This document shows, one piece after another, positions 1-64,000 of a stretch of DNA of 64,000 nt. Positions within the stretch are counted from its first letter, which is position 1. Every line of letters starts with the position of its first letter. Location: contig NZ_OX296583.1 of assembly GCF_946463545.1 (NCBI RefSeq), positions 62,001 through 126,000 of the forward strand, written 5' to 3'. Position numbers and translations under genes: made by a program. The notes under the pieces are model-generated. The model had not been told where the DNA came from. It saw only the letters and a list, made by a program, of their open reading frames with translations, and did not search any database. This stretch comes from Methanothermococcus thermolithotrophicus DSM 2095 (GTDB taxonomy: Archaea > AGJL01 > Methanococci > Methanococcales > Methanococcaceae).

Positions 1-681
1 TTCCGGACGTTCTGGGATTGCATCAACTGTTCTATCAAAAACTACAGTTTCATCAGGATCTTTTAAGGTTATTTTAGCATGAGGTGTTGCCAAACTTATT
101 CTTCTTAAGTATTCAAATGGCCCTTGTTCTCTTCTACTGTATGTAACTTCTTTAAATTCCCCTTCAACTCTGGTTCCTCTCCAGTAACCGTCTCTGGTAG
201 TATGTGAAACAATATCCCCTTCGTTTTTCTCGATGCTCATTTTAATTTCCATGGTGTGGATTACACCATCTCCAAGTGATGTAATGATTTTAAGAGGTTT
301 TCCTGTGGTCATTTGAGCAAATAAGAGTACTCCCGCTGCCCCTATTCCTTGCTGACCTCTTGATTGGACCAATCTGTGCATTTTAGAACCGGCAAGCATT
401 TTACCGAATACTTTAGGTATGAATTCTGGAGGAATACCAGGTCCATTATCTTCAATTGATATTTTGTAGTGGTCTGCACCTAATTTTTCTATCTCCACGT
501 TGATATCAGGTAAAATCTCTGCCTCTTCACAGGCATCTAGGCTGTTAGTTACTAGTTCGTGAATTATTGTGGTCATACTTCTTAATTTTCCACTGTATCC
601 AAGCATGTGTCTATTTTTTCTGAAAAATTCTGCAATTGAATGTTCTTTAAATTCATCAAATATTTCATTAGCTTCAGCCAC
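1..681 (-). CDS. top6B: DNA topoisomerase VI subunit B, N-terminal part (runs off the left edge)
   Basis: This is the ATPase subunit of the archaeal type IIB topoisomerase (A2B2), which relaxes and decatenates DNA. The 227 visible residues carry the GHKL fold: ELVTNSLDA (Glu42, Asn46) is the N box, EDNGPGIP around residues 77-84 is the ATP-lid Asp motif, and [11 protein letters not shown] around 107-117 is the glycine motif. The GTG start at 681 follows GGTGAT with a 3-nt gap. The frame is open to the edge and the transducer domain lies outside the window. Divergent from dtdA. Confidence 0.95.
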
Positions 682-805
682 TTTATCACCGTAATTTCTT
701 AAACTGAATGATAATACTCGTCGTCAGTACAGGTCGTTTGACGAAAGATGTCACACATTTACATACATTAAATTTAATAAAGTCATAAATAACGAATAAT
801 GCGTT

Positions 806-826
806 ACAATATACTTAGTATATTGT
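806..826. promoter_or_regulatory. Perfect 10-bp-arm palindrome between top6B and dtdA
   Basis: ACAATATACT and AGTATATTGT flank a single T. The palindrome sits in the divergent promoter region, just upstream of an A/T-rich TATA-like stretch (about 830-850) that could serve dtdA. It looks like an operator for a dimeric regulator, but this is inference; an AT-rich palindrome might also be fortuitous. Confidence 0.45.
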
Positions 827-883
827 AGTAGTATTTAAAAATAATTTAAAAACTATAACAACAACGGCAATGAGGATGATAGT

Positions 884-1666
884 ATGGAATATTTACTCGT
901 GTCAACAACGGAAGATTTAGCTAGTCAAAATATTAAGAATAAATTGGAAGAATTAAAAAGACAAAAAAATTGTGATTTTAAGATTTTTGAAACTGATAAG
1001 AAGCTTACACGTTTGTCTCAAAATGACTTACCCGATTCCGACTGCTATATTTTTTTATCAAAACACAGGAGTGAAAGCGGCAAACCTACATTAACGGTCC
1101 ACACCCCTGGAAACTTAACTGAGGATAATTCATTTGGGGGCAATAAAGAAGAAGTCTGTCCATGTGATCCTGTTTTAAACACCATTTTACTTAATAAGAT
1201 TTCTGAATACAACAGTTTGGATGAATACAGTTCTTTAAATTTTGATGTTTCTTTTGAAGTCGTACATCACGGACCATCTGATTTGAGAGCTCCGGCTGTT
1301 TTTGTTGAAATTGGAAGTAGTGAAAAAGAATGGATTATTGAGGAAGCTGGAGAAATAATCGCAAAATCTGTAGTCGATACATTAGATATTTTAAAAAATA
1401 AAGAATTTGAAGAAAAGGAAAAAATTATCGGGCTTGGTGGGGGCCACTATACTTCCAAGTTTACAAGACGAGCTCTATCCGGTGATTACTATATTGGATA
1501 CTTAACCCCAAAGTATGCTCAACTCTCTGAGAGTGTACTTGAACAATTGCTAGAAAAACAAGAATTCGACTATGTAGTTTTTGACTGGAAAGGACTACGG
1601 GGGGACGACAAAAGAAGATACATTGAATTTTTTGAGAATAAAGGTATTGAATGGAAAAAAATCTAG
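884..1666 (+). CDS. dtdA: D-aminoacyl-tRNA deacylase, DTD2 type
   Basis: Hydrolyses D-amino acids (such as D-Tyr) mischarged onto tRNA, recycling the tRNA. The 260-residue length fits the archaeal/plant DTD2 family. Recognisable family motifs are the HHGPSDLRAPAVFVEIGS block near residue 126 and the GLGGGHYTSKFTRRAL block near residue 183, which carry the conserved His and Gly residues of the active site. GAGGATGAT lies 3 nt before the ATG. Divergent from top6B; the next gene on the same strand is larB after a 132-nt gap. Confidence 0.92.
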   Translation: MEYLLVSTTEDLASQNIKNKLEELKRQKNCDFKIFETDKKLTRLSQNDLPDSDCYIFLSKHRSESGKPTLTVHTPGNLTEDNSFGGNKEEVCPCDPVLNTILLNKISEYNSLDEYSSLNFDVSFEVVHHGPSDLRAPAVFVEIGSSEKEWIIEEAGEIIAKSVVDTLDILKNKEFEEKEKIIGLGGGHYTSKFTRRALSGDYYIGYLTPKYAQLSESVLEQLLEKQEFDYVVFDWKGLRGDDKRRYIEFFENKGIEWKKI

Positions 1667-1798
1667 TTTAACTATATATCTATTTATTGTATTATTCATA
1701 TTAGTTTAGTTAATTTTTATTGTAAATATGCTATGAAGGAAAAAATTATAAAACCATTCACAGATAAGATAGTAATAATCAAAAGCTGAAGGGAAATT

Positions 1799-2578
1799 AT
1801 GAAGGAGATTTTAACAAAATTTAAAAACGGCGAGATAAGTTTGGAAGAAGCAGAAAAGAAATTAAAACTAACGTACTTTGAAGAGATAGGCAACATGTGT
1901 AAATTGGATACCACCAGAAAACTGAGAACTGGAATTCCTGAAGTAATTTATGGTGAAGGCAAAAGAACTGAGGACATAGCAAAAATAATGATTCATTTAG
2001 CACACGATAATGGAATAGCACTTGCTACCAGAGTTAAAGACATCGAAGGGCTGAAAAACATCTTAAAGGATAATACCGAATTTAAATTAGAAATTAATGA
2101 AATGGCAAGAACTGCATCATTAATAAAAAAAGATCACAAGATAGAAAGAATAGGAAAAATTGGGATACTTGCCGCAGGAACATCAGATCTTCCAATTGCA
2201 GAGGAGGCTAGGGAAGCTGCAGAATTGATGGGCTGTGAAGTCTTAACATCCTATGATGTGGGAATCGCAGGAGTTCACAGGCTTTTTGGACCACTTAAGA
2301 TGATGATAGAAGAAGACGTGTGCTGCATAATTGTTGTTGCAGGTATGGAGGGGGCGTTACCTTCAGTTGTAACATCACTTGTGGACGTTCCAGTTGTTGG
2401 AGTTCCAACATCGGTAGGGTATGGGATAAAAATAACACCATTACTCACAATGTTGCATTCCTGTGCTCCAGGTCTTACAGTAGTAAATATGGACAATGGT
2501 TTTGGTGCAGGCGTTTTTGCAGGGCTAATTGCCGCAAATATCCATAGGAGAATAAATAAGGGTAAAGGAGATGATTAG
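1799..2578 (+). CDS. larB: Pyridinium-3,5-biscarboxylic acid mononucleotide synthase (LarB)
   Basis: LarB carboxylates nicotinic acid adenine dinucleotide in nickel-pincer nucleotide (NPN) synthesis, the cofactor of lactate racemase and relatives. The 259-residue protein has the C-terminal AIR-carboxylase (PurE-like) fold with GILAAGTSDLPIAEEA around residue 121 and the VAGMEGALPSVVTSLVDVPVVGVPTS block around 180-205, both diagnostic. The N-terminal 50 residues are the family's helical extension. A larE homologue lies in the same window at 49647-50435; larC was not seen. Whether NPN is made here cannot be decided from this window. Confidence 0.9.
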   Translation: MKEILTKFKNGEISLEEAEKKLKLTYFEEIGNMCKLDTTRKLRTGIPEVIYGEGKRTEDIAKIMIHLAHDNGIALATRVKDIEGLKNILKDNTEFKLEINEMARTASLIKKDHKIERIGKIGILAAGTSDLPIAEEAREAAELMGCEVLTSYDVGIAGVHRLFGPLKMMIEEDVCCIIVVAGMEGALPSVVTSLVDVPVVGVPTSVGYGIKITPLLTMLHSCAPGLTVVNMDNGFGAGVFAGLIAANIHRRINKGKGDD

Positions 2579-2614
2579 CATACGCGTAAGAAATAATGAT
2601 AAAAGGGGATTTTA

Positions 2615-3898
2615 ATGGAAATATTAGAAGGAAAATTCCTTGGAATAGGAGAAAACTATGATGAAGTTGTTAAGAATCTGCCTGAGGATTTTCAAGGTTA
2701 CCTAAGAATATCTACAAAGAAAAACGGTCAATTTGAGGAAGGATACGTTTTTTTTAAAGATAAAGAGATTATTGGTTATTACTACAACTATGAAAAAGAA
2801 GTTTTTGGAGCAGATGCCAAAGATTTAATCGAAGAAATAAAAAAGCAAGAAAACCAGGTGGTGGATATTTTCGCTTACGACTCCAATAAATTAAAACTAA
2901 TGATGGAACTATATGGGGAAATATTTCTAAACAAAAACAATAGAAAGAATGAATCCATGGAAAACCAATATATTCCAGATACTAAATGTCAAAATATCAA
3001 TTTAAGTGTTCCTGAAGGCAAACCTATTAAAATGGGAGTAATCATAAATTATGATGACTATAATAAATTAGATGAACAGGAAAGTGTAAAAATCCCTGAG
3101 CTCCTAGGTGAGTATCTGGAAGGTTATCGACTTTTGGATATTTTCAAAAAAGCTGATAATGGCTATAAAAGAGGATACATTATTTTCAAAGATAAAGTGC
3201 CTTTTGCAGCAGCTTATCAAGATCTCTCAGGGGCAATATTTGGGGAAGAAGCATATAACATTTTGGAAAACATTATAAAAGAACCTGGTGCAATTGTTGA
3301 TATCTACGAATACGATTCTAAAAAATTAGAAGTTTTCCTGGAGTTATATCCAAATGCAAAACTTGAAATCCCTACGGTTTATACTTCTTCTTCAAGTGTA
3401 ACAAAAGACATTGAAAATGATTTTGAGGGGTCATTAGTACCTACAGGGGAACTTAAGCACATTTCAGATAAATCTGAAGAAACCAGAACCGATAAAGTAG
3501 ATACTCAGAATGAATCTGCTGAAGAACCTAAGTTATCCCGTGAAGAACTATTAAAGAAGTTTGGAATACAACCGCCTGATGAAGATATGGTGAATAGGAT
3601 AATTCAGGATATTACAGTTCCAGATGCATCGGATCTAAAGAAAATAGAGGAAGAATTAAAGGAAAAAATAGAGAATTCACTTAAGGGCATAAGTGACATT
3701 GAGAATTTTTTAGTAAGTATTTCAGTTAAGTACGATGATGGGTACTCATGCATATGTAACGTTAAAATAACGCCTAAAAAGGTTTTTGGAGTTATAAAAA
3801 AGAAAATTAATCCGGGGGATATTGAAGATCTCATTCAAAAAATTTTGGATAATTATATTATTGATATGGATTCAAGTATATCTATTGAACTTGAATAG
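2615..3898 (+). CDS. DUF2226-like protein with a duplicated N-terminal domain
   Basis: A 427-residue soluble protein of unknown function that resembles the DUF2226 proteins of Methanococcales. The first domain (about 1-105) and a second copy (about 130-250) share a pattern of a short lead (FLGIGENYDEV / LLGEYLEGYRL), a KNGQFEEGYVFFKDK or NGYKRGYIIFKDK strand pair, FGADA/FGEEA, and a VDIFAYDSNKL / VDIYEYDSKKL strand. An acidic, serine-rich linker (about 260-310) leads to a C-terminal domain starting LSREELLKKFGIQPP. The 8-nt gap to the membrane-anchored roadblock-like gene suggests a functional pair. Confidence 0.7.
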   Translation: MEILEGKFLGIGENYDEVVKNLPEDFQGYLRISTKKNGQFEEGYVFFKDKEIIGYYYNYEKEVFGADAKDLIEEIKKQENQVVDIFAYDSNKLKLMMELYGEIFLNKNNRKNESMENQYIPDTKCQNINLSVPEGKPIKMGVIINYDDYNKLDEQESVKIPELLGEYLEGYRLLDIFKKADNGYKRGYIIFKDKVPFAAAYQDLSGAIFGEEAYNILENIIKEPGAIVDIYEYDSKKLEVFLELYPNAKLEIPTVYTSSSSVTKDIENDFEGSLVPTGELKHISDKSEETRTDKVDTQNESAEEPKLSREELLKKFGIQPPDEDMVNRIIQDITVPDASDLKKIEEELKEKIENSLKGISDIENFLVSISVKYDDGYSCICNVKITPKKVFGVIKKKINPGDIEDLIQKILDNYIIDMDSSISIELE

Positions 3899-3906
3899 GT
3901 GTTATT

Positions 3907-4428
3907 ATGGGGAGTGTTTATCTTTTTATATTTTCGTTGATAGTGGGATTTTTGGGTTCGATAGCGTGTTGGAAGCTCACTAAATACTATCACTATAAAA
4001 ACAGCAAAGAGAATATTGAAAAACTTGAAGAAGAAGTTATTGAAGGATTAAAAGAGCTTAAAAAATACACAACTGAAAATAGTAGGAAAGCCTCAGATGA
4101 ATACGACCTATTGGAAATTGCACTTGATAACGAGCTCTCAGATATAACAATAGTAAACGAAGAAGGTTTAACCATTGCATCAACCCTCAAGGATCCTGAA
4201 GAAGTTGCTGCACAGTACAGTAACATATTTCAAAACGTAAATAATATAGTAAAAAACGCATCGAAAGTGATCGTAAAGGCTGGAGATGAATACATTTATA
4301 TAACAACCATTAAGAAAAATGATATTCCTCTTTATCTTATAATTCATTCGAATATTGAAGTGGATCCAATAAGCGAAAATGGGATAATAAGAGATGTGCT
4401 AAACGTACTTGACAAATATATCTCTTAA
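3907..4428 (+). CDS. Membrane-anchored roadblock/LC7-like protein
   Basis: A 173-residue protein with one N-terminal membrane segment (about residues 4-24), a short charged coiled-coil-like stretch (30-60), then a domain with the roadblock/LC7 look: a strand pair DITIVNEEGLTIAST near 79-93, a helix with EEVAAQYSNIFQNV, and strands YIYITTIKKNDIPLYLIIHS. Such domains dimerise and often regulate small GTPases. It directly follows the DUF2226-like gene; AGGTG lies just before its ATG. The domain call is from pattern only. Confidence 0.6.
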   Translation: MGSVYLFIFSLIVGFLGSIACWKLTKYYHYKNSKENIEKLEEEVIEGLKELKKYTTENSRKASDEYDLLEIALDNELSDITIVNEEGLTIASTLKDPEEVAAQYSNIFQNVNNIVKNASKVIVKAGDEYIYITTIKKNDIPLYLIIHSNIEVDPISENGIIRDVLNVLDKYIS

Positions 4429-4430
4429 AT

Positions 4431-4538
4431 ATGGTCGTTTGCATATAAATGATGTAACCATGAAAAATTAAGGTATAAATTATCATTCTTTAGAAATTAT
4501 CATGATTGAATAATGACAAATAATTTGCAAACGATTAT
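4431..4538. repeat. Inverted-repeat-bounded element (copy 1)
   Basis: ATGGTCGTTTGCAT at the left end is mirrored by ATTTGCAAACGATTAT at the right end. Similar ends (ATAGTCGTTCTGCAA / TTCGCAGAACGACTAT) bound elements at 11436-11640 and 12630-12713 and occur as a single end at 49637-49650. The internal sequence is AT-rich and non-coding. It starts immediately after the roadblock gene stop and ends just before the C/D-box RNA. Confidence 0.5.
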
Positions 4539-4544
4539 ACACCA

Positions 4545-4625
4545 TATAGGCAAATGATGATATTATCCCCGGCTGATTCGTCTTAAACTAGGCGAAGAAG
4601 ATGAGAAACTTAACTGATGCCTATA
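4545..4625 (+). ncRNA. C/D-box guide sRNA (2'-O-methylation guide)
   Basis: All elements of an archaeal C/D sRNA are present in order: a terminal stem TATAGGCA (4545-4552) with TGCCTATA (4618-4625), box C ATGATGA (4554-4560), a 12-nt guide, box D' CTGA (4573-4576), box C' AGATGAG (about 4599-4605), a second guide, and box D CTGA (4614-4617). The D' guide TATTATCCCCGG is complementary over 10 nt to the CCGGGGAUAA loop of 23S rRNA. The D'-C' spacer is unusually long and can fold (TTCGTC with GGCGAA). A T-rich stretch follows. Not transcript-verified. Confidence 0.8.
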
Positions 4626-4640
4626 TTTTTTTATTTTATT
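4624..4640 (+). terminator. T-rich terminator after the C/D sRNA
   Basis: A run of Ts interrupted by single As follows the sRNA terminal stem directly. This is the usual archaeal intrinsic termination signal and matches the proposed 3' end of the RNA. Confidence 0.5.
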
Positions 4641-4682
4641 TAATTTTAAATTAATTTTGAAACTTAAAAAAATAAGAAAAGA

Positions 4683-5912
4683 TTATTCCTCAACATATAC
4701 TTTTTTCTTCCTTCTTATATACAAATAAGTCACTACCACGATTAGAATCCCGCCTGCAATCCAGTAATATAATTTATTGCTATCAGATCGGATTTTAGGT
4801 CGAGTATCTATGTTAAAGGTTTCTGTAAGGTAGTATTCATTATGATATTCATCAAAGTAGGTAAAATTCACTCTTAAAACTGTTGTATTTTTTAGGTCGT
4901 CATAACTAAAGTCAAAAATTGCAGTGTCGTAATCGTCTTCATCTAAATCTCCAATATACTTAATGTGGTTATTATTCAATTCCTTTGGACCGCCGGACAG
5001 TGCTAAAACACAGTGTTTTAGTTTTGTAGTACCTCTATTTGCCATACCAATAGTTACTTCGTATCCATCCTGTGTTTTCCGGTACCCTTCTAAATATATA
5101 TAAGGTTGATTGTTGTGTATTTTCTTAACGACCTTTAAATTAATTGGTATAGTTGAGTTGTATTGGTTTCCGTCCTCCCCTATCCACGATATCTTAGTAG
5201 TAACTGTATGGATTCCATCTTCGACTTCCGGGGTGGCATAGATATTAAGTTGAATACTTTTTTCATTTCTAGGATTTAGTGATTCTAAATAATAGGTTGT
5301 ACTACCCAATAGATTTACATTTTTAGTTCCTTCAAAATTAACCATCAAATACTTTGCAACCCCAGTCCCCTTATTTTTAAGAGTTAATTTTAAAACCTTA
5401 GATTCAGAGGGACTTATGGTATTGTTGTTTATATCAATTTCAAATTTTGCAATTCCATATATTGGTAGGTAGTAAATCTTTGTAAAGTTTATTTCTCTTT
5501 CATATACTTCATTTCCCTTAGTTTCATACTCTGTGGCTACTACTGTTACATCTATCCTATAATCCTGTGAAGGTGCGTTTTCATTTACATGTAATTTGAA
5601 ATAAACCGTATCACTCTCTCCCCCATTTAGGTGTGATATAGTTGCAATTCCCTTTGTTGGATTTACTTGTCTTAATTCATAAGGATAATGTGGCTTTATA
5701 ATAACTTTAATATCTTTTAATTCCTTGTCGTAGTTGTTGTTTGTTATTTTAAACCATACACTTACATCGTCACCAGGATGAATTATATTCGGCGATTTTT
5801 CATCTGGTACCGGGTTATCTACCCTGTACTGCGGGCTGTCAATGGCTAATCCATAGACATTTGAAATTAGAATCATTGCAAGTAAAGAAAACAGAATTTT
5901 TAAATATTTCAT
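4683..5912 (-). CDS. Secreted, membrane-anchored COG1361-type surface protein
   Basis: A 409-residue protein with an N-terminal signal peptide (about 1-23), three or four immunoglobulin-like beta domains of the COG1361 kind (for example HPGDDVSVWFKITNNN and SPSESKVLKLTLKNKGTGVAKY), and a C-terminal membrane segment near 382-400 followed by the basic anchor RRKKK. Such proteins often accompany MacB-like ABC exporters, and one is encoded divergently here at 6004-7864. The role is probably cell-envelope or export accessory; no enzymatic motif is seen. Confidence 0.7.
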   Translation of the reverse strand: MKYLKILFSLLAMILISNVYGLAIDSPQYRVDNPVPDEKSPNIIHPGDDVSVWFKITNNNYDKELKDIKVIIKPHYPYELRQVNPTKGIATISHLNGGESDTVYFKLHVNENAPSQDYRIDVTVVATEYETKGNEVYEREINFTKIYYLPIYGIAKFEIDINNNTISPSESKVLKLTLKNKGTGVAKYLMVNFEGTKNVNLLGSTTYYLESLNPRNEKSIQLNIYATPEVEDGIHTVTTKISWIGEDGNQYNSTIPINLKVVKKIHNNQPYIYLEGYRKTQDGYEVTIGMANRGTTKLKHCVLALSGGPKELNNNHIKYIGDLDEDDYDTAIFDFSYDDLKNTTVLRVNFTYFDEYHNEYYLTETFNIDTRPKIRSDSNKLYYWIAGGILIVVVTYLYIRRKKKVYVEE

Positions 5913-6003
5913 GAGCTCCCCCCAAATTGGAATGTATGTTATTAAGTATTATTGTTTATAAAATATAAATTGGATAGTTATAATGTTAATTTTGAGGGGA
6001 CAT

Positions 6004-7194
6004 ATGAAAATAATTGATGTTATTTCCTTTGCAGGAAAAAATCTAAAACAGAAGAGAACTCAGAGCTTGCTAACCATCATAGGAATAGTTATTGGAACTA
6101 TTGCCATAGTTAGTTTGATTTCTTTGGGATATGGGGTTCAAAATTATGTAAAAGATGAAACTGCTAAGTTAGGAGCCAATAAAATACAAATTTTTCCTAT
6201 GAAACAGTTCGGAACTCCCCCATCTAAGCTTTTTGGAGATAAAGAAATTAAGGCAATTAAAAATATACGGGGAGTGGATGAAGTTCTATATGGGTGGTAT
6301 AGCGGAGCTAATATTGAACGCAGGGACGAAAAATATTTCGTAAATATATTCTATGCAAAACCATCCAGTCTAAAATCCGTTTATTCCGATGTAGGTGGCT
6401 ATGGAATTGAAAAAGGTAGATGGTTGTCAGATAATGACAACTATAAATGTATAATAGGTCATGGGGCGGCATATAATTTATTCAAAAAAGAATTAGGAGT
6501 AGGAGATACCATATATATTGACGGTAAAAAATTTAAAATTGTAGGAATCATGACTCAGGTAGGTAACCAGCAAGATGATAATATGGTAATAATACCCATG
6601 AGCTCCGGTGAAGAACTATTTAATAAAAAAGGAGAATATAACTACATAATGGTGAAAATCAAAGATAGTGCAAATATTAAAAAAGTATCGGAAGATATAA
6701 AAGATGCCTTGGAAAAGTCTATGGGGACTGATAATTTCAGCGTTTTAACTGCTGAACAAATGGCAAAATCAATTGGTGGAATACTAAGTGTTTTGACTAT
6801 GTTTGTAGCAGGAGTTGCAGGAATATCTTTACTTGTTGGGGCAGTTGGGATATCAAATACCATGCATATGAGCATATTGGAGAGAAGAAAAGATATAGGT
6901 ATTTTAAAAGCACTTGGCGCAGAAACCACAACAATACTGAAAATATTTGTAGTAGAAGCAGGTTTTTTAGGATTACTTGGGGGAATAGTAGGTTTAATAA
7001 TAGGGATTATCATTGCCAAACTTATTGAAATTGCGGCTCAAAATATGGGGTACGGAATGATTCAGGCGTGGATTTCATGGGAGCTCGTAGTTGGGGTTTT
7101 GGCATTTTCGTTCTTTGTAGGGATTATAAGCGGATACTTTCCAGCAAGAAGCGGGGCAAAGTTAAATCCTGTGGATACATTAAGAGGGGAATGA
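6004..7194 (+). CDS. MacB/FtsX-family ABC transporter permease
   Basis: A 396-residue permease with the MacB layout: an N-terminal helix after NLKQKRTQSLLTIIGIVIGT, a periplasmic-type domain (about 60-250) with GANKIQIFPM and a MacB-PCD-like region, then three C-terminal helices with ERRKDIGILKALGAETTTI and a terminal FPARSGAKLNPVDTLRGE. The start at 6004 is chosen because GAGGGGA sits 3 nt upstream; an ATG at 5983 would add seven residues without such a site. Next gene is its ATPase, 1 nt away. Confidence 0.88.
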   Translation: MKIIDVISFAGKNLKQKRTQSLLTIIGIVIGTIAIVSLISLGYGVQNYVKDETAKLGANKIQIFPMKQFGTPPSKLFGDKEIKAIKNIRGVDEVLYGWYSGANIERRDEKYFVNIFYAKPSSLKSVYSDVGGYGIEKGRWLSDNDNYKCIIGHGAAYNLFKKELGVGDTIYIDGKKFKIVGIMTQVGNQQDDNMVIIPMSSGEELFNKKGEYNYIMVKIKDSANIKKVSEDIKDALEKSMGTDNFSVLTAEQMAKSIGGILSVLTMFVAGVAGISLLVGAVGISNTMHMSILERRKDIGILKALGAETTTILKIFVVEAGFLGLLGGIVGLIIGIIIAKLIEIAAQNMGYGMIQAWISWELVVGVLAFSFFVGIISGYFPARSGAKLNPVDTLRGE

Positions 7195-7195
7195 T

Positions 7196-7864
7196 ATGAC
7201 GTTGATAGAAGCCAAAAACATATGGAAAATATATGGGAAAGGGGAGGCTAAAACAGAGGTACTAAAAGGAATAGATTTAAAAATTGAAAAAAGTGAATTT
7301 GTAGCAATTATGGGACCAAGTGGATGTGGAAAATCCACATTGTTAAATATTTTAGGTCTTTTGGATGTTCCCAATAAAGGAGAACTACATATAAAAGGCA
7401 AAAAAACCACACTAATGGATGAAAATGAACGAGCAGTTTTTAGAAGAAAAATCAGCGGTTTCATATTTCAACAGTTTCATTTAATAAATACATTAACTGC
7501 ACTGGGAAATGTGGAGCTCCCATTAATACTCGATGAAAAAGATGAAAAATATAGGATAAGCCGGGCTAAGGAGCTACTCAAATCAGTAGATCTTGGACAT
7601 AGGGAAAATTATTACCCCAATCAGTTAAGCGGTGGACAACAACAAAGGGTAGCAATAGCACGAGCTCTTGCAAATAAACCTGAAATAATATTTGCAGACG
7701 AACCTACTGGAAACTTAGATAGTAAGAGCGGTAGGCAAGTTTTGGAAACCTTAAAAAAGCTCCATGAAGAAGGGATAACTATTATAATGGTCACCCACGA
7801 TAAAGAATTTACAAAATATGCAACAAAGATTATAAGAATGAAGGATGGAGAAATCGAACCGTAG
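7196..7864 (+). CDS. MacB/LolD-like ABC transporter ATPase
   Basis: A 222-residue ABC ATPase that pairs with the permease upstream. It shows Walker A GPSGCGKST (around 40-48), the Q loop FIFQQFHLI, signature LSGGQQQRV, Walker B IIFADEPTGNLD and the H-loop VTHD. The substrate is unknown; lipoprotein or peptide export is the usual role in this subfamily. The stop codon lies inside a palindrome (CGAACC, GTA, GGTTCG), so the last residues are set by a palindromic repeat. Confidence 0.92.
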   Translation: MTLIEAKNIWKIYGKGEAKTEVLKGIDLKIEKSEFVAIMGPSGCGKSTLLNILGLLDVPNKGELHIKGKKTTLMDENERAVFRRKISGFIFQQFHLINTLTALGNVELPLILDEKDEKYRISRAKELLKSVDLGHRENYYPNQLSGGQQQRVAIARALANKPEIIFADEPTGNLDSKSGRQVLETLKKLHEEGITIIMVTHDKEFTKYATKIIRMKDGEIEP

Positions 7865-7894
7865 GTTCGAGCAACGAAAACCGAAGGTTTTCGT
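7855..7894. repeat. Palindromic repeat unit at the end of the ABC ATPase gene
   Basis: Two hairpins in tandem: CGAACC-GTA-GGTTCG (7855-7869), which contains the stop codon of the ATPase gene, and ACGAAAACC-GAA-GGTTTTCGT (7874-7894). They belong to the dispersed palindrome family found throughout the window. Confidence 0.7.
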
Positions 7895-7959
7895 CTAATT
7901 GTTGGAATAGGTGAATGAGAACATTTGGTTAGGTTGAATGAATAATTATAGGTGAAATT

Positions 7960-8910
7960 TTGAAAATAACAATAGGTACAAGAGGAAGTAAACTGGCACT
8001 TGCACAAACCCATTACATAGAAGGGCTTTTAAAAGAAGTGGGAGTAGATGTTGAAGTAAAGATAGTAAAAACCACTGGAGATAAGGTACAGGATAAAAAA
8101 CTATCAGAACTAGGGATTGGTGTATTTACAAAAGAACTTGATTTAAAGATGTTGAACAATGAGGTAGATATTGCTGTTCACAGTTTAAAGGATGTGCCTA
8201 CTGTTTGGAATGAAAATTTAATAATTTCTGCAACCCCACCAAGGGAGAGCTACCATGATTTAATACTGTGGAAAAAAGAGAATGAATTTGATATAGAACA
8301 CGATGAATTAATAGTGGGAACTTCAAGTATAAGGAGGACTGAATTTTTAAGTATTAAGTATCCAAATTTAAAAACTAAACTCCTGAGGGGCAATGTTGAT
8401 ACAAGATTAAGAAAATTAAGGGAAGGTCAATACGATGCTATAATCATAGCAGAAGCTGGCTTAAGAAGATTAAAAATAGATCTCTCTGAATTTAACTATA
8501 AAAAATTGGATATCTTACCTGCTCCAGCTCAGGGGGTTATAGGTGTTGCATCAAGAAAGGACGATAAAGAAATAAATGAAATTTTGCAGAAAATAAACGA
8601 TAAAAAAACTTATTTAGAAGCCACTGCCGAGAGGTGGGCTTTAAGAGAATACGGCGGTGGATGTCAGGCACCATTCGGAGCTCTGGCAAACTATGACGAA
8701 GAAAGCGAAGTTTTAAATTTAAGGTGTGAACTTGTAGCAGAAGAAAATCAGACAAAATCCTTCGGATTTTGTAACTCTTCGCTTCGCTCCGACCGACATA
8801 AGGTTGTAATCTCAAAGGAAGGTTTTGTGTACTGTAGTGTTGATAAAATAGATTTTGCCAAAAAAATTGGGGAAGAGGTTGGAAAGGCATTAAAACGTGT
8901 GGATGAGTAG
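7960..8910 (+). CDS. hemC: Hydroxymethylbilane synthase (porphobilinogen deaminase)
   Basis: Polymerises four porphobilinogen units to hydroxymethylbilane, the route to sirohaem, cobamides and F430. The 316-residue protein starts ITIGTRGSKLALAQT and carries SLKDVPT, GTSSIRR, LRGNVDTRL and YGGGCQAPFGA, where the Cys binds the dipyrromethane cofactor. The TTG start at 7960 is supported by GGTGA and by the family N-terminus. An in-frame palindromic unit at 8752-8800 adds roughly 18 residues (QTKSFGFCNSSLRSD) to the C-terminal domain. Confidence 0.93.
   Translation: MKITIGTRGSKLALAQTHYIEGLLKEVGVDVEVKIVKTTGDKVQDKKLSELGIGVFTKELDLKMLNNEVDIAVHSLKDVPTVWNENLIISATPPRESYHDLILWKKENEFDIEHDELIVGTSSIRRTEFLSIKYPNLKTKLLRGNVDTRLRKLREGQYDAIIIAEAGLRRLKIDLSEFNYKKLDILPAPAQGVIGVASRKDDKEINEILQKINDKKTYLEATAERWALREYGGGCQAPFGALANYDEESEVLNLRCELVAEENQTKSFGFCNSSLRSDRHKVVISKEGFVYCSVDKIDFAKKIGEEVGKALKRVDE
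8752..8800. repeat. Palindromic repeat inserted in frame within hemC
   Basis: ACAAAATCC-TTC-GGATTTTGT (8752-8772) followed by AACTCTTCGCTTCGCTCCG. The same module, in the other orientation, forms the end of fdhD at 55113-55155. The reading frame of hemC stays open across it. Confidence 0.75.
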
Positions 8911-9077
8911 GGATAGGCGGTGAGCTTCCATATTTACACATGTAAAGGTAACTACGATTATTCAACTAATATTTTTTAAATTATTTAATATATAATTTTT
9001 TAATTTTACTTTCTTGAATTATATGGGTAGTGACCTATTTTAGTACTTTTTTTAATATTATATTTGTTTTATGCAGC

Positions 9078-9190
9078 ATAATCCTTCTGGCTTTTATAAA
9101 GGGTTTGATAATCCAGCACCTAGAAAAATATGTCAAAAATAGGAAGATATTTATGAGAGAAAAAGCATAAAAGAAGGATGAAAGTTAAGT
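9078..9190 (+). promoter_or_regulatory. Decayed CRISPR leader (second locus)
   Basis: This stretch aligns over its whole length with the last part of the leader of the main array (25358-25470). Shared blocks include CCTTTCTTGCTTTTA / CCTTCTGGCTTTTA, TTTGATAATC, AGAAAAAT, TCAAAAATAG / TCAAAATAG and GATGAAAAGT / GATGAAAGT. It ends where the first degenerate repeat begins. The 9191 locus is therefore a true CRISPR remnant and not a chance repeat. The rest of 8911-9077 shows nothing recognisable. Confidence 0.7.
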
Positions 9191-9747
9191 GTTTGAATAG
9201 CTAATCCATTATCTTGAAATCTTTACAAGATTTCAAAAAATCAAAAACATAGTTTTTGATTAAACAAGGATGGAAACACAGGTACGAATATGTCTTTTTT
9301 CTTGTGTTTGTAGAGTCTAAAAGACTCATCCATTAAAACAAGGATGGAAACTGTATTTATGTTCAAAAAATAGCTTTAATATCTAGTTTGAATAGCCAAT
9401 CCACTATCTTAAAATCTGTAAGATTCTCGACGAAATCTTTAAGATTTCGTGAGTCTCTACAAAAATTCGAAGAATTTTTGTGAGTCAGTAAATTCTTCGG
9501 ATTTACTTCGATCGACAAAAACCATGGGTTTAGTTAGATAATCGTAGATTATTCAACTCTCGACGAAACCGAAGGTTTCGTGAGTCAGCGAATCTGAAAG
9601 ATTTGCTTCGATCCCCGCAACTATGTTGCGGTGGATTGTGAATCGACAAATTCTTTAGAAATTTGTCTCGATCAGCAAATCACATAGTGATTTGCCTCGA
9701 TTAAGAAATCAAATAACACAGTTGTTTGATTAAACAAGGGAGAATAA
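9191..9747 (+). CRISPR. Decayed three-repeat CRISPR array with repeats split by palindromic insertions
   Basis: Repeat a is split: left half GTTTGAATAGCTAATCCATT.. (9191-9211), a 50-bp insert (9212-9261), right half AAACAAGGATGGAAAC (9262-9277). Repeat b (9315-9351) is intact with one mismatch to the main-array repeat. Repeat c is split: left half 9386-9406, a 325-bp insert (9407-9731), right half AAACAAGGGAGAAT.. (from 9732). Spacers are 37 and 34 nt (9278-9314, 9352-9385). Both insertions fall after nucleotide 21 of the 37-nt repeat. Confidence 0.82.
9407..9731. repeat. Composite cluster of palindromic units inside a CRISPR repeat
   Basis: At least eight hairpins in tandem, joined by short linkers such as CTCGAC, GTGAGTC and GATC. 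Examples are ACGAAATC-TTTAA-GATTTCGT, TAAATTC-TTCG-GATTTA-like units, ACGAAACC-GAA-GGTTTCGT, CCCCGCAACTAT-GTTGCGGTGG and ACAAATTC-TTTAG-AAATTTGT. A cluster with the same module order lies at 57487-57675. The right end, TTGTTTGATT, equals the right end of the insert in the last repeat of the main array. Confidence 0.75.
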
Positions 9748-9784
9748 TCTGGTCGAATTTTAGATAATCGCAGGAGGAATGTGC

Positions 9785-10129
9785 ATGGATAAAAAGGTCG
9801 GACATCTTGAAAAATTGGATGTGAGTGAGCTGACAAAAGATATCAATGATGATTGGAAGAATTTTGTTGTAAGCGAAATAAATGACCATGTTGTAAGATT
9901 GAGTGTTCTACAACGGGATTTCCACTGGCATCTTCACAAAAACAGCGACGAATTTTTTTATGTTATTGAGGGTAAACTGTTTGTCGATTTCGAAGATCGC
10001 ACCGAAGAAATAGGTCCTGGACAGATGATTACCATTCCTAAAAACGTCAGGCATAGGACACGATCCAATCAACGAACTGTAATTTTATGTTTTGAATCGA
10101 AAGACAATGACGTTACAGGCGATATGTAA
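9785..10129 (+). CDS. Small cupin-domain protein
   Basis: A 114-residue single-domain cupin. The two cupin motifs are visible: FHWHLHKNSDEFFYVIEGKL (two His and Glu metal ligands) and GQMITIPKNVRHRTRS (third His). Such proteins bind a divalent metal; the substrate cannot be read from sequence. The ATG at 9785 is preferred over 9779 because AGGAGG lies 7 nt before it. The gene sits between fragments of decayed CRISPR repeats (to 9747 and from 10175), so it may have been brought in by rearrangement. Confidence 0.75.
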   Translation: MDKKVGHLEKLDVSELTKDINDDWKNFVVSEINDHVVRLSVLQRDFHWHLHKNSDEFFYVIEGKLFVDFEDRTEEIGPGQMITIPKNVRHRTRSNQRTVILCFESKDNDVTGDM

Positions 10130-10174
10130 ACGAAAAAAGTTCATAATATTTATTTCACGTATTCTCTTTTTTAT

Positions 10175-10317
10175 GTCTGAAAGATATCATTAAGGACACT
10201 ACGAGCTCAGCGAAGTGGTGTATTACTTTGGGATCCAACACTTTAAAGGGTTGCGTCTGGAGGATACATCCATATCTTATTTTTGGATCCAACCTTTAGA
10301 AAAGGTTGGATGGAAAC
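10175..10317 (+). CRISPR. Degenerate CRISPR repeat fragments downstream of the cupin gene
   Basis: GTCTGAAAGATATCATTA (10175-10192) resembles the left half of the array repeat with a 3-nt loss. A second copy is split: GTCTGGAGGATACATCCATA (10255-10274), a palindromic insert containing GGATCCAACCTTTAGAAAAG (10275-10307), then GGATGGAAAC (10308-10317). The same GGATCCAACC module splits the last repeat of the main array at 28713-28771. Confidence 0.6.
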
Positions 10318-10345
10318 AGTAAAAATTTTAAAAAAGTCAATATTA

Positions 10346-11422
10346 TTATTTTTTACTCATTATTTTTTCATAAATTCTACTATCAAGCCATTCTTCGTTT
10401 ATGTATTTTTCATAAACTGGAAGCCTTTCCTTTAACTGGAATCCGAGCTCCGCTGTAAATTTTTTTAACTCATCAATTTCTGGCCATGGAGCTTCTGGGT
10501 TTACGTAGTCTTTTGTCAATGGTGAGACTCCGCCCCAGTCATCTATTCCTGCAAGTAAAAACAACTGGCCTGTTTCCTTATTTAAGTTAGGTGGAACCTG
10601 AATCGAAATATCCTTTAAAATCAATTTTGCAACAATTATTGTCTTTAACATTTCCAAAGGTGAAGGTTCATTAAAGTTTTCCATTGGGATACCTTTTTTT
10701 GACCTGAAATTTTGGATTATAACTTCCTGAATATGCCCGTATTTTTTGTAAATCTCTTTTATTTTTAATATTGAATCTACCCTTTCTTCAATAGTTTCTC
10801 CAATACCTATCAATATTCCGGTGGTAAATGGGATTTTTAATTTTCCTGCATTTTCAATTAATTCAATTCTTTTTTTTGGATCCTTTCCAGGACTATCCTT
10901 ATGGGCAATTGTTTCCATCAACCTTTCACTTGAAGTTTCAAGCATAAGTCCCATTGAAGCGTTTACTTCCCTTAGAGTTTTTAACTCATCGTATGAAATC
11001 ACTCCACAGTTGGTATGTGGCAATAAATCTGTATTACTCAGACACCAATCTTCCAAATCGTACAGATATTCTAAAATCCCAGAATAACCCATTTTTTTTA
11101 GTTCTTCCTTTACTTTTTTGTTTTCATCAACCCCTTCTCCAAAGGTGAATAATGCCTCTCTACATTGGTATTTATCCCCTTCTAAGAGTATTTTTTTAAC
11201 TTCTTCTTTTTTCATGAGTTTGTAATTTTCTTTTCTGAATGTACAGTACCCACAGATGTTTCTACACCAATCACAAAGTGGAATAAAAACGTTCTTTGAA
11301 TAAGTAACATATTTTTCTTTGTCCGTTTCAAGATTATTTATTAGATTTAGCTTTTCTAAAATTTCATTTGGGGACTTTGAATTTAAAAATTCAATAGCTT
11401 CATCTCGATTCATTGTTGCCAT
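10346..11422 (-). CDS. cofG: 7,8-didemethyl-8-hydroxy-5-deazariboflavin synthase subunit CofG
   Basis: One of two radical-SAM proteins that make F0, the deazaflavin of coenzyme F420. The 358-residue protein carries the cluster motif CRNICGYC (after FIPLCDW), and later conserved blocks [36 protein letters not shown] and [12 protein letters not shown]. The start at 11422 is preceded by GGGTGA; the frame extends 43 codons further upstream but those run through an inverted-repeat element and have no ribosome binding site. Next gene upstream on the same strand is nadC. Confidence 0.93.
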
Positions 11423-11435
11423 GCTTTCACCCAAT

Positions 11436-11640
11436 ATAGTCGTTCTGCAATTAGTAATTACTGCATAATTTAAATTTGAACGAAAATCCAAGATTTTCGT
11501 AGCTCTTCCCGTTAGGGGTTTTAAAAACCGTAAGGTTTTTATAACGCTCACTTCGGAGCTCCGATTAAATTATAGAAGTTTTTAAACAATAATAATTAAT
11601 TTAAAATATAATTATGTGCCTGCATTCGCAGAACGACTAT
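11436..11640. repeat. Inverted-repeat-bounded element (copy 2) with palindromic units inside
   Basis: Ends are ATAGTCGTTCTGCAATT (11436-11452) and TTCGCAGAACGACTAT (11625-11640). Inside lie dispersed palindromes (CGAAAATCC-AA-GATTTTCG, AAAAACC-GTAA-GGTTTTT, TCGGAGCTCCGA). The right end supplies the TAG stop of nadC; the left end lies 14 bp from the cofG start. It thus fills the whole nadC-cofG spacer. Confidence 0.6.
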
Positions 11641-12473
11641 AAATCCAAACTAATATCCACAGCTCTTGCAGAGTGTATTAAACATCCCATTGAGATTATA
11701 TCCACGTCATATTTGGCATAATCCAAAACATTGTCTTCGTTTATTCCACCACTAACTTCAACTAAGGGCCTGTAGTTGGTATCTTCTTCAAATTTATTTA
11801 GAATTTCAAGAGCTCCACCAATTTCTTCAGGCTTGAAGTTATCTAAAAGAACTATATCTGGCTTATATTTAAGAACTTCTTTGAGCTGTTCAACTGTATC
11901 AACTTCGATTTCAACCTTTTTTGTAAAACTTAAATTTTTTATTTTTTTGAAGCATTCTTCAATACCTACTGCTTCAATATGGTTGTCTTTTATCATTACC
12001 ATGTCATCAAGCCTGAATCTATGGGTATCGCCCCCACCAACAGAGACTGCATATTTTTCCAATAACGATAATCCAGGTAAAGTCTTTCTTGTACATGCTA
12101 CTCTTACGTTTTCATTGACGGTTTTTACCATTTCAACAATATTACGAGTTTTTGTAGCTATGCCCGATAGATGCATTAAAAAATTTAAAACTGTTCTTTC
12201 AAGTGTTAGTATTGTTCTCGTATTTCCATGAATTTTTAAAAAATCCCCTTTTATCGTTTCTCCTTCTTTTATAAGTGGTTTGCATTCTATCTCGAAAGAT
12301 TCCATAAAATCAATAACAAAATCAAGACCGCATACAACCACTTCTTCTTTAGCTTTTATTACTCCGTCTGATTCCTGATCCTTTGGAATTAGTGTTTCAG
12401 TAGTTAGGTCACCGAATCCAACATCATAAATTAATGACTCCTTCAATATCTTTAAACCATGTTCTCTTATCAT
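11637..12473 (-). CDS. nadC: Nicotinate-nucleotide pyrophosphorylase (carboxylating)
   Basis: Converts quinolinate and PRPP to nicotinate mononucleotide, the last step of de novo NAD synthesis before adenylation; nadA lies at 47024-47944. The 278-residue protein shows ERTVLNFLMHLSGIATKT, CTRKTLPGLSLLEKYAVSVGGGDTHRFRL, MIKDNH, VEIEVD and EVSGGI motifs for the phosphoribosyl and carboxylate sites. Two ATGs lie side by side after GGTGAT; the second (12473) gives the 3-nt spacing seen in neighbouring genes. The stop codon is inside the inverted-repeat end at 11625-11640. Confidence 0.94.
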   Translation of the reverse strand: MIREHGLKILKESLIYDVGFGDLTTETLIPKDQESDGVIKAKEEVVVCGLDFVIDFMESFEIECKPLIKEGETIKGDFLKIHGNTRTILTLERTVLNFLMHLSGIATKTRNIVEMVKTVNENVRVACTRKTLPGLSLLEKYAVSVGGGDTHRFRLDDMVMIKDNHIEAVGIEECFKKIKNLSFTKKVEIEVDTVEQLKEVLKYKPDIVLLDNFKPEEIGGALEILNKFEEDTNYRPLVEVSGGINEDNVLDYAKYDVDIISMGCLIHSARAVDISLDL

Positions 12474-12483
12474 CATATCACCT

Positions 12484-12596
12484 GAACGTCGAAGTAAATC
12501 CGAAGGATTTACTGACTCACGAAACCTTCGGTTTCGTCGAGTAGTGAAGGTGAGCTGTAAAAATCCGAGGATTTTTACTCAATCACCAAGTTTTTA
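12484..12596. repeat. Palindromic repeat cluster in the nadC 5' region
   Basis: Hairpins GTAAATCC-GAA-GGATTTAC, ACGAAACC-TTC-GGTTTCGT and GTAAAAATCC-GAG-GATTTTTAC lie between copies of TCACCT-like sequence. On the nadC strand this gives AGGTGATTGA before and AGGTGAT at the ribosome binding site, so the element borders or repeats the translation start signal. Confidence 0.65.
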
Positions 12597-12629
12597 TAAT
12601 AATTTTCATTATATTTATTGGAATATATT

Positions 12630-12713
12630 ATGGTCGTTCTACAATTAAATGTTGGTAAAATAACTGTTAATTAAAATTTAGGATAATATCTACAACTATC
12701 GCAGAACGACTAT
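12630..12713. repeat. Inverted-repeat-bounded element (copy 3)
   Basis: ATGGTCGTTCTACAATT (12630-12646) and ATCGCAGAACGACTAT (12698-12713) bound about 50 bp of AT-rich DNA between the divergent nadC and rnp2 genes. The ends match those of the element at 11436-11640. Confidence 0.55.
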
Positions 12714-12784
12714 ACTTTGACAATTAAATATTATACCAATCATTTGTTTTTTTACATAAATTATTAATTTAAAGGAGGCATCAC

Positions 12785-13180
12785 ATGCTTAAAACACTTC
12801 CCCCAACATTAAGGGAGAAAAAGAGATACATCGGATTTGAAATCATTTATCAGAATGAATTATCCAGCAATGAAGTTGTAGGAATTGTGAGAAATGCCAT
12901 CATTAATTATTATGGTGCTTGGGGCTGTTCAAAAGCAAATCCTTGGTTAATTGATTATACCCATCCAAAAGGAATTCTAAGAGTTTCCCGTGATGAAGTA
13001 GATTACGTTAAAGCATCCCTTATACTCCTAAGTGAATACAGACATTTACCAATAAATATAAGAATCTTGGGAGTTTCAGGTTCTATAAAAAAAGTCAGAG
13101 CAAAGTTTTTAAAAGTTCCTCATGAGGAATACTATAAAGTAATACAGAGAATAAAGAGAAAAAGAAAGGGAGACCAATAA
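12785..13180 (+). CDS. rnp2: Ribonuclease P protein component 2 (Pop5 homologue)
   Basis: A protein subunit of archaeal RNase P that supports 5' maturation of tRNA. The 131-residue length and the sequence LPPTLREKKRYIGFEI, the GAWGCSKANPWLIDY block and GILRVSRDEVDYVKASLILLS fit the Rnp2/Pop5 family. The ATG is preceded by AAAGGAGGCATC. The protein ends in a basic tail. Convergent with serS, 34 nt away. Confidence 0.9.
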   Translation: MLKTLPPTLREKKRYIGFEIIYQNELSSNEVVGIVRNAIINYYGAWGCSKANPWLIDYTHPKGILRVSRDEVDYVKASLILLSEYRHLPINIRILGVSGSIKKVRAKFLKVPHEEYYKVIQRIKRKRKGDQ

Positions 13181-13214
13181 ACCAATATTATGGTCACTTT
13201 TACTTAATAATATC

Positions 13215-14759
13215 TTATGGCCAAGTTACCAATTTAGGAACTTCCGGGAAGTTTTTAATTTTTTTCTTAACCAATTCTGGCCAGTCTTCATAATCAAATC
13301 CGTATTGGGCTAAAAACCCAATAACCCATCTTGTAAGACCATAACCTGTACATCCAGTCCATACTTTTCTTCCTTTAAAGTCTTTAATTCCAAATCCTTC
13401 AACAAAGTGTGTTCCATGAACATTTGCAGATGTTACAGCTACACCTTTTCTTTCGTCTTTAACGTGAGGTAGCAAGAGTCTCATTTCGTATTTTGGAACT
13501 TCTGGGAAATCAATACCTCTATCTTCTTTTTTTCTACCTTCCAAGTAGAATGGATCGTCTCCGACTTCAGTCCAGTATTCTAAATCCAATTTTTCTGCAA
13601 GTTTTTCAGCATACTTTAGTGTTTCATCCCTTACTTTTTCAACAAATTCTGGAGAACCCATCCAAACACATTCTGCCCTTAAAAACTCATTTACTCTGTC
13701 AAGACCTTTGGCTCCCCCACCTTCCCATCTGTAGGTCCAACCACTTCTATCAAAGAACTTCATAGGTTTGTCAACATCCACCATCTCATGGTCAAAGAAG
13801 CTATAGAATGGCTCACACTGTGCAGGGGCCAGAACATAACCTGGATCCCTTAAGAGGTTCTTTAACTTTGGAATTGGTATTTCTTTTTTAATCATCATTT
13901 CATTTACAAACTCTTGGAACATTTCAGGCTCTCTCTTTGGAGGGCATACGTAGTACATCCCTTCAGGTAATCCCTCTAAATATCTCATTTTGTACATTAC
14001 ATCTAAAGGAATCAACTTTGGGAACAAACATTCATCAAATCCAATTTTTTCAATACATTCTTCTATAATGAGGTCTTCAAATGCTCTAAATAACTTTGTT
14101 ATTGGAGCGGTGTAGAACCACTGACCTCTTCCTGGGAATTTCTTAACCCATCCGAGCTGTTCTGCAACTTCTGTCGGGTCTTTATCAAATTTAATTTCTC
14201 TTTTAGCTTTATACTCACTTACAATAGTTCCAGGAGCTATTTTACAGACTTCAAATGTTAAATCTTTTTCTTCTTTTTCAAGTTCATTTTTAACGAATTT
14301 TATAGCCCTATCAATGATATTTCTTTTTAATTCACTGTCTCCAACATTTTCAAATACTAACTTTATTCCTTCTTCGTCAAATTCTACTTCACATTCAGGG
14401 ACTTTAATATTCTTCAATCCTTCCATTTTTTCCTTTTCAGCAGGTACTGTAATTACATAGTGGTCTATTGCAGTGTCCCTTATACCTATTTTGTGTTTTC
14501 TACCTATTTTTTCCATTATCGGTTTTTTTAATCTTATCAATCCTTCATGAGCTCTGGTATAAGTTCCTGAAACTATTTTTAACTTCAGTTCTTTCCCTTC
14601 AAAGTTATAATCCACTACTTTTGAAGCTTCCTCTTCTTTTCCTTTAGGAACTCCTTTTAAAAATATCTCCTTATTGTTCAATACTTCTTCGATGTCTTTC
14701 TTTGCTTCTTCTTCAAGTTCTTTGCTAAATATAAGTCTACCATCCAATTCAAATCTCAT
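13215..14759 (-). CDS. serS: Seryl-tRNA synthetase, rare methanogen type (type 2)
   Basis: Charges tRNA-Ser. The 514-residue sequence fits the atypical archaeal SerRS of Methanococcales and not the bacterial-type enzyme: a long N-terminal tRNA-binding domain (1-about 165), then the class II core with [30 protein letters not shown], the [13 protein letters not shown]-like block ([17 protein letters not shown]) and SANVHGTHF with [11 protein letters not shown] as motif 3. The start at 14759 follows GGTGAT by 3 nt; six more codons upstream lack such a site. Confidence 0.92.
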
Positions 14760-14848
14760 GGAATCACCATATATCATAATCTATTAATATAATCTATAAT
14801 AACTAGTAGGGGAATATTGTACCATAATTCGATTCTCTATGATTATTT

Positions 14849-15919
14849 TTAAATTTTATGTATATGCTCAATTATTTTATCGGTTACTTCAGAAGTTTTT
14901 AAACTTCCGCCCAAGTCTGGAGTTACAAATCCTTTTTCCAGGAGTGATTTTACAGCAGCTCTCAATAAATCTCCTTTTTTCTTCATATCCAAATAGTCTA
15001 ACATCATTGCAGCACTTAAAATTGTTCCAATTGGATTTGCAATTCCCTTTCCTGCAATGTCTGGAGCTGAACCATGAACCGGTTCAAATAATCCACTCTT
15101 ATCACCAATATTTGCCGATGGAGCCATTCCAAGTCCACCAATTAGTGCGGAAGCTTCATCAGATAGAATATCCCCAAATAAGTTGGTAGTAACCATTACA
15201 TCAAACATCTGTGGATTTTTTATTATGTACATTGCTGTTGCATCTACCAAATAATCGTTGAATTCCATATTAAACTTTTTATTGTATTCTAACCCGATGT
15301 TATTAAATATTTCTAAAAATAATCCATCCGTTATTCGTAGAACATTTGATTTATGAATGCAGGAAACTTTTTTTCTGTTGTTTTTTACTGCATAATCAAA
15401 TGCGAATTTTATAATTCTTTCGCTTCCCTTTTTAGAAATAATCCTCTCAGCAACTGCAAATTCTCCTTCTTCGTTGTAATATTCTCTTTTTGAATAAAGA
15501 CCTTCGGTGTTTTCCCTTACAATAACAAAATCGATATTATTATCTGAACAAAAATGTTTCGCTCCACCTACTGGATTCGAAAATCTTTGATTTTCGTAAA
15601 AATTATATATCGGCCTTACATTTGCATATAAATCCAGCTCTTTTCTAAGTGTTAGGATTGGACTCCTGTATGTTTTATCCTTTAATTCGGTTGGTTTTGG
15701 TGTCGTTATAGCTCCAAAAAGTACTGCATCACATTCTTTTGCAGTTTGAATGGTTTCTTCAGGTATGGCATCTCCATACTTTTTAAGGCATTCCAGTCCG
15801 GCCTCTGCATTTATAAATTCGAAATCGCCAATTTCTTTTAAAATTCTAACTGTTTCAGGCACCACTTCCTTACCGACGCCATCTCCTTCAATTACGCAAA
15901 TTTTAGGAATCTTTCTCAT
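14849..15919 (-). CDS. aksF: Isocitrate/isopropylmalate dehydrogenase family, probably homoisocitrate dehydrogenase AksF
   Basis: A 356-residue decarboxylating dehydrogenase of the LeuB/AksF family. Motifs are VIEGDGVGKEVVPE, LRKELDLYANVRP, REN-TEGLYSKRE, IHKSNVLRITDG, FGDILSDEASALIGGLG and FEPVHGSAPDIAGKGIANP. The N-terminal region and the SPILTLRKELDLYANVRPI block read closer to the coenzyme B enzyme AksF than to LeuB; this choice is from memory of family sequences. A palindrome CGAAAATC-TTT-GATTTTCG (15579-15597) lies in frame and encodes FYENQRFSNP. The ATG follows GGTGAT. Confidence 0.75.
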   Translation of the reverse strand: MRKIPKICVIEGDGVGKEVVPETVRILKEIGDFEFINAEAGLECLKKYGDAIPEETIQTAKECDAVLFGAITTPKPTELKDKTYRSPILTLRKELDLYANVRPIYNFYENQRFSNPVGGAKHFCSDNNIDFVIVRENTEGLYSKREYYNEEGEFAVAERIISKKGSERIIKFAFDYAVKNNRKKVSCIHKSNVLRITDGLFLEIFNNIGLEYNKKFNMEFNDYLVDATAMYIIKNPQMFDVMVTTNLFGDILSDEASALIGGLGMAPSANIGDKSGLFEPVHGSAPDIAGKGIANPIGTILSAAMMLDYLDMKKKGDLLRAAVKSLLEKGFVTPDLGGSLKTSEVTDKIIEHIHKI

Positions 15920-15921
15920 AA

Positions 15922-16262
15922 AATCACCTGAACGTAGTGAAGGTGAGCTATGAAAACCGCTAGGTTTTCATTCAATCACCTGAACATGTGAAGGTGAGTT
16001 GTAAAAATCCTTCGGATTTTTACTCAATCACCTGAATAAGATATGAGCTCTATGAAATCCTGAAAGGATTTGTTCAATCGGAATGAGCGTCGAAGCAAAT
16101 CCTTCGGATTTACTGTCGAAGCAAATCGAAGATTTGCTGACTCACGAAACCTTCGGTTTCGTCGAGAAGCGAACGAAGATATAAAATTCCTTCGGAATTT
16201 TATTCAATCACGAGTGTAACGAAGGTGATTTAAAACCTTCGGTTTTAAATTTTCTCACCAAT
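15922..16262. repeat. Tandem palindromic repeat cluster upstream of aksF
   Basis: A roughly 48-bp unit recurs about three times: a TCACCTGAAC / TGAAGGTGA hairpin followed by a longer hairpin such as GAAAACC-GCTA-GGTTTTC or TAAAAATCC-TTC-GGATTTTTA. It then passes into units with TCGAAGCAAATC..GATTTGC and ACGAAACC-TTC-GGTTTCGT. The first unit includes the aksF ribosome binding site. The remaining gap to cas6 (16263-16428) is AT-rich with nothing recognisable. Confidence 0.75.
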
Positions 16263-16428
16263 TTGAAAAACTACAAAATTGATTTTGTCCTATTATCATA
16301 AAATAAACGTTAATGGTTAAAATGATAAACTTTAGGGATTATATTATATGAAATATAAAAATATATGTAAAAATAAAATAAATGTTATTATGGAATTCTA
16401 AGAAAATATAATAAAAATAGTCCAATTA

Positions 16429-17091
16429 TTATAATGGCACCACTGAGCCAAAACCTTTTGATACCTTTCCCCCGATTCCAAACAGATTTGGGATATTAAA
16501 ATTAACTTCAAATTCACCAAAAAATCCAATAAATTTGTTTCCTTTGTATTTGACTGGAATTTCACTATATCTTAAAATATTTGCTTCTATTCTTTTATTA
16601 ACTGTGTAGTTTAAGTATTTACTCATTGATAATAAATTTCCCACCAATATTCTTTCAAGTTTTTCTTTCCGTTCATTCTCATTTAATTTTTTGTAATCCA
16701 AATAATTTTTCTCATTTAAAGCAACCCAAGGGGATACAAACTTATATTTTTTTAAATCGTCACATACCCCTAGCTCCTCAGATTTTACTGATACATATCC
16801 ATCAACAACATTATAAGTTTCATGATTCAATTCTAATTTGTTAATATCAAGCACTATACTTCCTAAAATATTTACTCCCTCAGATATTCCTATTAGATAG
16901 GCATTACCACCCATTATTTTGTACTGAATTTTAGGATAAGAGTATATAAATCCACCCCCGCTGTGGTTGTGCAGTTCTTTATAACCACATTTATTGAACT
17001 TATTTAATATATATCCCCTCAAATAAGAAGTTTGAGACTTTTTTAATGGTCTATCTGTCTTTAATTTACAATACATTGTTTTTAATTCCAT
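16429..17091 (-). CDS. cas6: CRISPR pre-crRNA endoribonuclease Cas6
   Basis: Cuts the repeat in the array transcript to release crRNAs. The 220-residue protein ends in the glycine-rich loop GIGGKVSKGFGSVVPL typical of Cas6 (RAMP) proteins, and has a ferredoxin-like pattern before it. The start at 17091 is chosen because GAGGGA lies 4 nt upstream; the next upstream ATG (17103) would overlap cas3. Last gene of the leftward cas operon. Catalytic His candidates are HNHSGG near residue 40. Confidence 0.88.
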   Translation of the reverse strand: MELKTMYCKLKTDRPLKKSQTSYLRGYILNKFNKCGYKELHNHSGGGFIYSYPKIQYKIMGGNAYLIGISEGVNILGSIVLDINKLELNHETYNVVDGYVSVKSEELGVCDDLKKYKFVSPWVALNEKNYLDYKKLNENERKEKLERILVGNLLSMSKYLNYTVNKRIEANILRYSEIPVKYKGNKFIGFFGEFEVNFNIPNLFGIGGKVSKGFGSVVPL

Positions 17092-17099
17092 ATTTTCCC

Positions 17100-19460
17100 T
17101 CATAGTATTAACATATTATCTTCAACAACCTTAAATCCGGTTTCTACGTCATAATATGTTTCATCAATCACATTTATATTCTTATTTTCATCTATTAAAG
17201 TATCCTTTCCTTTGATGGCATGTTTGGGAACGGATATTATGTATTGATAAAAGTCCTTTTTTATTTTTAAAAATTCCCCCTTTCTTTTAAATGGGTCGTT
17301 TATGCTTTTTATCCGCTCATATTCATCATATACTTCTTTTGATTTATCTTCAACATTTACAAACAGATTTATTTGAAGTATTTCATCGATTAGCTTAAAG
17401 TTTTTAGGAACTTTATCGTACTCAAACTTTTTAATAGTTTCCAATAACTCTCTCGATGAATCATCATATCCCTTCAATTTGTTAAAATAACAATTGCTAA
17501 GGTTTAAAAACTCCCTTTCTTCAATTTCATCATAGTTTTTTAATAATTCCTCAGTCTTTGAAATGAGAGCTCCGTTATAAATATACCTACTGAATGGATG
17601 ACCATTATCATTGATTAGTTTGACTATGTTTATACTCCCCTTTTCTGTTCCTTCCCCATGTCTGTTGCATCTCCCCGCAGTTTGATTTATTGAATCCAAT
17701 GGTGCAATATCTCGATATACGATATCAACGCTTATATCCACTCCTGCTTCGATTAATTGGGTGGATACTATGATTTTTCGGTTATTGTTTTTATTATTTT
17801 TATTAATCTTCTCAATACGGTTTAAACGCTCCTTTGGATATATATTGGCGGATAAATAATAATATTCAGTATTTTCATAGCTATATTCCTTTAATAAGTC
17901 ATAAACTTCTTTTGATGATTTTATAGTATTCAATACTATTAAAAAATCTTTATCTGGATTGTTGTTTATGTCTTCGTCTAATACATCTACAAATTCAGTT
18001 AAATCCATAGGTTCATTATGTATTTTCATTTTTATTCTGTTTAAGTTTAAGAAATAATGTTCTTTGTCGTCAAGAAGTTCCACATATTCATTTTTATCAA
18101 AAATCATAGGTAGCGTGGCTGTTGTAAGTATGAAATATATATTATACTCCCCTGCCAAAAATTTAAATATTTTATTGACTAAATGCCAGTATTTGTGAGG
18201 AATGGACTGTATTTCATCCAATATGATTATGCTGTTAGATAAGCTGCTGAACTTTTTTAAATCGCTGTTTTTATTTGAAAATATACTGTAAAACAACTGC
18301 ATAAATGTTGTTGTAATTATTTTGGAGCTCCATGTTTCTATTAAGTGAAGTGATTTATCTCCATCCAATATATTTTCTTCCCCATTTTCCTCATGTCTAT
18401 ATACCACATCTGACAGATGGTGATGTTTTAAAAGAATATTCGAAGGAGGATTTTTTAAAACTTCATTTAAAACTTTGTAGTTTTGGTCAATAATGCTTAA
18501 AAAGGGAAGGCAGTATATTATTTTCATATCGATGTTTTTTTCAGTTTTTATCCGATTTGACAATTTTAGGGCAAAATTAAAAATAGTAAGAGTCTTTCCA
18601 ATTCCTGTTGGAGCATTTAATGTGTATATTTTTTGATTTAAATCTAAATTATGCACTTTATTTGAAATTTTATAAAATATTTCTGTTCTTAGGTGGTCTA
18701 TTGGTTTGATTTTAGGTTTATTTTCAATATAATCAATAATATCAGTTGGGATTTTACTAAAACCGTCGGTTTTCGAAATCCTTAACGGAGTGTCTGAATT
18801 TGCTGGATAGTTGTTAGAAGTTTGTCTAAATATGGCATCCTCTTTATCAGATGATATTAACAGAGAAAATAAATATTGATACAAATAATACATTTCGGTT
18901 TTCATTTCATCGTTGGTTTCATATTTTAGTTCATCACAGAGATACTCCAATTCTTCAACTTCTGAAATAAGTTCCTCAAAATTACAATTCAATTTTGGGA
19001 TATTATTTTCCCCTAAAATGCCGTTTATAAAATTGAAATCTAATGATTCAAACTGTTTTTTTAAAATATTTTCATCATATATGGAAGCATCGTGTATGAG
19101 CTCCGATAAACTGGTATGATGATTTTTTACACATAATGAAAATATTTGGTAGTATTTGTTATTTACCTCTTTTGCCACTAAATAACTCTTTATAATGTAG
19201 TTTGCTAAAATAAACGATATTTCCGAATGTCTTTTTAATATCTTTTTCTCTATTTTCTCATTTCTTATATATTTTTGAAAATAGGTTGTAGTCTTTCCAA
19301 AATCATGGGATAAGCATATTATTTTTAAAATATCCTTGATAATGACATTATTAAAGTATTTTAATTTTGGCGGATTGTATTTAGATAATGCCCTATTTTT
19401 TGTGTTTATAAGATGTTTTTTTAGTGGATAGTCAGGATTAGGATGAGATATAAGCTCCAT
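17100..19460 (-). CDS. cas3: CRISPR helicase-nuclease Cas3
   Basis: Unwinds and degrades target DNA after recruitment by Cascade. The 786-residue protein starts with an HD nuclease domain (ICLSHDFGKTT, His52/Asp53) and continues with an SF2 helicase: Walker A NAPTGIGKTLT (near 285), DEIQ box IILDEIQSIPHKYW (near 405), TTATLP, and motifs V-VI STQLIEAGVDISVD and INQTAGRCNRHGE. Both activities are intact by motif. Lies between cas5 (17 nt away) and cas6. Confidence 0.94.
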   Translation of the reverse strand: MELISHPNPDYPLKKHLINTKNRALSKYNPPKLKYFNNVIIKDILKIICLSHDFGKTTTYFQKYIRNEKIEKKILKRHSEISFILANYIIKSYLVAKEVNNKYYQIFSLCVKNHHTSLSELIHDASIYDENILKKQFESLDFNFINGILGENNIPKLNCNFEELISEVEELEYLCDELKYETNDEMKTEMYYLYQYLFSLLISSDKEDAIFRQTSNNYPANSDTPLRISKTDGFSKIPTDIIDYIENKPKIKPIDHLRTEIFYKISNKVHNLDLNQKIYTLNAPTGIGKTLTIFNFALKLSNRIKTEKNIDMKIIYCLPFLSIIDQNYKVLNEVLKNPPSNILLKHHHLSDVVYRHEENGEENILDGDKSLHLIETWSSKIITTTFMQLFYSIFSNKNSDLKKFSSLSNSIIILDEIQSIPHKYWHLVNKIFKFLAGEYNIYFILTTATLPMIFDKNEYVELLDDKEHYFLNLNRIKMKIHNEPMDLTEFVDVLDEDINNNPDKDFLIVLNTIKSSKEVYDLLKEYSYENTEYYYLSANIYPKERLNRIEKINKNNKNNNRKIIVSTQLIEAGVDISVDIVYRDIAPLDSINQTAGRCNRHGEGTEKGSINIVKLINDNGHPFSRYIYNGALISKTEELLKNYDEIEEREFLNLSNCYFNKLKGYDDSSRELLETIKKFEYDKVPKNFKLIDEILQINLFVNVEDKSKEVYDEYERIKSINDPFKRKGEFLKIKKDFYQYIISVPKHAIKGKDTLIDENKNINVIDETYYDVETGFKVVEDNMLIL

Positions 19461-19477
19461 ATAGAGTCCCCCAATAT

Positions 19478-20203
19478 CTAAATAAAGGTAATATTCTCTT
19501 TTAGTTCTGGAATAGGGTAATACTCTTTAACCTTGCAACTTATTGGTTCTCCATTTCGTTCGTAAAATATATCTATATACTCCGTGGTTATTCTATTTTC
19601 ATCCATCTCATTTGGTATCTTTGAAAATAAATACTCCCTATCTATTTCCAAATTAATATCATCATTTATTATATTATCTCGCCTAATTAATGAGTTAATG
19701 AGCGTGTATTCATTATAGGAAACTTTTTTCTCAACCTCAAACTCCCCTATATATTCAAAATTTGCTATGAGCTCCGATAGTCCCAACGATATAATATATA
19801 CTGTTTTATGCTGTTCCAACAATTTCTTTAATTTTGAATATAGTCCCTCATCCGTTAAATGAACATACAACCTATATTTTGGATTTTTAAGCATTTCAAA
19901 TCGTATTTGTGTTCTGCCATTTATTAGATTAAAACCCGGTCCTTTTACCCTGCCTTTTTTTGTATCAATTAGATTTAGGGCGATATTGGTTTTTTGTATG
20001 GGATTTTTTATTCTTAGGGCTATCTTTACAGTATTTTTATTTATATGCTTTAAATAGTCCTCTTTATCCAATCCCAAAAATGCCCCCAATATGCCATATA
20101 TTGAAGTTTTTGGGGGAAAATCATAAGATAGTGGGCTCGTAGTTGTATAAATTTTTTTAAAATGTCCATAGTCCCCCCATATATCAAAAACTATTAGTTT
20201 CAT
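19478..20203 (-). CDS. cas5: CRISPR Cascade subunit Cas5 (type I-B)
   Basis: RAMP-fold Cascade subunit that holds the 5' handle of crRNA. The 241-residue protein has the Cas5 N-terminus (VFDIWGDYGHFKKIYTTTSPLSYDFPPKTSIYGILGAFLGL), where the PPKTSIYGILGA segment is family-typical, and a glycine-rich RVKGPGFN patch. GTGAG precedes its ATG. A CRISPR-repeat-like fragment lies just upstream at 20217-20232. Confidence 0.92.
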   Translation of the reverse strand: MKLIVFDIWGDYGHFKKIYTTTSPLSYDFPPKTSIYGILGAFLGLDKEDYLKHINKNTVKIALRIKNPIQKTNIALNLIDTKKGRVKGPGFNLINGRTQIRFEMLKNPKYRLYVHLTDEGLYSKLKKLLEQHKTVYIISLGLSELIANFEYIGEFEVEKKVSYNEYTLINSLIRRDNIINDDINLEIDREYLFSKIPNEMDENRITTEYIDIFYERNGEPISCKVKEYYPIPELKENITFI

Positions 20204-20210
20204 ATTCTCA

Positions 20211-20241
20211 CTTTTACATCCTTGTTTTAATGAATACGTCT
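20211..20241 (-). other. CRISPR-repeat-like fragment between cas7 and cas5
   Basis: On the minus strand, CATTAAAACAAGGATG (20217-20232) is identical to 16 nt of the array repeat, preceded by a weaker match TAGACGTATT and followed by TAAAAG in place of the expected GAAAC. It lies 14 nt upstream of the cas5 start. It could be a relic repeat or part of a regulatory crRNA-like element; no second repeat was found beside it. Confidence 0.6.
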
Positions 20242-20270
20242 AAAATATTTAAAAAATTTAAAATTGAAGT

Positions 20271-21257
20271 TTAAATAACAATTTCTTTAAACTCAATTCC
20301 ATCGACATTGAATTTAAACTCCTCACCGTTGTAAGTTAGTTTTAATCTATCATCCCATACGTATTCAACATTTTCAATTTTATCTTTATTTTTCAGTAGA
20401 ATATCAATTAATTTTGTCATGTCAATTTCATAGTCATCGGAGCTCCTAATTTCCTCGTCTTTGACATCGGATTTAATAGCTAAGCATTTGTCCAAATCTC
20501 CAATATGGTAGTTGTTTTCCTTGTAATTCACTTTAATTAATAACCTTGGAGTTTGTCCCATTTTACTTCTGCTAATTAGGTTTTTTGTCCCATTCCATAC
20601 TGCATCAATAAGTTTATCTATGTCTTCTTTTGATAGATTGGTATGTTTTGCGGCATTTTCATTTATTATTCCATAAAATGATATTAAAGAGTATGGAACG
20701 ACATATTCTTCCCTAAAAGTTTTTTGTCCTTTATCCTTTCCAGATGCAAATGCTCCAGTCCCCTTTATAAACATTGGCTCTACTTTGTGGAGAGACTTCC
20801 CAAATCTAAACTGAACAGGTCCTGTAAGTGTAATAGAACCTCCCTTGTTTTTCTTTAATTCAATAGGTATTGTACCCCCAAAAAGTCTAACATCGATACA
20901 GCTGTTTAAAATGTTATTCTTCATTATTTCTTTCATTTCATTTAGTTTTAGATTTGATTTATCAATTTTATTGTTATTTTCATCATACAGGAAGTCCTCA
21001 GCCCTCAACTTTGCATCTTGAATATTACCTTCATCGTCTTCAATTTCCCTTACAAATATTTCCTCCCCTTTAAATTCATTTAAATAGTCCCTGATAGTTC
21101 TTTTTAATCTAACATCACTTACTAAATTTATTCCAGTTGATGGGTCAATTCTTGGCTTGTTATCATCCAATGGGTCCCCATTTGGATTTGCATATTGGAC
21201 ATCGTATAAAAATATTAATTCACTTCTGTTTATGCCATTTGATTCAGTATTGCTCAT
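20271..21257 (-). CDS. cas7: CRISPR Cascade backbone Cas7 (Csh2 family)
   Basis: Forms the helical backbone of Cascade along the crRNA. The 328-residue protein has the Csh2 signature FLYDVQYANPNGDPLDDNKPRID followed by VSDVRLKRTIRDYL, and later SITLTGPVQFRFGKSL. The start at 21257 has GGGGGAGGAAA directly upstream; a longer frame from 21296 lies wholly inside cas8b. The 14-nt overlap with cas8b implies translational coupling. Confidence 0.93.
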   Translation of the reverse strand: MSNTESNGINRSELIFLYDVQYANPNGDPLDDNKPRIDPSTGINLVSDVRLKRTIRDYLNEFKGEEIFVREIEDDEGNIQDAKLRAEDFLYDENNNKIDKSNLKLNEMKEIMKNNILNSCIDVRLFGGTIPIELKKNKGGSITLTGPVQFRFGKSLHKVEPMFIKGTGAFASGKDKGQKTFREEYVVPYSLISFYGIINENAAKHTNLSKEDIDKLIDAVWNGTKNLISRSKMGQTPRLLIKVNYKENNYHIGDLDKCLAIKSDVKDEEIRSSDDYEIDMTKLIDILLKNKDKIENVEYVWDDRLKLTYNGEEFKFNVDGIEFKEIVI

Positions 21258-23094
21258 TTTCCTCCCCCTCATTATTGTTTTTGTGTAGGTTGTCAAAAAC
21301 GGAGCTCATGGAAATGCCCAATGAAAATATATAAGATATTTCATTGTTTGATAAATTCCAATTGCCACCAGATTCTATAAATCTGCGTGCAGTTTCTTCT
21401 TTTAGGCGGGAATAATAATTTATATTATCCTCCTGCCCATATTCCATTAATTTTTGAGTTGCCTCTTTGAATATATTTTCAACTTTGGATTTATCCAATT
21501 TTAAACCATGAAGTTTCGCTAAAAACGGTTTTGACTGTCGTTTTTGATATTGAAGGTTTAAAAGTTTATTAACCAACACACCAGTTAAAAACACTGTTTT
21601 TTTATCCTCACTGTTGAAAAACTCCCCATAATCTTCAAAAAACTTATCTATTTCACTGTAATCATATGTGGATTTTTCTGTGATGATTTCACCCCTCGGT
21701 TTTAGGTTAGTATTGAGTAGATTTGTGTTAATTAGGAAGTAAATAACCATAAATGATTTGTATGCGGATAAACTGATAGATTTGTTATTTGTGAATTCTC
21801 GCCGTATTTTTGAGATAAATTGGTTAATTAGGTAATGATAATCAATTTTTTCATTTGAAAATACGCTGTTCATAAGTTTTAAAAATACTTCGTTATCAAC
21901 AAATTCCTTAATATATCCAAATAAAAACTTCAACCCCTCTAAATCCTCACTATTTTTGAATATTGAAGTTGGATACTCCCGCTGATCTTTATTTAGCCTT
22001 TTTAAATCCGCATTTATTTTATAGCTTTTGAATACTGGCATGTTTTCAGTTTTTTCCATGGCGTTGTATAATATACTGAACCTTGAAGGAAGAACATCCT
22101 CAATCATTTGAAGAACTTTGAAATCATTACCTTCGTTGAAGAACATGAATGTAGTGTAGCAGTAAATATCCCTGTTTTTTAGAAATCTCAGCAAATGTTT
22201 TTCATTTCTAGAATAATCCTTGTTGATTCCCACATTTTTTACTAAGTCATTATACCTATTTAGGATTCGCTCCATGTCTTTGTCAAATAAGACCTTTGGA
22301 ATCATATAAAATTCTGTTCCGTAAAATCTGCCCCTTAAATTTTCATCCAAATATTTTTTCCCCTCTTCAACAGCCAATGCACATTTTAAACATATTGGAA
22401 AGGTTTTCCATGCTTCATTTGGATTAAATCCACTTACATTTCCAATTTTATCCACTGTGTAAAACCCAAATTTTCTAAACAGACCATATACTTCTTCATT
22501 TTCTTCATTACATATTGAACATACGCCGGAGCTCTTTGAATTTATGTTTCCAGTTTTTATATAATAATAATCCATGGTAGCTTTGTATATGAAATAATTT
22601 CTGAACTCCTGAATATCTCCGACAAAATATTCATTTTCACCATCTCTAAATGTTATGGTGAGTATTGTGCCATCCTTTCCCTTTTTGTCGATGATATCTT
22701 TTAAAATTTTATCCTCGTTATCTTTTAGGGATTTTTCCAATTTTTTAAGTAAATGAGATTCTTTATAATCTTTATATTTTCTTGTTTCAGATACTGCCTT
22801 GATTATCTTTTTTTTCAGCGTTTTTTCAGGTTCTGTAATTTTTGAAGTTGGTGAAAAATCAGCACCGTTGGAAGCCCCTGCTTTATACATTAATTTTAAT
22901 ATTTTGCCCTTATCAAATTCATCAATATACACTCCTAAATACTCCAACGTATTATAATCAAAAGTTATTTTCAATATATCCTTATAATTTCCTTTCACAT
23001 TTGGATTTTCAACCAATATTGATAATGGATTGTTTAAATCTTTTTCTTCATTTTTTATTACATAGTTTCCAATTTGTGCTACATTTGATAACAT
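21244..23094 (-). CDS. cas8b: CRISPR Cascade large subunit Cas8b (Csh1 family)
   Basis: Large subunit expected to recognise the PAM and recruit Cas3. The 616-residue protein begins MLSNVAQIGNYVIKNEE, as in Csh1, and has a Cys4 zinc-finger-like region, CSICNEENEE (near 200) paired with FPICLKCALAVEEGKKYL. The ATG at 23094 follows GGTGT; the 12 codons upstream run into the promoter. First gene of the leftward cas operon, divergent from cas1. Confidence 0.88.
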   Translation of the reverse strand: MLSNVAQIGNYVIKNEEKDLNNPLSILVENPNVKGNYKDILKITFDYNTLEYLGVYIDEFDKGKILKLMYKAGASNGADFSPTSKITEPEKTLKKKIIKAVSETRKYKDYKESHLLKKLEKSLKDNEDKILKDIIDKKGKDGTILTITFRDGENEYFVGDIQEFRNYFIYKATMDYYYIKTGNINSKSSGVCSICNEENEEVYGLFRKFGFYTVDKIGNVSGFNPNEAWKTFPICLKCALAVEEGKKYLDENLRGRFYGTEFYMIPKVLFDKDMERILNRYNDLVKNVGINKDYSRNEKHLLRFLKNRDIYCYTTFMFFNEGNDFKVLQMIEDVLPSRFSILYNAMEKTENMPVFKSYKINADLKRLNKDQREYPTSIFKNSEDLEGLKFLFGYIKEFVDNEVFLKLMNSVFSNEKIDYHYLINQFISKIRREFTNNKSISLSAYKSFMVIYFLINTNLLNTNLKPRGEIITEKSTYDYSEIDKFFEDYGEFFNSEDKKTVFLTGVLVNKLLNLQYQKRQSKPFLAKLHGLKLDKSKVENIFKEATQKLMEYGQEDNINYYSRLKEETARRFIESGGNWNLSNNEISYIFSLGISMSSVFDNLHKNNNEGEENEQY

Positions 23095-23208
23095 ACTACA
23101 CCAATTAATACTATAAATAGATATTAACATATATGTATAGTAATAATTATATTTAATAACATATATATAATTTTTTTATTTTAAAATTAGAAAATAAATT
23201 GTGGGAAT
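23095..23208. promoter_or_regulatory. Divergent cas promoter region (cas8b / cas1)
   Basis: About 110 bp of nearly pure A/T with several TATA-like stretches (TATATATAA, TTTATAGT, ACATATATGT) suited to divergent archaeal promoters. ACATATATGT is a perfect palindrome and a possible operator. No repeat-like sequence is found here. Confidence 0.5.
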
Positions 23209-24213
23209 ATGGATTTACTTTTAAAAACTAATGGATTTTTTCTATCTAAAAAAGAAGATAGATTCCACGTGGAACTGGAAAAAGATGGTAAAATCATAAA
23301 AACAGATATACCTGCAAGCAAAATAGAAAGAATAATCCTTTCAAACAATGGAACAATCACTACGGGGGCGGTATCTCTCGCTATTGAAAATAACATTCCA
23401 ATAATATTTTTAAAATGGGAAGAACCAACAGGTATGATTTGGCATTGTAGAATTGGAAAAACTGCTAAAACTCGAAGAAGTCAGCTAAAATTTAGTGAAT
23501 CCATTGAAGGCATAAGGTTTGCATCGAATTGGATTAAAAGAAAGATGGAAAACCAAATAGGCTATTTAAAAGACTTAAAAAAGAATCATAACCATAAGGG
23601 GGATTTTGATACAATAATAAAAAACATTGATAACTGTATGGAGGAGCTCACCCAATACACAAACAATATTGATGATAAATTACCCCATAGGGAAATAAAA
23701 GATACAATAATTGGGATAGAAGGAATTGCTTCAAAATACTACTTTGAAGGTATAAATCATGCCCTACCTAAGAATTATAAATTCAAAGAAAGAAGTAGAA
23801 GACCTGCAAAAGATAGGTTTAATGCCCTTCTAAATTATGGATACGGAATGCTTTATCCAATGGTTGAAAAATGCCTTATTATTGCAGGTTTAGACCCATA
23901 TGTTGGTTTTATACATGCCGATAATTATAATAAAACCACGTTGGTTTATGATGTAATTGAAATGTATAGAGCTCATATCGATAGGGGAGTTGTGAATTTT
24001 ATAAACTCTAAAAAAGTTAAGGATAATCATTTTGATACTTTGGAAAACGGGATTTCATTATCTGATAATGGAAAGGGGGAATTTGCACCATATATAAAAG
24101 ATAATGTATTTGGAAAGGAGTTTTATTTTAAGAATAAAAAATATTTATTGCCTGATTTTATACAAAAGGAATGTTATGAGATTGCCAAATCAATAAGGGG
24201 GAAGATTTTATGA
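23209..24213 (+). CDS. cas1: CRISPR integrase Cas1
   Basis: Metal-dependent integrase that inserts new spacers together with Cas2. The 334-residue protein follows the Cas1 plan: an N-terminal beta domain (LLKTNGFFLSKKEDRFHVELEKDG), IPIIFLKWE, then the helical domain with the catalytic Glu in IGIEGIASKYYF, the His in GFIHADNYNKTTLVYD, and a following Asp. GTGGGAAT precedes the ATG. Its last 4 nt overlap cas2. Spacer acquisition looks possible. Confidence 0.95.
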   Translation: MDLLLKTNGFFLSKKEDRFHVELEKDGKIIKTDIPASKIERIILSNNGTITTGAVSLAIENNIPIIFLKWEEPTGMIWHCRIGKTAKTRRSQLKFSESIEGIRFASNWIKRKMENQIGYLKDLKKNHNHKGDFDTIIKNIDNCMEELTQYTNNIDDKLPHREIKDTIIGIEGIASKYYFEGINHALPKNYKFKERSRRPAKDRFNALLNYGYGMLYPMVEKCLIIAGLDPYVGFIHADNYNKTTLVYDVIEMYRAHIDRGVVNFINSKKVKDNHFDTLENGISLSDNGKGEFAPYIKDNVFGKEFYFKNKKYLLPDFIQKECYEIAKSIRGKIL

Positions 24214-24503
24214 TTTATGTGATTTATGACATTAGTGATAATAAAATAAGGAAAAAAATATCGGATAAATGCTTAAATTATGGACTTTATAGGATTCAAA
24301 AGTCGGTTTTTGCAGGAAGTTTAAATAACAATAGAGTGGATGAGCTCAGGGTTTTTTGTGAAAATATTCTTAAGAATGGTGGTGAGAACGATAAAATATA
24401 CATCATACCAGTATGCAAAAAATGTTTTGGAAGTTTGATATGTGTGGGGGAAGAATTTGATAAAGATTTAATCACCGATAATAAAAATACGCTGGTGCTT
24501 TAA
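24210..24503 (+). CDS. cas2: CRISPR adaptation protein Cas2
   Basis: Small ferredoxin-fold partner of Cas1. The 97-residue sequence begins MIYVIYDISDNKIRKKISDKCLNYGL, with the conserved Asp after the first strand and a later QKSVFAG segment, as in the family. It overlaps cas1 by 4 nt and cas4 follows immediately, giving a tightly coupled adaptation operon. Confidence 0.94.
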   Translation: MIYVIYDISDNKIRKKISDKCLNYGLYRIQKSVFAGSLNNNRVDELRVFCENILKNGGENDKIYIIPVCKKCFGSLICVGEEFDKDLITDNKNTLVL

Positions 24504-25097
24504 ATGAGCGATGAAGAGATGATAACAGTTTCCGATGTTGTGGAGTATATGTATTGCCCGAGATTTGTTTATTTTGAGAGAGTTTTAGGCATTCCACAGC
24601 ATGAAGAAAAAAGGGAAAAAGTTGTTATTGGTAGGAACATTCATGAATTAAGGGAGAAAATAAACAAAGGATACATTAGAAAAAGTATAAATGCAAAATC
24701 AAAATACATTGATGTTTATTTGTCATCTAAAAAGTATAGAATTGTTGGGGTAGTGGATGAGATTGTAGAGCTCGGGGATGGTAGTTATTCACCACTTGAT
24801 TATAAGTTCGCCGAGTTTAAGAATAAGTTGTTTAAGACTCATAAGTATCAATCGGTGCTTTATGGGTTGTTAATTAAGGATAATTTTGATGTGGATGTTA
24901 AAAAGGGCTATGTGGTTTATGTTAGAAGCGGGAATTTAGTTAAGGAAATAGAATTTAAGAAAAAAGATTTTGATGATGCTATTATATTTGTTGATTTGAT
25001 ATTTGATATAATTGAAAATGAGGAATTTCCTGATGGCATTAAAGTAAATAAAAGAAAATGTATTGATTGCTGTTATAGGAATGTGTGTTGTAAGTGA
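24504..25097 (+). CDS. cas4: CRISPR adaptation nuclease Cas4
   Basis: RecB-family exonuclease that trims prespacers and helps select PAM-proximal ends. The 197-residue protein has one Cys near the N-terminus (MYCPRFVYFER), nuclease motifs RIVGVVDEI and PLDYKFAE, KYQSVLYGLLI, and a C-terminal cluster KCIDCCYRNVCCK, giving the Cys set for a 4Fe-4S cluster. It follows cas2 without a gap. The order cas1-cas2-cas4 is unusual; cas4 more often precedes cas1. Confidence 0.92.
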   Translation: MSDEEMITVSDVVEYMYCPRFVYFERVLGIPQHEEKREKVVIGRNIHELREKINKGYIRKSINAKSKYIDVYLSSKKYRIVGVVDEIVELGDGSYSPLDYKFAEFKNKLFKTHKYQSVLYGLLIKDNFDVDVKKGYVVYVRSGNLVKEIEFKKKDFDDAIIFVDLIFDIIENEEFPDGIKVNKRKCIDCCYRNVCCK

Positions 25098-25470
25098 TTA
25101 ATATTTTTGATGATGATCATTAAATTTTTTAATTTTGCTTTCTAGCTTTTATATATGGGGCATCTGATTTTGTTCCGAGAAAAATGCAAAAAAGTATTAC
25201 TGTTTTTTTCGATGGAGATTCTTTATTTTTTATATATGTTGGTATTTTAAGGTTATTCTATATGTTTTAAGGATTAATGAGTTTAAATAATATAAAATAA
25301 GGTTGGATAACGCTTCTTTTCTCCTACTGTTGTGTTTAGTATTTATAATCATGATACACAACCTTTCTTGCTTTTAAATACTATTTGATAATCAACCAGT
25401 AAGAAAAATCACTTCAAAATAGAAAGGCATATAAACTAGTAAAACAATAAAAAAAGATGAAAAGTATAGG
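25098..25470 (+). promoter_or_regulatory. CRISPR leader of the main array
   Basis: A 373-bp AT-rich non-coding stretch between cas4 and the first repeat, without an ORF. The part proximal to the repeats (25358-25470) is similar over its full length to 9078-9190, the leader of the decayed locus, which marks it as the conserved leader element. The inverted pair TGTGT..ACACA near 25331-25360 may be regulatory. Confidence 0.8.
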
Positions 25471-28400
25471 GTCTGAAAGACTCATCCATTAAAACAAGGA
25501 TGGAAACGTAGATAATCTATAGGAATCAGGAATAGTATTGACGTCTGAAAGACTCATCCATTAAAACAAGGATGGAAACTAACATCTTTTATTTCTTTCA
25601 TTTTTATTCACCTTGTCTGAAAGACTCATCCATTAAAACAAGGATGGAAACCTGCTAAGAATGATTTTTTAGGCATTGATGTCATGTCTGAAAGACTCAT
25701 CCATTAAAACAAGGATGGAAACACTTTTCAATTATATTTACATTTCCTTTCATTGTCTGAAAGACTCATCCATTAAAACAAGGATGGAAACAATTCTTTT
25801 TCTCTGTGTTGTTTAAATCGGAAAGTCTGAAAGACTCATCCATTAAAACAAGGATGGAAACTTTAATCCTAAAAGCTCTCCAATATTTCTTAAGGTCTGA
25901 AAGACTCATCCATTAAAACAAGGATGGAAACTTTCTTTTTCCATGTTATCACCTTTTTATTTTTGTCTGAAAGACTCATCCATTAAAACAAGGATGGAAA
26001 CGCTGCTTCTATAGTTTCAGCTATTTTCTTCAAGTCTGAAAGACTCATCCATTAAAACAAGGATGGAAACCCTGAAGCATGTTCCTCAATAATGGTGGGT
26101 AGTGTCTGAAAGACTCATCCATTAAAACAAGGATGGAAACCTTTTGGAGGATACTTCCATTCAATATATGCTTGTCTGAAAGACTCATCCATTAAAACAA
26201 GGATGGAAACATTGCTTGAGATCTCCTTTTTTTCTCTTTTTTGTCTGAAAGACTCATCCATTAAAACAAGGATGGAAACGTTTTAAAACCTAGTTTACAC
26301 CGGCCTATCTCATCATCGTCTGAAAGACTCATCCATTAAAACAAGGATGGAAACTTTTCATTTCTTCCCTGTTTTGGGAGTCTGAAAGACTCGTCTGAAA
26401 GACTCATCCATTAAAACAAGGATGGAAACTCATACATTCTTTCATCCCATCCGAAAGTTTTTCATAGTCTGAAAGACTCATCCATTAAAACAAGGATGGA
26501 AACATGGATAAAAAGTAAGATAAAGTAGGGGATTATGTCTGAAAGACTCATCCATTAAAACAAGGATGGAAACTCTTTTCAAAAGCTACGCTGCGGACAT
26601 ATTCTTCGTCTGAAAGACTCATCCATTAAAACAAGGATGGAAACCTCTTTGTTTGCAGTAATTAATTAGTAGTGTGGTGGAGTCTGAAAGACTCATCCAT
26701 TAAAACAAGGATGGAAACATCTCTTGTATCCTGAGATACTCTTGCTCCAACATAGTCTGAAAGACTCATCCATTAAAACAAGGATGGAAACTTGTTGGTA
26801 TTTCTATTAATCTCCAATCACCAGGTCTGAAAGACTCATCCATTAAAACAAGGATGGAAACCGCAAAAGCAAATCATTAACTTGATAGAATATGAGGTCT
26901 GAAAGACTCATCCATTAAAACAAGGATGGAAACTTTGATGTGGTTAATTTTTTATTTGTGGCTTTAAGTCTGAAAGACTCATCCATTAAAACAAGGATGG
27001 AAACAATGATTAAGGTTAATATGATAAATTTTAATAATGTCTGAAAGACTCATCCATTAAAACAAGGATGGAAACTTTTTGCACATAGTGCCTCTACATA
27101 ATTGTTTGTGTCTGAAAGACTCATCCATTAAAACAAGGATGGAAACTTGTATTGGTTATTTTTATTAATTCATCGCTATTTAGTCTGAAAGACTCATCCA
27201 TTAAAACAAGGATGGAAACTGTTTAGGTCATTCAAATCAATCTTATTTACTGCACTGTCTGAAAGACTCATCCATTAAAACAAGGATGGAAACAAGACCA
27301 AACGGCTGCAGCATCAACTTTTGTTGTATTGTCTGAAAGACTCATCCATTAAAACAAGGATGGAAACTTTTTCAACCGTTATAGTAAATCAAAGTTTTTG
27401 TCTGAAAGACTCATCCATTAAAACAAGGATGGAAACTTACTCTTTCAATGGTCGTATACTCATCAGGTTGTGTCTGAAAGACTCATCCATTAAAACAAGG
27501 ATGGAAACGGATATATTGATTACGGGGAAAAGGAAGGCTTTAAAAGTCTGAAAGACTCATCCATTAAAACAAGGATGGAAACAAAGTTGTCTTTTTTCAT
27601 GGTGGTAATTATTAATCTGTCTGAAAGACTCATCCATTAAAACAAGGATGGAAACAAGAATATAAACTTGGCATGTACATCTACACAAATGTCTGAAAGA
27701 CTCATCCATTAAAACAAGGATGGAAACATCTACAGCATCACGAAATACTTCATTACCTAAAGTCTGAAAGACTCATCCATTAAAACAAGGATGGAAACTC
27801 ATTATGTAAAATACCAAAGTGATATAATAATCAGTCTGAAAGACTCATCCATTAAAACAAGGATGGAAACTCATTCTACAAGGGAACCGGACAACATCCA
27901 TTTATGTCTGAAAGACTCATCCATTAAAACAAGGATGGAAACAACATGGATTAAAAGTTGATGGAACTGGCATACAGTCTGAAAGACTCATCCATTAAAA
28001 CAAGGATGGAAACTAAACTCTACCTTATATTTTATTTTTATTTCATGTCTGAAAGACTCATCCATTAAAACAAGGATGGAAACAGCTTTTTAACCCAGCA
28101 ATATATTTTGCATCAACGTCTGAAAGACTCATCCATTAAAACAAGGATGGAAACTTTACAGTCCATACTCCATTAACATTCAAATAAAGTCTGAAAGACT
28201 CATCCATTAAAACAAGGATGGAAACTTATATCTACACTTAATGTTGCTCCATCTCCTTGTGTCTGAAAGACTCATCCATTAAAACAAGGATGGAAACTGA
28301 GAAGGTATAGAGTTAAAGAAATATCTAAAAAGTCTGAAAGACTCATCCATTAAAACAAGGATGGAAACAAGAAATGTACATTTGTGATTTGATAGACAGA

Positions 28401-28657
28401 AAAAAAGTCTGAAAGACTCATCCATTAAAACAAGGATGGAAACAATTTAAATAAAAATCATTCAAAAAGTAGAAGGTGTCTGAAAGACTCATCCATTAAA
28501 ACAAGGATGGAAACCCTTTCCAGCCCCAATGCCTCATAAGCGGTTATGTCTGAAAGACTCATCCATTAAAACAAGGATGGAAACTCGAAGAATGGATAGA
28601 AATAAGAAACCTTATTGAAAGTCTGAAAGACTCATCCATTAAAACAAGGATGGAAAC
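25471..28657 (+). CRISPR. CRISPR array, 45 intact 37-nt repeats
   Basis: Repeats begin GTCTGAAAGACTC and end AAACAAGGATGGAAAC, and contain a CATCC/GGATG stem with an A/T-rich loop. By eye I count 45 intact copies starting at 25471 and ending at 28657, all identical as far as I could check, with spacers of about 31-38 nt. Copy 46 (28692) is split. The spacer before the repeat at 26393 ends in an extra GTCTGAAAGACTC (26380-26392), a partial repeat duplication. Near-perfect repeat identity fits an active array in the type I-B locus. The first copy lies at the cas4 side, so the newest spacers should be there. Confidence 0.97.
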
Positions 28658-28691
28658 GTCTCTCTATAAACTTTTTTAATTCTAAATTTCA

Positions 28692-28787
28692 GTCTGAAAG
28701 ACTCATCCATTATTTTATTTGGATCCAACCTTTTCTAAAGGTTGGAAATCAAACAACTACGTTGTTTGATTAAACAAGGATGGGAAC
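28692..28787 (+). CRISPR. Last array repeat, split by a palindromic insert
   Basis: The left 21 nt of the repeat (28692-28712) are intact. A 59-bp insert follows (28713-28771) with two hairpins, GGATCCAACC-TTTTC-TAAAGGTTGG and ATCAAACAAC-TAC-GTTGTTTGAT. The right half AAACAAGGATGGGAAC (28772-28787) has one mismatch. The split point is the same as in the decayed array at 9211 and 9406. No further repeats follow. Confidence 0.85.
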
Positions 28788-28904
28788 ATTCTTCAAAACA
28801 TTTATGTTTTCCTCATCAATGTTTTGTTAAAATCCGGTTATTGTGGGATGGGAATTTGTGTTTGTCTTATGTTACATATATAATAATACCAAAGAGGTAT
28901 TTTT

Positions 28905-29688
28905 ATGAAAAAATTTGGACAAAGTAATCTTGTTACTTATGATATTTTAGAATTAATTTCTGAGGATGATAAAGTTGTTGTTTCGTTTAATATTTGTAGT
29001 ACGGATTCTTTACGGCAGGTTTCTATTGTTTTGACAATGAAGAAACTATATATTCTCAAAAAAGACAACTTAGGTAAATCAATTCTTGAAATACCTGCAG
29101 ATGAAATTGTTTTTATTAACTATGGGGTGAATATTAAAAAATCAATATTAAAATGTGATTCTAAGTTGATTGGGGTATTAAGGGTTGTAGATATCAAAAA
29201 GAAAATTTTTGAGGTTACAATAGAAGATATTCCTCTACAAAACTTCGAAAAACCTCTTTATAGAATAAAGAAAGAGCTGGAGATTATAACGGGTAAAAAC
29301 TGGCAGATTATACAGCCTATTAGGGAGATTCTGATAAAGAGAACAGATGTTAATGAAAATGAACTTTTGGGTAATGTAGTTAAAAATATGGCTGCTTGTT
29401 CAACAAAACCGTCGTTATCAAAAATAGTAGAAAAAACAGATAGTTCTAATTTACAGAGAATCTCAGAAAGTGAAATGACAGGCGGTTTACTCCAAACGTT
29501 GCAGGATGTGTTTTCAAATCCATCATACAAAGGGAATAATATATTTTATACTAGGTATTGTTGCCATTACAATCATTTCCGCATTAGCTGAAAAAATTAT
29601 TACAGTCATATTCCTATTCCTGATAATATATGTACTCATCATATACTTACAAAAAGGAAATTCAAAAACTTCAAAACGGAAAAGATGA
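28905..29688 (+). pseudogene. PH-like domain membrane protein, apparently frameshifted
   Basis: The first frame (28905-29591, 228 aa) has a PH-like start (VVVSFNICSTD..VLTMKKLYILKK, then EIPADEIVFINYG) and a charged middle part. It then ends in an unlikely tail (FYTRYCCHYNHFRIS). The +1 frame (29506-29688) continues with GIVAITIISALAEK and two overlapping membrane helices, ending in SKTSKRKR. The switch lies near 29525-29550, by the run AAAGGG. A one-base insertion in an ancestral gene of about 260 codons is the simplest reading; a sequencing error is the main alternative. Function unknown. Confidence 0.6.
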
Positions 29689-29842
29689 TTTCATATCTTT
29701 CACATTCCTCTGCATACGAACGCTAGGAATGGTCGCCTGTATTTAATTTACAAATTTTGTAGCACGAAAGAATTAACTTTCCGAGTTTAAATTAAGTTTT
29801 CGTTCAACCTTATTCTATTCCGAATATTATGTCTTGATTAAC

Positions 29843-30514
29843 TCATTCCACATTTCCTAAATTCTTTAAAATTTCACTTCCGAGTTTTGATTGTGTATAT
29901 TTTTCAATATAATTGATATTTTGGTGTTTTGTTATTTTTGCTAGAACCTGAGAAGGAATGCCCTGTTCTCCAAGGTATGTAATATACGCATATCTAAATG
30001 AGTGTGAGTTTATACCGTAATTTTTTGATAGCCATGTTCCTAGTCTGTTTACGATTTTTAATCTGGTTTTTTTCTTTTCTTCTATTGTTTCTGAGCTCGA
30101 AACTTCTTCCATGATTTTTATAAATTCTTCTTTTACGAGTTCGATATCGTTTTTATTTACGCATTTTGGTAGGATTAGGTCTCTTAGTTCTCCGTCTTTT
30201 CTTTTTTGTGTTCTTACTTTAACAATTACTCTATCGTTCCAGTTGATTTCGTCTAAATTTATGCATAGGGTTATCATTCCTGTGATTGCCTCCCATATTC
30301 TGCATCCGTTCCGTAATTGTAGTAGAAAGGTTAATAGGTAGGCGTATTTTTTCTTTTGTTTTTTGTATAGGAATGGTTTGCGCCGGAGCTCGTCTAATTC
30401 ACTTTTCAGCATTTTGTAGGTTGTTTCGTAGTTTAGTCCTTTGTCCCATGTTCCTGTTGTTTTTTGTGTGTTTGTTTGGTTTGTGGTGTTGTGGGTCCAG
30501 TCCCAGGTTTTCAT
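29843..30514 (-). CDS. Tyrosine recombinase/integrase
   Basis: A 223-residue site-specific recombinase. The catalytic set of the tyrosine recombinase family is present: Arg in LQLRNGCRIWEAI, a Lys in KVRTQKRKDG, HSFRYAYITYL for His-x-x-Arg, ITKHQ for the second His, and Tyr in YIEKYTQ. The N-terminal part (first 25 residues rich in Thr, Asn and Gln) is short for a full arm-binding domain. GGTGAAAAA precedes the ATG. It lies beside pseudogenes and the array end, so it is probably a leftover of an integrated element; no att repeats were found. Confidence 0.75.
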   Translation of the reverse strand: MKTWDWTHNTTNQTNTQKTTGTWDKGLNYETTYKMLKSELDELRRKPFLYKKQKKKYAYLLTFLLQLRNGCRIWEAITGMITLCINLDEINWNDRVIVKVRTQKRKDGELRDLILPKCVNKNDIELVKEEFIKIMEEVSSSETIEEKKKTRLKIVNRLGTWLSKNYGINSHSFRYAYITYLGEQGIPSQVLAKITKHQNINYIEKYTQSKLGSEILKNLGNVE

Positions 30515-30795
30515 TTTTTCACCTTTGGTTTGGTATTTTTTTACTGATGTTGGAGTTTGGTTCGAAACTATACCTTTTAAATACTCCCAAAAAATAACAT
30601 ATAAATACTATAAAAACATATGCCGAGAAAATCAAAAATGCAATTAAAAGCTAAATTTGAACACGCCCCATATACACAAAAATCAAAATCATAAGTAAAA
30701 AAGCATGAGATATAACTATAATTCCATCTACGCCAACGATTTATTAATATAAGACGCTTTTAAAATAGGATAGCCCAGCGCATTGGGTTATAATG
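30515..30795. other. Gap upstream of the integrase
   Basis: Contains a TATA-like TATTTAAAAGG on the minus strand near 30573-30583, fitting the integrase promoter. A 24-codon ORF at 30620-30694 (+) encodes the basic peptide MPRKSKMQLKAKFEHAPY and beyond, but has no ribosome binding site and no recognisable family. Otherwise nothing is seen. Confidence 0.35.
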
Positions 30796-31400
30796 TTTTA
30801 ACAAGTTGAATATATTCATTTTTAATTTTTTCTCCATATGACTATCTTCTTTAATATCCAGTCTTTTTTGAAGATATTTAAAACCATCTTAGTACAGAAT
30901 TTAATAAGTTTTTCGTTATTTAATGCCTCAATTAAAACAGTCCTTCCACCAATAACCTCATAAGCATCATGAATATTAGAAATAGCACTTTCCAACAAAT
31001 ACCTTCCATAATCTTATTCCAAAATAGATCATTTTTCTCCAACTGTCCAATTATATAAATGGGAAATTCTCTTTTATCTTTTGAAAGTCCATCTAATCTT
31101 TTCAACGTCTTCTTTGAAACCTCTTCAACAATTTTTAAAATGATAGTGTTAAAGTGAAATAGCCTAAAATATTAGTAGTTCCCTTTTTAATAACTAAGTA
31201 TGTCCTGTTTTTGTTTTTTTATTCAATCACCTGAACGAAGTGAAGGTGAGTTATAAAAATCACGAAGCGATTTTTATTCAAATAATATGGAAGAATTTTT
31301 TAAGAAGTTTTCCACATCAGTATTTTTAGAGCATTTAAATGCATTTAGTAAGTTTTTAACTTTTTTTATTATAGTTATTCAACAAGAATTTTTAAAGGAA
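30796..31400 (-). pseudogene. GNAT-type acetyltransferase remnant with several frameshifts
   Basis: Reading the minus strand across frames recovers, in order, FKCSKNTDVENFLKNSSILFE, KTKTGHT(Y)LVIKKG, LGYFTLTLS, KIVEEVSKKTLKRLDGLS, FPIYIIGQLEKND, LLESAISNIHDAYEVIGGR, TVLIEALNNEKLIKF and a final NEYIQLVKTL stop. This order is that of the GNAT proteins that often serve as toxins (VLGYF, PIYLIGQL, EKLIKFY). At least four frame changes make it non-functional. A palindromic element at 31227-31270 interrupts it. The toxin assignment is inference. Confidence 0.55.
31216..31281. repeat. Palindromic element inserted into the GNAT remnant, with flanking direct repeats
   Basis: TTTTTATTCAA occurs at 31216-31226 and 31271-31281, on either side of a unit made of TCACCTGAAC-GAAG-TGAAGGTGA and ATAAAAATC-ACGAA-GCGATTTTTAT. 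The matching halves of the GNAT remnant lie on both sides. The direct repeats look like a target duplication, although the right copy overlaps the second palindrome. Confidence 0.6.
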
Positions 31401-31506
31401 TTATAACTGCATCCTCTTCGCTCATTCAATCAGATAATCGAAACTAAACTTTATACTATTACACAACACAAGGTTAATCACATTAAAAAGTAAAATAAGT
31501 GATGAT

Positions 31507-31657
31507 ATGATTCTAAACACCATATATAAAGAAGAGAACACATGCATCACAAAATGTTTGGAAATAGGAACCATAGTCAAGAGCTTCAATCAAAGAAGCA
31601 CTGGAAAATTTAAAAGAAGCTACTGAACTTTATTTAGAAGAGTTTCCATGTATGTAA
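31507..31657 (+). pseudogene. HicB-like antitoxin remnant
   Basis: An ATG at 31507 starts ILNTIYKEENTCITKCLEIGTIV, then a frame change leads to SIKEALENLKEATELYLEEFP and a stop at 31657. The second part is the conserved HicB motif (EALENLKEAIELYLEE). Only about 50 codons remain and one frameshift breaks it. No hicA partner is seen beside it. Confidence 0.6.
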
Positions 31658-31666
31658 CTATATCAC

Positions 31667-32443
31667 TTAAATATTACAATTTGATTTTATTGGAGTAATA
31701 CTTGCATGCTCAGGATAGCATTCATACAATATTTCCCTTCCTTTTTTAGAGTTGATTGGTATAAAACCATTTTTTTCTAAAATTTTCTGTCCAGTATATG
31801 ACAATACAAATTCTTTATACCTATAAGCCAAGTCCTTATTTTCTGAGTTTTCCATAACTCCAATAGTGAAAAATCCTGTTTCTCTTTCCACATATTTAGC
31901 AGGAATTTCAATAATATCAATGTTCCCATCAATACCCTTCAAAGTCGTGCATCTTTTTTCTACAATAACAGCATCACAATCCCCATTAACAACAGATTTT
32001 AACATTTTTCTATAACAATCAAAATCCTTAGCGCTCCTATCATATATTCTTTTAATTAAATCCCCAATATACGGTAAAGCAATGATTTCTGATATTGTAG
32101 CTTTTGAAGAAGTATATACAATAACATAATCTCTTAATAAATCCTCCAATCCATTTATATTCTTAGGATTCCCCAGCTGTGTTGCTATAACCCACTGAGT
32201 AAATTGATAAACATTATACCCATCTTCTATTAATCCACTCTTAGATAATAGTTTAGAATACATAACACCCCTTGGAAGAAAAACATCAGCATAAGCTCCA
32301 TTTAATAATTCATCTTTTAAAATTGGGGACGACTTTCCAGTAAATCTTACCCTACAATCATACATTTTCTCAAAAACATGATTTACCTTCTGAAGTGCCT
32401 CAGTTGGACCCCCACAACTATATACTACCAATTCATCTTTCAT
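31667..32443 (-). CDS. Solute-binding-protein-like (ModA/PBP type II) protein without signal peptide
   Basis: A 258-residue PBP type II domain (LVVYSCGGPTEALQKVNHVFEKMYDCRVRFTGKSSP, then ADVFLPRGV, ATQLGNPKNI, GDCDAVIVEKRC, YKEFVLSYTGQKILEKNGF). The overall pattern is that of molybdate/tungstate-binding proteins. It starts directly with the first strand, so no signal peptide or lipobox exists; the start is fixed by GGTGAGCTC before the ATG. The protein should be cytoplasmic. Seven or more Cys are present. It is divergent from the opu operon. Confidence 0.6.
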   Translation of the reverse strand: MKDELVVYSCGGPTEALQKVNHVFEKMYDCRVRFTGKSSPILKDELLNGAYADVFLPRGVMYSKLLSKSGLIEDGYNVYQFTQWVIATQLGNPKNINGLEDLLRDYVIVYTSSKATISEIIALPYIGDLIKRIYDRSAKDFDCYRKMLKSVVNGDCDAVIVEKRCTTLKGIDGNIDIIEIPAKYVERETGFFTIGVMENSENKDLAYRYKEFVLSYTGQKILEKNGFIPINSKKGREILYECYPEHASITPIKSNCNI

Positions 32444-32559
32444 GAGCTCACCTTATTAGATTTTATAATATGTTGCTCTTTATTAAATCATTGTTCAAAT
32501 AAATTCATTGACTTATATTCTATTTTTTTCTATTAATTTATTGTTAATTAATACATCAA

Positions 32560-32577
32560 TAATACACAAATGTATTA
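32560..32577. promoter_or_regulatory. Palindrome upstream of the opu operon
   Basis: TAATACA-CAAA-TGTATTA, 7-bp arms with a 4-nt loop, about 70 bp before the opuC binding-protein start. It may be an operator for osmotic control; this is inference from position only. Confidence 0.35.
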
Positions 32578-32647
32578 GAAAATTTATTAAGTTAATCTTA
32601 AATATTATTAACATAATTTTTTAAAGCATTAGTAGAGAGGTGAGCGT

Positions 32648-33547
32648 ATGAAAAAGATATTGGCATTAGTTATGGGCGCCATACTTGTTATTACGGTGCT
32701 TTGTGGATGCACGACACAAAAAGAAGAAACTACCACAATTGTCATTGGTTCTAAACCTTTCAACGAGCAATATATTGTAGCCCATATGATGGCAATCCTC
32801 CTTGAAGAAAATGGTTATAAAGCCGAAGTGAAAGAAGGGCTTGGAGGAACGATGATTAACTATGAAGCCCTTAAAAAAGGTCAAATACATGCTTATGTAG
32901 AATATACCGGAACAGCATATAATGAAATTCTAAAATTAGACCCCCCAAAAGAATGGAATCCAGATTACATATACGATAAAAGTGCTGAGGAAATGTTAAA
33001 GAAAGATAATATTATAACAGTTGCAAAACTTGGATTTAGAGACGATTATGCCATAGCAGTTAAAAAAGATCTTGCTGAAAAACATAACTTAAAAAAATTA
33101 AGTGATTTGGCACCTTACGCTCCAGATATGACACTTGGAACAGATATAGAGTTTGCCACAAGACCAGATGGATTACCAAGAATAAAAGAAGTTTATGGCT
33201 TCACATTTGGAAATGTAAAACAGATGGAACCAACACTTATGTATGAAGCAATAAAAAATGATGAGGTAGATTCAATCTCAGCATATACAACAGATTCAAG
33301 AGTTGATCTGTTTAACTTAAAGATTCTCGAAGATGATAAAGGAGCACTACCACCTTACGATGCCATAATCATAATGAACAAGGACTTCACTGACAAACAT
33401 CCAGATGTTGTGAATGTTCTTAAAAAACTCAATGGCGTGTTAGATACAGACACAATGAGAGCATTAAACTACCAATACGATGTTGAGAAAAAAGATGCAG
33501 ATAAAATAGCAAGAGAATTTTTAACAAAAAAAGGATTAATTAAATAA
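32648..33547 (+). CDS. Compatible-solute ABC transporter, substrate-binding lipoprotein (OpuC/OsmF type)
   Basis: A 299-residue lipoprotein: a signal sequence with lipobox LCGC (Cys20), then a type II binding fold of the glycine betaine/choline/carnitine family ([85 protein letters not shown]). It should capture a quaternary-amine osmolyte outside the cell. GAGGTGAGC precedes the start. First gene of a four-gene operon; a T-rich spacer (33553-33580) before the ATPase gene might limit downstream expression. Confidence 0.88.
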
Positions 33548-33590
33548 TAATAATTTTTTTAATTCTTCTTTCTTTTTTTTGGTGATTAAA

Positions 33591-34706
33591 ATGCTACTTG
33601 ATGATATAGATAGCATAGCACTTAACAATGTTACAAAACACTATGGAAAATTTACAGCAGTTGATAATGTTAGCCTTGAAATTTTTGGTGGAGAGCTCAT
33701 AATTTTAATCGGTCCAAGTGGCTCAGGAAAAACAACTATTCTTAAAATGATAAATAGGATTGTAGAGCCGGATGAAGGTCAAGTATTTATAAACAGACAG
33801 AATGTAAAAGATTTTGATGAGGTTAAACTTAGAAGAAGCATAGGATATGTAATACAACAGATTGGATTATTCCCCCACATGACTGTCAAAGAAAACATAT
33901 CACTTCTTTTAAAGTTAGAAAAATACAGTAAAGAAGAAATTGAAAATAGAGTCAATAAAGTATTGGATTTGGTAGCTTTGCCAGAGAAATTTGCAGATAG
34001 ATATCCTCATCAGTTAAGCGGAGGGCAGCAGCAACGAGTTGGATTAGCAAGAGCTCTTGCTTTGGACCCCCCTCTTTTACTTATGGATGAACCTTTTGGA
34101 GCATTGGACCCAATTCTGAGAAAACAGTTGCAGGACGAGTTCTTAAAAATTAAAAAATCCTTAAAAAAGACCATAGTTTTTGTAACGCATGATATTGAAG
34201 AGGCATTCAAACTTGGGGACAGAATTGCTGTAATAAATAATGGAAAAATAATTCAAGTTGGATATCCAGAGGAGCTCCTATTAAATCCAGCTAATGAATT
34301 TGTTGAAAAGCTTGTGGATGCAGATAAGAAGTTTAAGCATCTTAACACACTGAAAGTTAAAGATGTAATGATTGACATTGACCCATATCTTATTGAGATT
34401 AACAATGTAAATGATATGGAAAAGGATACAATAATAAAAATTATGAACAAGAGAGGCATAGAACTTGCCGTTATTGTGAATAATGGAGTATTACTCGGTA
34501 TTTTAGAGTTTAAAAATTTTTTCAAGTTCAATGACATTACTAATTCTATTGACAAACCATTGGTATTCTCCCCTAATGATTTCCTTGCTTCTGTTTTATC
34601 AGAGATGAAAGCTAAAAAGGCATCTTTTGGAATTGTTATCAATGAAAAAAATGAAAGACCTGCGGGAATACTATTAGCCAATGATATTCTTTTGAAGTTG
34701 TTATGA
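33591..34706 (+). CDS. Compatible-solute ABC transporter ATPase with CBS pair (OpuCA type)
   Basis: A 371-residue ATPase: Walker A GPSGSGKTT, Q loop YVIQQIGLFPH, signature LSGGQQQRVG, Walker B LLLMDEPFGALD, H loop VTHD. Two C-terminal CBS domains (from LKVKDVMIDIDPYLIE, around 270-371) are the ionic-strength or nucleotide sensor known for this family. The ATG at 33591 has GGTGAT 4 nt upstream; an upstream TTG frame is rejected. The transported solute is inferred from the operon. Confidence 0.9.
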   Translation: MLLDDIDSIALNNVTKHYGKFTAVDNVSLEIFGGELIILIGPSGSGKTTILKMINRIVEPDEGQVFINRQNVKDFDEVKLRRSIGYVIQQIGLFPHMTVKENISLLLKLEKYSKEEIENRVNKVLDLVALPEKFADRYPHQLSGGQQQRVGLARALALDPPLLLMDEPFGALDPILRKQLQDEFLKIKKSLKKTIVFVTHDIEEAFKLGDRIAVINNGKIIQVGYPEELLLNPANEFVEKLVDADKKFKHLNTLKVKDVMIDIDPYLIEINNVNDMEKDTIIKIMNKRGIELAVIVNNGVLLGILEFKNFFKFNDITNSIDKPLVFSPNDFLASVLSEMKAKKASFGIVINEKNERPAGILLANDILLKLL

Positions 34707-34715
34707 GGGAGAGAA

Positions 34716-35348
34716 ATGGATATTTTTGTGATTTGGGAAACCCAAAATCTAACTTTAAGAACTATTGAACATTTAAGGATGTTTGGGATATCGTTAATTC
34801 TTTCAATATTAATTGGCATAACAGTTGGTTTTTGTTTGTATAGACACCAAAAACTTGCAACAATTACACTGAATGTATTAAATATAATTGAGGTAATTCC
34901 AACCCTCGCTCTACTTGTCTTATTTATCCCAATTTTAGGAATAGGTGAAGAGCCAACTATTGCCGCATCTGTTCTCTACTCAATACTTCCAATTGCAAGA
35001 AACACTTATGTAGGACTTATAACTGTTGATAAAAGTTATATAGATGTAGCAGAGGCTATGGGTATGAGGGAGAGAGATATATTATTAAAAATAAGGTTCC
35101 CACTCTCCCTTCCACTTATAGCAGCAGGTGTTAGGATAGCCGTTGTATTTACAATGGGAGTTATCACATTAGGAGGAATTATAGCCGCAGGTGGTTTAGG
35201 AGCTCCGATACAAACTGGAATACATATGTATGATAAGGATATTATTCTTGTAGCTGGTTTATGGGTTGGTATTTTGGCTTTAATTCTTGATGGATTTGCG
35301 GCAGTTTTGGAAAAATATTTAAGGGGGCGCTATCATGGTGCCGATTGA
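34716..35348 (+). CDS. Compatible-solute ABC transporter permease (OpuCB/OpuCD type)
   Basis: A 210-residue permease with five or six predicted membrane helices and the EAA loop IDVAEAMGMRERDILLKIRFPLSLPLI, which contacts the ATPase. It overlaps the next permease gene by 14 nt. The ATG lies 9 nt after the ATPase stop with GAGGGAGAGAA between. Confidence 0.9.
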   Translation: MDIFVIWETQNLTLRTIEHLRMFGISLILSILIGITVGFCLYRHQKLATITLNVLNIIEVIPTLALLVLFIPILGIGEEPTIAASVLYSILPIARNTYVGLITVDKSYIDVAEAMGMRERDILLKIRFPLSLPLIAAGVRIAVVFTMGVITLGGIIAAGGLGAPIQTGIHMYDKDIILVAGLWVGILALILDGFAAVLEKYLRGRYHGAD

Positions 35349-35931
35349 AAAAATATTATCTGCATTTGGGGAACATGTAATTTTGACTTATGCGTCTTTA
35401 TTTATTAGCATAACCGTTGGAATATTCTTAGCAGTAATTTCATTAAAGAGTGAAAAGTTAGCACCCCTTATAATAGGATTTGCAAACCTTGTTCAAGCAA
35501 TTCCAAGCTTTGCAGTTGTTGCTATCACTGTTCCACTTTTAGGAATCGGATTTACTCCTGCAATATTTGCAATATTTCTAAGAGCTCTGCTACCAATAGT
35601 TAAAAACACTTATGTGGGACTTAGTGAGGTTGATAATTCTATAATTGATGCTGCAAACGGTATAGGACTTACGGAATGGGAAGTAATAAAGTATGTGAGA
35701 TTCCCGCATGCTTATCCTGCAATGTTTGCAGGCATTAAATTTGCAGCAGTCTTAGCTAACTCAATAGCAATCCTTACAGCAATAATTGGTTCTGGCGGGT
35801 TAGGAACGCTTGTATTTGAAGGTCTAGCAAGTTTTAACATGGAAAAGGTTTTATATGGTTCAATACCTGCGATAATATTAGCCATATTAATTGATTTAAG
35901 CTTTTCATTCGTGGAAAAAAAAATTAAATAA
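35335..35931 (+). CDS. Second compatible-solute ABC transporter permease
   Basis: A 198-residue permease homologous to the previous gene: IIDAANGIGLTEWEVIKYVRFPHAYPAMF is its EAA loop, with about five helices around it. The pair of permeases gives a heterodimeric channel as in OpuC systems. GGGGGCGC lies before the ATG inside the end of the upstream gene, so translation is coupled. Confidence 0.9.
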   Translation: MVPIEKILSAFGEHVILTYASLFISITVGIFLAVISLKSEKLAPLIIGFANLVQAIPSFAVVAITVPLLGIGFTPAIFAIFLRALLPIVKNTYVGLSEVDNSIIDAANGIGLTEWEVIKYVRFPHAYPAMFAGIKFAAVLANSIAILTAIIGSGGLGTLVFEGLASFNMEKVLYGSIPAIILAILIDLSFSFVEKKIK

Positions 35932-36557
35932 AAAAATGTCAAACTAATATCATCGAATTATCAACACTTATTTTTTATATTTTAAGAAGGGAGATATTCA
36001 GGTGATATCATGAAACTATTTTATGTGCATAAATTTAAGAAATTTTTTGCATATTTGGTGTTATCATTTTGAACCCCTCTTCATTCTCTTTAATGTCACA
36101 TATGTTTCCATACAATGTTTTTAAAACTTCTTTTGTTAAAACATGGGCGTAAAAAGTACAAAATAAGTACGGTAGGATAGTGGTTCATAATCCTTATTCC
36201 CCACTACTCTACCTATTGGAATAGTGGGTTTCGGAGTTGCAAAATTTACCAGTTTGACCCTGAAAAAAGTATTACTTACTAATTTATTTTAATATACAAA
36301 TACAACGTAATAAGAAAGTATGCCTTTGTAATTTAAGTAATCTAAATAATATTGTTTCATTGTATAATTGGATGGATAATAACATGCCTTTGTAATTATA
36401 CCCTTTTATTATCAATCCTAAAATAACGGTTATACGCCCTATTTATTGAAGTATTATTAGGGGGTTTTATAAGAAATAATAATATTATAGTGAATTAATA
36501 TTAAAAACGAAACTGAAAATATTGTGAATAAAAAGGAAAAAAGTAATCATATTATCT
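35932..36557. other. Non-coding gap with a small ORF and relic sequence
   Basis: A 20-codon ORF at 36010-36072 (+) begins MKLFYVHKFKKFFAYLVLSF behind GGTGAT and looks like a decapitated N-terminus, possibly of the permease remnant downstream. A hairpin CCCACTA..TAGTGGG lies near 36203-36231, and ATGCCTTTGTAATT occurs twice (near 36320 and 36384). Nothing else is recognisable. Confidence 0.35.
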
Positions 36558-37018
36558 ATGGATACCCTACTCAAATCTATAAATGATGCTATGAACAAAT
36601 TATTCATGTTTAATGGGAATAGGTGGAATATCTTTATTAGTTGCAGGAATAGGCATTGGAAAGCTTATGAGCACAATTGAAAGAACAAAAGAAATCAGAG
36701 TTATGAAGAGTATTGGAGCTTCAAAAAAGGATATTATGATACTATTCCTTTATGGGGCATTGATACTTGGTATTATAGAAGTTGATTGGCGCATTTTTTA
36801 GTTTGGAAATTGGATACCTCATTGTGAATTATCTATTAAAAGCATCTTTAACATTGGAATATCTAATTTATGTAATATTAGGTGTCTTATTTGGAATGGG
36901 AACTTCTTTAATCTCTGCACTTTATCCAGCATATAAGGCATCTAAATTAGACCCAATAAAAGCACTTAGTTTACTATTAACTGTATGCAATACTATCAAA
37001 AACTGTTCATGTTTGTAA
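36558..37018 (+). pseudogene. MacB/FtsX-type ABC permease C-terminal remnant
   Basis: Three frames together give MDTLLKSINDAMNKL, then GISLLVAGIGIGKLMSTIERTKEIRVMKSIGASKKDI, a frame change near 36780, and SLEIGYLIVNYLL, MGTSLISALYPAYKASKLDPIKAL. This is the C-terminal third of a MacB-like permease; the N-terminal helix and extracytoplasmic domain are missing. A related remnant lies at 55983-56340 on the other strand. Confidence 0.75.
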
Positions 37019-37099
37019 TAACATAAAATGTAATTATGATTACCATATTAACTACTAATTACTAGAAAAAATTGTCATTTAAAATAGAGGGGTGAGCTC

Positions 37100-37813
37100 A
37101 TGATAGACCTCAAAGGAGAACTTAAAAAGCTTGTAGAAGAAAATAATTTATTAAATGAACCTATTGAGATACGTCCAGTAAATGTGAATTTGGATACAGC
37201 AAGAATAAATGACTATCCGCTGTTAAATGGGAAGGAGTTTTTATTGAGAGCATTTTTTAAAGAATGTACTGGAGATGCGTTTACCGGTGATGTAAGAGAA
37301 TTTAAGGGAACTATTGCAGAAGTATTGGAATCAGATTATGATCCACTTATTATAGCAACACTGAATGCTGTGATGAGATATTTAGGGTATATTGAGAAAA
37401 CAGAGCACTGTACAAAAAACGAACCTGAAATATGTGCAAAAAAATTTTCTGAATATTTAGTGGATGAATACGGTAAAAATATAACAGTAGGTATAATTGG
37501 TTATCATCCTGCAATCATAAAACAGATGGTGGAAACCTTTGGAAGAGATAATGTAATGGCAACAGATTTGGATTTTAACAATATAGGTAGAATAAAACAT
37601 GGTATTGTTATACTTCACGCAGATATGAATGAGTATTTAATAAAAAATTCAGATGTTATTTTATCAACAGGAAGTACTGCCGCAAATGGAACGCTCTTTG
37701 AGATTATTAATCTAACAAAAAAATACAACAAAAGAGTAATATTTTACGGAACAACAATTGCAGGTATAGCCAAATTACTAAATCTTGAAAGATTTTGTGA
37801 AATGGGAAAATAA
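37100..37813 (+). CDS. DUF364-type (putative heavy-metal chelation) protein
   Basis: A 237-residue protein. The N-terminal part (to about 120) has the DUF4213-like fold and the C-terminal part (VGIIGYHPAIIKQMVETF, ILSTGSTAANGTLFEII) the Rossmann-like DUF364 domain. Members are linked by inference to metal chelation or transport regulation; no reaction is established. GGTGAGCTC precedes the ATG. It ends 2 nt from a convergent gene. Confidence 0.7.
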   Translation: MIDLKGELKKLVEENNLLNEPIEIRPVNVNLDTARINDYPLLNGKEFLLRAFFKECTGDAFTGDVREFKGTIAEVLESDYDPLIIATLNAVMRYLGYIEKTEHCTKNEPEICAKKFSEYLVDEYGKNITVGIIGYHPAIIKQMVETFGRDNVMATDLDFNNIGRIKHGIVILHADMNEYLIKNSDVILSTGSTAANGTLFEIINLTKKYNKRVIFYGTTIAGIAKLLNLERFCEMGK

Positions 37814-37815
37814 TA

Positions 37816-38283
37816 TTACTTAATTTTAAACCAACAATGCCCATTTTCCTTTATTATTAATTTATTCCCATCCCATAGACTTATTTTATATTTTTTTCCA
37901 TTTAACTCATTTAGCATACTAACAAGCATGGATGGAATCGGGCATGCGCTTCCAGATATTTCGGCCTCCCCAATTTGCTTTGGACAGTACTTGCATTTAT
38001 CTATTTTTATTCCAATCTTTTCATCCTCAATTATATAATCATCACACATATCACAAAAATTTATTAAAAATTCTATCAATTCTTTTTCATCCCCTGGAGT
38101 GTCAGAATGTATTTCCCCTATACATCTTGCAACTTTTTTCCCAATCCCATTTCCTACAATATTTGTAGTTCCTTGATTTAATATCCCTAATTGTGCAAAT
38201 TCTGCCAGTAAAGCGGTTAGAACAATATGCAGGTTTTTTAATTTTCTATCTTCAATTAATTTTTTATACGAATCAATCGGCAT
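37816..38283 (-). CDS. Cys-rich protein of unknown function (V4R-like pattern)
   Basis: A 155-residue soluble protein. The segment CDMCDDYIIEDEK, followed by KCKYCPKQIGEAEISGSACPIPSML, gives five or six Cys that could bind a metal and resembles the Cys-rich tail of V4R-like small-molecule-binding domains in methanogens. GGTGAT precedes the start. No closer family is recognised. Convergent with the DUF364 gene. Confidence 0.55.
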   Translation of the reverse strand: MPIDSYKKLIEDRKLKNLHIVLTALLAEFAQLGILNQGTTNIVGNGIGKKVARCIGEIHSDTPGDEKELIEFLINFCDMCDDYIIEDEKIGIKIDKCKYCPKQIGEAEISGSACPIPSMLVSMLNELNGKKYKISLWDGNKLIIKENGHCWFKIK

Positions 38284-38685
38284 CCCATCACCTTTTTGAA
38301 ATATATGTTTTAAAAGGCAATAAAATAAAATATAATACTTTTTAAAATTACGTTATAATAATTAAAATTAACTTTAATTATTGATATGATACAATATATT
38401 ATAGATATTAAACAATTTAATGGAAATCTACTTCCTGCTATACGCCCTCCAATAAATCCCAAAACCTACCTAAATCTCCAAAATGTATTCATCATGTTAT
38501 AGAAATTACTAAAGTCCAATATACTTGACATAAAAACAACAGAGCATATATGGCATATAAAAAAATAATATTTAAAAAAGTAGTATTAAATAAAGGTAGA
38601 ATTTTGAAAATGTGGCATTTAATTAAGAAAAAATTTAAAATGGGTAGTGTACAATTTAACTAACATATGAGAATATTTTATTTGA
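38284..38685. other. Non-coding AT-rich gap
   Basis: About 400 bp without an ORF or recognised RNA. A TATA-like stretch near 38290-38330 (minus strand) may serve the Cys-rich gene; nothing else is seen. Confidence 0.4.
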
Positions 38686-39528
38686 TTATTTCATTTCTAA
38701 GAAGTATGGTACAATATCCTTTTCAGTCAATATTCCAACTAGTTTTTTATTCTCAACAACAGGAAGGGCCCCTATGTTGTTATTTGTGATTATTTCAACT
38801 GCGTTCACCAAAGAACTGTTACTATCAACTGTTAAAACATCTTTTACCATAATATCCTGCATTCTTATGTTGGTTATTTCTCGCACATTTCCAGTTTTCA
38901 TTTGGTTAAATGCCCAGTCACTACCTAAGAACTTTATAAAGTCTGTAGATGTAATCATACCAACTAATTCTCCTTCAGAAACTACAGGCAATCTTCTAAA
39001 TCCATTTCTCAGCATAGTTCTTGCAACATCCTTTAACCTCTCCCCTGGAGTTGCCACAACAGGTTTCTCAGTCATATAATCTTTAACTTTCTCGCTTTCA
39101 TCTATTTTATCTTTAAACTTTCTAATTACATCTCTCTCTGTTATGGAAGATATTAATTTATGGTCTTTATCAACAACCGGCATTCCACCAACATTTTTCT
39201 CCATAAATATCCTTATTACATCCCCTAATACTGCGGTTTCTTTTATAGATATTACATCATCTGTCATTATTTCTTTTACAGGTTCATTGATTGCAGCTAG
39301 AAGATTATGGCTATGTTTTGACTTTACAAGATTATATTTTGAACCCCCTCCCATAAAATCAACAATATCCATGCTTGTAACTACGCCTTCAACCCTATTT
39401 GTACCAGGATCTACAACTGCAATTCTCCTTATTTTCTTTTCATTCATTACTGTTAAAGCATGTCTTATAGTGGTGGTAGGGTATATCTTAACAACTTCTT
39501 GCCCTTCAACCAAACTTTTTATTTTCAA
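38686..39528 (-). CDS. Four-CBS-domain protein
   Basis: A 280-residue protein made of four CBS domains in a row: HALTVMNEKKIRRIAVV, DVIRIFMEKNVGGMPVV, DVARTMLRNGFRRLPVV and NAVEIITNNNIGALPVV. CBS pairs bind adenosine nucleotides or S-adenosyl ligands and regulate partners. The TTG start at 39528 has GGGGGGAT upstream; a longer frame reaches into the neighbouring gene and is rejected. It lies 26 nt after the other CBS gene, so the two probably form an operon. Confidence 0.85.
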   Translation of the reverse strand: MKIKSLVEGQEVVKIYPTTTIRHALTVMNEKKIRRIAVVDPGTNRVEGVVTSMDIVDFMGGGSKYNLVKSKHSHNLLAAINEPVKEIMTDDVISIKETAVLGDVIRIFMEKNVGGMPVVDKDHKLISSITERDVIRKFKDKIDESEKVKDYMTEKPVVATPGERLKDVARTMLRNGFRRLPVVSEGELVGMITSTDFIKFLGSDWAFNQMKTGNVREITNIRMQDIMVKDVLTVDSNSSLVNAVEIITNNNIGALPVVENKKLVGILTEKDIVPYFLEMK

Positions 39529-39554
39529 GTTATCCCCCCAAAAAGATAAATTAA

Positions 39555-40112
39555 TTAGATTTCGCCCTCGTCGATACAATTATCACAGAGGTATCTTCCA
39601 TTTACATATCTTACATTGCCTTGACTTCCACAGATCTCACAGATTCCATCAATGTTTTCATAAGGTTTTGCTGAGTAAGGATAACTTTTATCCTCAATTC
39701 TTGAAGCTTCTATCATTATATCAAATAATTCAGGGGATACTCCTGCAATATCACTGACTGTAATTATCCCAAGTAACTCTTCATTTTCAATAACTGGGAG
39801 TCTTTTAATGTTTTTTTCTGCCATAGTTTTAGCTGCATCCATCAATGTAGCTTTAGGGGATATTGATATAAGTTTTGGTGAAACCACTTCTTTTACTAAG
39901 ACTTCTTTTGATTTTAGGTTTCTTGCAACTACTTTTACAACCATGTCCCTCTCTGTTATTATTCCTACTGGTTTGAGTAAATCATTTACTACGATCAAAC
40001 ACCCAATTCCCTTATTCTTCAAAATATTGGCTGCCTCATACACCGTGGTATTCAAGTTTACAGTTTCAACTGGCGTACTCATGGCTTCTTTTATTGTTAT
40101 GTTAACATCCAT
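39555..40112 (-). CDS. Two-CBS-domain protein with a C-terminal zinc ribbon
   Basis: A 185-residue protein with two CBS domains (EAANILKNKGIGCLIVV and DAAKTMAEKNIKRLPVI) followed by a zinc ribbon CEICGSQGNVRYVNGRYLCDNC, whose CxxC pairs can hold Zn. GGTGATAGT precedes the ATG. The ribbon suggests protein or nucleic-acid contact; regulation of a partner is inferred. First gene of the CBS pair. Confidence 0.85.
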   Translation of the reverse strand: MDVNITIKEAMSTPVETVNLNTTVYEAANILKNKGIGCLIVVNDLLKPVGIITERDMVVKVVARNLKSKEVLVKEVVSPKLISISPKATLMDAAKTMAEKNIKRLPVIENEELLGIITVSDIAGVSPELFDIMIEASRIEDKSYPYSAKPYENIDGICEICGSQGNVRYVNGRYLCDNCIDEGEI

Positions 40113-40204
40113 ACTATCACCAGGATTTACTAAGAAATCTAGTAAATGATATTTTTTTATAATTTATATATCTTTTTATCTATTCAAAGAAAAAGGCTAT
40201 TAAT

Positions 40205-40708
40205 TTATCTAAAATCTAACCTATAGGTGGCCCCCTGTCCAATTCCCTCATTTACAGTTGTTTCTATCCATTCAATATTTTTACTAATATTTAACTCTTC
40301 CAGTTTCTTTTTAATAAACTTTGCAAAATATTCTGACATTTCTTCTGCCGTTGTGGACTTCAGCGGTAAAATATTAACATCCTCTAATGGAAATTTATAC
40401 TCCTTTATTTTACCACTCTTACACAGATAACTCATTTGCATCGAGCTCTCTTCAAATGTATATTCAACTTTTGGATGATATTTTGGAATCAGAAGTTTGT
40501 GATCAAATTCATCGCACAGCTCTTTTACTATTTCTTTAACTATCTTGAAATCACATACAAAACCAAATTCTCCTGACGGTTCTCCACATAGTTTAACATC
40601 CACGTAGTAAGAATGGCCGTGAATTACTCCACAACTTTCGTGTCCAAATACGATATGGGCAGATGAGAATCTTAATCCTGCGTAAATACCATTTAATTCT
40701 AAAATCAT
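40205..40708 (-). CDS. 6-pyruvoyl-tetrahydropterin synthase family, QueD-like
   Basis: A 167-residue T-fold enzyme. SSAH, CGVIHGHSYY (Cys-x3-His-Gly-His), FDHKLL and the C-terminal Glu in TVNEGIGQGATY match the Zn ligands and catalytic residues of the family. The Cys-x3-HGH arrangement fits QueD-type 6-carboxytetrahydropterin synthases in preQ0/archaeosine synthesis, but archaeal relatives also act on other pterins, so the substrate is open. Twin TGCATATAT boxes upstream (near 40775 and 40788) may be promoter elements. Confidence 0.75.
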   Translation of the reverse strand: MILELNGIYAGLRFSSAHIVFGHESCGVIHGHSYYVDVKLCGEPSGEFGFVCDFKIVKEIVKELCDEFDHKLLIPKYHPKVEYTFEESSMQMSYLCKSGKIKEYKFPLEDVNILPLKSTTAEEMSEYFAKFIKKKLEELNISKNIEWIETTVNEGIGQGATYRLDFR

Positions 40709-40997
40709 AATCTTTCCTCTTAAATTTACTATTTTAATAAATAAATATAAGATTTTAAGTTAACAAGTTATTCTTGCATATATCGTGCATATATATTATC
40801 CTTCTGATTTTTATAGTTAAATTCTAAAAATTCCAATAAAATATTTAATTAAACTTTTATAAAAAAAGTTTCCAACCTTTAGTTTATTACAGCATTAAAA
40901 AAAGAATAACAAAAAGAGAGGAAAAAAGAAAATATAGTTGGACAAAAACCTTAACGACTTTTGCAGCTTCTCACTTCGTTCATAATAGAAATATTAA

Positions 40998-41816
40998 TTA
41001 AATTAAATCAGGGTTATTTTCCACTGAAACATAGAGCTGTCCTTTTGGTTTGTTGTTTACATGATCTCCTGAAAACTTATAAAACTTACCTTTTATAGGA
41101 GTTCCTTCGTCCTTTTTGGATAATTTTATAACTGGATCTTCAACAATGCCCTCATATTTAAATGATGGTAATAGTGTCTTAAGTTTCCCATGTACCACAA
41201 TAGCTCCTTTTGTCATCTCTCCACCAGCTCTTGATTCAACATCCCCATCGATGATTATAATTCCTCCACTTTGGTGGATTCCTGGCATGTTTTTAACATT
41301 TCCTTTAATGTGGATAATACCTTTTCTCATGTATTCTCCAATCTCATTTCCTGCATCGCCTTCAATTATTATTTTTCCGCCATTCATACCTCTCCAGTCT
41401 CCCCTATAGGCTGAACCTACGTAATCTTTGGCATTTCCTTTGATGACCAATTCTCCACCTTTCATATTTTGTCCAGCCCAGCTGTCGGCATTTCCATTTA
41501 CAACTATTTTTCCACCTTTCATTTCACAGCCGACATACATTCCAACGTCCCCTTCTACAATAATTTCTCCAGCAGTCATTTTTTCTCCGATTCTTTTTAA
41601 CCTACCGTTGGAATTCTTTATAACAATTCTAGGAACGTCGCTTTCTTTTAATTCTGCATCAAAAATTTCACCAACTGTTACTCTTGTGTTACCTTGTGGT
41701 AATTCAATTTTTAATATCTCATCTAATTCCATTTCTTGTATTTTTTCAGGAAGTAGAACATCCAATTCTACTGGAACATCAAACTCCCCCTTTACTGTAA
41801 GAACTAGTTCCTTCAT
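40998..41816 (-). CDS. fwdC: Formylmethanofuran dehydrogenase subunit C
   Basis: A 272-residue subunit of the enzyme that fixes CO2 onto methanofuran in the first step of methanogenesis. It carries repeated beta-helix turns of the GXXGXXMXGG type (VGCEMKGGKIVVNGNAD, AGQNMKGGELVIKGNA, IGEYMRKGIIHIKGNV), as in glutamate synthase C-terminal domains. Last gene of the visible fwd operon; fwdB is not downstream. Confidence 0.94.
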   Translation of the reverse strand: MKELVLTVKGEFDVPVELDVLLPEKIQEMELDEILKIELPQGNTRVTVGEIFDAELKESDVPRIVIKNSNGRLKRIGEKMTAGEIIVEGDVGMYVGCEMKGGKIVVNGNADSWAGQNMKGGELVIKGNAKDYVGSAYRGDWRGMNGGKIIIEGDAGNEIGEYMRKGIIHIKGNVKNMPGIHQSGGIIIIDGDVESRAGGEMTKGAIVVHGKLKTLLPSFKYEGIVEDPVIKLSKKDEGTPIKGKFYKFSGDHVNNKPKGQLYVSVENNPDLI

Positions 41817-41993
41817 TATATCTCACCTTAAAAAATTTATAAGTTAGGAAATTGTTTATTGAAATCGGATTTTCAATCCCTAAGAGGACTACAAAGGCCG
41901 AAGCTTTGTTCAAGTCCTTGCTACGCTCAGATTGTATTTCTTTTAAAAGGTGTTATGCAGCATATCCATATTGCATAAAGTTTAAGTTTTCAT

Positions 41994-43694
41994 TTAGATA
42001 TTTGTAGCATCTATGTTTATTACCTTCCAGCTGTTTGCGTATTCGTCTTGGACAGGGTAGTTTTCTAAGTTAATTGAGTAACATTTTTTGAATTTCAATC
42101 TTAAGTCTTTCATGAGCTCTTCTTCTAATCCTTCATCTAGTTTTACATCTACGTAAATTGTGTCTCCATATACTTCTTTAACAACGCTTCCATCTTTGAC
42201 TACAACTTCTCCATCTTTTAAAACATATTTAGCTGCACCAAATGCTTTTTCAATCTTCTTACCGTCTCTTTCTTCTGGGTTTATATCGTAGATTGCAATA
42301 TCCGCCTTGGCACCTACTCCTAAGTGACCTCTTTCTACACTCAATCCGAGAACTTTTGCCTGGTTAGCTCTTGTTATTTGTGCAATTTCAAACAGTGAAT
42401 ATTCTTTATCACTGTCTGCTACACTACTTTTTTCAATTGCCCATTTGTGCACCTTGTTGTTTAACCAATCGTCTCTGTACTCTTTGCTCATTAACCAAGC
42501 TATAACTCTTGGATACCTTGTGAACGGACCTGCGTTAGGGTGGTCAGTTGTTAATAATACCCTATCTGTGTTTGTGTATAGGAACAAGTCTAAACCAATG
42601 GCCCACTGGACAGCGTAAACTGGACCTTTTGGTGAGTAAATAAATGGAACTACTCCAGAACCTGTTTCTAATTCAACGTCACAGTTTGCCCATTTAAGGC
42701 CATTTGTCATGTGTAAATCGTATTCCATAGGACCGTCTGCAGTCATTGTTGTAGTCTCATCGAGTGTAACTTGTCCAACGTCAATTACCAGATGGTCATT
42801 TTTATTTACGTACTCTGCAATTTCAACACCTTTACTTTCAAAGTCCTTCCAGGAGGTTCCCCCATAGGAGTGGAACTGAACATGCGTGTTGTAGTATACG
42901 GTAGTTCTTTCCCCGTATTTCGGCTTGGCTTTTATATCCTTTACACAGTCCATCGTTTCAAGTGTGGTTTCCCAGTTTCCAGGGTGACCTAAGTTGTTAG
43001 GGTGGACGTGGACTGAATGAGGCAATCCTAACATTTCGTTTACTTCTGTAAGCCCTCTAACTATTTCCCTAGGTGTAATGCCGAAGTATGGGACTTCGTC
43101 GTCAAGACCATGAACGTTTTTACCCCAGCCCCAAGCTTCTGTACCACCTGGGTTAACTATTTTAATTGCAAAACCTCTTGTAGCTTTTAAAAGCCATGCT
43201 ACATAGGCTGCACACATTTTAAGGTCTCCTTCTTTTAAGTAATCTAATACCATCCAGTTGTTACCAAATAATGGCATTGCAGCTTTGTCCAATTGAGGAG
43301 TATCCATAAATTCTTCATGGGTGTGTCTTGCTATTAAAGGAGGCATTGCAGCTTCTACAACTGTAGTGTATCCCATTTCTGAGTATTGGTATCCTGTTTT
43401 ATATGTTGACGGTATAGAAAACCCGGAACCTGATCTCAATCCTTTTTTACCATAAATATCCTTTTTACTATCCTCTGGTCTAAACATCCTACCTACGTTA
43501 ACCTTTGCTCCTGCAACGTGGGTGTGGGAGTCTACACCACCAGGCATTACAACCAGTCCATTGGCATCTATTTCTTTTGCATTCTTTGAAACTGACTCCA
43601 CAATCTTCCCATCTTTTACGCAGATGTCCATTTTTTCTCCATTAATTCCATTTAATGGATCATAAACAGTCCCGTTTTTTATAATATATTCCAT
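41994..43694 (-). CDS. fwdA: Formylmethanofuran dehydrogenase subunit A
   Basis: The amidohydrolase subunit of Fwd that binds formate and forms formylmethanofuran. The 566-residue protein has the binuclear metal motif HTHVAG (VDSHTHVAG), HVHPNNLGHPGN, TTDHPNAGPFTRYP and the C-terminal KADIAIYD block of amidohydrolases. The start at 43694 follows GGTGAT by 3 nt. A 177-nt spacer with palindromes separates it from fwdC. Confidence 0.95.
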   Translation of the reverse strand: MEYIIKNGTVYDPLNGINGEKMDICVKDGKIVESVSKNAKEIDANGLVVMPGGVDSHTHVAGAKVNVGRMFRPEDSKKDIYGKKGLRSGSGFSIPSTYKTGYQYSEMGYTTVVEAAMPPLIARHTHEEFMDTPQLDKAAMPLFGNNWMVLDYLKEGDLKMCAAYVAWLLKATRGFAIKIVNPGGTEAWGWGKNVHGLDDEVPYFGITPREIVRGLTEVNEMLGLPHSVHVHPNNLGHPGNWETTLETMDCVKDIKAKPKYGERTTVYYNTHVQFHSYGGTSWKDFESKGVEIAEYVNKNDHLVIDVGQVTLDETTTMTADGPMEYDLHMTNGLKWANCDVELETGSGVVPFIYSPKGPVYAVQWAIGLDLFLYTNTDRVLLTTDHPNAGPFTRYPRVIAWLMSKEYRDDWLNNKVHKWAIEKSSVADSDKEYSLFEIAQITRANQAKVLGLSVERGHLGVGAKADIAIYDINPEERDGKKIEKAFGAAKYVLKDGEVVVKDGSVVKEVYGDTIYVDVKLDEGLEEELMKDLRLKFKKCYSINLENYPVQDEYANSWKVINIDATNI

Positions 43695-43727
43695 ACAATC
43701 ACCCCGAATATTCATATATTATCATAA

Positions 43728-44114
43728 TTATTCAATGTATGTTTTTCTCATTAATTCACTCATTGTTAGGACTTTTTCATCTGTTTTCTCTACTTCAACA
43801 TCTATTGGACCCTTATATGAAGGCATTGCTGTGCTCTCAGTATCTGGAAGAACTACACAGTTTGCCCAAGGACCCATTGGTATAAATATCATACCTTCTG
43901 GCATTTCTTCAGTGGCTTTTTTTACATAGACTACAACTTCGCCATGTTTAGATTTTACTTTTATGGAATCTCCTTCGTTTAGTCCCATTTTTGCCATATC
44001 TCCTTCATTTATATAGCAAACTCCCGCAGCCTTTCTGTATAACTCTAAATTTTTACCTGCTTCAATAGCTTCTCCCTGCCAGATAGTTCTTCCGGTGTTT
44101 AATTTGAACTTCAT
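43728..44114 (-). CDS. fwdD: Formylmethanofuran dehydrogenase subunit D
   Basis: A 128-residue molybdopterin-dinucleotide-binding domain (MFKL..TGRTIWQGEAIEAGK, then GMIFIPMGPWANCVVLPDTESTAMP), the C-terminal pterin-binding part of the Fwd catalytic unit. GGTGATAGA precedes the chosen start; an upstream in-frame ATG lacks a binding site. Expected partner of the separately encoded FwdB. Confidence 0.92.
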   Translation of the reverse strand: MKFKLNTGRTIWQGEAIEAGKNLELYRKAAGVCYINEGDMAKMGLNEGDSIKVKSKHGEVVVYVKKATEEMPEGMIFIPMGPWANCVVLPDTESTAMPSYKGPIDVEVEKTDEKVLTMSELMRKTYIE

Positions 44115-44154
44115 TCTATCACCTAAAATCCTTAAATATTTTTTCAATTAGTTT

Positions 44155-44210
44155 AATCGGAGCTCCGAAGTGAGCGTAGGGCCATAAAATCCTTACGGAT
44201 TTTGTTCAAT
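44155..44210. repeat. Palindromic repeat between fwdG and fwdD
   Basis: TCGGAGCTCCGA followed by AAAATCC-TTAC-GGATTTT. It belongs to the dispersed palindrome family and sits within the fwd operon. Similar units fill part of the fwdA-fwdC spacer (about 41866-41930). Confidence 0.6.
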
Positions 44211-44215
44211 TTATT

Positions 44216-44458
44216 CTATTTTTTAATAACGAGTTTTATCGCATCTACAGGACACGCCTCTACACAGGCTCCACATCCACCACATAAATCTCCATTTACT
44301 ATTGTTATAACACCGTTCTCTACTCTCATAATAATTAAATCTTCATTTTCAGGTCCTTTTCCACCATATACATTTGGGTCTCTTGCATTTACTGGGCACG
44401 CAACAACACAATTACCGCATCCATGACATTTTTCAGGATAAACTTCTAACTTATACAT
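44216..44458 (-). CDS. fwdG: Formylmethanofuran dehydrogenase-associated ferredoxin FwdG
   Basis: An 80-residue 2[4Fe-4S] ferredoxin with the motifs CHGCGNCVVACPVNA and CGGCGACVEACPVDA. It feeds electrons to Fwd. Two adjacent ATGs follow GGTGAT; the second gives the 3-nt spacing. Operon position between fwdF and fwdD. Confidence 0.92.
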   Translation of the reverse strand: MYKLEVYPEKCHGCGNCVVACPVNARDPNVYGGKGPENEDLIIMRVENGVITIVNGDLCGGCGACVEACPVDAIKLVIKK

Positions 44459-44528
44459 CATATCACCTTTTCAACTGTTTCAATCTTCCTCGCGTTAGTG
44501 AGAGACATTATTTTGTTTTCATAGCATA

Positions 44529-45590
44529 TTATTTCGCAAGTAATTTTTCAAATCTTTTTTTCCATGCTGGTGCTTTTGCTTCAGTCATGTTGATTTTTGT
44601 TCTTTTAACCTTCAATGCATCTACTGGACATGAGTGAGTACATGCACCACATAAGATACATAAATCTTGATTTACTGCAATCTTTGGTACTTTTTCGCCA
44701 GGTTTTCCTGCCTTTGGGAATTCTAATGCATTACATGGACAAACTGAAATACATGCTTCACATGCATTACATGCATCTTCATCAATTATTAATTCTCCTT
44801 CGAATGGTTTTTCTACGGTAATTGCATTTACAGGACAGACTCTTTCACACCAACTACAGGATACACATAAATCTTCATCGATGTTTGTTTTACCTGTGAT
44901 TTCATTGTAGAGCTCAGGTTTTTTAATTCTGCTGGCAAGAGGACATTTGTAACATATCGCTTCTATGGCATTGTGAGGACATGCTTTTTCACATACTTTA
45001 CAGTATACACATGCATCTTTGTCTATAACTATATCTTTGATTGGGTTTATACTACTTGGACCCATTTCATTAGGTACCAATTCAATAGCATCTGCTGGAC
45101 AGTATTCAGCACATATTCCACACAATACACACTTGTCCTTGTTTACGTCTATCTCACCTAAAACAAGAGTTTTTCTTTCAGGGATTTCTCTTTCCACATT
45201 AATTGCTTTTTGTGGACATACCAATTCACACTGTTCACACAATACACATGTATCTTGATCAAGGCTAATGCCTCTTTTGATTTTTGGATATTGTGGGAGC
45301 TCCTTAATTGATTTATCATTAATCTTTAAATCTACAGCATCAAATGGACATGCACTTGCACACATACCACATAGGACACATTTTTCACCACTAATGTCCA
45401 ATTTCGGAGCTTCTATATCTTCCCTAAAAATAGCTCCTAAAGGACCCATTTCAATGGCACATGTGGGACATATTTCACTACATATACCACATCCTACACA
45501 GACGTGGTCTTCCCATGTAAGAACCCTATTTTCAACACCTTTTCTAGATATTTTTATAATGCCGTCATACTCCTCTTTTACATTTTTCAT
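44529..45590 (-). CDS. fwdF: Polyferredoxin FwdF
   Basis: A 353-residue polyferredoxin with eight CxxCxxCxxxC motifs (CVGCGICSEICPTCAI, CVLCGMCASACPFDAV, CVLCEQCELVCPQKAI, CVLCGICAEYCPADAI, CVYCKVCEKACPHNAI, CVSCSWCERVCPVNAI, CNACEACISVCPCNAL, CILCGACTHSCPVDAL). It wires electrons through the Fwd complex. The start at 45590 has GGAGGG just upstream; the frame extends six codons further but lacks a site there. Confidence 0.94.
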   Translation of the reverse strand: MKNVKEEYDGIIKISRKGVENRVLTWEDHVCVGCGICSEICPTCAIEMGPLGAIFREDIEAPKLDISGEKCVLCGMCASACPFDAVDLKINDKSIKELPQYPKIKRGISLDQDTCVLCEQCELVCPQKAINVEREIPERKTLVLGEIDVNKDKCVLCGICAEYCPADAIELVPNEMGPSSINPIKDIVIDKDACVYCKVCEKACPHNAIEAICYKCPLASRIKKPELYNEITGKTNIDEDLCVSCSWCERVCPVNAITVEKPFEGELIIDEDACNACEACISVCPCNALEFPKAGKPGEKVPKIAVNQDLCILCGACTHSCPVDALKVKRTKINMTEAKAPAWKKRFEKLLAK

Positions 45591-45607
45591 TATCATCCCT
45601 CCAATCA

Positions 45608-46066
45608 TTATAATCCTGTGGATTCAGCTGTTTTAAAGGCGTTCATAGGACACCTAAATATACATTTACCACATAGAACACATTTATCTTGGTCTATTAT
45701 GACTCTAACACTATTTGGATCTGCTGAAATAGCGTTGTATTTACATTCGAGACATTTTCCACAGGCAATACATTTATCATCTTCAACTTCGATTTTTATA
45801 TTATATATACTTTTTATTAGTTTTTTTGTGATTTCTTTATCATCACTTAGAGAATCTATTAATCGTATACCATACTTTGCAGGCAAGTTGATAATCTCTT
45901 CTGAAACCTTCATGACCTTTTCTGACGGGTATCTTCCATGTATATAATGTGAGATTATGGATCTCTCCATTTTTAGATACTCTGCTATCTCTCTTTGTAG
46001 CTTTCCTTCTTTTCTCATCTTTATTGCTACTATTGCTTTAATCCCTGAAAGTATATGTTCGGGCAT
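45608..46066 (-). CDS. HTH-ferredoxin protein at the head of the fwd operon (FwdH/FwdE-like)
   Basis: A 152-residue protein with an N-terminal helix-turn-helix (KLQREIAEYLKMERSIISHYIHGRYPS, around 22-50) and C-terminal cluster motifs CIACGKCLECKYNAI and CVLCGKCIFRCPMNAF. It lies 17 nt before fwdF. Proteins at this position in methanogen fwd operons are called FwdH or FwdE; the HTH suggests redox-sensing regulation of the operon, which is inference. GATGAGAAT precedes the ATG. Confidence 0.75.
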   Translation of the reverse strand: MPEHILSGIKAIVAIKMRKEGKLQREIAEYLKMERSIISHYIHGRYPSEKVMKVSEEIINLPAKYGIRLIDSLSDDKEITKKLIKSIYNIKIEVEDDKCIACGKCLECKYNAISADPNSVRVIIDQDKCVLCGKCIFRCPMNAFKTAESTGL

Positions 46067-46314
46067 ATTCTCATCTCTTGTGAGTCATATACAACATTGT
46101 TCTTAATATTTATATATAATTCTTCTAAAATCAAATAGAAAATTATATATATATGTGTGAGTGCCAATCACATGGTAACGACTATAAAAATAAGGTAAGA
46201 AATAAATAAAAGGTAAACTCATTTAAAAAACATAATGACATGTATTTAATCAGTATTTATTACTATTTTAAAAAAGTAAAGTAAAATAAATTAATGAACT
46301 AATGAGGCGATAGA
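46067..46314. promoter_or_regulatory. Divergent promoter region of the fwd operon and the ThiF-like gene
   Basis: About 250 bp of AT-rich DNA. TATA-like stretches are ATTTATATATAATT near 46109-46122 (fwd side) and several TATATATAT runs near 46145-46156. The HTH-ferredoxin gene product may bind here; no clear operator is seen. Confidence 0.5.
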
Positions 46315-46923
46315 ATGGATATAAAAGATTTGGAAATGAAGCTAACTCCTAAAGGAGAAGTTTCAGTTATTGGATGCGGTAGACTTGGCGTTAGGGTTGT
46401 TATGGACCTTATGGAAGTACATAGGGGAGGTCCTGAAAAAATCTATGTTTATGATGGTGCAACGATTGATAAAAACGATGTAATCCATAGAAAAATGGGA
46501 GGAAAAGTTGGAGAACCTAAAGTCAAGCTAGTGGAAAATTTATTTAGTGATAAAGTCGTAGGTATGGCAGAAAATATAGATCTAAATAATTTAAATCTTA
46601 TAAAAGGAGATGTAGTTATAATATGTATTGCAGGGGGGGACACAACAGCTCTGAGAAAGGCCATAATAGAATACTGCAAAAACAACGGCATAAAAACAAT
46701 AGGTACAAATGGAGTTTTTGGAGTTGATACTAAAGTTTACGTTTGCGACGCCAAATATGCAAATGGACCTGCCCAATATTTAAACCTTGAAGAAGAAGGC
46801 CACATTGTTGTGGGAACAGGTAAATTTATCAAAGACATGGAACCAATAACACCTTACACACTGGATGAAATATCTAAATATATTGTTATCGAATGTTTGA
46901 GAATTTTACAAAATAAAAAATAA
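46315..46923 (+). CDS. ThiF/HesA-like Rossmann-fold protein
   Basis: A 202-residue protein with GCGRLGVRVVMDL (nucleotide-binding loop), KIYVYDGATIDKNDVIHRKMGGKVGE, and DVVIICIAGGDTTALR, the pattern of an E1-like/ThiF adenylating fold. It lacks the CxxC zinc pairs of the MoeB type. A role in cofactor assembly, for example like HcgE of the FeGP cofactor, is possible but not shown. GAGGCG precedes the ATG. Confidence 0.65.
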   Translation: MDIKDLEMKLTPKGEVSVIGCGRLGVRVVMDLMEVHRGGPEKIYVYDGATIDKNDVIHRKMGGKVGEPKVKLVENLFSDKVVGMAENIDLNNLNLIKGDVVIICIAGGDTTALRKAIIEYCKNNGIKTIGTNGVFGVDTKVYVCDAKYANGPAQYLNLEEEGHIVVGTGKFIKDMEPITPYTLDEISKYIVIECLRILQNKK

Positions 46924-47023
46924 TTGATCCAATTCAGTAAACTTAATATATTTGAAGAATTAATTATAAGACATTAACATTGAGCGATATTGTAAATGCT
47001 TTGTAATTCATGGAGGAGATATT

Positions 47024-47944
47024 ATGGATATAGTCGAAAGAATAAACAAACTAAAAAAGGAAAAAAATGCAGTTATATTGGCCCATAACTACCAGCCCGA
47101 AGAAATCCAGAAAATAGCGGATTTTGTTGGTGATTCATTAGAGCTCTGCATTCAAGCCAAGGAAACAGAAGCCGATATAATAGTATTCTGTGGAGTAGAT
47201 TTCATGGCAGAAACTGCCAAAATACTCAACAAAGATAAAAAGGTACTCATACCAGAAATTGTTGATATCGAATGCCCTATGGCACATCAACTACCTCCTG
47301 AAACAATAATTGAAGCTAAGAAGAAACACCCTGATGCTAAATTTGTAATATATGTTAACACCCTTGCATCTGCAAAGGCCCTTGTAGACTCCACATGTAC
47401 ATCTGCAAATGCCGATAGAGTTGTAAAACTATTCGATACTAAAAAAATATTATTTGGACCTGATAGAAACCTTGGATACTATGTTTCAAAGAGAAGCGAT
47501 AAAGAGATAATCCCAGTACCTGAAGATGGACACTGCTATGTCCATAAAAAATTTAAAGTAGAGGATATCGTTGAAATCAGAAAACAATATCCAAATGCAG
47601 AAGTATTGGTACACCCTGAATGTGACCCAGAAGTTCAGGATATGGCTGATCATGTTTTAAGTACAGGCGGTATGGTTAGACATGTTCTGAGCTCTGAAAA
47701 GGATGAATTTATAATAGGAACCGAATGTGACATGATAACAAGACTTAAGTTAGACCTTGAAAAAGTGGGAAAAACTAAAAAATTAATACCGCTTAGAAAA
47801 GATGCAATATGTGACCCTATGAAAAGAATAACCTTGGAAAAAGTAGAAAAATGTCTTATTGAAGAAAAGTACGAGATAAACTTAGACGAAGAAATAATAG
47901 AAAAGGCAAAAAAAGCTATAGAAAAAATGCTCTCCGTTAAATAA
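47024..47944 (+). CDS. nadA: Quinolinate synthase
   Basis: Condenses iminoaspartate with dihydroxyacetone phosphate to quinolinate, using a [4Fe-4S] cluster. The 306-residue protein has AVILAHNYQPEEIQ, FCGVDFMAETAKIL, STCTSANA (cluster Cys), HPECDPEVQ, and a final ECDMITR and CDPMKRIT with the other Cys candidates. GGAGGAGA precedes the start. nadC at 11637-12473 is the next pathway step. A poly-T terminator follows. Confidence 0.95.
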   Translation: MDIVERINKLKKEKNAVILAHNYQPEEIQKIADFVGDSLELCIQAKETEADIIVFCGVDFMAETAKILNKDKKVLIPEIVDIECPMAHQLPPETIIEAKKKHPDAKFVIYVNTLASAKALVDSTCTSANADRVVKLFDTKKILFGPDRNLGYYVSKRSDKEIIPVPEDGHCYVHKKFKVEDIVEIRKQYPNAEVLVHPECDPEVQDMADHVLSTGGMVRHVLSSEKDEFIIGTECDMITRLKLDLEKVGKTKKLIPLRKDAICDPMKRITLEKVEKCLIEEKYEINLDEEIIEKAKKAIEKMLSVK

Positions 47945-47956
47945 AAAGATATATTA

Positions 47957-47989
47957 ATTTTTTTTTGAATTTTTTTATTTTATTTTTTT
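47957..47989 (+). terminator. Poly-T terminator after nadA
   Basis: Three runs of 7-9 T separated by short A/T stretches lie just past the nadA stop and before the convergent hypothetical gene at 47995, as expected for archaeal termination. Confidence 0.6.
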
Positions 47990-47994
47990 AAAAT

Positions 47995-48357
47995 TTACTC
48001 TTCTGCAACATACTTTAATTCTTCAATATTTTCCCCGACAAATTTACATTCGTACATTTTTATGTTCCCGTTCGTGTTTACTTCCATTAGAACGTTGTCA
48101 ATATTTTTTATTTTTTCATCGGTTCTAACTTCTCTGGATTCTAAAGCTTGGGTGAAAAAATCCCCTCTTCTTTCGAACATAAATATTAACTTACTCTCTT
48201 CAAGCTTGTATCCAATATATTGAATCCCGCCCATTTTAAAAGTGGCATTCAGGACTACGTATTTTTCATCAGCTTTTGAACCCTCCATATACAGATAAAC
48301 TCCACTGAAGAGCAATAAAACCAAAAATGTTGGGATAATATATTTGTTATAACTCAA
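47995..48357 (-). CDS. Small membrane-anchored protein of unknown function
   Basis: A 120-residue protein with one N-terminal membrane segment (about residues 8-24) and a beta-rich exterior (NATFKMGGIQYIGYKLEE, FERRGDFFTQAL, MYECKFVGENIEELKYV). No family is recognised. It follows pscS by 9 nt on the same strand, so the two may be co-transcribed. Confidence 0.6.
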   Translation of the reverse strand: MSYNKYIIPTFLVLLLFSGVYLYMEGSKADEKYVVLNATFKMGGIQYIGYKLEESKLIFMFERRGDFFTQALESREVRTDEKIKNIDNVLMEVNTNGNIKMYECKFVGENIEELKYVAEE

Positions 48358-48366
48358 ACTATCCCA

Positions 48367-49515
48367 TTACAATGAACTTTTAACTATTTCTTTGATACTA
48401 TCTACAACGTATTCAACCTGTTCCCAACTTAAACCATAGACACTCATCTTCAATTCCTTTGTAGTTCCTCTCTTAATTCCACCAATTTTTCTCTTTTTCA
48501 ATTCATCGTAAAAGAAGTATCCTCTTCTTTTGTCCTTCTGTGCAATTTCATCAAGTATTGGGGTTTCAAATCTCACAAGGTCGTGTTCTTTTGGAGCTAC
48601 ACCAAGTTGAATAAATCCTATTTCTTCAAGTTCTTTTACCAAATACCTTGTTTTTTTGACTTCTTCATCCCATTTTTTTACCCTTTCAACAACATGAGGG
48701 AAGCTCGTCATAAGTGTTAGGATAGGTAATCCCCTACTTGTACATCCAAGCATTTCAAGTTCTTTTACCAAAAACTTCTTTGAAGTCTTTAAAATACTAT
48801 CTGCAAACTCATCGTTAATCGATAGAATACCTGCTGGACCAGATGCAGCCATACTTTTATGTCCTGACGCGGCTATGAAGTCTGCATTTAATTTTTTCCC
48901 ATCCACTGGCATCCTACCGACTGAATAGGCACAGTTGAGTAAAAATGGGTATCCTTTTTCTCTGGCTATTTTTCCAATTTTTTCAGCATCGGCTAAGTTT
49001 CCATAGTTACCGTCAACGTGTGTGAGTAAAATCAAACCTATATTTTTCCCACTATCTTCCAAATTATCAATAGTTTCTTTGTACTTCTCAGGGTCTATCC
49101 TAAAAGTTGGATAACCTTCGCTTTCAACTTCTTGATAGTTTAGTTTTGCCCTCTCTATAGCCACATAGGAAGTATAATGGGCATTACTATCTAAAACTAC
49201 ATAATCACCTTCTTTACATACTGAATTCATAACTATAAACTTACTTTCCCTTGCACCATGAGTAGGTCTTGATACATCCATGTTTAAAAACTTTGAAAGA
49301 TCCTCTAGGAACTCGTGAATTGGGGGAGTTTCAATTTTATCCAATCTACCGCTGCAGTAATCGCAAACACTGTAACCATCCCAAAATTCATATATTGCCT
49401 TCTTTGATTCAATAGGTAAAACTCCCGCCCTCTGTATAGGGTTTAAATTTATCATCTCTCTTTCCATGCTTCTTTTTAGATTCCTGTACTTGTCGATGTT
49501 TATGTTGAAGTTCAT
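48367..49515 (-). CDS. pscS: Sep-tRNA:Cys-tRNA synthase
   Basis: Converts O-phosphoseryl-tRNA-Cys to Cys-tRNA-Cys with PLP, the tRNA-dependent Cys route of methanogens. The 382-residue protein has [28 protein letters not shown]-like [13 protein letters not shown], and the PLP lysine in [14 protein letters not shown]. The SVCDYC cysteines and the VCKEGD Cys are the ones reported to carry persulfide or a cluster. SepRS was not seen in the window. Confidence 0.94.
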
Positions 49516-49543
49516 CTAACCACCTTTTATGAATATAACAAAT

Positions 49544-49650
49544 ATATCGTTGCATCAACTTTTAACTTTTATTTAAATCACATATTAATAAAAGCAATAT
49601 GGCAGCATATTTAAGATAATATTTATATCATTCATTAGCAGAACGACTAC
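49544..49650. repeat. Possible inverted-repeat element (copy 4), one clear end
   Basis: TTAGCAGAACGACTA (49636-49650) matches the right end of the elements at 11640 and 12713 and again supplies a TAG stop, here of the larE gene. The left partner ATATCGTTGCATC (49544-49556) is weak. Confidence 0.35.
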
Positions 49651-50435
49651 TTACATTTTAGGTCCAAACAAACCCTTTTAAAACCTATTTTTTTCAACTC
49701 ATTATCTATTTTTTCTACAACTCCTTTATTGAAAAACTTATTTATTTCGTTTTCATTTACCTCTATAATTGCAACGTTGTTAAAATCTCTTACCCTAAAG
49801 TAACCGCTTAATTCCATAGTAGTCTTCAAGAAATCTTCAGCTTTTTTTATTTTCTTCAATCTATCCTTTGTTATAGGCGGAGTTAAAACCCGCGTAGCAA
49901 GGCAGGTATCCTTTTTTGGAATTTCCATTCCAAGGTATTTTGAGAGCTCATGGACATCTTTTTTTGAAAATTTGAAGTTTGCTAATGGGGACTCTATGCC
50001 GTACTCCCTAATGGCTTTTATACCTGGCCTGTCTTCAAACAAATCATCGTATATTGTCCCATCTACAATTAAATCATAGTTCAATTTATTTTTTTCTTTA
50101 AGGAGCTCTGTGGCAATTTTCTTTTTACACAGGTAACATCTGTCTTCTATGTTGTTGATTATACTTTCATCTTTTAAATAATCTATACTGATGATTTTAT
50201 GATTTATATTGTATCTTTTTGCCCTATTCTTTGCCCGTTCTATAACATCCTTTGAAAAAAATCCATTATCTATTGTTATTGCAACAGCTTCCATTGCAGC
50301 ATCTGAAGCTACTTTAGCAACTAAAGAGCTGTCCACACCGCCAGAGTATGCAACAATTACCTTCCTTCCTTTGAAATAGTCTTTTAGTCTATCTAATTTT
50401 TTTAGTAATTCATCATCAATCATATTATCAATCAT
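49647..50435 (-). CDS. larE: LarE-type PP-loop ATP pyrophosphatase (sulfur insertase)
   Basis: A 262-residue protein with PP-loop SGGVDSS (31-37), DRCYLCKKK (Cys100, Cys103), DGTIYDDLFEDRPGI and PKKDTCLATRV, where Cys178 aligns with the sacrificial Cys176 of bacterial LarE. Two further Cys, 256 and 261, lie at the C-terminus, a set reminiscent of cluster-bearing LarE variants. LarE thiolates the pincer precursor, and larB is in the window. The 4-nt overlap with bioB suggests translational coupling. GGTGA lies before the start. Confidence 0.8.
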   Translation of the reverse strand: MIDNMIDDELLKKLDRLKDYFKGRKVIVAYSGGVDSSLVAKVASDAAMEAVAITIDNGFFSKDVIERAKNRAKRYNINHKIISIDYLKDESIINNIEDRCYLCKKKIATELLKEKNKLNYDLIVDGTIYDDLFEDRPGIKAIREYGIESPLANFKFSKKDVHELSKYLGMEIPKKDTCLATRVLTPPITKDRLKKIKKAEDFLKTTMELSGYFRVRDFNNVAIIEVNENEINKFFNKGVVEKIDNELKKIGFKRVCLDLKCK

Positions 50436-51421
50436 AAATTCACCATAAATCCCATATTTCTTATCATCTTTAGATCATCGGATATTGCCCTACCGCTTGT
50501 TGTTAAGTAATTGCCTATCATCAATCCATCAAGTGCCAAAAGAGATAGACTCTGTAAGTCTTTTAAATTAGGCTCTCTTCCACCACACAGCCTTATTTCT
50601 TTTTCTGGCATCATAATTCTACAAAGTGCTATTGATTTTAAGGCTTCTATAGGTGTTATTCTCTTAATTTCTCCCTTTTCTATCATACTATGAATCCTAG
50701 TACCTTCAATAGGATTGAGTATGTTTAATGCTATACCCTCAACATTCAGGTTCTTTAAATCTTCAAACATTTTAATTCTCTCTTTAAAATCTTCACCTAA
50801 TCCAAATATTCCGCCACTACAAACCTCTAAACCAATTTTTTTAGCCTTTTCTATGGTTTTTACTTTATCTTTATAGTCGTGGGTGGTACAGATCTCATTG
50901 AAATAATCTTCCGACGTTTCTAAGTTATTATGAAGTCTAACGTCCAACTCCTTAAGTGCTTTTAACTGGTCTTTATCCAACAATCCCAATGAAGCACAGA
51001 CTTTTAGGTTTGTTTTATTCTTAATTTCTTTAATTGTGTCTAAAATCCTTTCAAACTCATCATAGGTAATTTTTTTACCGCTCGTAACTATTGAAAATCT
51101 GTTACTATACTGGTCCATATATTTGGCGAATTTAACAATTTCTTCTTTTGGTTTTAATCCATAGATATCTATTTTTGTATTGCTATGGATGGATTGAGCA
51201 CAGAAAGCACAGTTTTCAGGACATTTTCCAGATTTTGCATTTATTATACAACATAAATCAATATTATTTTTATTATATGTTTTTTTTATCCTGTACGCAA
51301 CATATAAAAGGTCATAGACATCTAAATCCCACAGTTCAACTATATCATTACGCTTAATTTTTCCATTTATAGATTTTTCATAGATTTCATACAGTTCAAA
51401 GGATTTAAAATCGTTTTTCAT
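50432..51421 (-). CDS. bioB: Biotin synthase-like radical SAM enzyme with altered auxiliary-cluster ligands
   Basis: A 329-residue BioB-family protein: radical SAM motif CPENCAFC (67/71/74), KVCASLG (Cys142), LHNNLETS, VCSGGIFGLGE (Cys201), and IRLCGGREPN (Arg277). Compared with E. coli BioB, the Cys97 ligand of the [2Fe-2S] cluster is replaced (RFSIVTSG, Ser110), and an extra Cys279 follows the Arg. This resembles the so-called type II enzymes of anaerobes. No other biotin gene is seen here. First gene before larE, divergent from 51472. Confidence 0.85.
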   Translation of the reverse strand: MKNDFKSFELYEIYEKSINGKIKRNDIVELWDLDVYDLLYVAYRIKKTYNKNNIDLCCIINAKSGKCPENCAFCAQSIHSNTKIDIYGLKPKEEIVKFAKYMDQYSNRFSIVTSGKKITYDEFERILDTIKEIKNKTNLKVCASLGLLDKDQLKALKELDVRLHNNLETSEDYFNEICTTHDYKDKVKTIEKAKKIGLEVCSGGIFGLGEDFKERIKMFEDLKNLNVEGIALNILNPIEGTRIHSMIEKGEIKRITPIEALKSIALCRIMMPEKEIRLCGGREPNLKDLQSLSLLALDGLMIGNYLTTSGRAISDDLKMIRNMGFMVNL

Positions 51422-51471
51422 AAAATCACCATTTATATATCGTTAAGGGCATAAATAAAATAGGGGATTGT

Positions 51472-51876
51472 ATGGAAGGCAAAAATGGCATATGTGCCCG
51501 TGAATATACCTTTGCTACAATAGTTACAGGTGCATTTTTTATGGGTACTGCACTTATAGCATGGGGAATGAGTCAGACACCCAGTTTAGTGTTGTTTGTA
51601 CCTTTAATGGTTCTATTCTGGTTAATTTCTCTCGGGTGGGCCCATAATGGGGACCTAAATAAGGGTGAGATGAGACGAGCTATTGCAGGCAGTATCTTCA
51701 GTGGGTTTATAATTTTGGTTTTTCTTAGCGTATCCAATGCCAAATTTTTAGAAATCAATAAAGATATGGTGAATTTCTTCTTTGGAGTAGTATCTACGGT
51801 TATAGGATTCTACTTTGGATATCGTAGTGGAGAAGAAAAATCAGCTGGTACCAACGCCGACAGTAGTAATAAATAA
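51472..51876 (+). CDS. Small integral membrane protein
   Basis: A 134-residue protein with four predicted membrane helices (about 13-33, 40-57, 70-88, 98-115) and a polar C-terminal tail. No family is recognised. GGGGAT precedes the ATG. It lies divergent from bioB, and ends 7 nt before the convergent UPF0280 gene. Confidence 0.6.
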   Translation: MEGKNGICAREYTFATIVTGAFFMGTALIAWGMSQTPSLVLFVPLMVLFWLISLGWAHNGDLNKGEMRRAIAGSIFSGFIILVFLSVSNAKFLEINKDMVNFFFGVVSTVIGFYFGYRSGEEKSAGTNADSSNK

Positions 51877-51883
51877 ATTAATT

Positions 51884-52624
51884 TTAAATCATCTCAAATA
51901 ACTCACTCAACACTACTTTTTTTTCTGTTTTAATCATTTGAGGTATTCTCCCTATTTTACCGGCATACTCACCAGATACTACAAAAACTCCGTCTAAGTT
52001 CTCAATGTCTTCTGCCTTCTCCAGACATTTGTTTATAATTTCGTCTTCTTTTCCAACTGCAAAGTTACCAATACTTGTAGCTGCAGCGTCTGCAATACTG
52101 GCCTCTTTTGCAAACACAACCACCGCATCAGCATTTCCTAAACTTACAGAATGTCCGACAGTTCCCGATGAAGTGCAAACCCCGTAACATCTTTTTATTT
52201 TTTCCTTTTTTAGTTTAAATCCAACCTCTCCAGATAATGGCGAATTTCCAGCATATAATCCAACAATAGTATCTTTTTCACATCTCAAACATATATCTCC
52301 GCCATTTTCTGCAATTACGTTTTCACAACCATTCTCAACTAAATTTTCAACGACGAGCTGACTTATAGTCCCTGCCACACTTGCCATAGGTCCCACATCT
52401 GCATTTTTTCCAGCATTGGCCATTATTTTAACTATTCTTGGAGCCCAATCTTCCACTTCAACTGGAACATAACTTGTTAAAAATTCTTTATTTCTTAAAA
52501 TGTAATTCTCAAGATTTGCCCTTTCATTTAAAATCGTATTTTTGGCAAGTTTAATAAACTTCTTTTTATCAGTTTTTAAAAGTAAATTTGTCTCTTTTAT
52601 TTGTATTCTCTCTTGAAAATCCAT
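51884..52624 (-). CDS. UPF0280 family protein (ApbE-like fold)
   Basis: A 246-residue protein of the archaeal UPF0280 group. Recognisable segments are DVGPMASVAGTISQ, NVIAENGGDICLRC, YGVCTSSGTVGHS and DAAATSIGN, which resemble ApbE/flavin-transferase proteins. The reaction is unknown. The start at 52624 is chosen over an upstream GTG because GGAGTGGGT lies before it. Confidence 0.8.
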   Translation of the reverse strand: MDFQERIQIKETNLLLKTDKKKFIKLAKNTILNERANLENYILRNKEFLTSYVPVEVEDWAPRIVKIMANAGKNADVGPMASVAGTISQLVVENLVENGCENVIAENGGDICLRCEKDTIVGLYAGNSPLSGEVGFKLKKEKIKRCYGVCTSSGTVGHSVSLGNADAVVVFAKEASIADAAATSIGNFAVGKEDEIINKCLEKAEDIENLDGVFVVSGEYAGKIGRIPQMIKTEKKVVLSELFEMI

Positions 52625-52774
52625 AATACCCACTCCAAACTTCTTAAAAGAAGTTTGATCAAGAAGAAATATTTACTTCATTACTTCAAATAATTTAAAA
52701 AATCAATTTCATGCGACCATGGTCGCAGTGAGTGTAACTCAGCAGCCTACGATATGTGTTTATCAAAAGGATAT

Positions 52775-53194
52775 TTACTCCACCCAGTATGATCCATCTT
52801 TTGCATATTCTTTTTTCCATATTGGGACTACTTTTTTCAGCTCATCTATAAGATATTCACAAGCCAAAAATGCATCTTTTCTATGCTTGGCACCAACCAA
52901 TATTAAAACTACACGGTCTCCAACCTTAAGTTCTCCTATCCTATGTATTAATGTAACATCGATTATACTGTATTTATCCAGAGCACTTTTTTTGAGCTCG
53001 TCTAATTTCTTTTTTGCCATTTCCTCATAACATTCAAATTCGAGTTTTTCCACTTCCTTCTCTTCTCCTTTGTAATAGCCTACGTTTCTAACCACACCCA
53101 CAAAACTAACAATACCTCCAATATCCTTATGTTTATCCAACATTTTCTTAATTTCTTCGTCCACACTAAAATTTTCTCTGGTCACTTCAATCAT
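52775..53194 (-). CDS. moaE: Molybdopterin synthase catalytic subunit
   Basis: Large subunit of molybdopterin synthase, which with MoaD-like sulfur carrier makes the dithiolene of molybdo/tungstopterin used by Fwd and formate dehydrogenase. The 139-residue length and GGIVSFVGVVRN, IHRIGELKVGD, VGAKHRKDAFLACEYLIDELK, PIWKKE motifs fit. It starts right after the moeB-like stop, so the two are coupled. The sulfur carrier is not seen here. Confidence 0.93.
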   Translation of the reverse strand: MIEVTRENFSVDEEIKKMLDKHKDIGGIVSFVGVVRNVGYYKGEEKEVEKLEFECYEEMAKKKLDELKKSALDKYSIIDVTLIHRIGELKVGDRVVLILVGAKHRKDAFLACEYLIDELKKVVPIWKKEYAKDGSYWVE

Positions 53195-53923
53195 TTAAAT
53201 CCCTCCTCCACAAATAGAACACTTAGGATTTTTCTTTATATTTAATGTGATATACTCATTATTTCTAAGATTAACCAAAAGCAGTTTGTTTTTTAGAGTT
53301 TCACCAACATCGGACAGTAATTTAATCACTTCTGAAGCTTGGATAGAACCTATAACTCCAGGAGTAACGCCCATAACCGGGAAAGTTTTATTTTCATCTT
53401 TTAACTTAAAGATACAATTTAAACAAGGCGTTTCATATGGAACTATTGTTGTAGCTTGCCCTCTAAACTCTTCTATAGCACCGTGAACAAATGGAATGTT
53501 ATTTTTAACGGCTATTTCATTTAAAAAATATCTTGAATTGAAATTATCGAGACAATCCACCACAACATCAGCATTTTTAATGTGACTTTCTTTTAATTTC
53601 TCAGGGTATGTTTCTATTTCAATTGTAGGATTTAATGACTCCAACTTTTCCTTTGCAGAATCCACTTTAAGTTTACCAATATCCTTTTCATAGTGGAGTA
53701 TCTGTCTGTTTAGATTTGAGAGCTCAACTTTTTGGTAGTCTATTAGTATTAACTTACCAACTCCTGCAGCAGCAAGATACTGTGAAACTATAGTACCTAA
53801 ACCTCCAACTCCTACAACCGCCACAGTCGAATCCATTAGCTTTTTCTGGCCCTTTTCTCCAAAGTCCTTTATTAACATCTGCCTAATGTATCGCTCATTG
53901 TTATCGTATTTTTCAGCATCCAT
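53195..53923 (-). CDS. MoeB/ThiF-type E1-like adenylyltransferase
   Basis: Activates the C-terminus of a ubiquitin-like sulfur carrier for molybdopterin, thiamine or related pathways. The 242-residue protein has ERYIRQML, VVGVGGLGTIVSQYLAAAGVGKL, LIDYQKVELSNLNRQILH, DCLDNFNSRY, and two CxxC pairs (CLNC and CSIC) for Zn. The carrier cannot be named; the moaE neighbour favours molybdopterin, so MoeB is likely. No rhodanese domain. Confidence 0.88.
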   Translation of the reverse strand: MDAEKYDNNERYIRQMLIKDFGEKGQKKLMDSTVAVVGVGGLGTIVSQYLAAAGVGKLILIDYQKVELSNLNRQILHYEKDIGKLKVDSAKEKLESLNPTIEIETYPEKLKESHIKNADVVVDCLDNFNSRYFLNEIAVKNNIPFVHGAIEEFRGQATTIVPYETPCLNCIFKLKDENKTFPVMGVTPGVIGSIQASEVIKLLSDVGETLKNKLLLVNLRNNEYITLNIKKNPKCSICGGGI

Positions 53924-54180
53924 TGTATCACAGCTTAATACAAATCAGTTAAATTTTTTATTAATTTATTACTATTTAAAGTTAATTTAAAATATTAATA
54001 AAAATACATTAAATATTTAGATGTACAAATAATGTATTCTAAAAAATTTATAATAACTGCCTATAACTTTAAACTAAGTTAAATATTTTTCCACTTATGT
54101 TATTGCATTAATAATAAATTAAAGATAAACCAAATAAATAAAAAAATCATTTAATATTTTTAAGACCATAACTAAAAAGT

Positions 54181-55062
54181 CTAATAATCTAATTGAACAT
54201 CTTTTAATTTTTCACGAATGAGCTCTAAGTATTCTTCCTTATTCGGCACTACCATAATTTCTTTCGATGGGAGTCTAACCGAAGCTCTGAACCCATGAGC
54301 TCTGGCTGTGTCAGTTGCTATTTTATTGCAAATATAAAGGTCGTCAAGAAGTTTTTCGGTTATTGTTGTTTCACTATCGCAGTACTGCATTGAGCATCCT
54401 TCCCTCCAATAACCAAATTTATCCCCAACTTCATGGACTCTTTTTATATCTATATTATAATAATTCTGGAGTTTAAGGACATCTTCATGGGAAATTCTTA
54501 TTAATGGTCTAAAAAACATTTTTTTATATCTTTTCGGAACTGGAGTAAGTTCCATTTTGTTATAAACATCTTCTCCATACGTTTCCCTTAAATATTGGAA
54601 TATAGGTCCTGAAATTTTCTCAAGTGCGGTGTCTCCTGTAAGTATGACTTCTGCCCCTTCTTTTCTTGCTATTTCAATCATTTTGTCTTTCATTATGTTT
54701 TTACATATTCTACAAATACTTCTACCTTTTGCACCGGTAGTTTTTTTTATCAGTTCTTCGGTGATATCATAAAACAAAATTGGCACGTTAAATCTTTTTG
54801 CCATCCTCTCTGCTTCTTTTTTACTGAGCTCCCAACTCCATTTGTGGACAAAATGAACGCATAGATGAACATTTAATCCTAAATCCTTTGCAAGTGCAAG
54901 TGCGGTGGAGCTGTCTTTACCACCACTAATCATGACAATAATTTTTTTATCAATAAGGTTGTTTTCCCCGAAGTTGTTTAATATATCCTCTTTCAATTGC
55001 TTTAAATCTTTTAACTTTCTCTTTTCCTTAGTCCATTGTGAAAACTCCACTATTTCAGCCAT
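54181..55062 (-). CDS. PP-loop ATPase of the PAPS reductase/TtcA-like group
   Basis: A 293-residue protein with PP-loop MISGGKDSSTALA, SICRICKNIMKDKMIE, LTGDTALEKISGPIFQYLRE, and later GCSMQYCDSETT. The CxxC and CxxxxC pairs could bind a cluster or Zn, as in tRNA thiolation or thiosulfate-type enzymes. The substrate is not resolved. The start at 55062 is chosen by GTGATAAC upstream; an ATG five codons earlier is the alternative. Confidence 0.7.
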   Translation of the reverse strand: MAEIVEFSQWTKEKRKLKDLKQLKEDILNNFGENNLIDKKIIVMISGGKDSSTALALAKDLGLNVHLCVHFVHKWSWELSKKEAERMAKRFNVPILFYDITEELIKKTTGAKGRSICRICKNIMKDKMIEIARKEGAEVILTGDTALEKISGPIFQYLRETYGEDVYNKMELTPVPKRYKKMFFRPLIRISHEDVLKLQNYYNIDIKRVHEVGDKFGYWREGCSMQYCDSETTITEKLLDDLYICNKIATDTARAHGFRASVRLPSKEIMVVPNKEEYLELIREKLKDVQLDY

Positions 55063-55103
55063 TGTTATCACACACATGCAATGATTTATTTCTTATTCTT
55101 TCA

Positions 55104-55155
55104 TCGGAGCTCCGAAGGAGCGAAGAGTTACAAAATCCCGAAGGGATTTTGTTCA
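55104..55155. repeat. Palindromic repeat overlapping the end of fdhD
   Basis: TCGGAGCTCCGA (55104-55115) and ACAAAATCCC-GAA-GGGATTTTGT lie at the fdhD stop, supplying its last residues (EQNPFGIL). The same module, opposite in orientation, is inside hemC at 8752-8800. Confidence 0.7.
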
Positions 55156-55838
55156 AACTCTATTCTTTCAACCCCACTATAAATTGTAAATCGCTCCCCT
55201 CTTGCAAAGCCTATTAATATGATGTTGTTTTCTCTTGCCAGTTTAACCCCTCTATTGGTTGAAGGAGATTTTGTTATTATTATTGGTATTTTAGCATTTA
55301 CTGCTTTTTTAACCATTACATAAGGCTGCCTTCCACTTGAAACTAAGATACAGTTTTTTAAATCTATTTTATTTAGAACTGCATGCCCTATTACCTTATC
55401 CACCGCATTATGTCTTCCTATATCTTCACTAAAGGCTATTTTATTTCCATTTAAATCAAACAATCCTGCCCAATGGGCCCCCCCTGTAAGTTTCCATGTT
55501 TCAGATAGATGAGGCATTATATTCATTATTTTTTTTATTGTTTTAATACTAAGTTTTGGATTGTCTTTTTTCAGCGTACATTCTTCTTTATCCCCTTCAG
55601 TGGCTTTTACCATTATTTTTTTACCATCTACTTTGACTTCTTCTATACTTTTAGGACTTAAATAACCTCCAGAAACTGAATAACCTGCCCCCAACTGTTC
55701 TAAATCGTTGGGGGATGCCACCATATCTACTATAAATTCATCGTTAATATATAAATTATAGGTTTCTTCTACACACACATAATCTTCTTTTTTTGAAAGT
55801 TCCCCATCCCATACATAAACATTTATTTTTTCAATCAT
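55128..55838 (-). CDS. fdhD: FdhD-family sulfur carrier lacking the usual CxxC
   Basis: FdhD transfers sulfur to the molybdenum/tungsten pterin of formate dehydrogenase. The 236-residue protein has the family core (TGGAHWAGLF, EDIGRHNAVDKVIG, VSSGRQPYVMVKKA, ITKSPSTNRGVKLA, ARGERFTIYSG). The SxCGxCG loop expected before this core is not present; one Cys remains in EGDKEECTLKK. Some archaeal FdhD differ there, so activity is uncertain. The C-terminus lies in a palindromic repeat. GGAGAT precedes the start. Confidence 0.85.
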   Translation of the reverse strand: MIEKINVYVWDGELSKKEDYVCVEETYNLYINDEFIVDMVASPNDLEQLGAGYSVSGGYLSPKSIEEVKVDGKKIMVKATEGDKEECTLKKDNPKLSIKTIKKIMNIMPHLSETWKLTGGAHWAGLFDLNGNKIAFSEDIGRHNAVDKVIGHAVLNKIDLKNCILVSSGRQPYVMVKKAVNAKIPIIITKSPSTNRGVKLARENNIILIGFARGERFTIYSGVERIEFEQNPFGIL

Positions 55839-55982
55839 AGTATCTCCGTATGTCAATCTATAACAAATATTTTTAAGAAAATATAGTATGAAGTTATATA
55901 TAATACATTAAGGTTCATGAAAAATGTAATTTAATATAATTACATTAATGATTATTTGATATCAAATATAAATTTATTTAGG

Positions 55983-56340
55983 TCATTCATTCTTTAACGC
56001 ATTTATTGGATCTAAATTTGCGGCTTTGTATGCAGGATACAGTGATGCAATTATGGATGTTCCAACACCAAATATTCCCAAAAATACGTAAATTAAACTT
56101 TCCATGGTTATAGACGAGCTCAGCAAATAATGGACAACTAAATAACCAACCCCCAAACTCAATATTGCTCCAATAACGCTTCCAACAACCCCTAAAATTA
56201 AAGCTTCATAAAGGAACAATGTTATTATATCTCTTTTAGATGCACCAATACTCTTCATAACTCCAATTTCTTTTGTTCTTTCAATTGTGCTCATTAGCAT
56301 TACATTCCCGATTCCAATTCCCGCAACTAAAAAGATTAAA
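55983..56340 (-). pseudogene. MacB/FtsX-type ABC permease C-terminal remnant (second copy)
   Basis: Only the C-terminal helices remain: GIGIGNVMLMSTIERTKEIG, VMKSIGASKRDIITLFLYEA, GVVGSVIGAILSLGVGYLVV, and TSIIASLYPAYKAANLDPINALKNE. The upstream part of a MacB permease is missing and the sequence before 56340 is unrelated. Closely similar to the remnant at 36558-37018. Could still be read as a 105-codon ORF, but it is unlikely to function alone. Confidence 0.75.
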
Positions 56341-56392
56341 TTATTTTTCTAATATTAAATAAACTCTTCTAAATTTGATATTTTTTGAGGTT

Positions 56393-56533
56393 TTAGAGAG
56401 TATTATTTTCTAAATTTAAATTGGTTGATTGTTGATTGATATACGCCCCACATAAAATGCCAGATATTAAGCTCAATAGGGATAATAAAATTAAAACTTT
56501 ATTTTTTATGGGGTTATTTATAATAAGCCCCAC
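56393..56533 (-). CDS. Candidate small membrane protein
   Basis: A 46-codon GTG-started frame with one hydrophobic stretch (KVLILLSLLSLISGILCGAYI) and a polar tail. It begins 16 nt after the stop of the upstream membrane-protein gene on the same strand. The binding site is poor (GTGAG touches the start), so it is only a candidate. Confidence 0.3.
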   Translation of the reverse strand: MGLIINNPIKNKVLILLSLLSLISGILCGAYINQQSTNLNLENNTL

Positions 56534-56549
56534 CTCACTAATAACAATC

Positions 56550-56978
56550 TCACATTTGTTTACCACAAATTTGTTTTTCTACGCCTTTTTTTGACTTATA
56601 ACTTATTTCCAGATAAGATATTAAAGTGAGTAATAAGAACTCAAATGATATAACCATAAAAGCAAATTTTTGCATGCCAGAATTTGCATTTAAGAAGCAT
56701 AAAACAATGATATATAGTAGAATACCAAAGATTATCCAAATATTTTGTCTGACAAATTTTCTCGTCCCATTTATTGACGAAAAGATTTTTTTTATATTTA
56801 GAATAAAGAAAATTGTAAATATTGTAAATAAACCTGTTAGCAATCCATATGTTAAAATATCAATACTATAGCCCCCATATAACTGGCTAAATGATGTCAT
56901 TATCACAATAAAATTTAATGTTGTTATAGACAATATTTTAGCAATGTGGCTATTTTTCATCCAGTTAAATTTCAACAT
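56550..56978 (-). CDS. Membrane protein of unknown function
   Basis: A 142-residue protein with four predicted helices (about 14-32, 44-62, 80-100, 106-124) and a basic C-terminal tail. The ATG at 56978 follows GGTGGT. It lies 46 nt downstream of the secreted-peptide gene and upstream of a small membrane ORF and a permease remnant, an arrangement seen in bacteriocin immunity/export loci. No family is recognised. Confidence 0.55.
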   Translation of the reverse strand: MLKFNWMKNSHIAKILSITTLNFIVIMTSFSQLYGGYSIDILTYGLLTGLFTIFTIFFILNIKKIFSSINGTRKFVRQNIWIIFGILLYIIVLCFLNANSGMQKFAFMVISFEFLLLTLISYLEISYKSKKGVEKQICGKQM

Positions 56979-57024
56979 AATTACCACCTAAAAAATTAAA
57001 AATAAATTAAAATAAGATTAAAGA

Positions 57025-57321
57025 TTACCATGACCCTACTACATAAGATACGCTTCCTGCAACTCCAGCTTCTTGGAGTCCTGGAATCGCGAGACATACT
57101 CCAGATAAGACTAAAACACCCTCCCAACACTTCATTGCTTCATCATATTGGTCTTTTGTTATTGCTCCTTCCTTATATAGCTGGTAATAATATAGTCCCA
57201 TATTTTCATCTGATAACTTACTAATTCCAGATGCTGCAGCAGGTGTAGCAAACACAGCTCCTATCATACAGAGCATAGCCACAGCAGCGAAACCCTTTAA
57301 GTATCCCCACAAGTTCATCAT
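57025..57321 (-). CDS. Small secreted hydrophobic peptide precursor, candidate archaeocin
   Basis: A 98-residue protein with a signal-like N-terminus (GYLKGFAAVAMLCMIGAVFATPAAAS, possible cleavage after TPAAA), a charged middle (SDENMGLYYYQLYKEGAITKDQYDEAMKCW) and a hydrophobic glycine-rich end (VLVLSGVCLAIPGLQEAGVAGSV). Two Cys (in MKCW and GVCL) remain after cleavage. Size and layout recall class II-type antimicrobial peptides. Followed by the membrane protein at 56550. No database support is available; the peptide role is inference. Confidence 0.45.
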   Translation of the reverse strand: MMNLWGYLKGFAAVAMLCMIGAVFATPAAASGISKLSDENMGLYYYQLYKEGAITKDQYDEAMKCWEGVLVLSGVCLAIPGLQEAGVAGSVSYVVGSW

Positions 57322-57486
57322 CGCTGACTATATTTTTTAATATTCCTATTACTTTTTTTAATGTATGGTAATGTATGCCTGTGCATATATACACATCGAT
57401 TAAAGTTAAATAGAAAAATATTTATACGGAAATAGGTTTCCTAATACCTATTGGGTTTATAGTTGTCTGTGAATTTTATTGGAATT
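57322..57486. promoter_or_regulatory. Promoter region of the secreted-peptide gene
   Basis: The minus strand has TATA-like TATAAATATTTTTC near 57415-57430 and a second A/T block TTAAAAAATATAG near 57332-57345. It is plausible as a promoter for the peptide gene, but no start site can be fixed. Confidence 0.35.
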
Positions 57487-57675
57487 AGTTGAATAATCAT
57501 AGATTATTCAACTCTCGATGAAAATCTTCGATTTTTGTGAGTTCGACAAAAACCAAAGGTTTTTGTGAATCGACAAATTTCAAAGAAATTTGTCTCGATC
57601 AGTAAATCCTTCGGATTTACTTCGACAGCAAATCTCCGATTTGCTTCGATCCCTGCAACTGTAGGTTGCAGTGGA
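57487..57675. repeat. Composite palindromic repeat cluster
   Basis: Hairpins follow in the same order as in the CRISPR-splitting cluster at 9407-9731: AATAATC-ATA-GATTATT, GAAAATC-TTC-GATTTTT, ACAAAAACC-AAA-GGTTTTTGT, ACAAATTTC-AAA-GAAATTTGT, GTAAATCC-TTC-GGATTTAC, and CTGCAACT-GTA-GGTTGCAG. Linkers CTCGAT, GTGAATCGAC and CTCGATC recur. The rest of the gap to 57896 is AT-rich with nothing recognised. Confidence 0.7.
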
Positions 57676-57896
57676 TATTTACATACTCTAAATTCTCAAA
57701 TGGTTGTTATTAGGCCTATTTTAAAATAAATTATAATCTTCCTTAAATTCATTGAAGGTATTTTTCAATATCTAATGCAAACAACTATGGTTATTATTTT
57801 TTAGGAATATTTGAAATACCATCAAATAAAAATAAATTAAAAATAATACTTAAAATTCTTAAACTGCTTTTTTGTTCATATTCTACTATTAGTTTG

Positions 57897-58343
57897 TTAT
57901 TTTCTAAGTGTAGCTATTAATCTTTTCTCATTCAAAAACAGATTGATGGCATCCTTAACATCCTTAACCACAATCTTAGATACTAAAAGAGCTTCAACAG
58001 ATGCTCCTTCTTCACCAACTACACAGATACCAAGTTCAGAACTTTTAAGCATTTCAACATCGTTGTTTCCATTGCCTATACCTATGTAGGGACCATATTT
58101 TTTAGAGCTCTCATATTTTTCATTGGTATTGTCTATGATCTCAATATGCACATTTAAGTTTTTAAATTCTTCTTTAATGGTTCCAAAGGTATCTGCCGTT
58201 AAAACCACGATCCTATATTTTTCACTTAATTTTTGTAACAAATTTTTAACATCATCTTTAACTTTACCATCTGTGGCTAATGTACCATTCATATCAAATA
58301 CTATTGTCTTTGCATCAATTTTTCCATAATTTGGAATATCCAT
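57897..58343 (-). CDS. HAD-superfamily phosphatase, soluble P-type ATPase-like (COG4087)
   Basis: A 148-residue HAD core: FDMNGTLATDG (nucleophile Asp, with Asn in place of the second Asp), VVLTADTFGT, and IGNGNNDVEMLKSSELGICVVG. The DMNGTLA form is typical of the small soluble P-type-ATPase-like phosphatases of methanogens. Substrate unknown. The start at 58343 follows GGGGGAT. Confidence 0.82.
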   Translation of the reverse strand: MDIPNYGKIDAKTIVFDMNGTLATDGKVKDDVKNLLQKLSEKYRIVVLTADTFGTIKEEFKNLNVHIEIIDNTNEKYESSKKYGPYIGIGNGNNDVEMLKSSELGICVVGEEGASVEALLVSKIVVKDVKDAINLFLNEKRLIATLRK

Positions 58344-58388
58344 TCTATCCCCCAAAGCAATAAGTATGTATTATGTAAATATGTCAAC

Positions 58389-59462
58389 CTACACCAATTT
58401 TATATATTCATTAAATGCCTCTCTTGAAGTCCCAACAACAACTCTTTTGTAATTTTTATTATTTTTCTCACCTTTATTTGAAAATATTACATTTTCTAAT
58501 TTACCCCTAACCACGATTCTTTCCCCTTCAAAACACTGTCCAGCATAGGTATGAGTAAATGAAACCACTTCTTTAATATCTTCATAATTTAAATCTAAAC
58601 CATCAGTATTTAATATTTTAACATCCTCTACTTCATAAACTGCAGGATTGTCAAACATATAATCATCATTTTTCACAGTAGCTTCTATCTTCACAAATCC
58701 AAGGTTTTCATACTTCTTACTTCCATAATTTTCAGTTATTTCATCCCACTCTCTTGTAGCTAAAAGATCGAACATTACTCCATCTACTACACCCCTATTA
58801 AATTTTCGTTTTTCATGCCATACAAATTCATCATAACTTAAAGTTCCGTCTTTTATTCTCTTTTTATAAGCTTTTTGCCAGAACTCATCTGAAAGAGGGG
58901 AAAGTTTGCCATCTTTAAAAGTTTCTTCTAATATTTCTCTAGCTTTTTTATGATTTTTCATCCCGTAAATTACAAAATCAATATCTGAATTTTTATTGTT
59001 AAGTTTTAAAACAGTTGAGCCTGAAACTCCCATATTTTTATAATCTAAACCATATTCATTAAGTATGTTGGCCAGTTTAGCACATTTTTCTTCATATTCG
59101 TTATTCTGGGAGTTTAAAATTTCTTCCAGTCTTTCATGGGGTCTTAATATATTTTTCACCCTATCTTTAGGTATTCCATGAAGCAAAACATCGTTAAATT
59201 CATCATAAAATAGATACTCAGGATAATACTCCTTTAAAATCTCATATGCTTTTCCAGTTTCAGCCACTTTAATGTATTTTTTTCCATTCAATGTTCTAAT
59301 GTCCTTTGGATCTAGTTCATATTTTTTCAATACCTCATTTCCTATTTTTTCAAGGTTCAAATACCTTAAAAAGGAAATTATCCTATCCTCTGGATGATAA
59401 TATGTATTAACTGCAAAAAACCCTTCTTCAACTTCTACAAAATCTCTTAACCTTGTCCTCAT
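58389..59462 (-). CDS. Predicted nucleotidyltransferase (COG1665-like)
   Basis: A 357-residue protein. The region after residue 140 has VSGSTVLKLNNKNSDIDFVIYG, the GS..DxD signature of the Pol-beta nucleotidyltransferase superfamily. A C-terminal beta-rich part (KNYKRVVVGTSREAF) is of unknown role. No substrate can be named. It lies 45 nt upstream of the HAD gene on the same strand. Confidence 0.75.
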   Translation of the reverse strand: MRTRLRDFVEVEEGFFAVNTYYHPEDRIISFLRYLNLEKIGNEVLKKYELDPKDIRTLNGKKYIKVAETGKAYEILKEYYPEYLFYDEFNDVLLHGIPKDRVKNILRPHERLEEILNSQNNEYEEKCAKLANILNEYGLDYKNMGVSGSTVLKLNNKNSDIDFVIYGMKNHKKAREILEETFKDGKLSPLSDEFWQKAYKKRIKDGTLSYDEFVWHEKRKFNRGVVDGVMFDLLATREWDEITENYGSKKYENLGFVKIEATVKNDDYMFDNPAVYEVEDVKILNTDGLDLNYEDIKEVVSFTHTYAGQCFEGERIVVRGKLENVIFSNKGEKNNKNYKRVVVGTSREAFNEYIKLV

Positions 59463-59553
59463 GATTTCACGCCTTTTTTAATATATACAATAAAAAAAGA
59501 AATATAAGTTAGTATTTCAAAGAATATTGGATAATATTTCTTTGAATCTATAA

Positions 59554-59856
59554 TTAACCTTGCTTAAATCCTGCTGCAAAACCTATTGCAAAACCTCCGC
59601 CTAACGATGCAGAGTGAATTAAACCTGCAGCCTGACTCCCATATGAAGCTATAGAACTTTCCATACCACCAACGAGCCCAAAAAGGGCATCGCTATTTAT
59701 TGAAATTACTCCCAAGTTATTTAAATATATCAAACTTAGGATATAAAGACCAATAAGTGCAATTACAACCTTAATGGCTTTTTTTATCCCCCATCCAACA
59801 ACAAAACCAGTTATAAAACCGGCACCTAAATCAGGGATAAACTGAGTTATGTCCAT
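59554..59856 (-). CDS. FUN14-family membrane protein
   Basis: A 100-residue protein with two or three hydrophobic segments and the glycine patterns of the FUN14 family (GAGFITGFVVGWGIKKAIKV, LGGGFAIGFAAGFKQG). The archaeal role is unknown. The start at 59856 follows GGTGGT. Confidence 0.65.
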   Translation of the reverse strand: MDITQFIPDLGAGFITGFVVGWGIKKAIKVVIALIGLYILSLIYLNNLGVISINSDALFGLVGGMESSIASYGSQAAGLIHSASLGGGFAIGFAAGFKQG

Positions 59857-59884
59857 AGTAACCACCAAATTTTATTTTGTTATA

Positions 59885-59935
59885 CGAAAATCGAAGATTT
59901 TCGTCGAGAATCCCACGAATTTGTCTCGATGGAAA
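59885..59935. repeat. Palindromic repeat between FUN14 and lipoprotein genes
   Basis: CGAAAATC-GAA-GATTTTCG followed by the linker TCGAGAATCCCACGAATTTG and CTCGATGG. A member of the dispersed family, with typical CTCGA linkers. Confidence 0.6.
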
Positions 59936-59943
59936 AATTTTAT

Positions 59944-60906
59944 TTATTGCTTTTCAAAAACCTCCACATCGTCAAGGTTTTTTAAATCGTTGGTTATTAT
60001 ACAAACTGAGCCATATTCCAACTCCTTGCTACAAATATATATTTTTCCAAAGTTATTTCGATATACTCCAACATCCCAGTCGTTATATGTAGTATCTTTT
60101 AATTTCTTTATGTTTTGTTCTTTTAACTGCTGCTTTTCAATGATGTTTTTTATAGCTTCTTTATTTACTGGTAATTTGTAAACTATCATGTAGTTGTATC
60201 CTTTTGTATATGTATTTTGATCTTTTCTGTTCCAACCATCTACCTTAACTTCGATTGGCACATAGTTAATATCATAATTTATATTTGTAATATCATCTAC
60301 CGTAATAGGTTCCATAGTAATATTTCCTATTATAAGTCCATCTTTTTTAATAAACTGTGAGCTCATAACTTTTTTGTTCCCTATGCTCTTTAATCCATTT
60401 AACATACCCAGTATACTTTCTTTATACTCTGTAGGTATACTATTGTCCTCTACAACTGCCCCTATAAGCGTGTATTCTTGGTCAATTTTGACACACATGG
60501 CGCCTTCTTTAGTATATATAACCACGTCGTTATAATCTGGCAGTAGATCTTTGAATTTAGGATCGGGTTTTCCGATATATTGGGAATTCATAAATATATA
60601 TCCTTCTTCAGCACTTATGCCCTCTTTACTGTACAATCCAGCAACCATCCATAATGGTGTTTTTATAGCAATTTGCTGTTTATCGTCTTTATTTATATAT
60701 GCTCCATCTATAAAGGCAAATGCAAACGAAGGTATTTCTTTATCAGCTTTTTCACTTATTACCATGCTCATTACATCCTTATCGACGTAAATAAACTCCG
60801 GATATGGGCTATTATCTACAACTTGAGAAACCCCCATACTGCTCCCTACGCACCCGGAAAATATAACAAAAATTATGCCTATCAAAAGAAGGCCTATTTT
60901 TTTCAT
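59944..60906 (-). CDS. Lipoprotein of unknown function
   Basis: A 320-residue protein with a signal peptide and lipobox FSGC (Cys19), followed by a soluble extracytoplasmic domain (YPEFIYVDKDVMSMVISEKADKE, DYNDVVIYTKEGAMCVK, IGNKKVMSSQFIKKDG). No domain is recognised. It lies 22 nt downstream of cbiE. The ATG is preceded by GGTGATAAA. Confidence 0.7.
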   Translation of the reverse strand: MKKIGLLLIGIIFVIFSGCVGSSMGVSQVVDNSPYPEFIYVDKDVMSMVISEKADKEIPSFAFAFIDGAYINKDDKQQIAIKTPLWMVAGLYSKEGISAEEGYIFMNSQYIGKPDPKFKDLLPDYNDVVIYTKEGAMCVKIDQEYTLIGAVVEDNSIPTEYKESILGMLNGLKSIGNKKVMSSQFIKKDGLIIGNITMEPITVDDITNINYDINYVPIEVKVDGWNRKDQNTYTKGYNYMIVYKLPVNKEAIKNIIEKQQLKEQNIKKLKDTTYNDWDVGVYRNNFGKIYICSKELEYGSVCIITNDLKNLDDVEVFEKQ

Positions 60907-60928
60907 TTTATCACCAAAAGCCTAATAT

Positions 60929-61600
60929 CTATCCCATTACACATACACATAAATAAGAAAATTCATCGTATAACAATATATTTTTTAAACTATCATATAC
61001 TATTCTTTCGTTTTCGTATGTTAAATTTTCGCATACTGTTATTTTTCTTTCAGGATCTATTCCATTTTTTATTAAAAATTCAATGTCTTCCTTTAAATCA
61101 CCTGGAAGAAAAATTACCTTTTCACCATTTTTAATTAGCTCCAGTAGAAGTTTTCTATTATTCTCCTTCCCATGAAGTGTTAGTATGTGATAGTCTTCCC
61201 AGGATATTTTCAATTTCGCTGCTGCAATTTGAATCGAAGATATCCCAGAAATTACTTCTAAATCATCTTTACTTATAAACTCATAGCTTAAAATAGTCTT
61301 TAAAAGACCACTAAAGCATGGATCTCCCGTAGAAAGTACTACTATATTTTTATCTTTGTTCTTTTGTAGTAACTCGTATAGTTCACTTTTCAAGTTTTTA
61401 GTCAATGTATGAAATTGCTGGCTTCGTTGTTTGAAACCCACTTCATTCGTTTTGGATTCATCATACTTTTTTCCAATTGTTTGAAAAAGATTCAGAGCTC
61501 TCTTGCTCCCAACTATAATATCTGCATTATTCACGATTTCAATAGATTTTAGGGTAAGGTATTTTTTATCTCCCGGGCCAATACCGACTATATATATCAC
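60929..61600 (-). CDS. cbiE: Cobalt-precorrin-7 C5-methyltransferase
   Basis: SAM-dependent methyltransferase of anaerobic cobamide synthesis. The 223-residue protein has the tetrapyrrole methylase start IYIVGIGPGDKKYLTLKS, VLSTGDPCFSGLL, and ISGISSIQIAAAKL. CbiE size and lack of a CbiT fusion fit. cbiT was not seen in the window. Confidence 0.88.
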   Translation of the reverse strand: MIYIVGIGPGDKKYLTLKSIEIVNNADIIVGSKRALNLFQTIGKKYDESKTNEVGFKQRSQQFHTLTKNLKSELYELLQKNKDKNIVVLSTGDPCFSGLLKTILSYEFISKDDLEVISGISSIQIAAAKLKISWEDYHILTLHGKENNRKLLLELIKNGEKVIFLPGDLKEDIEFLIKNGIDPERKITVCENLTYENERIVYDSLKNILLYDEFSYLCVCVMG

Positions 61601-61878
61601 GTAATAACCTCCATAACATATAATTTTATATTTCGTCCCCCTGTCAAATATCCATATTACTATATTACAATAAATTTACTACAATTATTGAATTATTGAA
61701 TAATCTAAATTTAATTGAAATAATTTTAATTTATTAAAAAATTCGCCTTATTGGGATTATTAGAATTTATGCCGGATGAACTATATTTAAATACGTGTTT
61801 TCGATATATGTAAACCAGAATTAATAAATCTTTCCAATTTTGACATAGAATTTTCAAACACTCGGAAATAGGGATATG

Positions 61879-63063
61879 ATGGATCTCGACAAATATGATG
61901 TTGTTATTGTAGGTGGCGGACCTGTTGGATGCATAACTGGGGAAAACATAAAAAATCATAAGGTTCTAATTATCGAAGAGCATCAAGAAATTGGTGTACC
62001 TTTACAGTGCGCGGGATTAATAAGTAAAAAAGGAGTTAAAGAACTTGGAAACCCAAAAGGTATGGTAAACAAAGTTAGGGGAGCATATATTTACTCAAAG
62101 AACAACAACCTAAAAGTAGGGAATGAAGAGATAAGAGCCTACGTATTTGAAAGAAAAGTTATGGATAAGGACATCGCGACTAGAGCATCAAAAAACACTG
62201 ATTTTTTATTAAAAGCATATGGAAAAATCAAAAATGGAAACAAATCTGAAGGATTACTCAGCAAAATGGGGGTTAAACACGGATACGAAAAAAAATATGA
62301 TTTATTGGTTTCCCATATGGGAAATAAGTACCACATATCTCCCGAAGTTATAGTTGGGGCCGATGGTGTAAGATCCACAATAGGGAAATCGTTGGGACTT
62401 GTGAGAAACAGGGAGATATTAGCCGGAGCTCAGCTTGAACTAGTAAATGTTAACATTGATGATGATTTTGTTTATGTTTTTTTTGATAGAAAATACAGTG
62501 AAAAGTTTTTTACTTGGATAATACCAATGGGAAAGGATAGAGTTAGAGTTGGACTATGTGACACTAAAAATGCCTATGAAAAACTCTTAAACTTCATTAA
62601 CAATCATCCTGTTGCAAGTGAAATGCTGAAAAATGCTGTTACAGTTGAGTTTTCTATAGGGGCTCTTCCCATAGGTTATTCAAAAACCGTAAGAAACAAC
62701 ACATTACTTGTTGGTGATGCAGCCGGACAAGTTAAGCCTTTAAGTGGCGGCGGTTTATACTATGGGGCAAAATGTGCAAAAATATGTGCAAAAATCATAG
62801 ATGAATGCCTATCGAATGATTATGACTTAGAATATTTGAAGAATTATGAAAAGCTCTGGAAAAGAGAAGTAGGTAAAGAGATAGATCATGGACTAACACT
62901 TAGAAAGATAATGAATAAAATGGATGACAACAAAATTGATAAAATCTTTAAATTTGTAAATGACAGTGAACTGATAGATTATATTAATGAAAAAGGAGAT
63001 ATGGACAGACCATCTACTGTTGTAAAGCATATATTCGATAGATTTATTTTTGGAAGTAATTGA
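61879..63063 (+). CDS. Geranylgeranyl reductase family FAD enzyme
   Basis: A 394-residue flavoprotein that likely saturates archaeal lipid prenyl chains or their precursors. Motifs are VVIVGGGPVGCITGENI (FAD), LQCAGLISKKGVKELG, GADGVRSTIGKSLGL, and LVGDAAGQVKPLSGGGLYYGAKCAKI. The start could be 61876 or 61879; the second gives usual spacing from AGGGAT. Ferredoxin or F420 could be the donor; not visible here. Confidence 0.82.
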   Translation: MDLDKYDVVIVGGGPVGCITGENIKNHKVLIIEEHQEIGVPLQCAGLISKKGVKELGNPKGMVNKVRGAYIYSKNNNLKVGNEEIRAYVFERKVMDKDIATRASKNTDFLLKAYGKIKNGNKSEGLLSKMGVKHGYEKKYDLLVSHMGNKYHISPEVIVGADGVRSTIGKSLGLVRNREILAGAQLELVNVNIDDDFVYVFFDRKYSEKFFTWIIPMGKDRVRVGLCDTKNAYEKLLNFINNHPVASEMLKNAVTVEFSIGALPIGYSKTVRNNTLLVGDAAGQVKPLSGGGLYYGAKCAKICAKIIDECLSNDYDLEYLKNYEKLWKREVGKEIDHGLTLRKIMNKMDDNKIDKIFKFVNDSELIDYINEKGDMDRPSTVVKHIFDRFIFGSN

Positions 63064-63194
63064 TTTGTTGTAATTATGATTATTATATGTGCATATGGTA
63101 AAATCTGATAGTATATATCAACACATCAATTAAAAATTTTTATATATTCTCAAATCCGAATATTACTAGATATAAAAATCGCGGGGATGATATC

Positions 63195-64000
63195 GTGGGT
63201 TTTTTAGATTCCATTACATCTATTTTCAAAAAATCGCCTAAGGTTCACTATGCAAAATCCCAAACCGTGGATTTACTGGAGTTAAACAGAAATCCATACT
63301 ATATTGTGGCATCGGTTGAATTGGGGAATACTACAACAAAATCCATTATAACTGGAACCAATATGGAAACCGGAAAAACCTGCATAATAAGTAAGGAAGT
63401 AAAGATGACTAGGGATGTTAGGCCACCTAAGAAAGGGGAGAAGGTCTTTGGAAAAACCCTTTGGGGAGTAGAATTAACCAAAGAAGCAGTTTCCGACATG
63501 GTAAAGGATGTTTTACTTGGTGCACTTAAAAACGGAAACTTAACAATTGACGATTTGCACTTTGTAGTAAGAAGTACAGGTGTTACAGCAGGTTTTGCAT
63601 CTCCTGAAGAAGTTAGTGCAATGATTATAGCCTTAGCAGACGGGTGTTTAAAGGCAGGAGTTCCCCCTTCAAAAATGGCTCCAGCAATGTCAAAAAATCA
63701 GCTCCCAAAGCCTTTTGACGAATACAGCTTGATGGACAAAATAATTTTTGATGGAGCTGTTACAGGAGTTGTTCCACCAACTGGAAAAGAAGTCGTTGCG
63801 AATGAGATGGAAGGGGAATTGGTTACAGCAGGTATAAAAGTTGGTAGTAAATGGACAGAAGTGGACTTTAGAAACCCATGTATAAGTATTGACTTTGGTA
63901 CAACACTTGCAGGTAGGATTACAGATGACTCAGAACCTTACGCAAAAGTTGTTGGAAATTTATGCGGTTTAGCTGGGGCAATTGCTGATAGTGTTGTAAA
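63195..64000 (+). CDS. Methanogenesis marker protein 14 (runs off the right edge)
   Basis: 268 residues are visible. The sequence VASVELGNTTTKSIITGTNMETGKT, with GVTAGFASPEEVSAMIIALADGC, and CISIDFGTTLAGRITDD, fits marker protein 14, an ASKHA-like protein found only in methanogens, whose role is not established but may be cofactor-related activation. The GTG start follows GGGGATGATATC. It starts about 130 nt after the reductase gene. Confidence 0.85.
   Translation, partial: MGFLDSITSIFKKSPKVHYAKSQTVDLLELNRNPYYIVASVELGNTTTKSIITGTNMETGKTCIISKEVKMTRDVRPPKKGEKVFGKTLWGVELTKEAVSDMVKDVLLGALKNGNLTIDDLHFVVRSTGVTAGFASPEEVSAMIIALADGCLKAGVPPSKMAPAMSKNQLPKPFDEYSLMDKIIFDGAVTGVVPPTGKEVVANEMEGELVTAGIKVGSKWTEVDFRNPCISIDFGTTLAGRITDDSEPYAKVVGNLCGLAGAIADSVV

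Follow-up and report, generated by a model that had tools for sequence, protein, structure and literature searches.

The systems closest to the locus described here are the box C/D sRNAs of archaea and the eukaryotic snoRNA variously called snR38, SNORD1 or snoR38 (Rfam RF00213). Archaeal box C/D sRNAs carry RUGAUGA and CUGA boxes and a terminal stem, usually form a K-loop at their internal boxes, and hold two guides of 10-12 nt that follow the +5 rule, with a hotspot of targets near the peptidyl-transferase centre (PMC4644070, PMC7994747). The D' guide of snR38 directs 2'-O-methylation of a residue in that same region of the large-subunit rRNA; yeast Gm2815 (the snR38 site), human Gm4362 and Arabidopsis Gm2805 are one site (PMC8817022). 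According to the portions of PMC3511168 used here, snR38 was already present in the last eukaryotic common ancestor (LECA); for none of the LECA snoRNAs do they give an archaeal counterpart of firm homology, and they name none for snR38.

The locus from Methanothermococcus thermolithotrophicus shares the boxes, the terminal stem, the guide length, the +5 geometry and the target region of its archaeal class. It differs in having one functional guide rather than two, and a 21-nt linker with a 6-bp hairpin where the others usually have a K-loop. "The window" below is the whole 64-kb stretch of DNA that was analysed.

Results

Architecture of the sRNA

The locus very likely encodes a box C/D guide sRNA that would direct methylation of 23S rRNA at G2519 (E. 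coli G2446). Its C and D boxes are joined via a terminal stem with tandem G.A pairs and a 3-nt bulge (AAT, 4553-4555) that precedes the GATGA of box C in K-turn style, and the internal D' and C' boxes are both present (Table 1). The sequence-only reading had proposed a C/D-box sRNA with these four boxes and a following T-run, all of which lie where it put them; the terminal stem that it had counted as 8 bp is there as well, with one pair more. A covariance model (R1) built from 15 relatives, with the window sequence left out, matched 4545-4626 at 46.3 bits (E 3e-10), and orthologues occur in two families. A regular-expression scan of both strands found the full architecture at a single place in the window; 40 Markov shuffles of the 64 kb gave no hit.

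Table 1. Features of the sRNA locus and its upstream gene, in window coordinates
Feature	Position	Strand	Remarks
Upstream gene, 173 aa	3907..4428	+	homologue just 5' of the sRNA in most Methanococcaceae
Whole predicted mature box C/D sRNA	4544..4626	+	covariance model R1 match
Terminal stem, 5' arm ATATAGGCA	4544..4552	+	9/9 pairs with 4618-4626
Box C, ATGATGA	4554..4560	+	exact RUGAUGA; invariant among relatives
D' guide TATTATCCCCGG, 12 nt	4561..4572	+	complementary to 23S CCGGGGATAACA
Box D', CTGA	4573..4576	+	exact; invariant among relatives
D'-C' hairpin, stem TTCGTC/GGCGAA	4577..4596	+	fold; 4577-4582 with 4591-4596, loop 4583-4590
Box C', AAGATGA	4598..4604	+	one mismatch to RUGAUGA
D-side guide GAAACTTAA, 9 nt	4605..4613	+	probably orphan
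Box D, CTGA	4614..4617	+	invariant among relatives
Terminal stem, 3' arm TGCCTATAT	4618..4626	+	pairs with 4544-4552
T-run, possible archaeal terminator	4626..4632	+	sequence only

Conservation in Methanococcota

By BLAST against 61 genomes, the segment from the terminal stem through D' is conserved across the family Methanococcaceae. Model R1 found a copy in every member of this family but one, and likewise in every member but one of its sister family Methanocaldococcaceae; the two genomes lacking a match are incomplete (81% and 85%). The homologue search that had been proposed from the sequence extends further: a pattern scan recovered the block of box C, D' guide and D' in 34 of the 36 genomes of the phylum, and in 27/27 of those that are at least 90% complete, while a backward-read control pattern gave no match in the same 36. 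Each matching genome has one copy, except for an incomplete genome with two places.

The guide base at the +5 position is C in every orthologue, and its spacing to D' is kept too; variation is found mainly at the two bases beside D', at the guide ends, and as A/G exchanges that pair with U either way. The GGCA/TGCC of the terminal stem is retained in nearly all relatives. The window copy is among the least canonical, with A for G at guide position 11, a short D guide and a mismatched C' box, which in relatives reads GTGATGA or ATGATGA.

The D' guide and its predicted target

The D' guide pairs with its own 23S rRNA at CCGGGGATAACA, which occurs once in the mature region, through 11 of 12 positions, 10 of them contiguous, and in the relatives G004, G005, G009 and G010 the guide and the 23S rRNA of the same genome pair 12/12. 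The complementarity to the peptidyl-transferase loop that had been read from the sequence thus holds. By the +5 rule the modified residue would be the third G of GGGG, G2519 of the organism's own 23S rRNA. The E. coli copy used for numbering exceeds the standard length by 3 nt, so that the first G, at 2447 in that copy, is standard 2444 and the third, at 2449, is standard 2446; the earlier placement near G2446 was therefore right, and the predicted residue lies five nucleotides from the catalytic A2451. Taken by itself the guide match is modest evidence, because random 10-mers of the same composition match rRNA in antisense in 0.8% of trials, but conservation of the guide in 34/36 genomes makes it strong.

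The D' guide also pairs with 16S rRNA around position 137, with one mismatch beside the +5 residue and a score of 10.5, compared with 11 for the 23S site. Together with the changed guide position 11, the imperfect C' box and the 9-nt D guide, this could mean that the window copy is decaying, or has been retargeted to the 16S site or to nothing, while its relatives keep the 23S guide. We regard this as very improbable, given an unbroken run of ten pairs with 23S rRNA that includes the +5 site, a perfect terminal stem and the hairpin formed at C'/D'.

A real C/D sRNA might also serve chiefly as a chaperone of rRNA folding around the peptidyl-transferase loop and direct methylation only incidentally or not at all. 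This loop has to form late in assembly, and some guides have no target or are thought to aid folding. Orphan guides are indeed known (PMC7994747). However, every orthologue retains the +5 base and the D' spacing, neither of which would matter to a pure chaperone, and we consider this explanation improbable compared with a methylation guide.

The D-side guide

Complementarity of 10-12 nt to rRNA is found on the D' side and not on the D side. Within the mature rRNAs of the organism the D guide matches at best 7/9, and an 8/9 match is located in sequence flanking the rRNA locus; the D guide is unconserved among relatives, and no convincing target was found in the own rRNAs of the window species or of most other relatives. 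An occurrence of the D guide sequence in 16S rRNA was discarded as a target, being in sense and not antisense orientation. In Methanocaldococcaceae the D guide forms 11/12 pairs with nearby 23S rRNA at GCGGCTTGCTAC, so that the sRNA there appears to be a double guide, and the Methanococcus D guide matches a 16S site at 9/10 positions, the mismatch adjoining the +5 base. It may be, then, that the RNA was ancestrally a double guide and was reduced to a single one in Methanococcaceae.

Other C/D sRNAs were seen alongside. The organism's own genome holds a second one, L099 (C1:433218-433289; orthologue L092), whose D' guide GTCATCCCTG complements 23S CAGGGATGAC, about 22 nt upstream of the G2446 site. 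In Methanocaldococcaceae a different C/D sRNA (L101, G024 C1:134336-134402) matches Rfam sR3 above its cut-off, at 56.5 bits.

The D'-C' linker

The linker between D' and C' is 21 nt long (4577-4597), close to the unusually long, foldable gap of about 22 nt first described, whereas it measures 2-13 nt in most relatives. Its bases 1-6 pair with 15-20, so that the stem lies flush against D' and ends exactly three bases before GATGA. The fold has a predicted energy of -6.9 kcal/mol, reached in 0.1% of shuffled linkers, and such flush 6-bp ends arise by chance in 0.36% of them. The hairpin is predicted to turn the usual C'/D' K-loop into a full K-turn; a short K-loop, which is a frequent rather than a defining archaeal property, is not present here. 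Compared with its relatives, the long foldable linker is a lineage-specific insertion. Most relatives lack a hairpin, but similar ones are seen in G004 (L003) and in a Hodarchaeota copy (L058), and since these two show it the hairpin probably has more than one origin.

Relation to described RNA families

At gathering thresholds Rfam gives nothing at the sRNA locus, and its matches in the window are CRISPR repeats only: an array of 45 repeats (25471-28657) and a solitary repeat (CRISPR-DR7, 9315-9351) about 16 kb from it. When the thresholds are relaxed, almost every match over the locus is to a C/D snoRNA family. The description of the sRNA as unannotated is accordingly sound for Rfam only, where no family reaches its gathering score.

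The orthologue carrier G005 we take to be M. maripaludis C5. Seven C/D sRNAs were described in that strain by RNA-seq (Dennis et al., 2015, PMC4644070), and its orthologue is probably one of them; the main text of that paper does not mention an equivalent of G2446. In the open literature we found neither the guide sequence nor a report of archaeal G2446 methylation.

The Pyrococcus sR1 family (RF01152) is matched by Methanocaldococcaceae orthologues at 47-48 bits, above its gathering cut-off, and by the window copy at only 12.5 bits. We rejected membership, as the match consists of the boxes only and the sR1 consensus guides differ even from the orthologues above the cut-off.

When the RF00213 consensus guide is aligned to the window copy, its +5 residue falls in the E. 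coli G2446 column, so that the archaeal guide, like that of snR38, sets +5 at yeast G2815 / E. coli G2446. The consensus guides are GUUAUCCCUGU-CUGA for snoR38 and GUUAUCCCCGG-CUGA in most archaeal orthologues. RF00213 is the best Rfam match of the window copy, at 33.1 bits against a gathering score of 45, and is among the best for most orthologues, the highest of which, at 43.8 bits, is also below gathering. The score is not specific: L099, with an unrelated guide, reaches 34.2 bits, whereas the true orthologue L089 reaches only 21.2. We therefore rejected similarity to snoR38 as proof of homology, and common ancestry with snR38 is unproven; the equivalence of the predicted target position with the eukaryotic snR38 site stands.

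The guide outside Methanococcota

When about 85,000 genomes were scanned with the exact pattern, 36 stretches matched. About half are archaeal, from Methanococcota, from one metagenome-assembled genome (MAG) each of Nanoarchaeota, a deep-subsurface archaeon and Hodarchaeota, and from a few others that are doubtful. Those from bacteria are without C/D context, and a phage collection gave no meaningful match to the sRNA. In the phylum of the Hodarchaeota record the strict pattern occurs in 2/228 genomes, one of the matches (also found in L036) lacking C'/D context, and on this count Asgard-wide conservation of the guide was rejected.

It is doubtful that the Methanococcales sRNA and snR38 descend from one ancestral guide that already marked this residue before the archaea-eukaryote split, although the Hodarchaeota MAG (L058), which has a C/D RNA carrying this guide, is compatible with such shared ancestry.

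Two further records have unusual forms. In Marsarchaeota (L040, 6652-6692), TGATGA-AGTTATCCCCGG-CTGA is directly flanked by GAGCTG/CAGCTC and resembles a minimal single C/D guide aimed at the same site; an RF00095 match spans a longer stretch instead. In the Nanoarchaeota MAG (L024, 1733-1850) the guide sRNA appears to be followed by a near-repeat (GATATCCCCGACTGAAAACACAATTGAT), which suggests tandem C/D sRNAs with related guides.

Genomic neighbourhood

The product of the upstream gene has no Pfam match. Its homologues beside the sRNA are 41-51% identical (tblastn) and usually themselves follow a DUF2226 gene. This recurrent arrangement suggests that in most Methanococcaceae the sRNA is co-transcribed, riding on the transcript of the upstream gene.

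With a conserved gene in front and a T-run at its end, the locus might be taken for part of a 3' UTR, or for a terminator, with a chance resemblance to a C/D RNA. This is barely credible, since the element is conserved where the upstream gene is not adjacent (it lies elsewhere in G003, G006, G008, Methanocaldococcaceae and genus g4) and the shuffled windows never produced the architecture.

The interval that separates the sRNA from the upstream gene contains an AT-rich stretch enclosed by a 9-bp inverted repeat (TCGTTTGCA, 4435-4443; TGCAAACGA, 4526-4534), and a 69% identical copy of 4435-4534 with similar ends lies at C1:155621-155723 of the same genome. Possibly this segment, as a small mobile element or repeat, moved the sRNA off the upstream gene.

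Discussion

Based on this analysis we can outline how the sRNA would work as a methylation guide. It would probably be released from the upstream gene's transcript by cleavage or trimming and shielded by bound proteins. L7Ae would bind both K-turns, C/D and C'/D', the latter with its own hairpin, after which Nop5 and fibrillarin would join; a fibrillarin gene is present in the genome (match at 2e-99). The D' guide would then pair with CCGGGGAUAA(C)A in 23S rRNA, and fibrillarin would methylate the 2'-OH opposite the fifth guide base, with the D side serving as a scaffold that has no clear target in the window species.

Archaeal guide RNAs turn over quickly. Mesophilic methanococci keep few of them, M. 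maripaludis having seven (PMC4644070). Retention of this guide in all 27 near-complete genomes of the phylum, together with its aim at the catalytic loop, points to a real functional weight of the predicted peptidyl-transferase methylation.

The sRNA is otherwise ordinary in its class, and its interest lies in near-universal retention, in a predicted target shared with a LECA snoRNA, and in a lineage-specific change from K-loop to K-turn. That change, in one lineage, would be a natural experiment on C/D RNP assembly, and the site held in common with eukaryotic snR38 would offer a tractable test of the modification's role in a genetically workable archaeon.

Follow-up and report, generated by a model that had tools for sequence, protein, structure and literature searches.

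Relict CRISPR arrays are common, and they are usually explained by loss of selection followed by decay through point changes. The locus reported here, at 9078-10317 of the 64,000-bp stretch of DNA that was analysed (the window, C1:62001-126000 of a genome consisting of a single 1,706,496-bp contig), is a relict of this known kind, and shares with other orphan and relict arrays a leader, few repeats, degenerate ends, the absence of cas genes directly beside it and the repeat type of a cas-linked array. However, such arrays fade by point changes, whereas here the repeats are split at one internal point by hairpins, and this repeated and position-exact splitting by dispersed palindromes is the unusual part. 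The type I-B arrays of other Methanococcaceae (those of G003, of G004, presumably Methanococcus aeolicus, of G006, which we take to be Methanotorris igneus, and of a Methanothermococcus MAG) share the repeat core CATTAAAACAAGGATGGAAAC and have leaders homologous to those found here, but their examined ends carry unsplit terminal repeats. With regard to the splitting elements, Rickettsia palindromic elements are short dispersed palindromes that encode no protein and also stand in-frame inside genes; the elements described here resemble them in being dispersed, in-frame and non-coding, a likeness in behaviour, but differ in that they are nested in one another and in CRISPR repeats. IS1397 and the REP/RAYT systems use palindromic units as targets or substrates, and by analogy insertion may be linked to the palindrome loop in both cases; in contrast to those systems, the present genome yielded no Y1 transposase and the inserts encode nothing. 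A search of the open-access literature turned up no description of palindromes that had entered the loops of CRISPR repeats; this is weak evidence that none exists.

A genome search placed the repeat core at four sites, namely the relict locus, the main array in the window (C1:87.4-90.8 kb), a regular array at C1:993.0-993.7 kb, and a long array on the opposite strand at C1:1417.8-1421.7 kb. The latter three are still large or regular, with about 45, 8 and 55 repeats, and look intact except at their ends; therefore, the locus at 9078 is the fourth, broken one. A sequence-only reading had correctly recognized it as a second CRISPR locus within the window, but its statement that the organism once had two arrays falls short of the four loci found. 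More than 100 unsplit copies of the repeat are present in the genome, and among named records the exact repeat core was found only in a Methanothermococcus MAG, which makes a methanogen of the Methanococcaceae the very likely host; the relatives compared throughout were the nearest genomes, all of one family. Seven cas genes with NCBIfam matches above cut-off, cas3, cas5, cas7 and cas8b on the minus strand and cas1, cas2 and cas4 on the plus strand, lie within 16429-25097 (named genes at 17.1-25.1 kb) and make up a type I-B set adjoining the main array, so that cas genes of matching type stand 7-16 kb from the relict locus in the same genome. A 224-aa ORF beside them (16429-17103) had no NCBIfam match. 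Within the main array, one spacer ends in a partial repeat start, with GTCTGAAAGACTC twice in a row (26370-26410), which is a small duplication at the repeat boundary, and a phage-integrase-family gene (PF00589) is located near the array end at 29843-30514.

As the sequence-only reading had it, three repeats with spacers of 37 and 34 nt constitute the recognizable part of the relict locus, which like all its features is on the plus strand. The leader-proximal repeat, R1, consists of a 5′ half (GTTTGAATAGCTAATCCATTA, 9191-9211) identical to the main repeat at 16/21 positions, a 50-bp insert (9212-9261) composed of two perfect 10-bp hairpins (9214-9236 and 9239-9261), and a perfect 3′ half (AAACAAGGATGGAAAC, 9262-9277, 16/16). 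It is followed by spacer 1 (37 nt, 9278-9314) and by R2 (9315-9351), a repeat of the main type with one mismatch in 37, whose 5′ half is the best match in the window to the repeat 5′ half outside the array (20/21) and whose 3′ half is perfect. Downstream of spacer 2 (34 nt, 9352-9385), R3 begins with a 5′ half (GTTTGAATAGCCAATCCACTA, 9386-9406) that matches the main repeat at 14/21 and R1 at 19/21 positions, with 89% identity to R1 over 35 nt including the insert start, and continues with a 325-bp mosaic of about ten hairpin units (9407-9731), after which the 3′ half is reduced to the 8-nt remnant AAACAAGG (9732-9739). Both spacers are similar in length to those of the main array.

In the folded repeat, a stem ATCC/GGAT encloses the loop ATTAAAACAA, the stem region spanning nt 13-32 and being centred at 22.5, and both R1 and R3 are cut between nt 21 and 22 of 37, in the middle of the hairpin loop that the repeat itself forms (ATCCATTA^AAACAAGGAT, ^ marking the cut). 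When folded, R1 keeps its outer CRISPR stem and carries both inserted hairpins in the loop (z -4.9, with 0/200 shuffles as stable). The same structure is formed (z -5.0) by the last repeat of the main array (28692-28787, plus strand), where a 59-bp insert with two hairpins (28713-28771) occupies the same cut point. Two end repeats of the C1:993k array are likewise cut at this point, and at the C1:1417k array a cut repeat stands one unit beyond the last good one. The junction GATT^AAACAARG is common to R1, R3, the main terminal repeat and the two C1:993k end repeats, and in four of these it is made by the hairpin AATCAAACAAC..GTTGTTTGATT, which is absent elsewhere in the genome. Therefore, the description of a decayed locus broken up by palindromic repeats has to be refined, for the interruption is real but R1 and R3 are not randomly decayed, each being cut at the loop centre, and R2 is nearly intact; the palindromes do not scatter through the locus, and where they meet a repeat they do so at one fixed point.

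Splitting of this kind leaves room for a still-working two-spacer array, in which the hairpins would extend from the loop and leave in place both the 8-nt handle ATGGAAAC and the stem, likely the part recognized by Cas6, so that crRNAs would still be made from spacer 1 and perhaps spacer 2. The outer stem kept in the R1 fold, the perfect 3′ half of R1, the single mismatch of R2 and the type I-B genes 7-16 kb away all speak for it, but the 3′ half of R3 is down to 8 nt, the leader ranks with the most diverged ones in the aligned set, and limited searches found no protospacer: neither spacer had a convincing target in phages or in viral contigs, the latter searched with one 20-mer per spacer, and the one 20-mer match to a viral contig does not extend across the spacer. 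We regard continued function as unlikely, and a dead array as most likely, since a split in the repeat next to the leader should halt or disturb the acquisition of spacers. Spacer 1 may nevertheless still yield a crRNA, because the handle, the R1 3′ half and R2 are good.

The 113 bp before the first repeat (9078-9190) had been read as the locus's own leader, aligning over its whole length with the end of the main leader (25358-25470), and this is borne out: 78 of 114 columns are identical in a global alignment (68%), with a score of 114, shuffled sequences averaging 37.4 (sd 8.1, maximum 67; z = 9.4), and a chance alignment of AT-rich DNA is ruled out, as 0/5000 dinucleotide shuffles scored as well. 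A local alignment with the leader of a third array scored 153, compared with a shuffled maximum of 100. The sequence stands directly before the first repeat, as expected of a leader, and can be aligned with 17 leaders taken from this and three other genomes, the leaders of the whole CRISPR family being alignable. It is homologous to the main leader, yet not a copy of it.

The homology would also be explained if a recent duplication had produced a degenerate, partial copy of the main array, and such events have precedent, because the nearly identical leaders of the main and C1:1417k arrays indicate that array duplication does occur in this genome; R2, too, is of the main type. However, over the leader and repeat start the relict shares only 67% identity with the main leader and 73% with a leader of G006, whereas the main leader is 80% identical to one from another genus (G004). 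In the leader tree the three active leaders and the G004 leader form a clade with 100% support, from which the relict leader is excluded on a long branch, and R1 and R3 start with the GTTTGAATA-type sequence, as do the G006 repeats. Recent copying is thus quite improbable. A likelihood test on constrained leader trees did not discriminate, because both constraints returned one and the same unrooted tree. The native repeat of the locus (GTTTGAATA...) resembles the Methanotorris type, and the locus is chimeric, R2 being its only repeat of the main type. We read it as an old lineage frozen in place, in which R2 was exchanged with or converted from an active array; the intact, main-type R2 implies that the locus has undergone recombination or is to some degree still maintained. 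The base changes and insert shared by R1 and R3 could derive either from copying of an already-split repeat or from repeated insertion, both being possible.

The palindromes themselves were followed by genome searches and in about 100 kb of sampled stretches, on which the following statements rest. Most of the inserted hairpins belong to genome-wide families: the GGATCCAACC..GGTTGG hairpin has 18 genome matches, both strands counted, most of them away from CRISPR, and units like those that fill R3 are found at more than 30 places in the genome. Dense clusters of the same families also occur in the window at 15950-16250 and 57487-57621. This dispersal weighs against regarding the array-end hairpins as functional parts, for example transcript-end or processing signals, and not as insertions. 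In all three active arrays they stand at the trailing end or just beyond it, which would suit such a role, but the same structure is found in the leader-proximal R1, and the array ends checked in relatives, where the terminal repeats are unsplit, offer no counterpart; a functional origin is accordingly given little credence. The trailing ends share the sequences ATAAGTTAAAAGGATG... and CATTATTTTATTTGGATCC... (window 28692-28787; L022, 1620-1880; L023, near 1200-1330 on the minus strand), and therefore array ends have been duplicated between loci. As some split repeats are shared through this duplication, independent insertions are fewer than the copies, perhaps four to six.

Several observations bear on how the units move. 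In hemC, a related palindromic unit at 8755-8800 is inserted in-frame and adds 15 aa (KSFGFCNSSLRSDRH), and it is absent from seven orthologues; therefore, units of this kind do insert. Being dispersed, palindromic, in-frame in a gene and absent from its orthologues, they show the attributes of Rickettsia palindromic elements, with no homology implied. Nested composite blocks starting with CTCGACR and ending with TTCGATT lie between the arms of other hairpins, and hairpins so interrupted have uninterrupted forms elsewhere, e.g. CAAAACCT[block]TTTTAAAAGGTTTTG; one such block lies within the insert of a split repeat of the C1:993k array. In some dispersed hairpins the block sits in the arm and not in the loop, so that loop insertion is a tendency at best, and an automated search for nested insertions returned too much noise for a loop-versus-arm rate to be derived. 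Among 12 sampled copies of the GGATCCAACC..GGTTGG hairpin, nine had flanking direct repeats (23-62 bp) scoring above all 300 shuffles, eight of them with scores of at least 43 and the ninth with 31, while of 916 random window positions none scored at least 43 and 10 reached 31. These flanks are unique host DNA, sometimes gene 3′ ends (L118-L127; L023 upstream of an array leader), which suggests insertion with unusually long target duplications; long duplications of this kind were not found around the CRISPR insertions in the relict locus. A Y1 transposase was considered as the mover, and none was found, PF01797 being absent from the genome; the search itself works, as five of 14 control genomes gave matches.

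That the palindromes home to hairpin loops is plausible, and CRISPR repeats, being palindromic, would be natural targets. The wider proposal, that self-spreading nested palindromes home to the loops of hairpin DNA, disable arrays from within the repeat while keeping its outer stem, do so without a Y1 transposase, and often leave host direct repeats of 23-62 bp, is put forward only tentatively.

Beyond R3, the fragments that had been reported at 10175 and 10255 differ in how well they hold. At 10255-10273, the exact 19-mer GTCTGGAGGAYACATCCAT reads as the 5′ half of another split repeat, followed by a hairpin insert of the dispersed GGATCCAACC..GGTTGG family (10274-10307) and the 3′ remnant GGATGGAAAC (10308-10317). 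Its 21-mer matches the repeat at 16/21 positions, which is joint second best outside the array in the window, and the 19-mer occurs in the genome only here and just past the trailing end of the C1:1417.7k array, both copies directly after a GGATCCAAC..GTTG hairpin; the fragment is CRISPR-derived. The other, at 10175-10192, is a probable 5′ repeat fragment, with GTCTGAAAGA exact and then a shortened ATCATTA ahead of hairpin elements, and is plausible but weak as a CRISPR fragment, with moderate support. The cupin gene said to lie inside the locus is a real ORF between remnants (9779-10129, 116 aa; Pfam Cupin_2, PF07883, E 1.2e-13), and the arrangement would fit insertion into one continuous array as well as a position between two separate remnants. 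It was probably acquired, as 21 other genomes of the family yielded no close relative, and is a normal small cupin with no sign of belonging to CRISPR function.

Based on these findings, we consider it probable that the locus is a relict orphan type I-B array of an old leader-repeat lineage, split by palindromes, which then stopped and eroded. First, it would descend from that lineage and not from the present main array. Short mobile palindromes would then have entered the loop at the dyad centre in R1, R3 and the repeat left as the 10255 remnant, splitting each into ATCCATTA and AAACAAGGATGG, whereupon the locus may have ceased to grow, gained the foreign cupin gene and eroded. In the three working arrays, insertions at the trailing end would be tolerated, as they affect the oldest repeats, which are situated outside the part that carries the crRNAs.

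Where loss of selection and point decay are the usual account, a concrete structural cause is visible here, namely dispersed palindromes that, at all four loci of a single genome, enter the repeats at their dyad centre. If loop targeting is true, CRISPR repeats are open to attack by elements that seek out palindromes, and the movement of such elements can be studied at exact empty sites, of which the unsplit repeats supply more than 100. In its old leader and repeats, the locus also retains an earlier state of this CRISPR family. In G004, a solitary perfect CRISPR repeat core was seen beside leader-like sequence (L081, about 1499-1525; G004:C1:732966-732990), which is another relict, down to one repeat.
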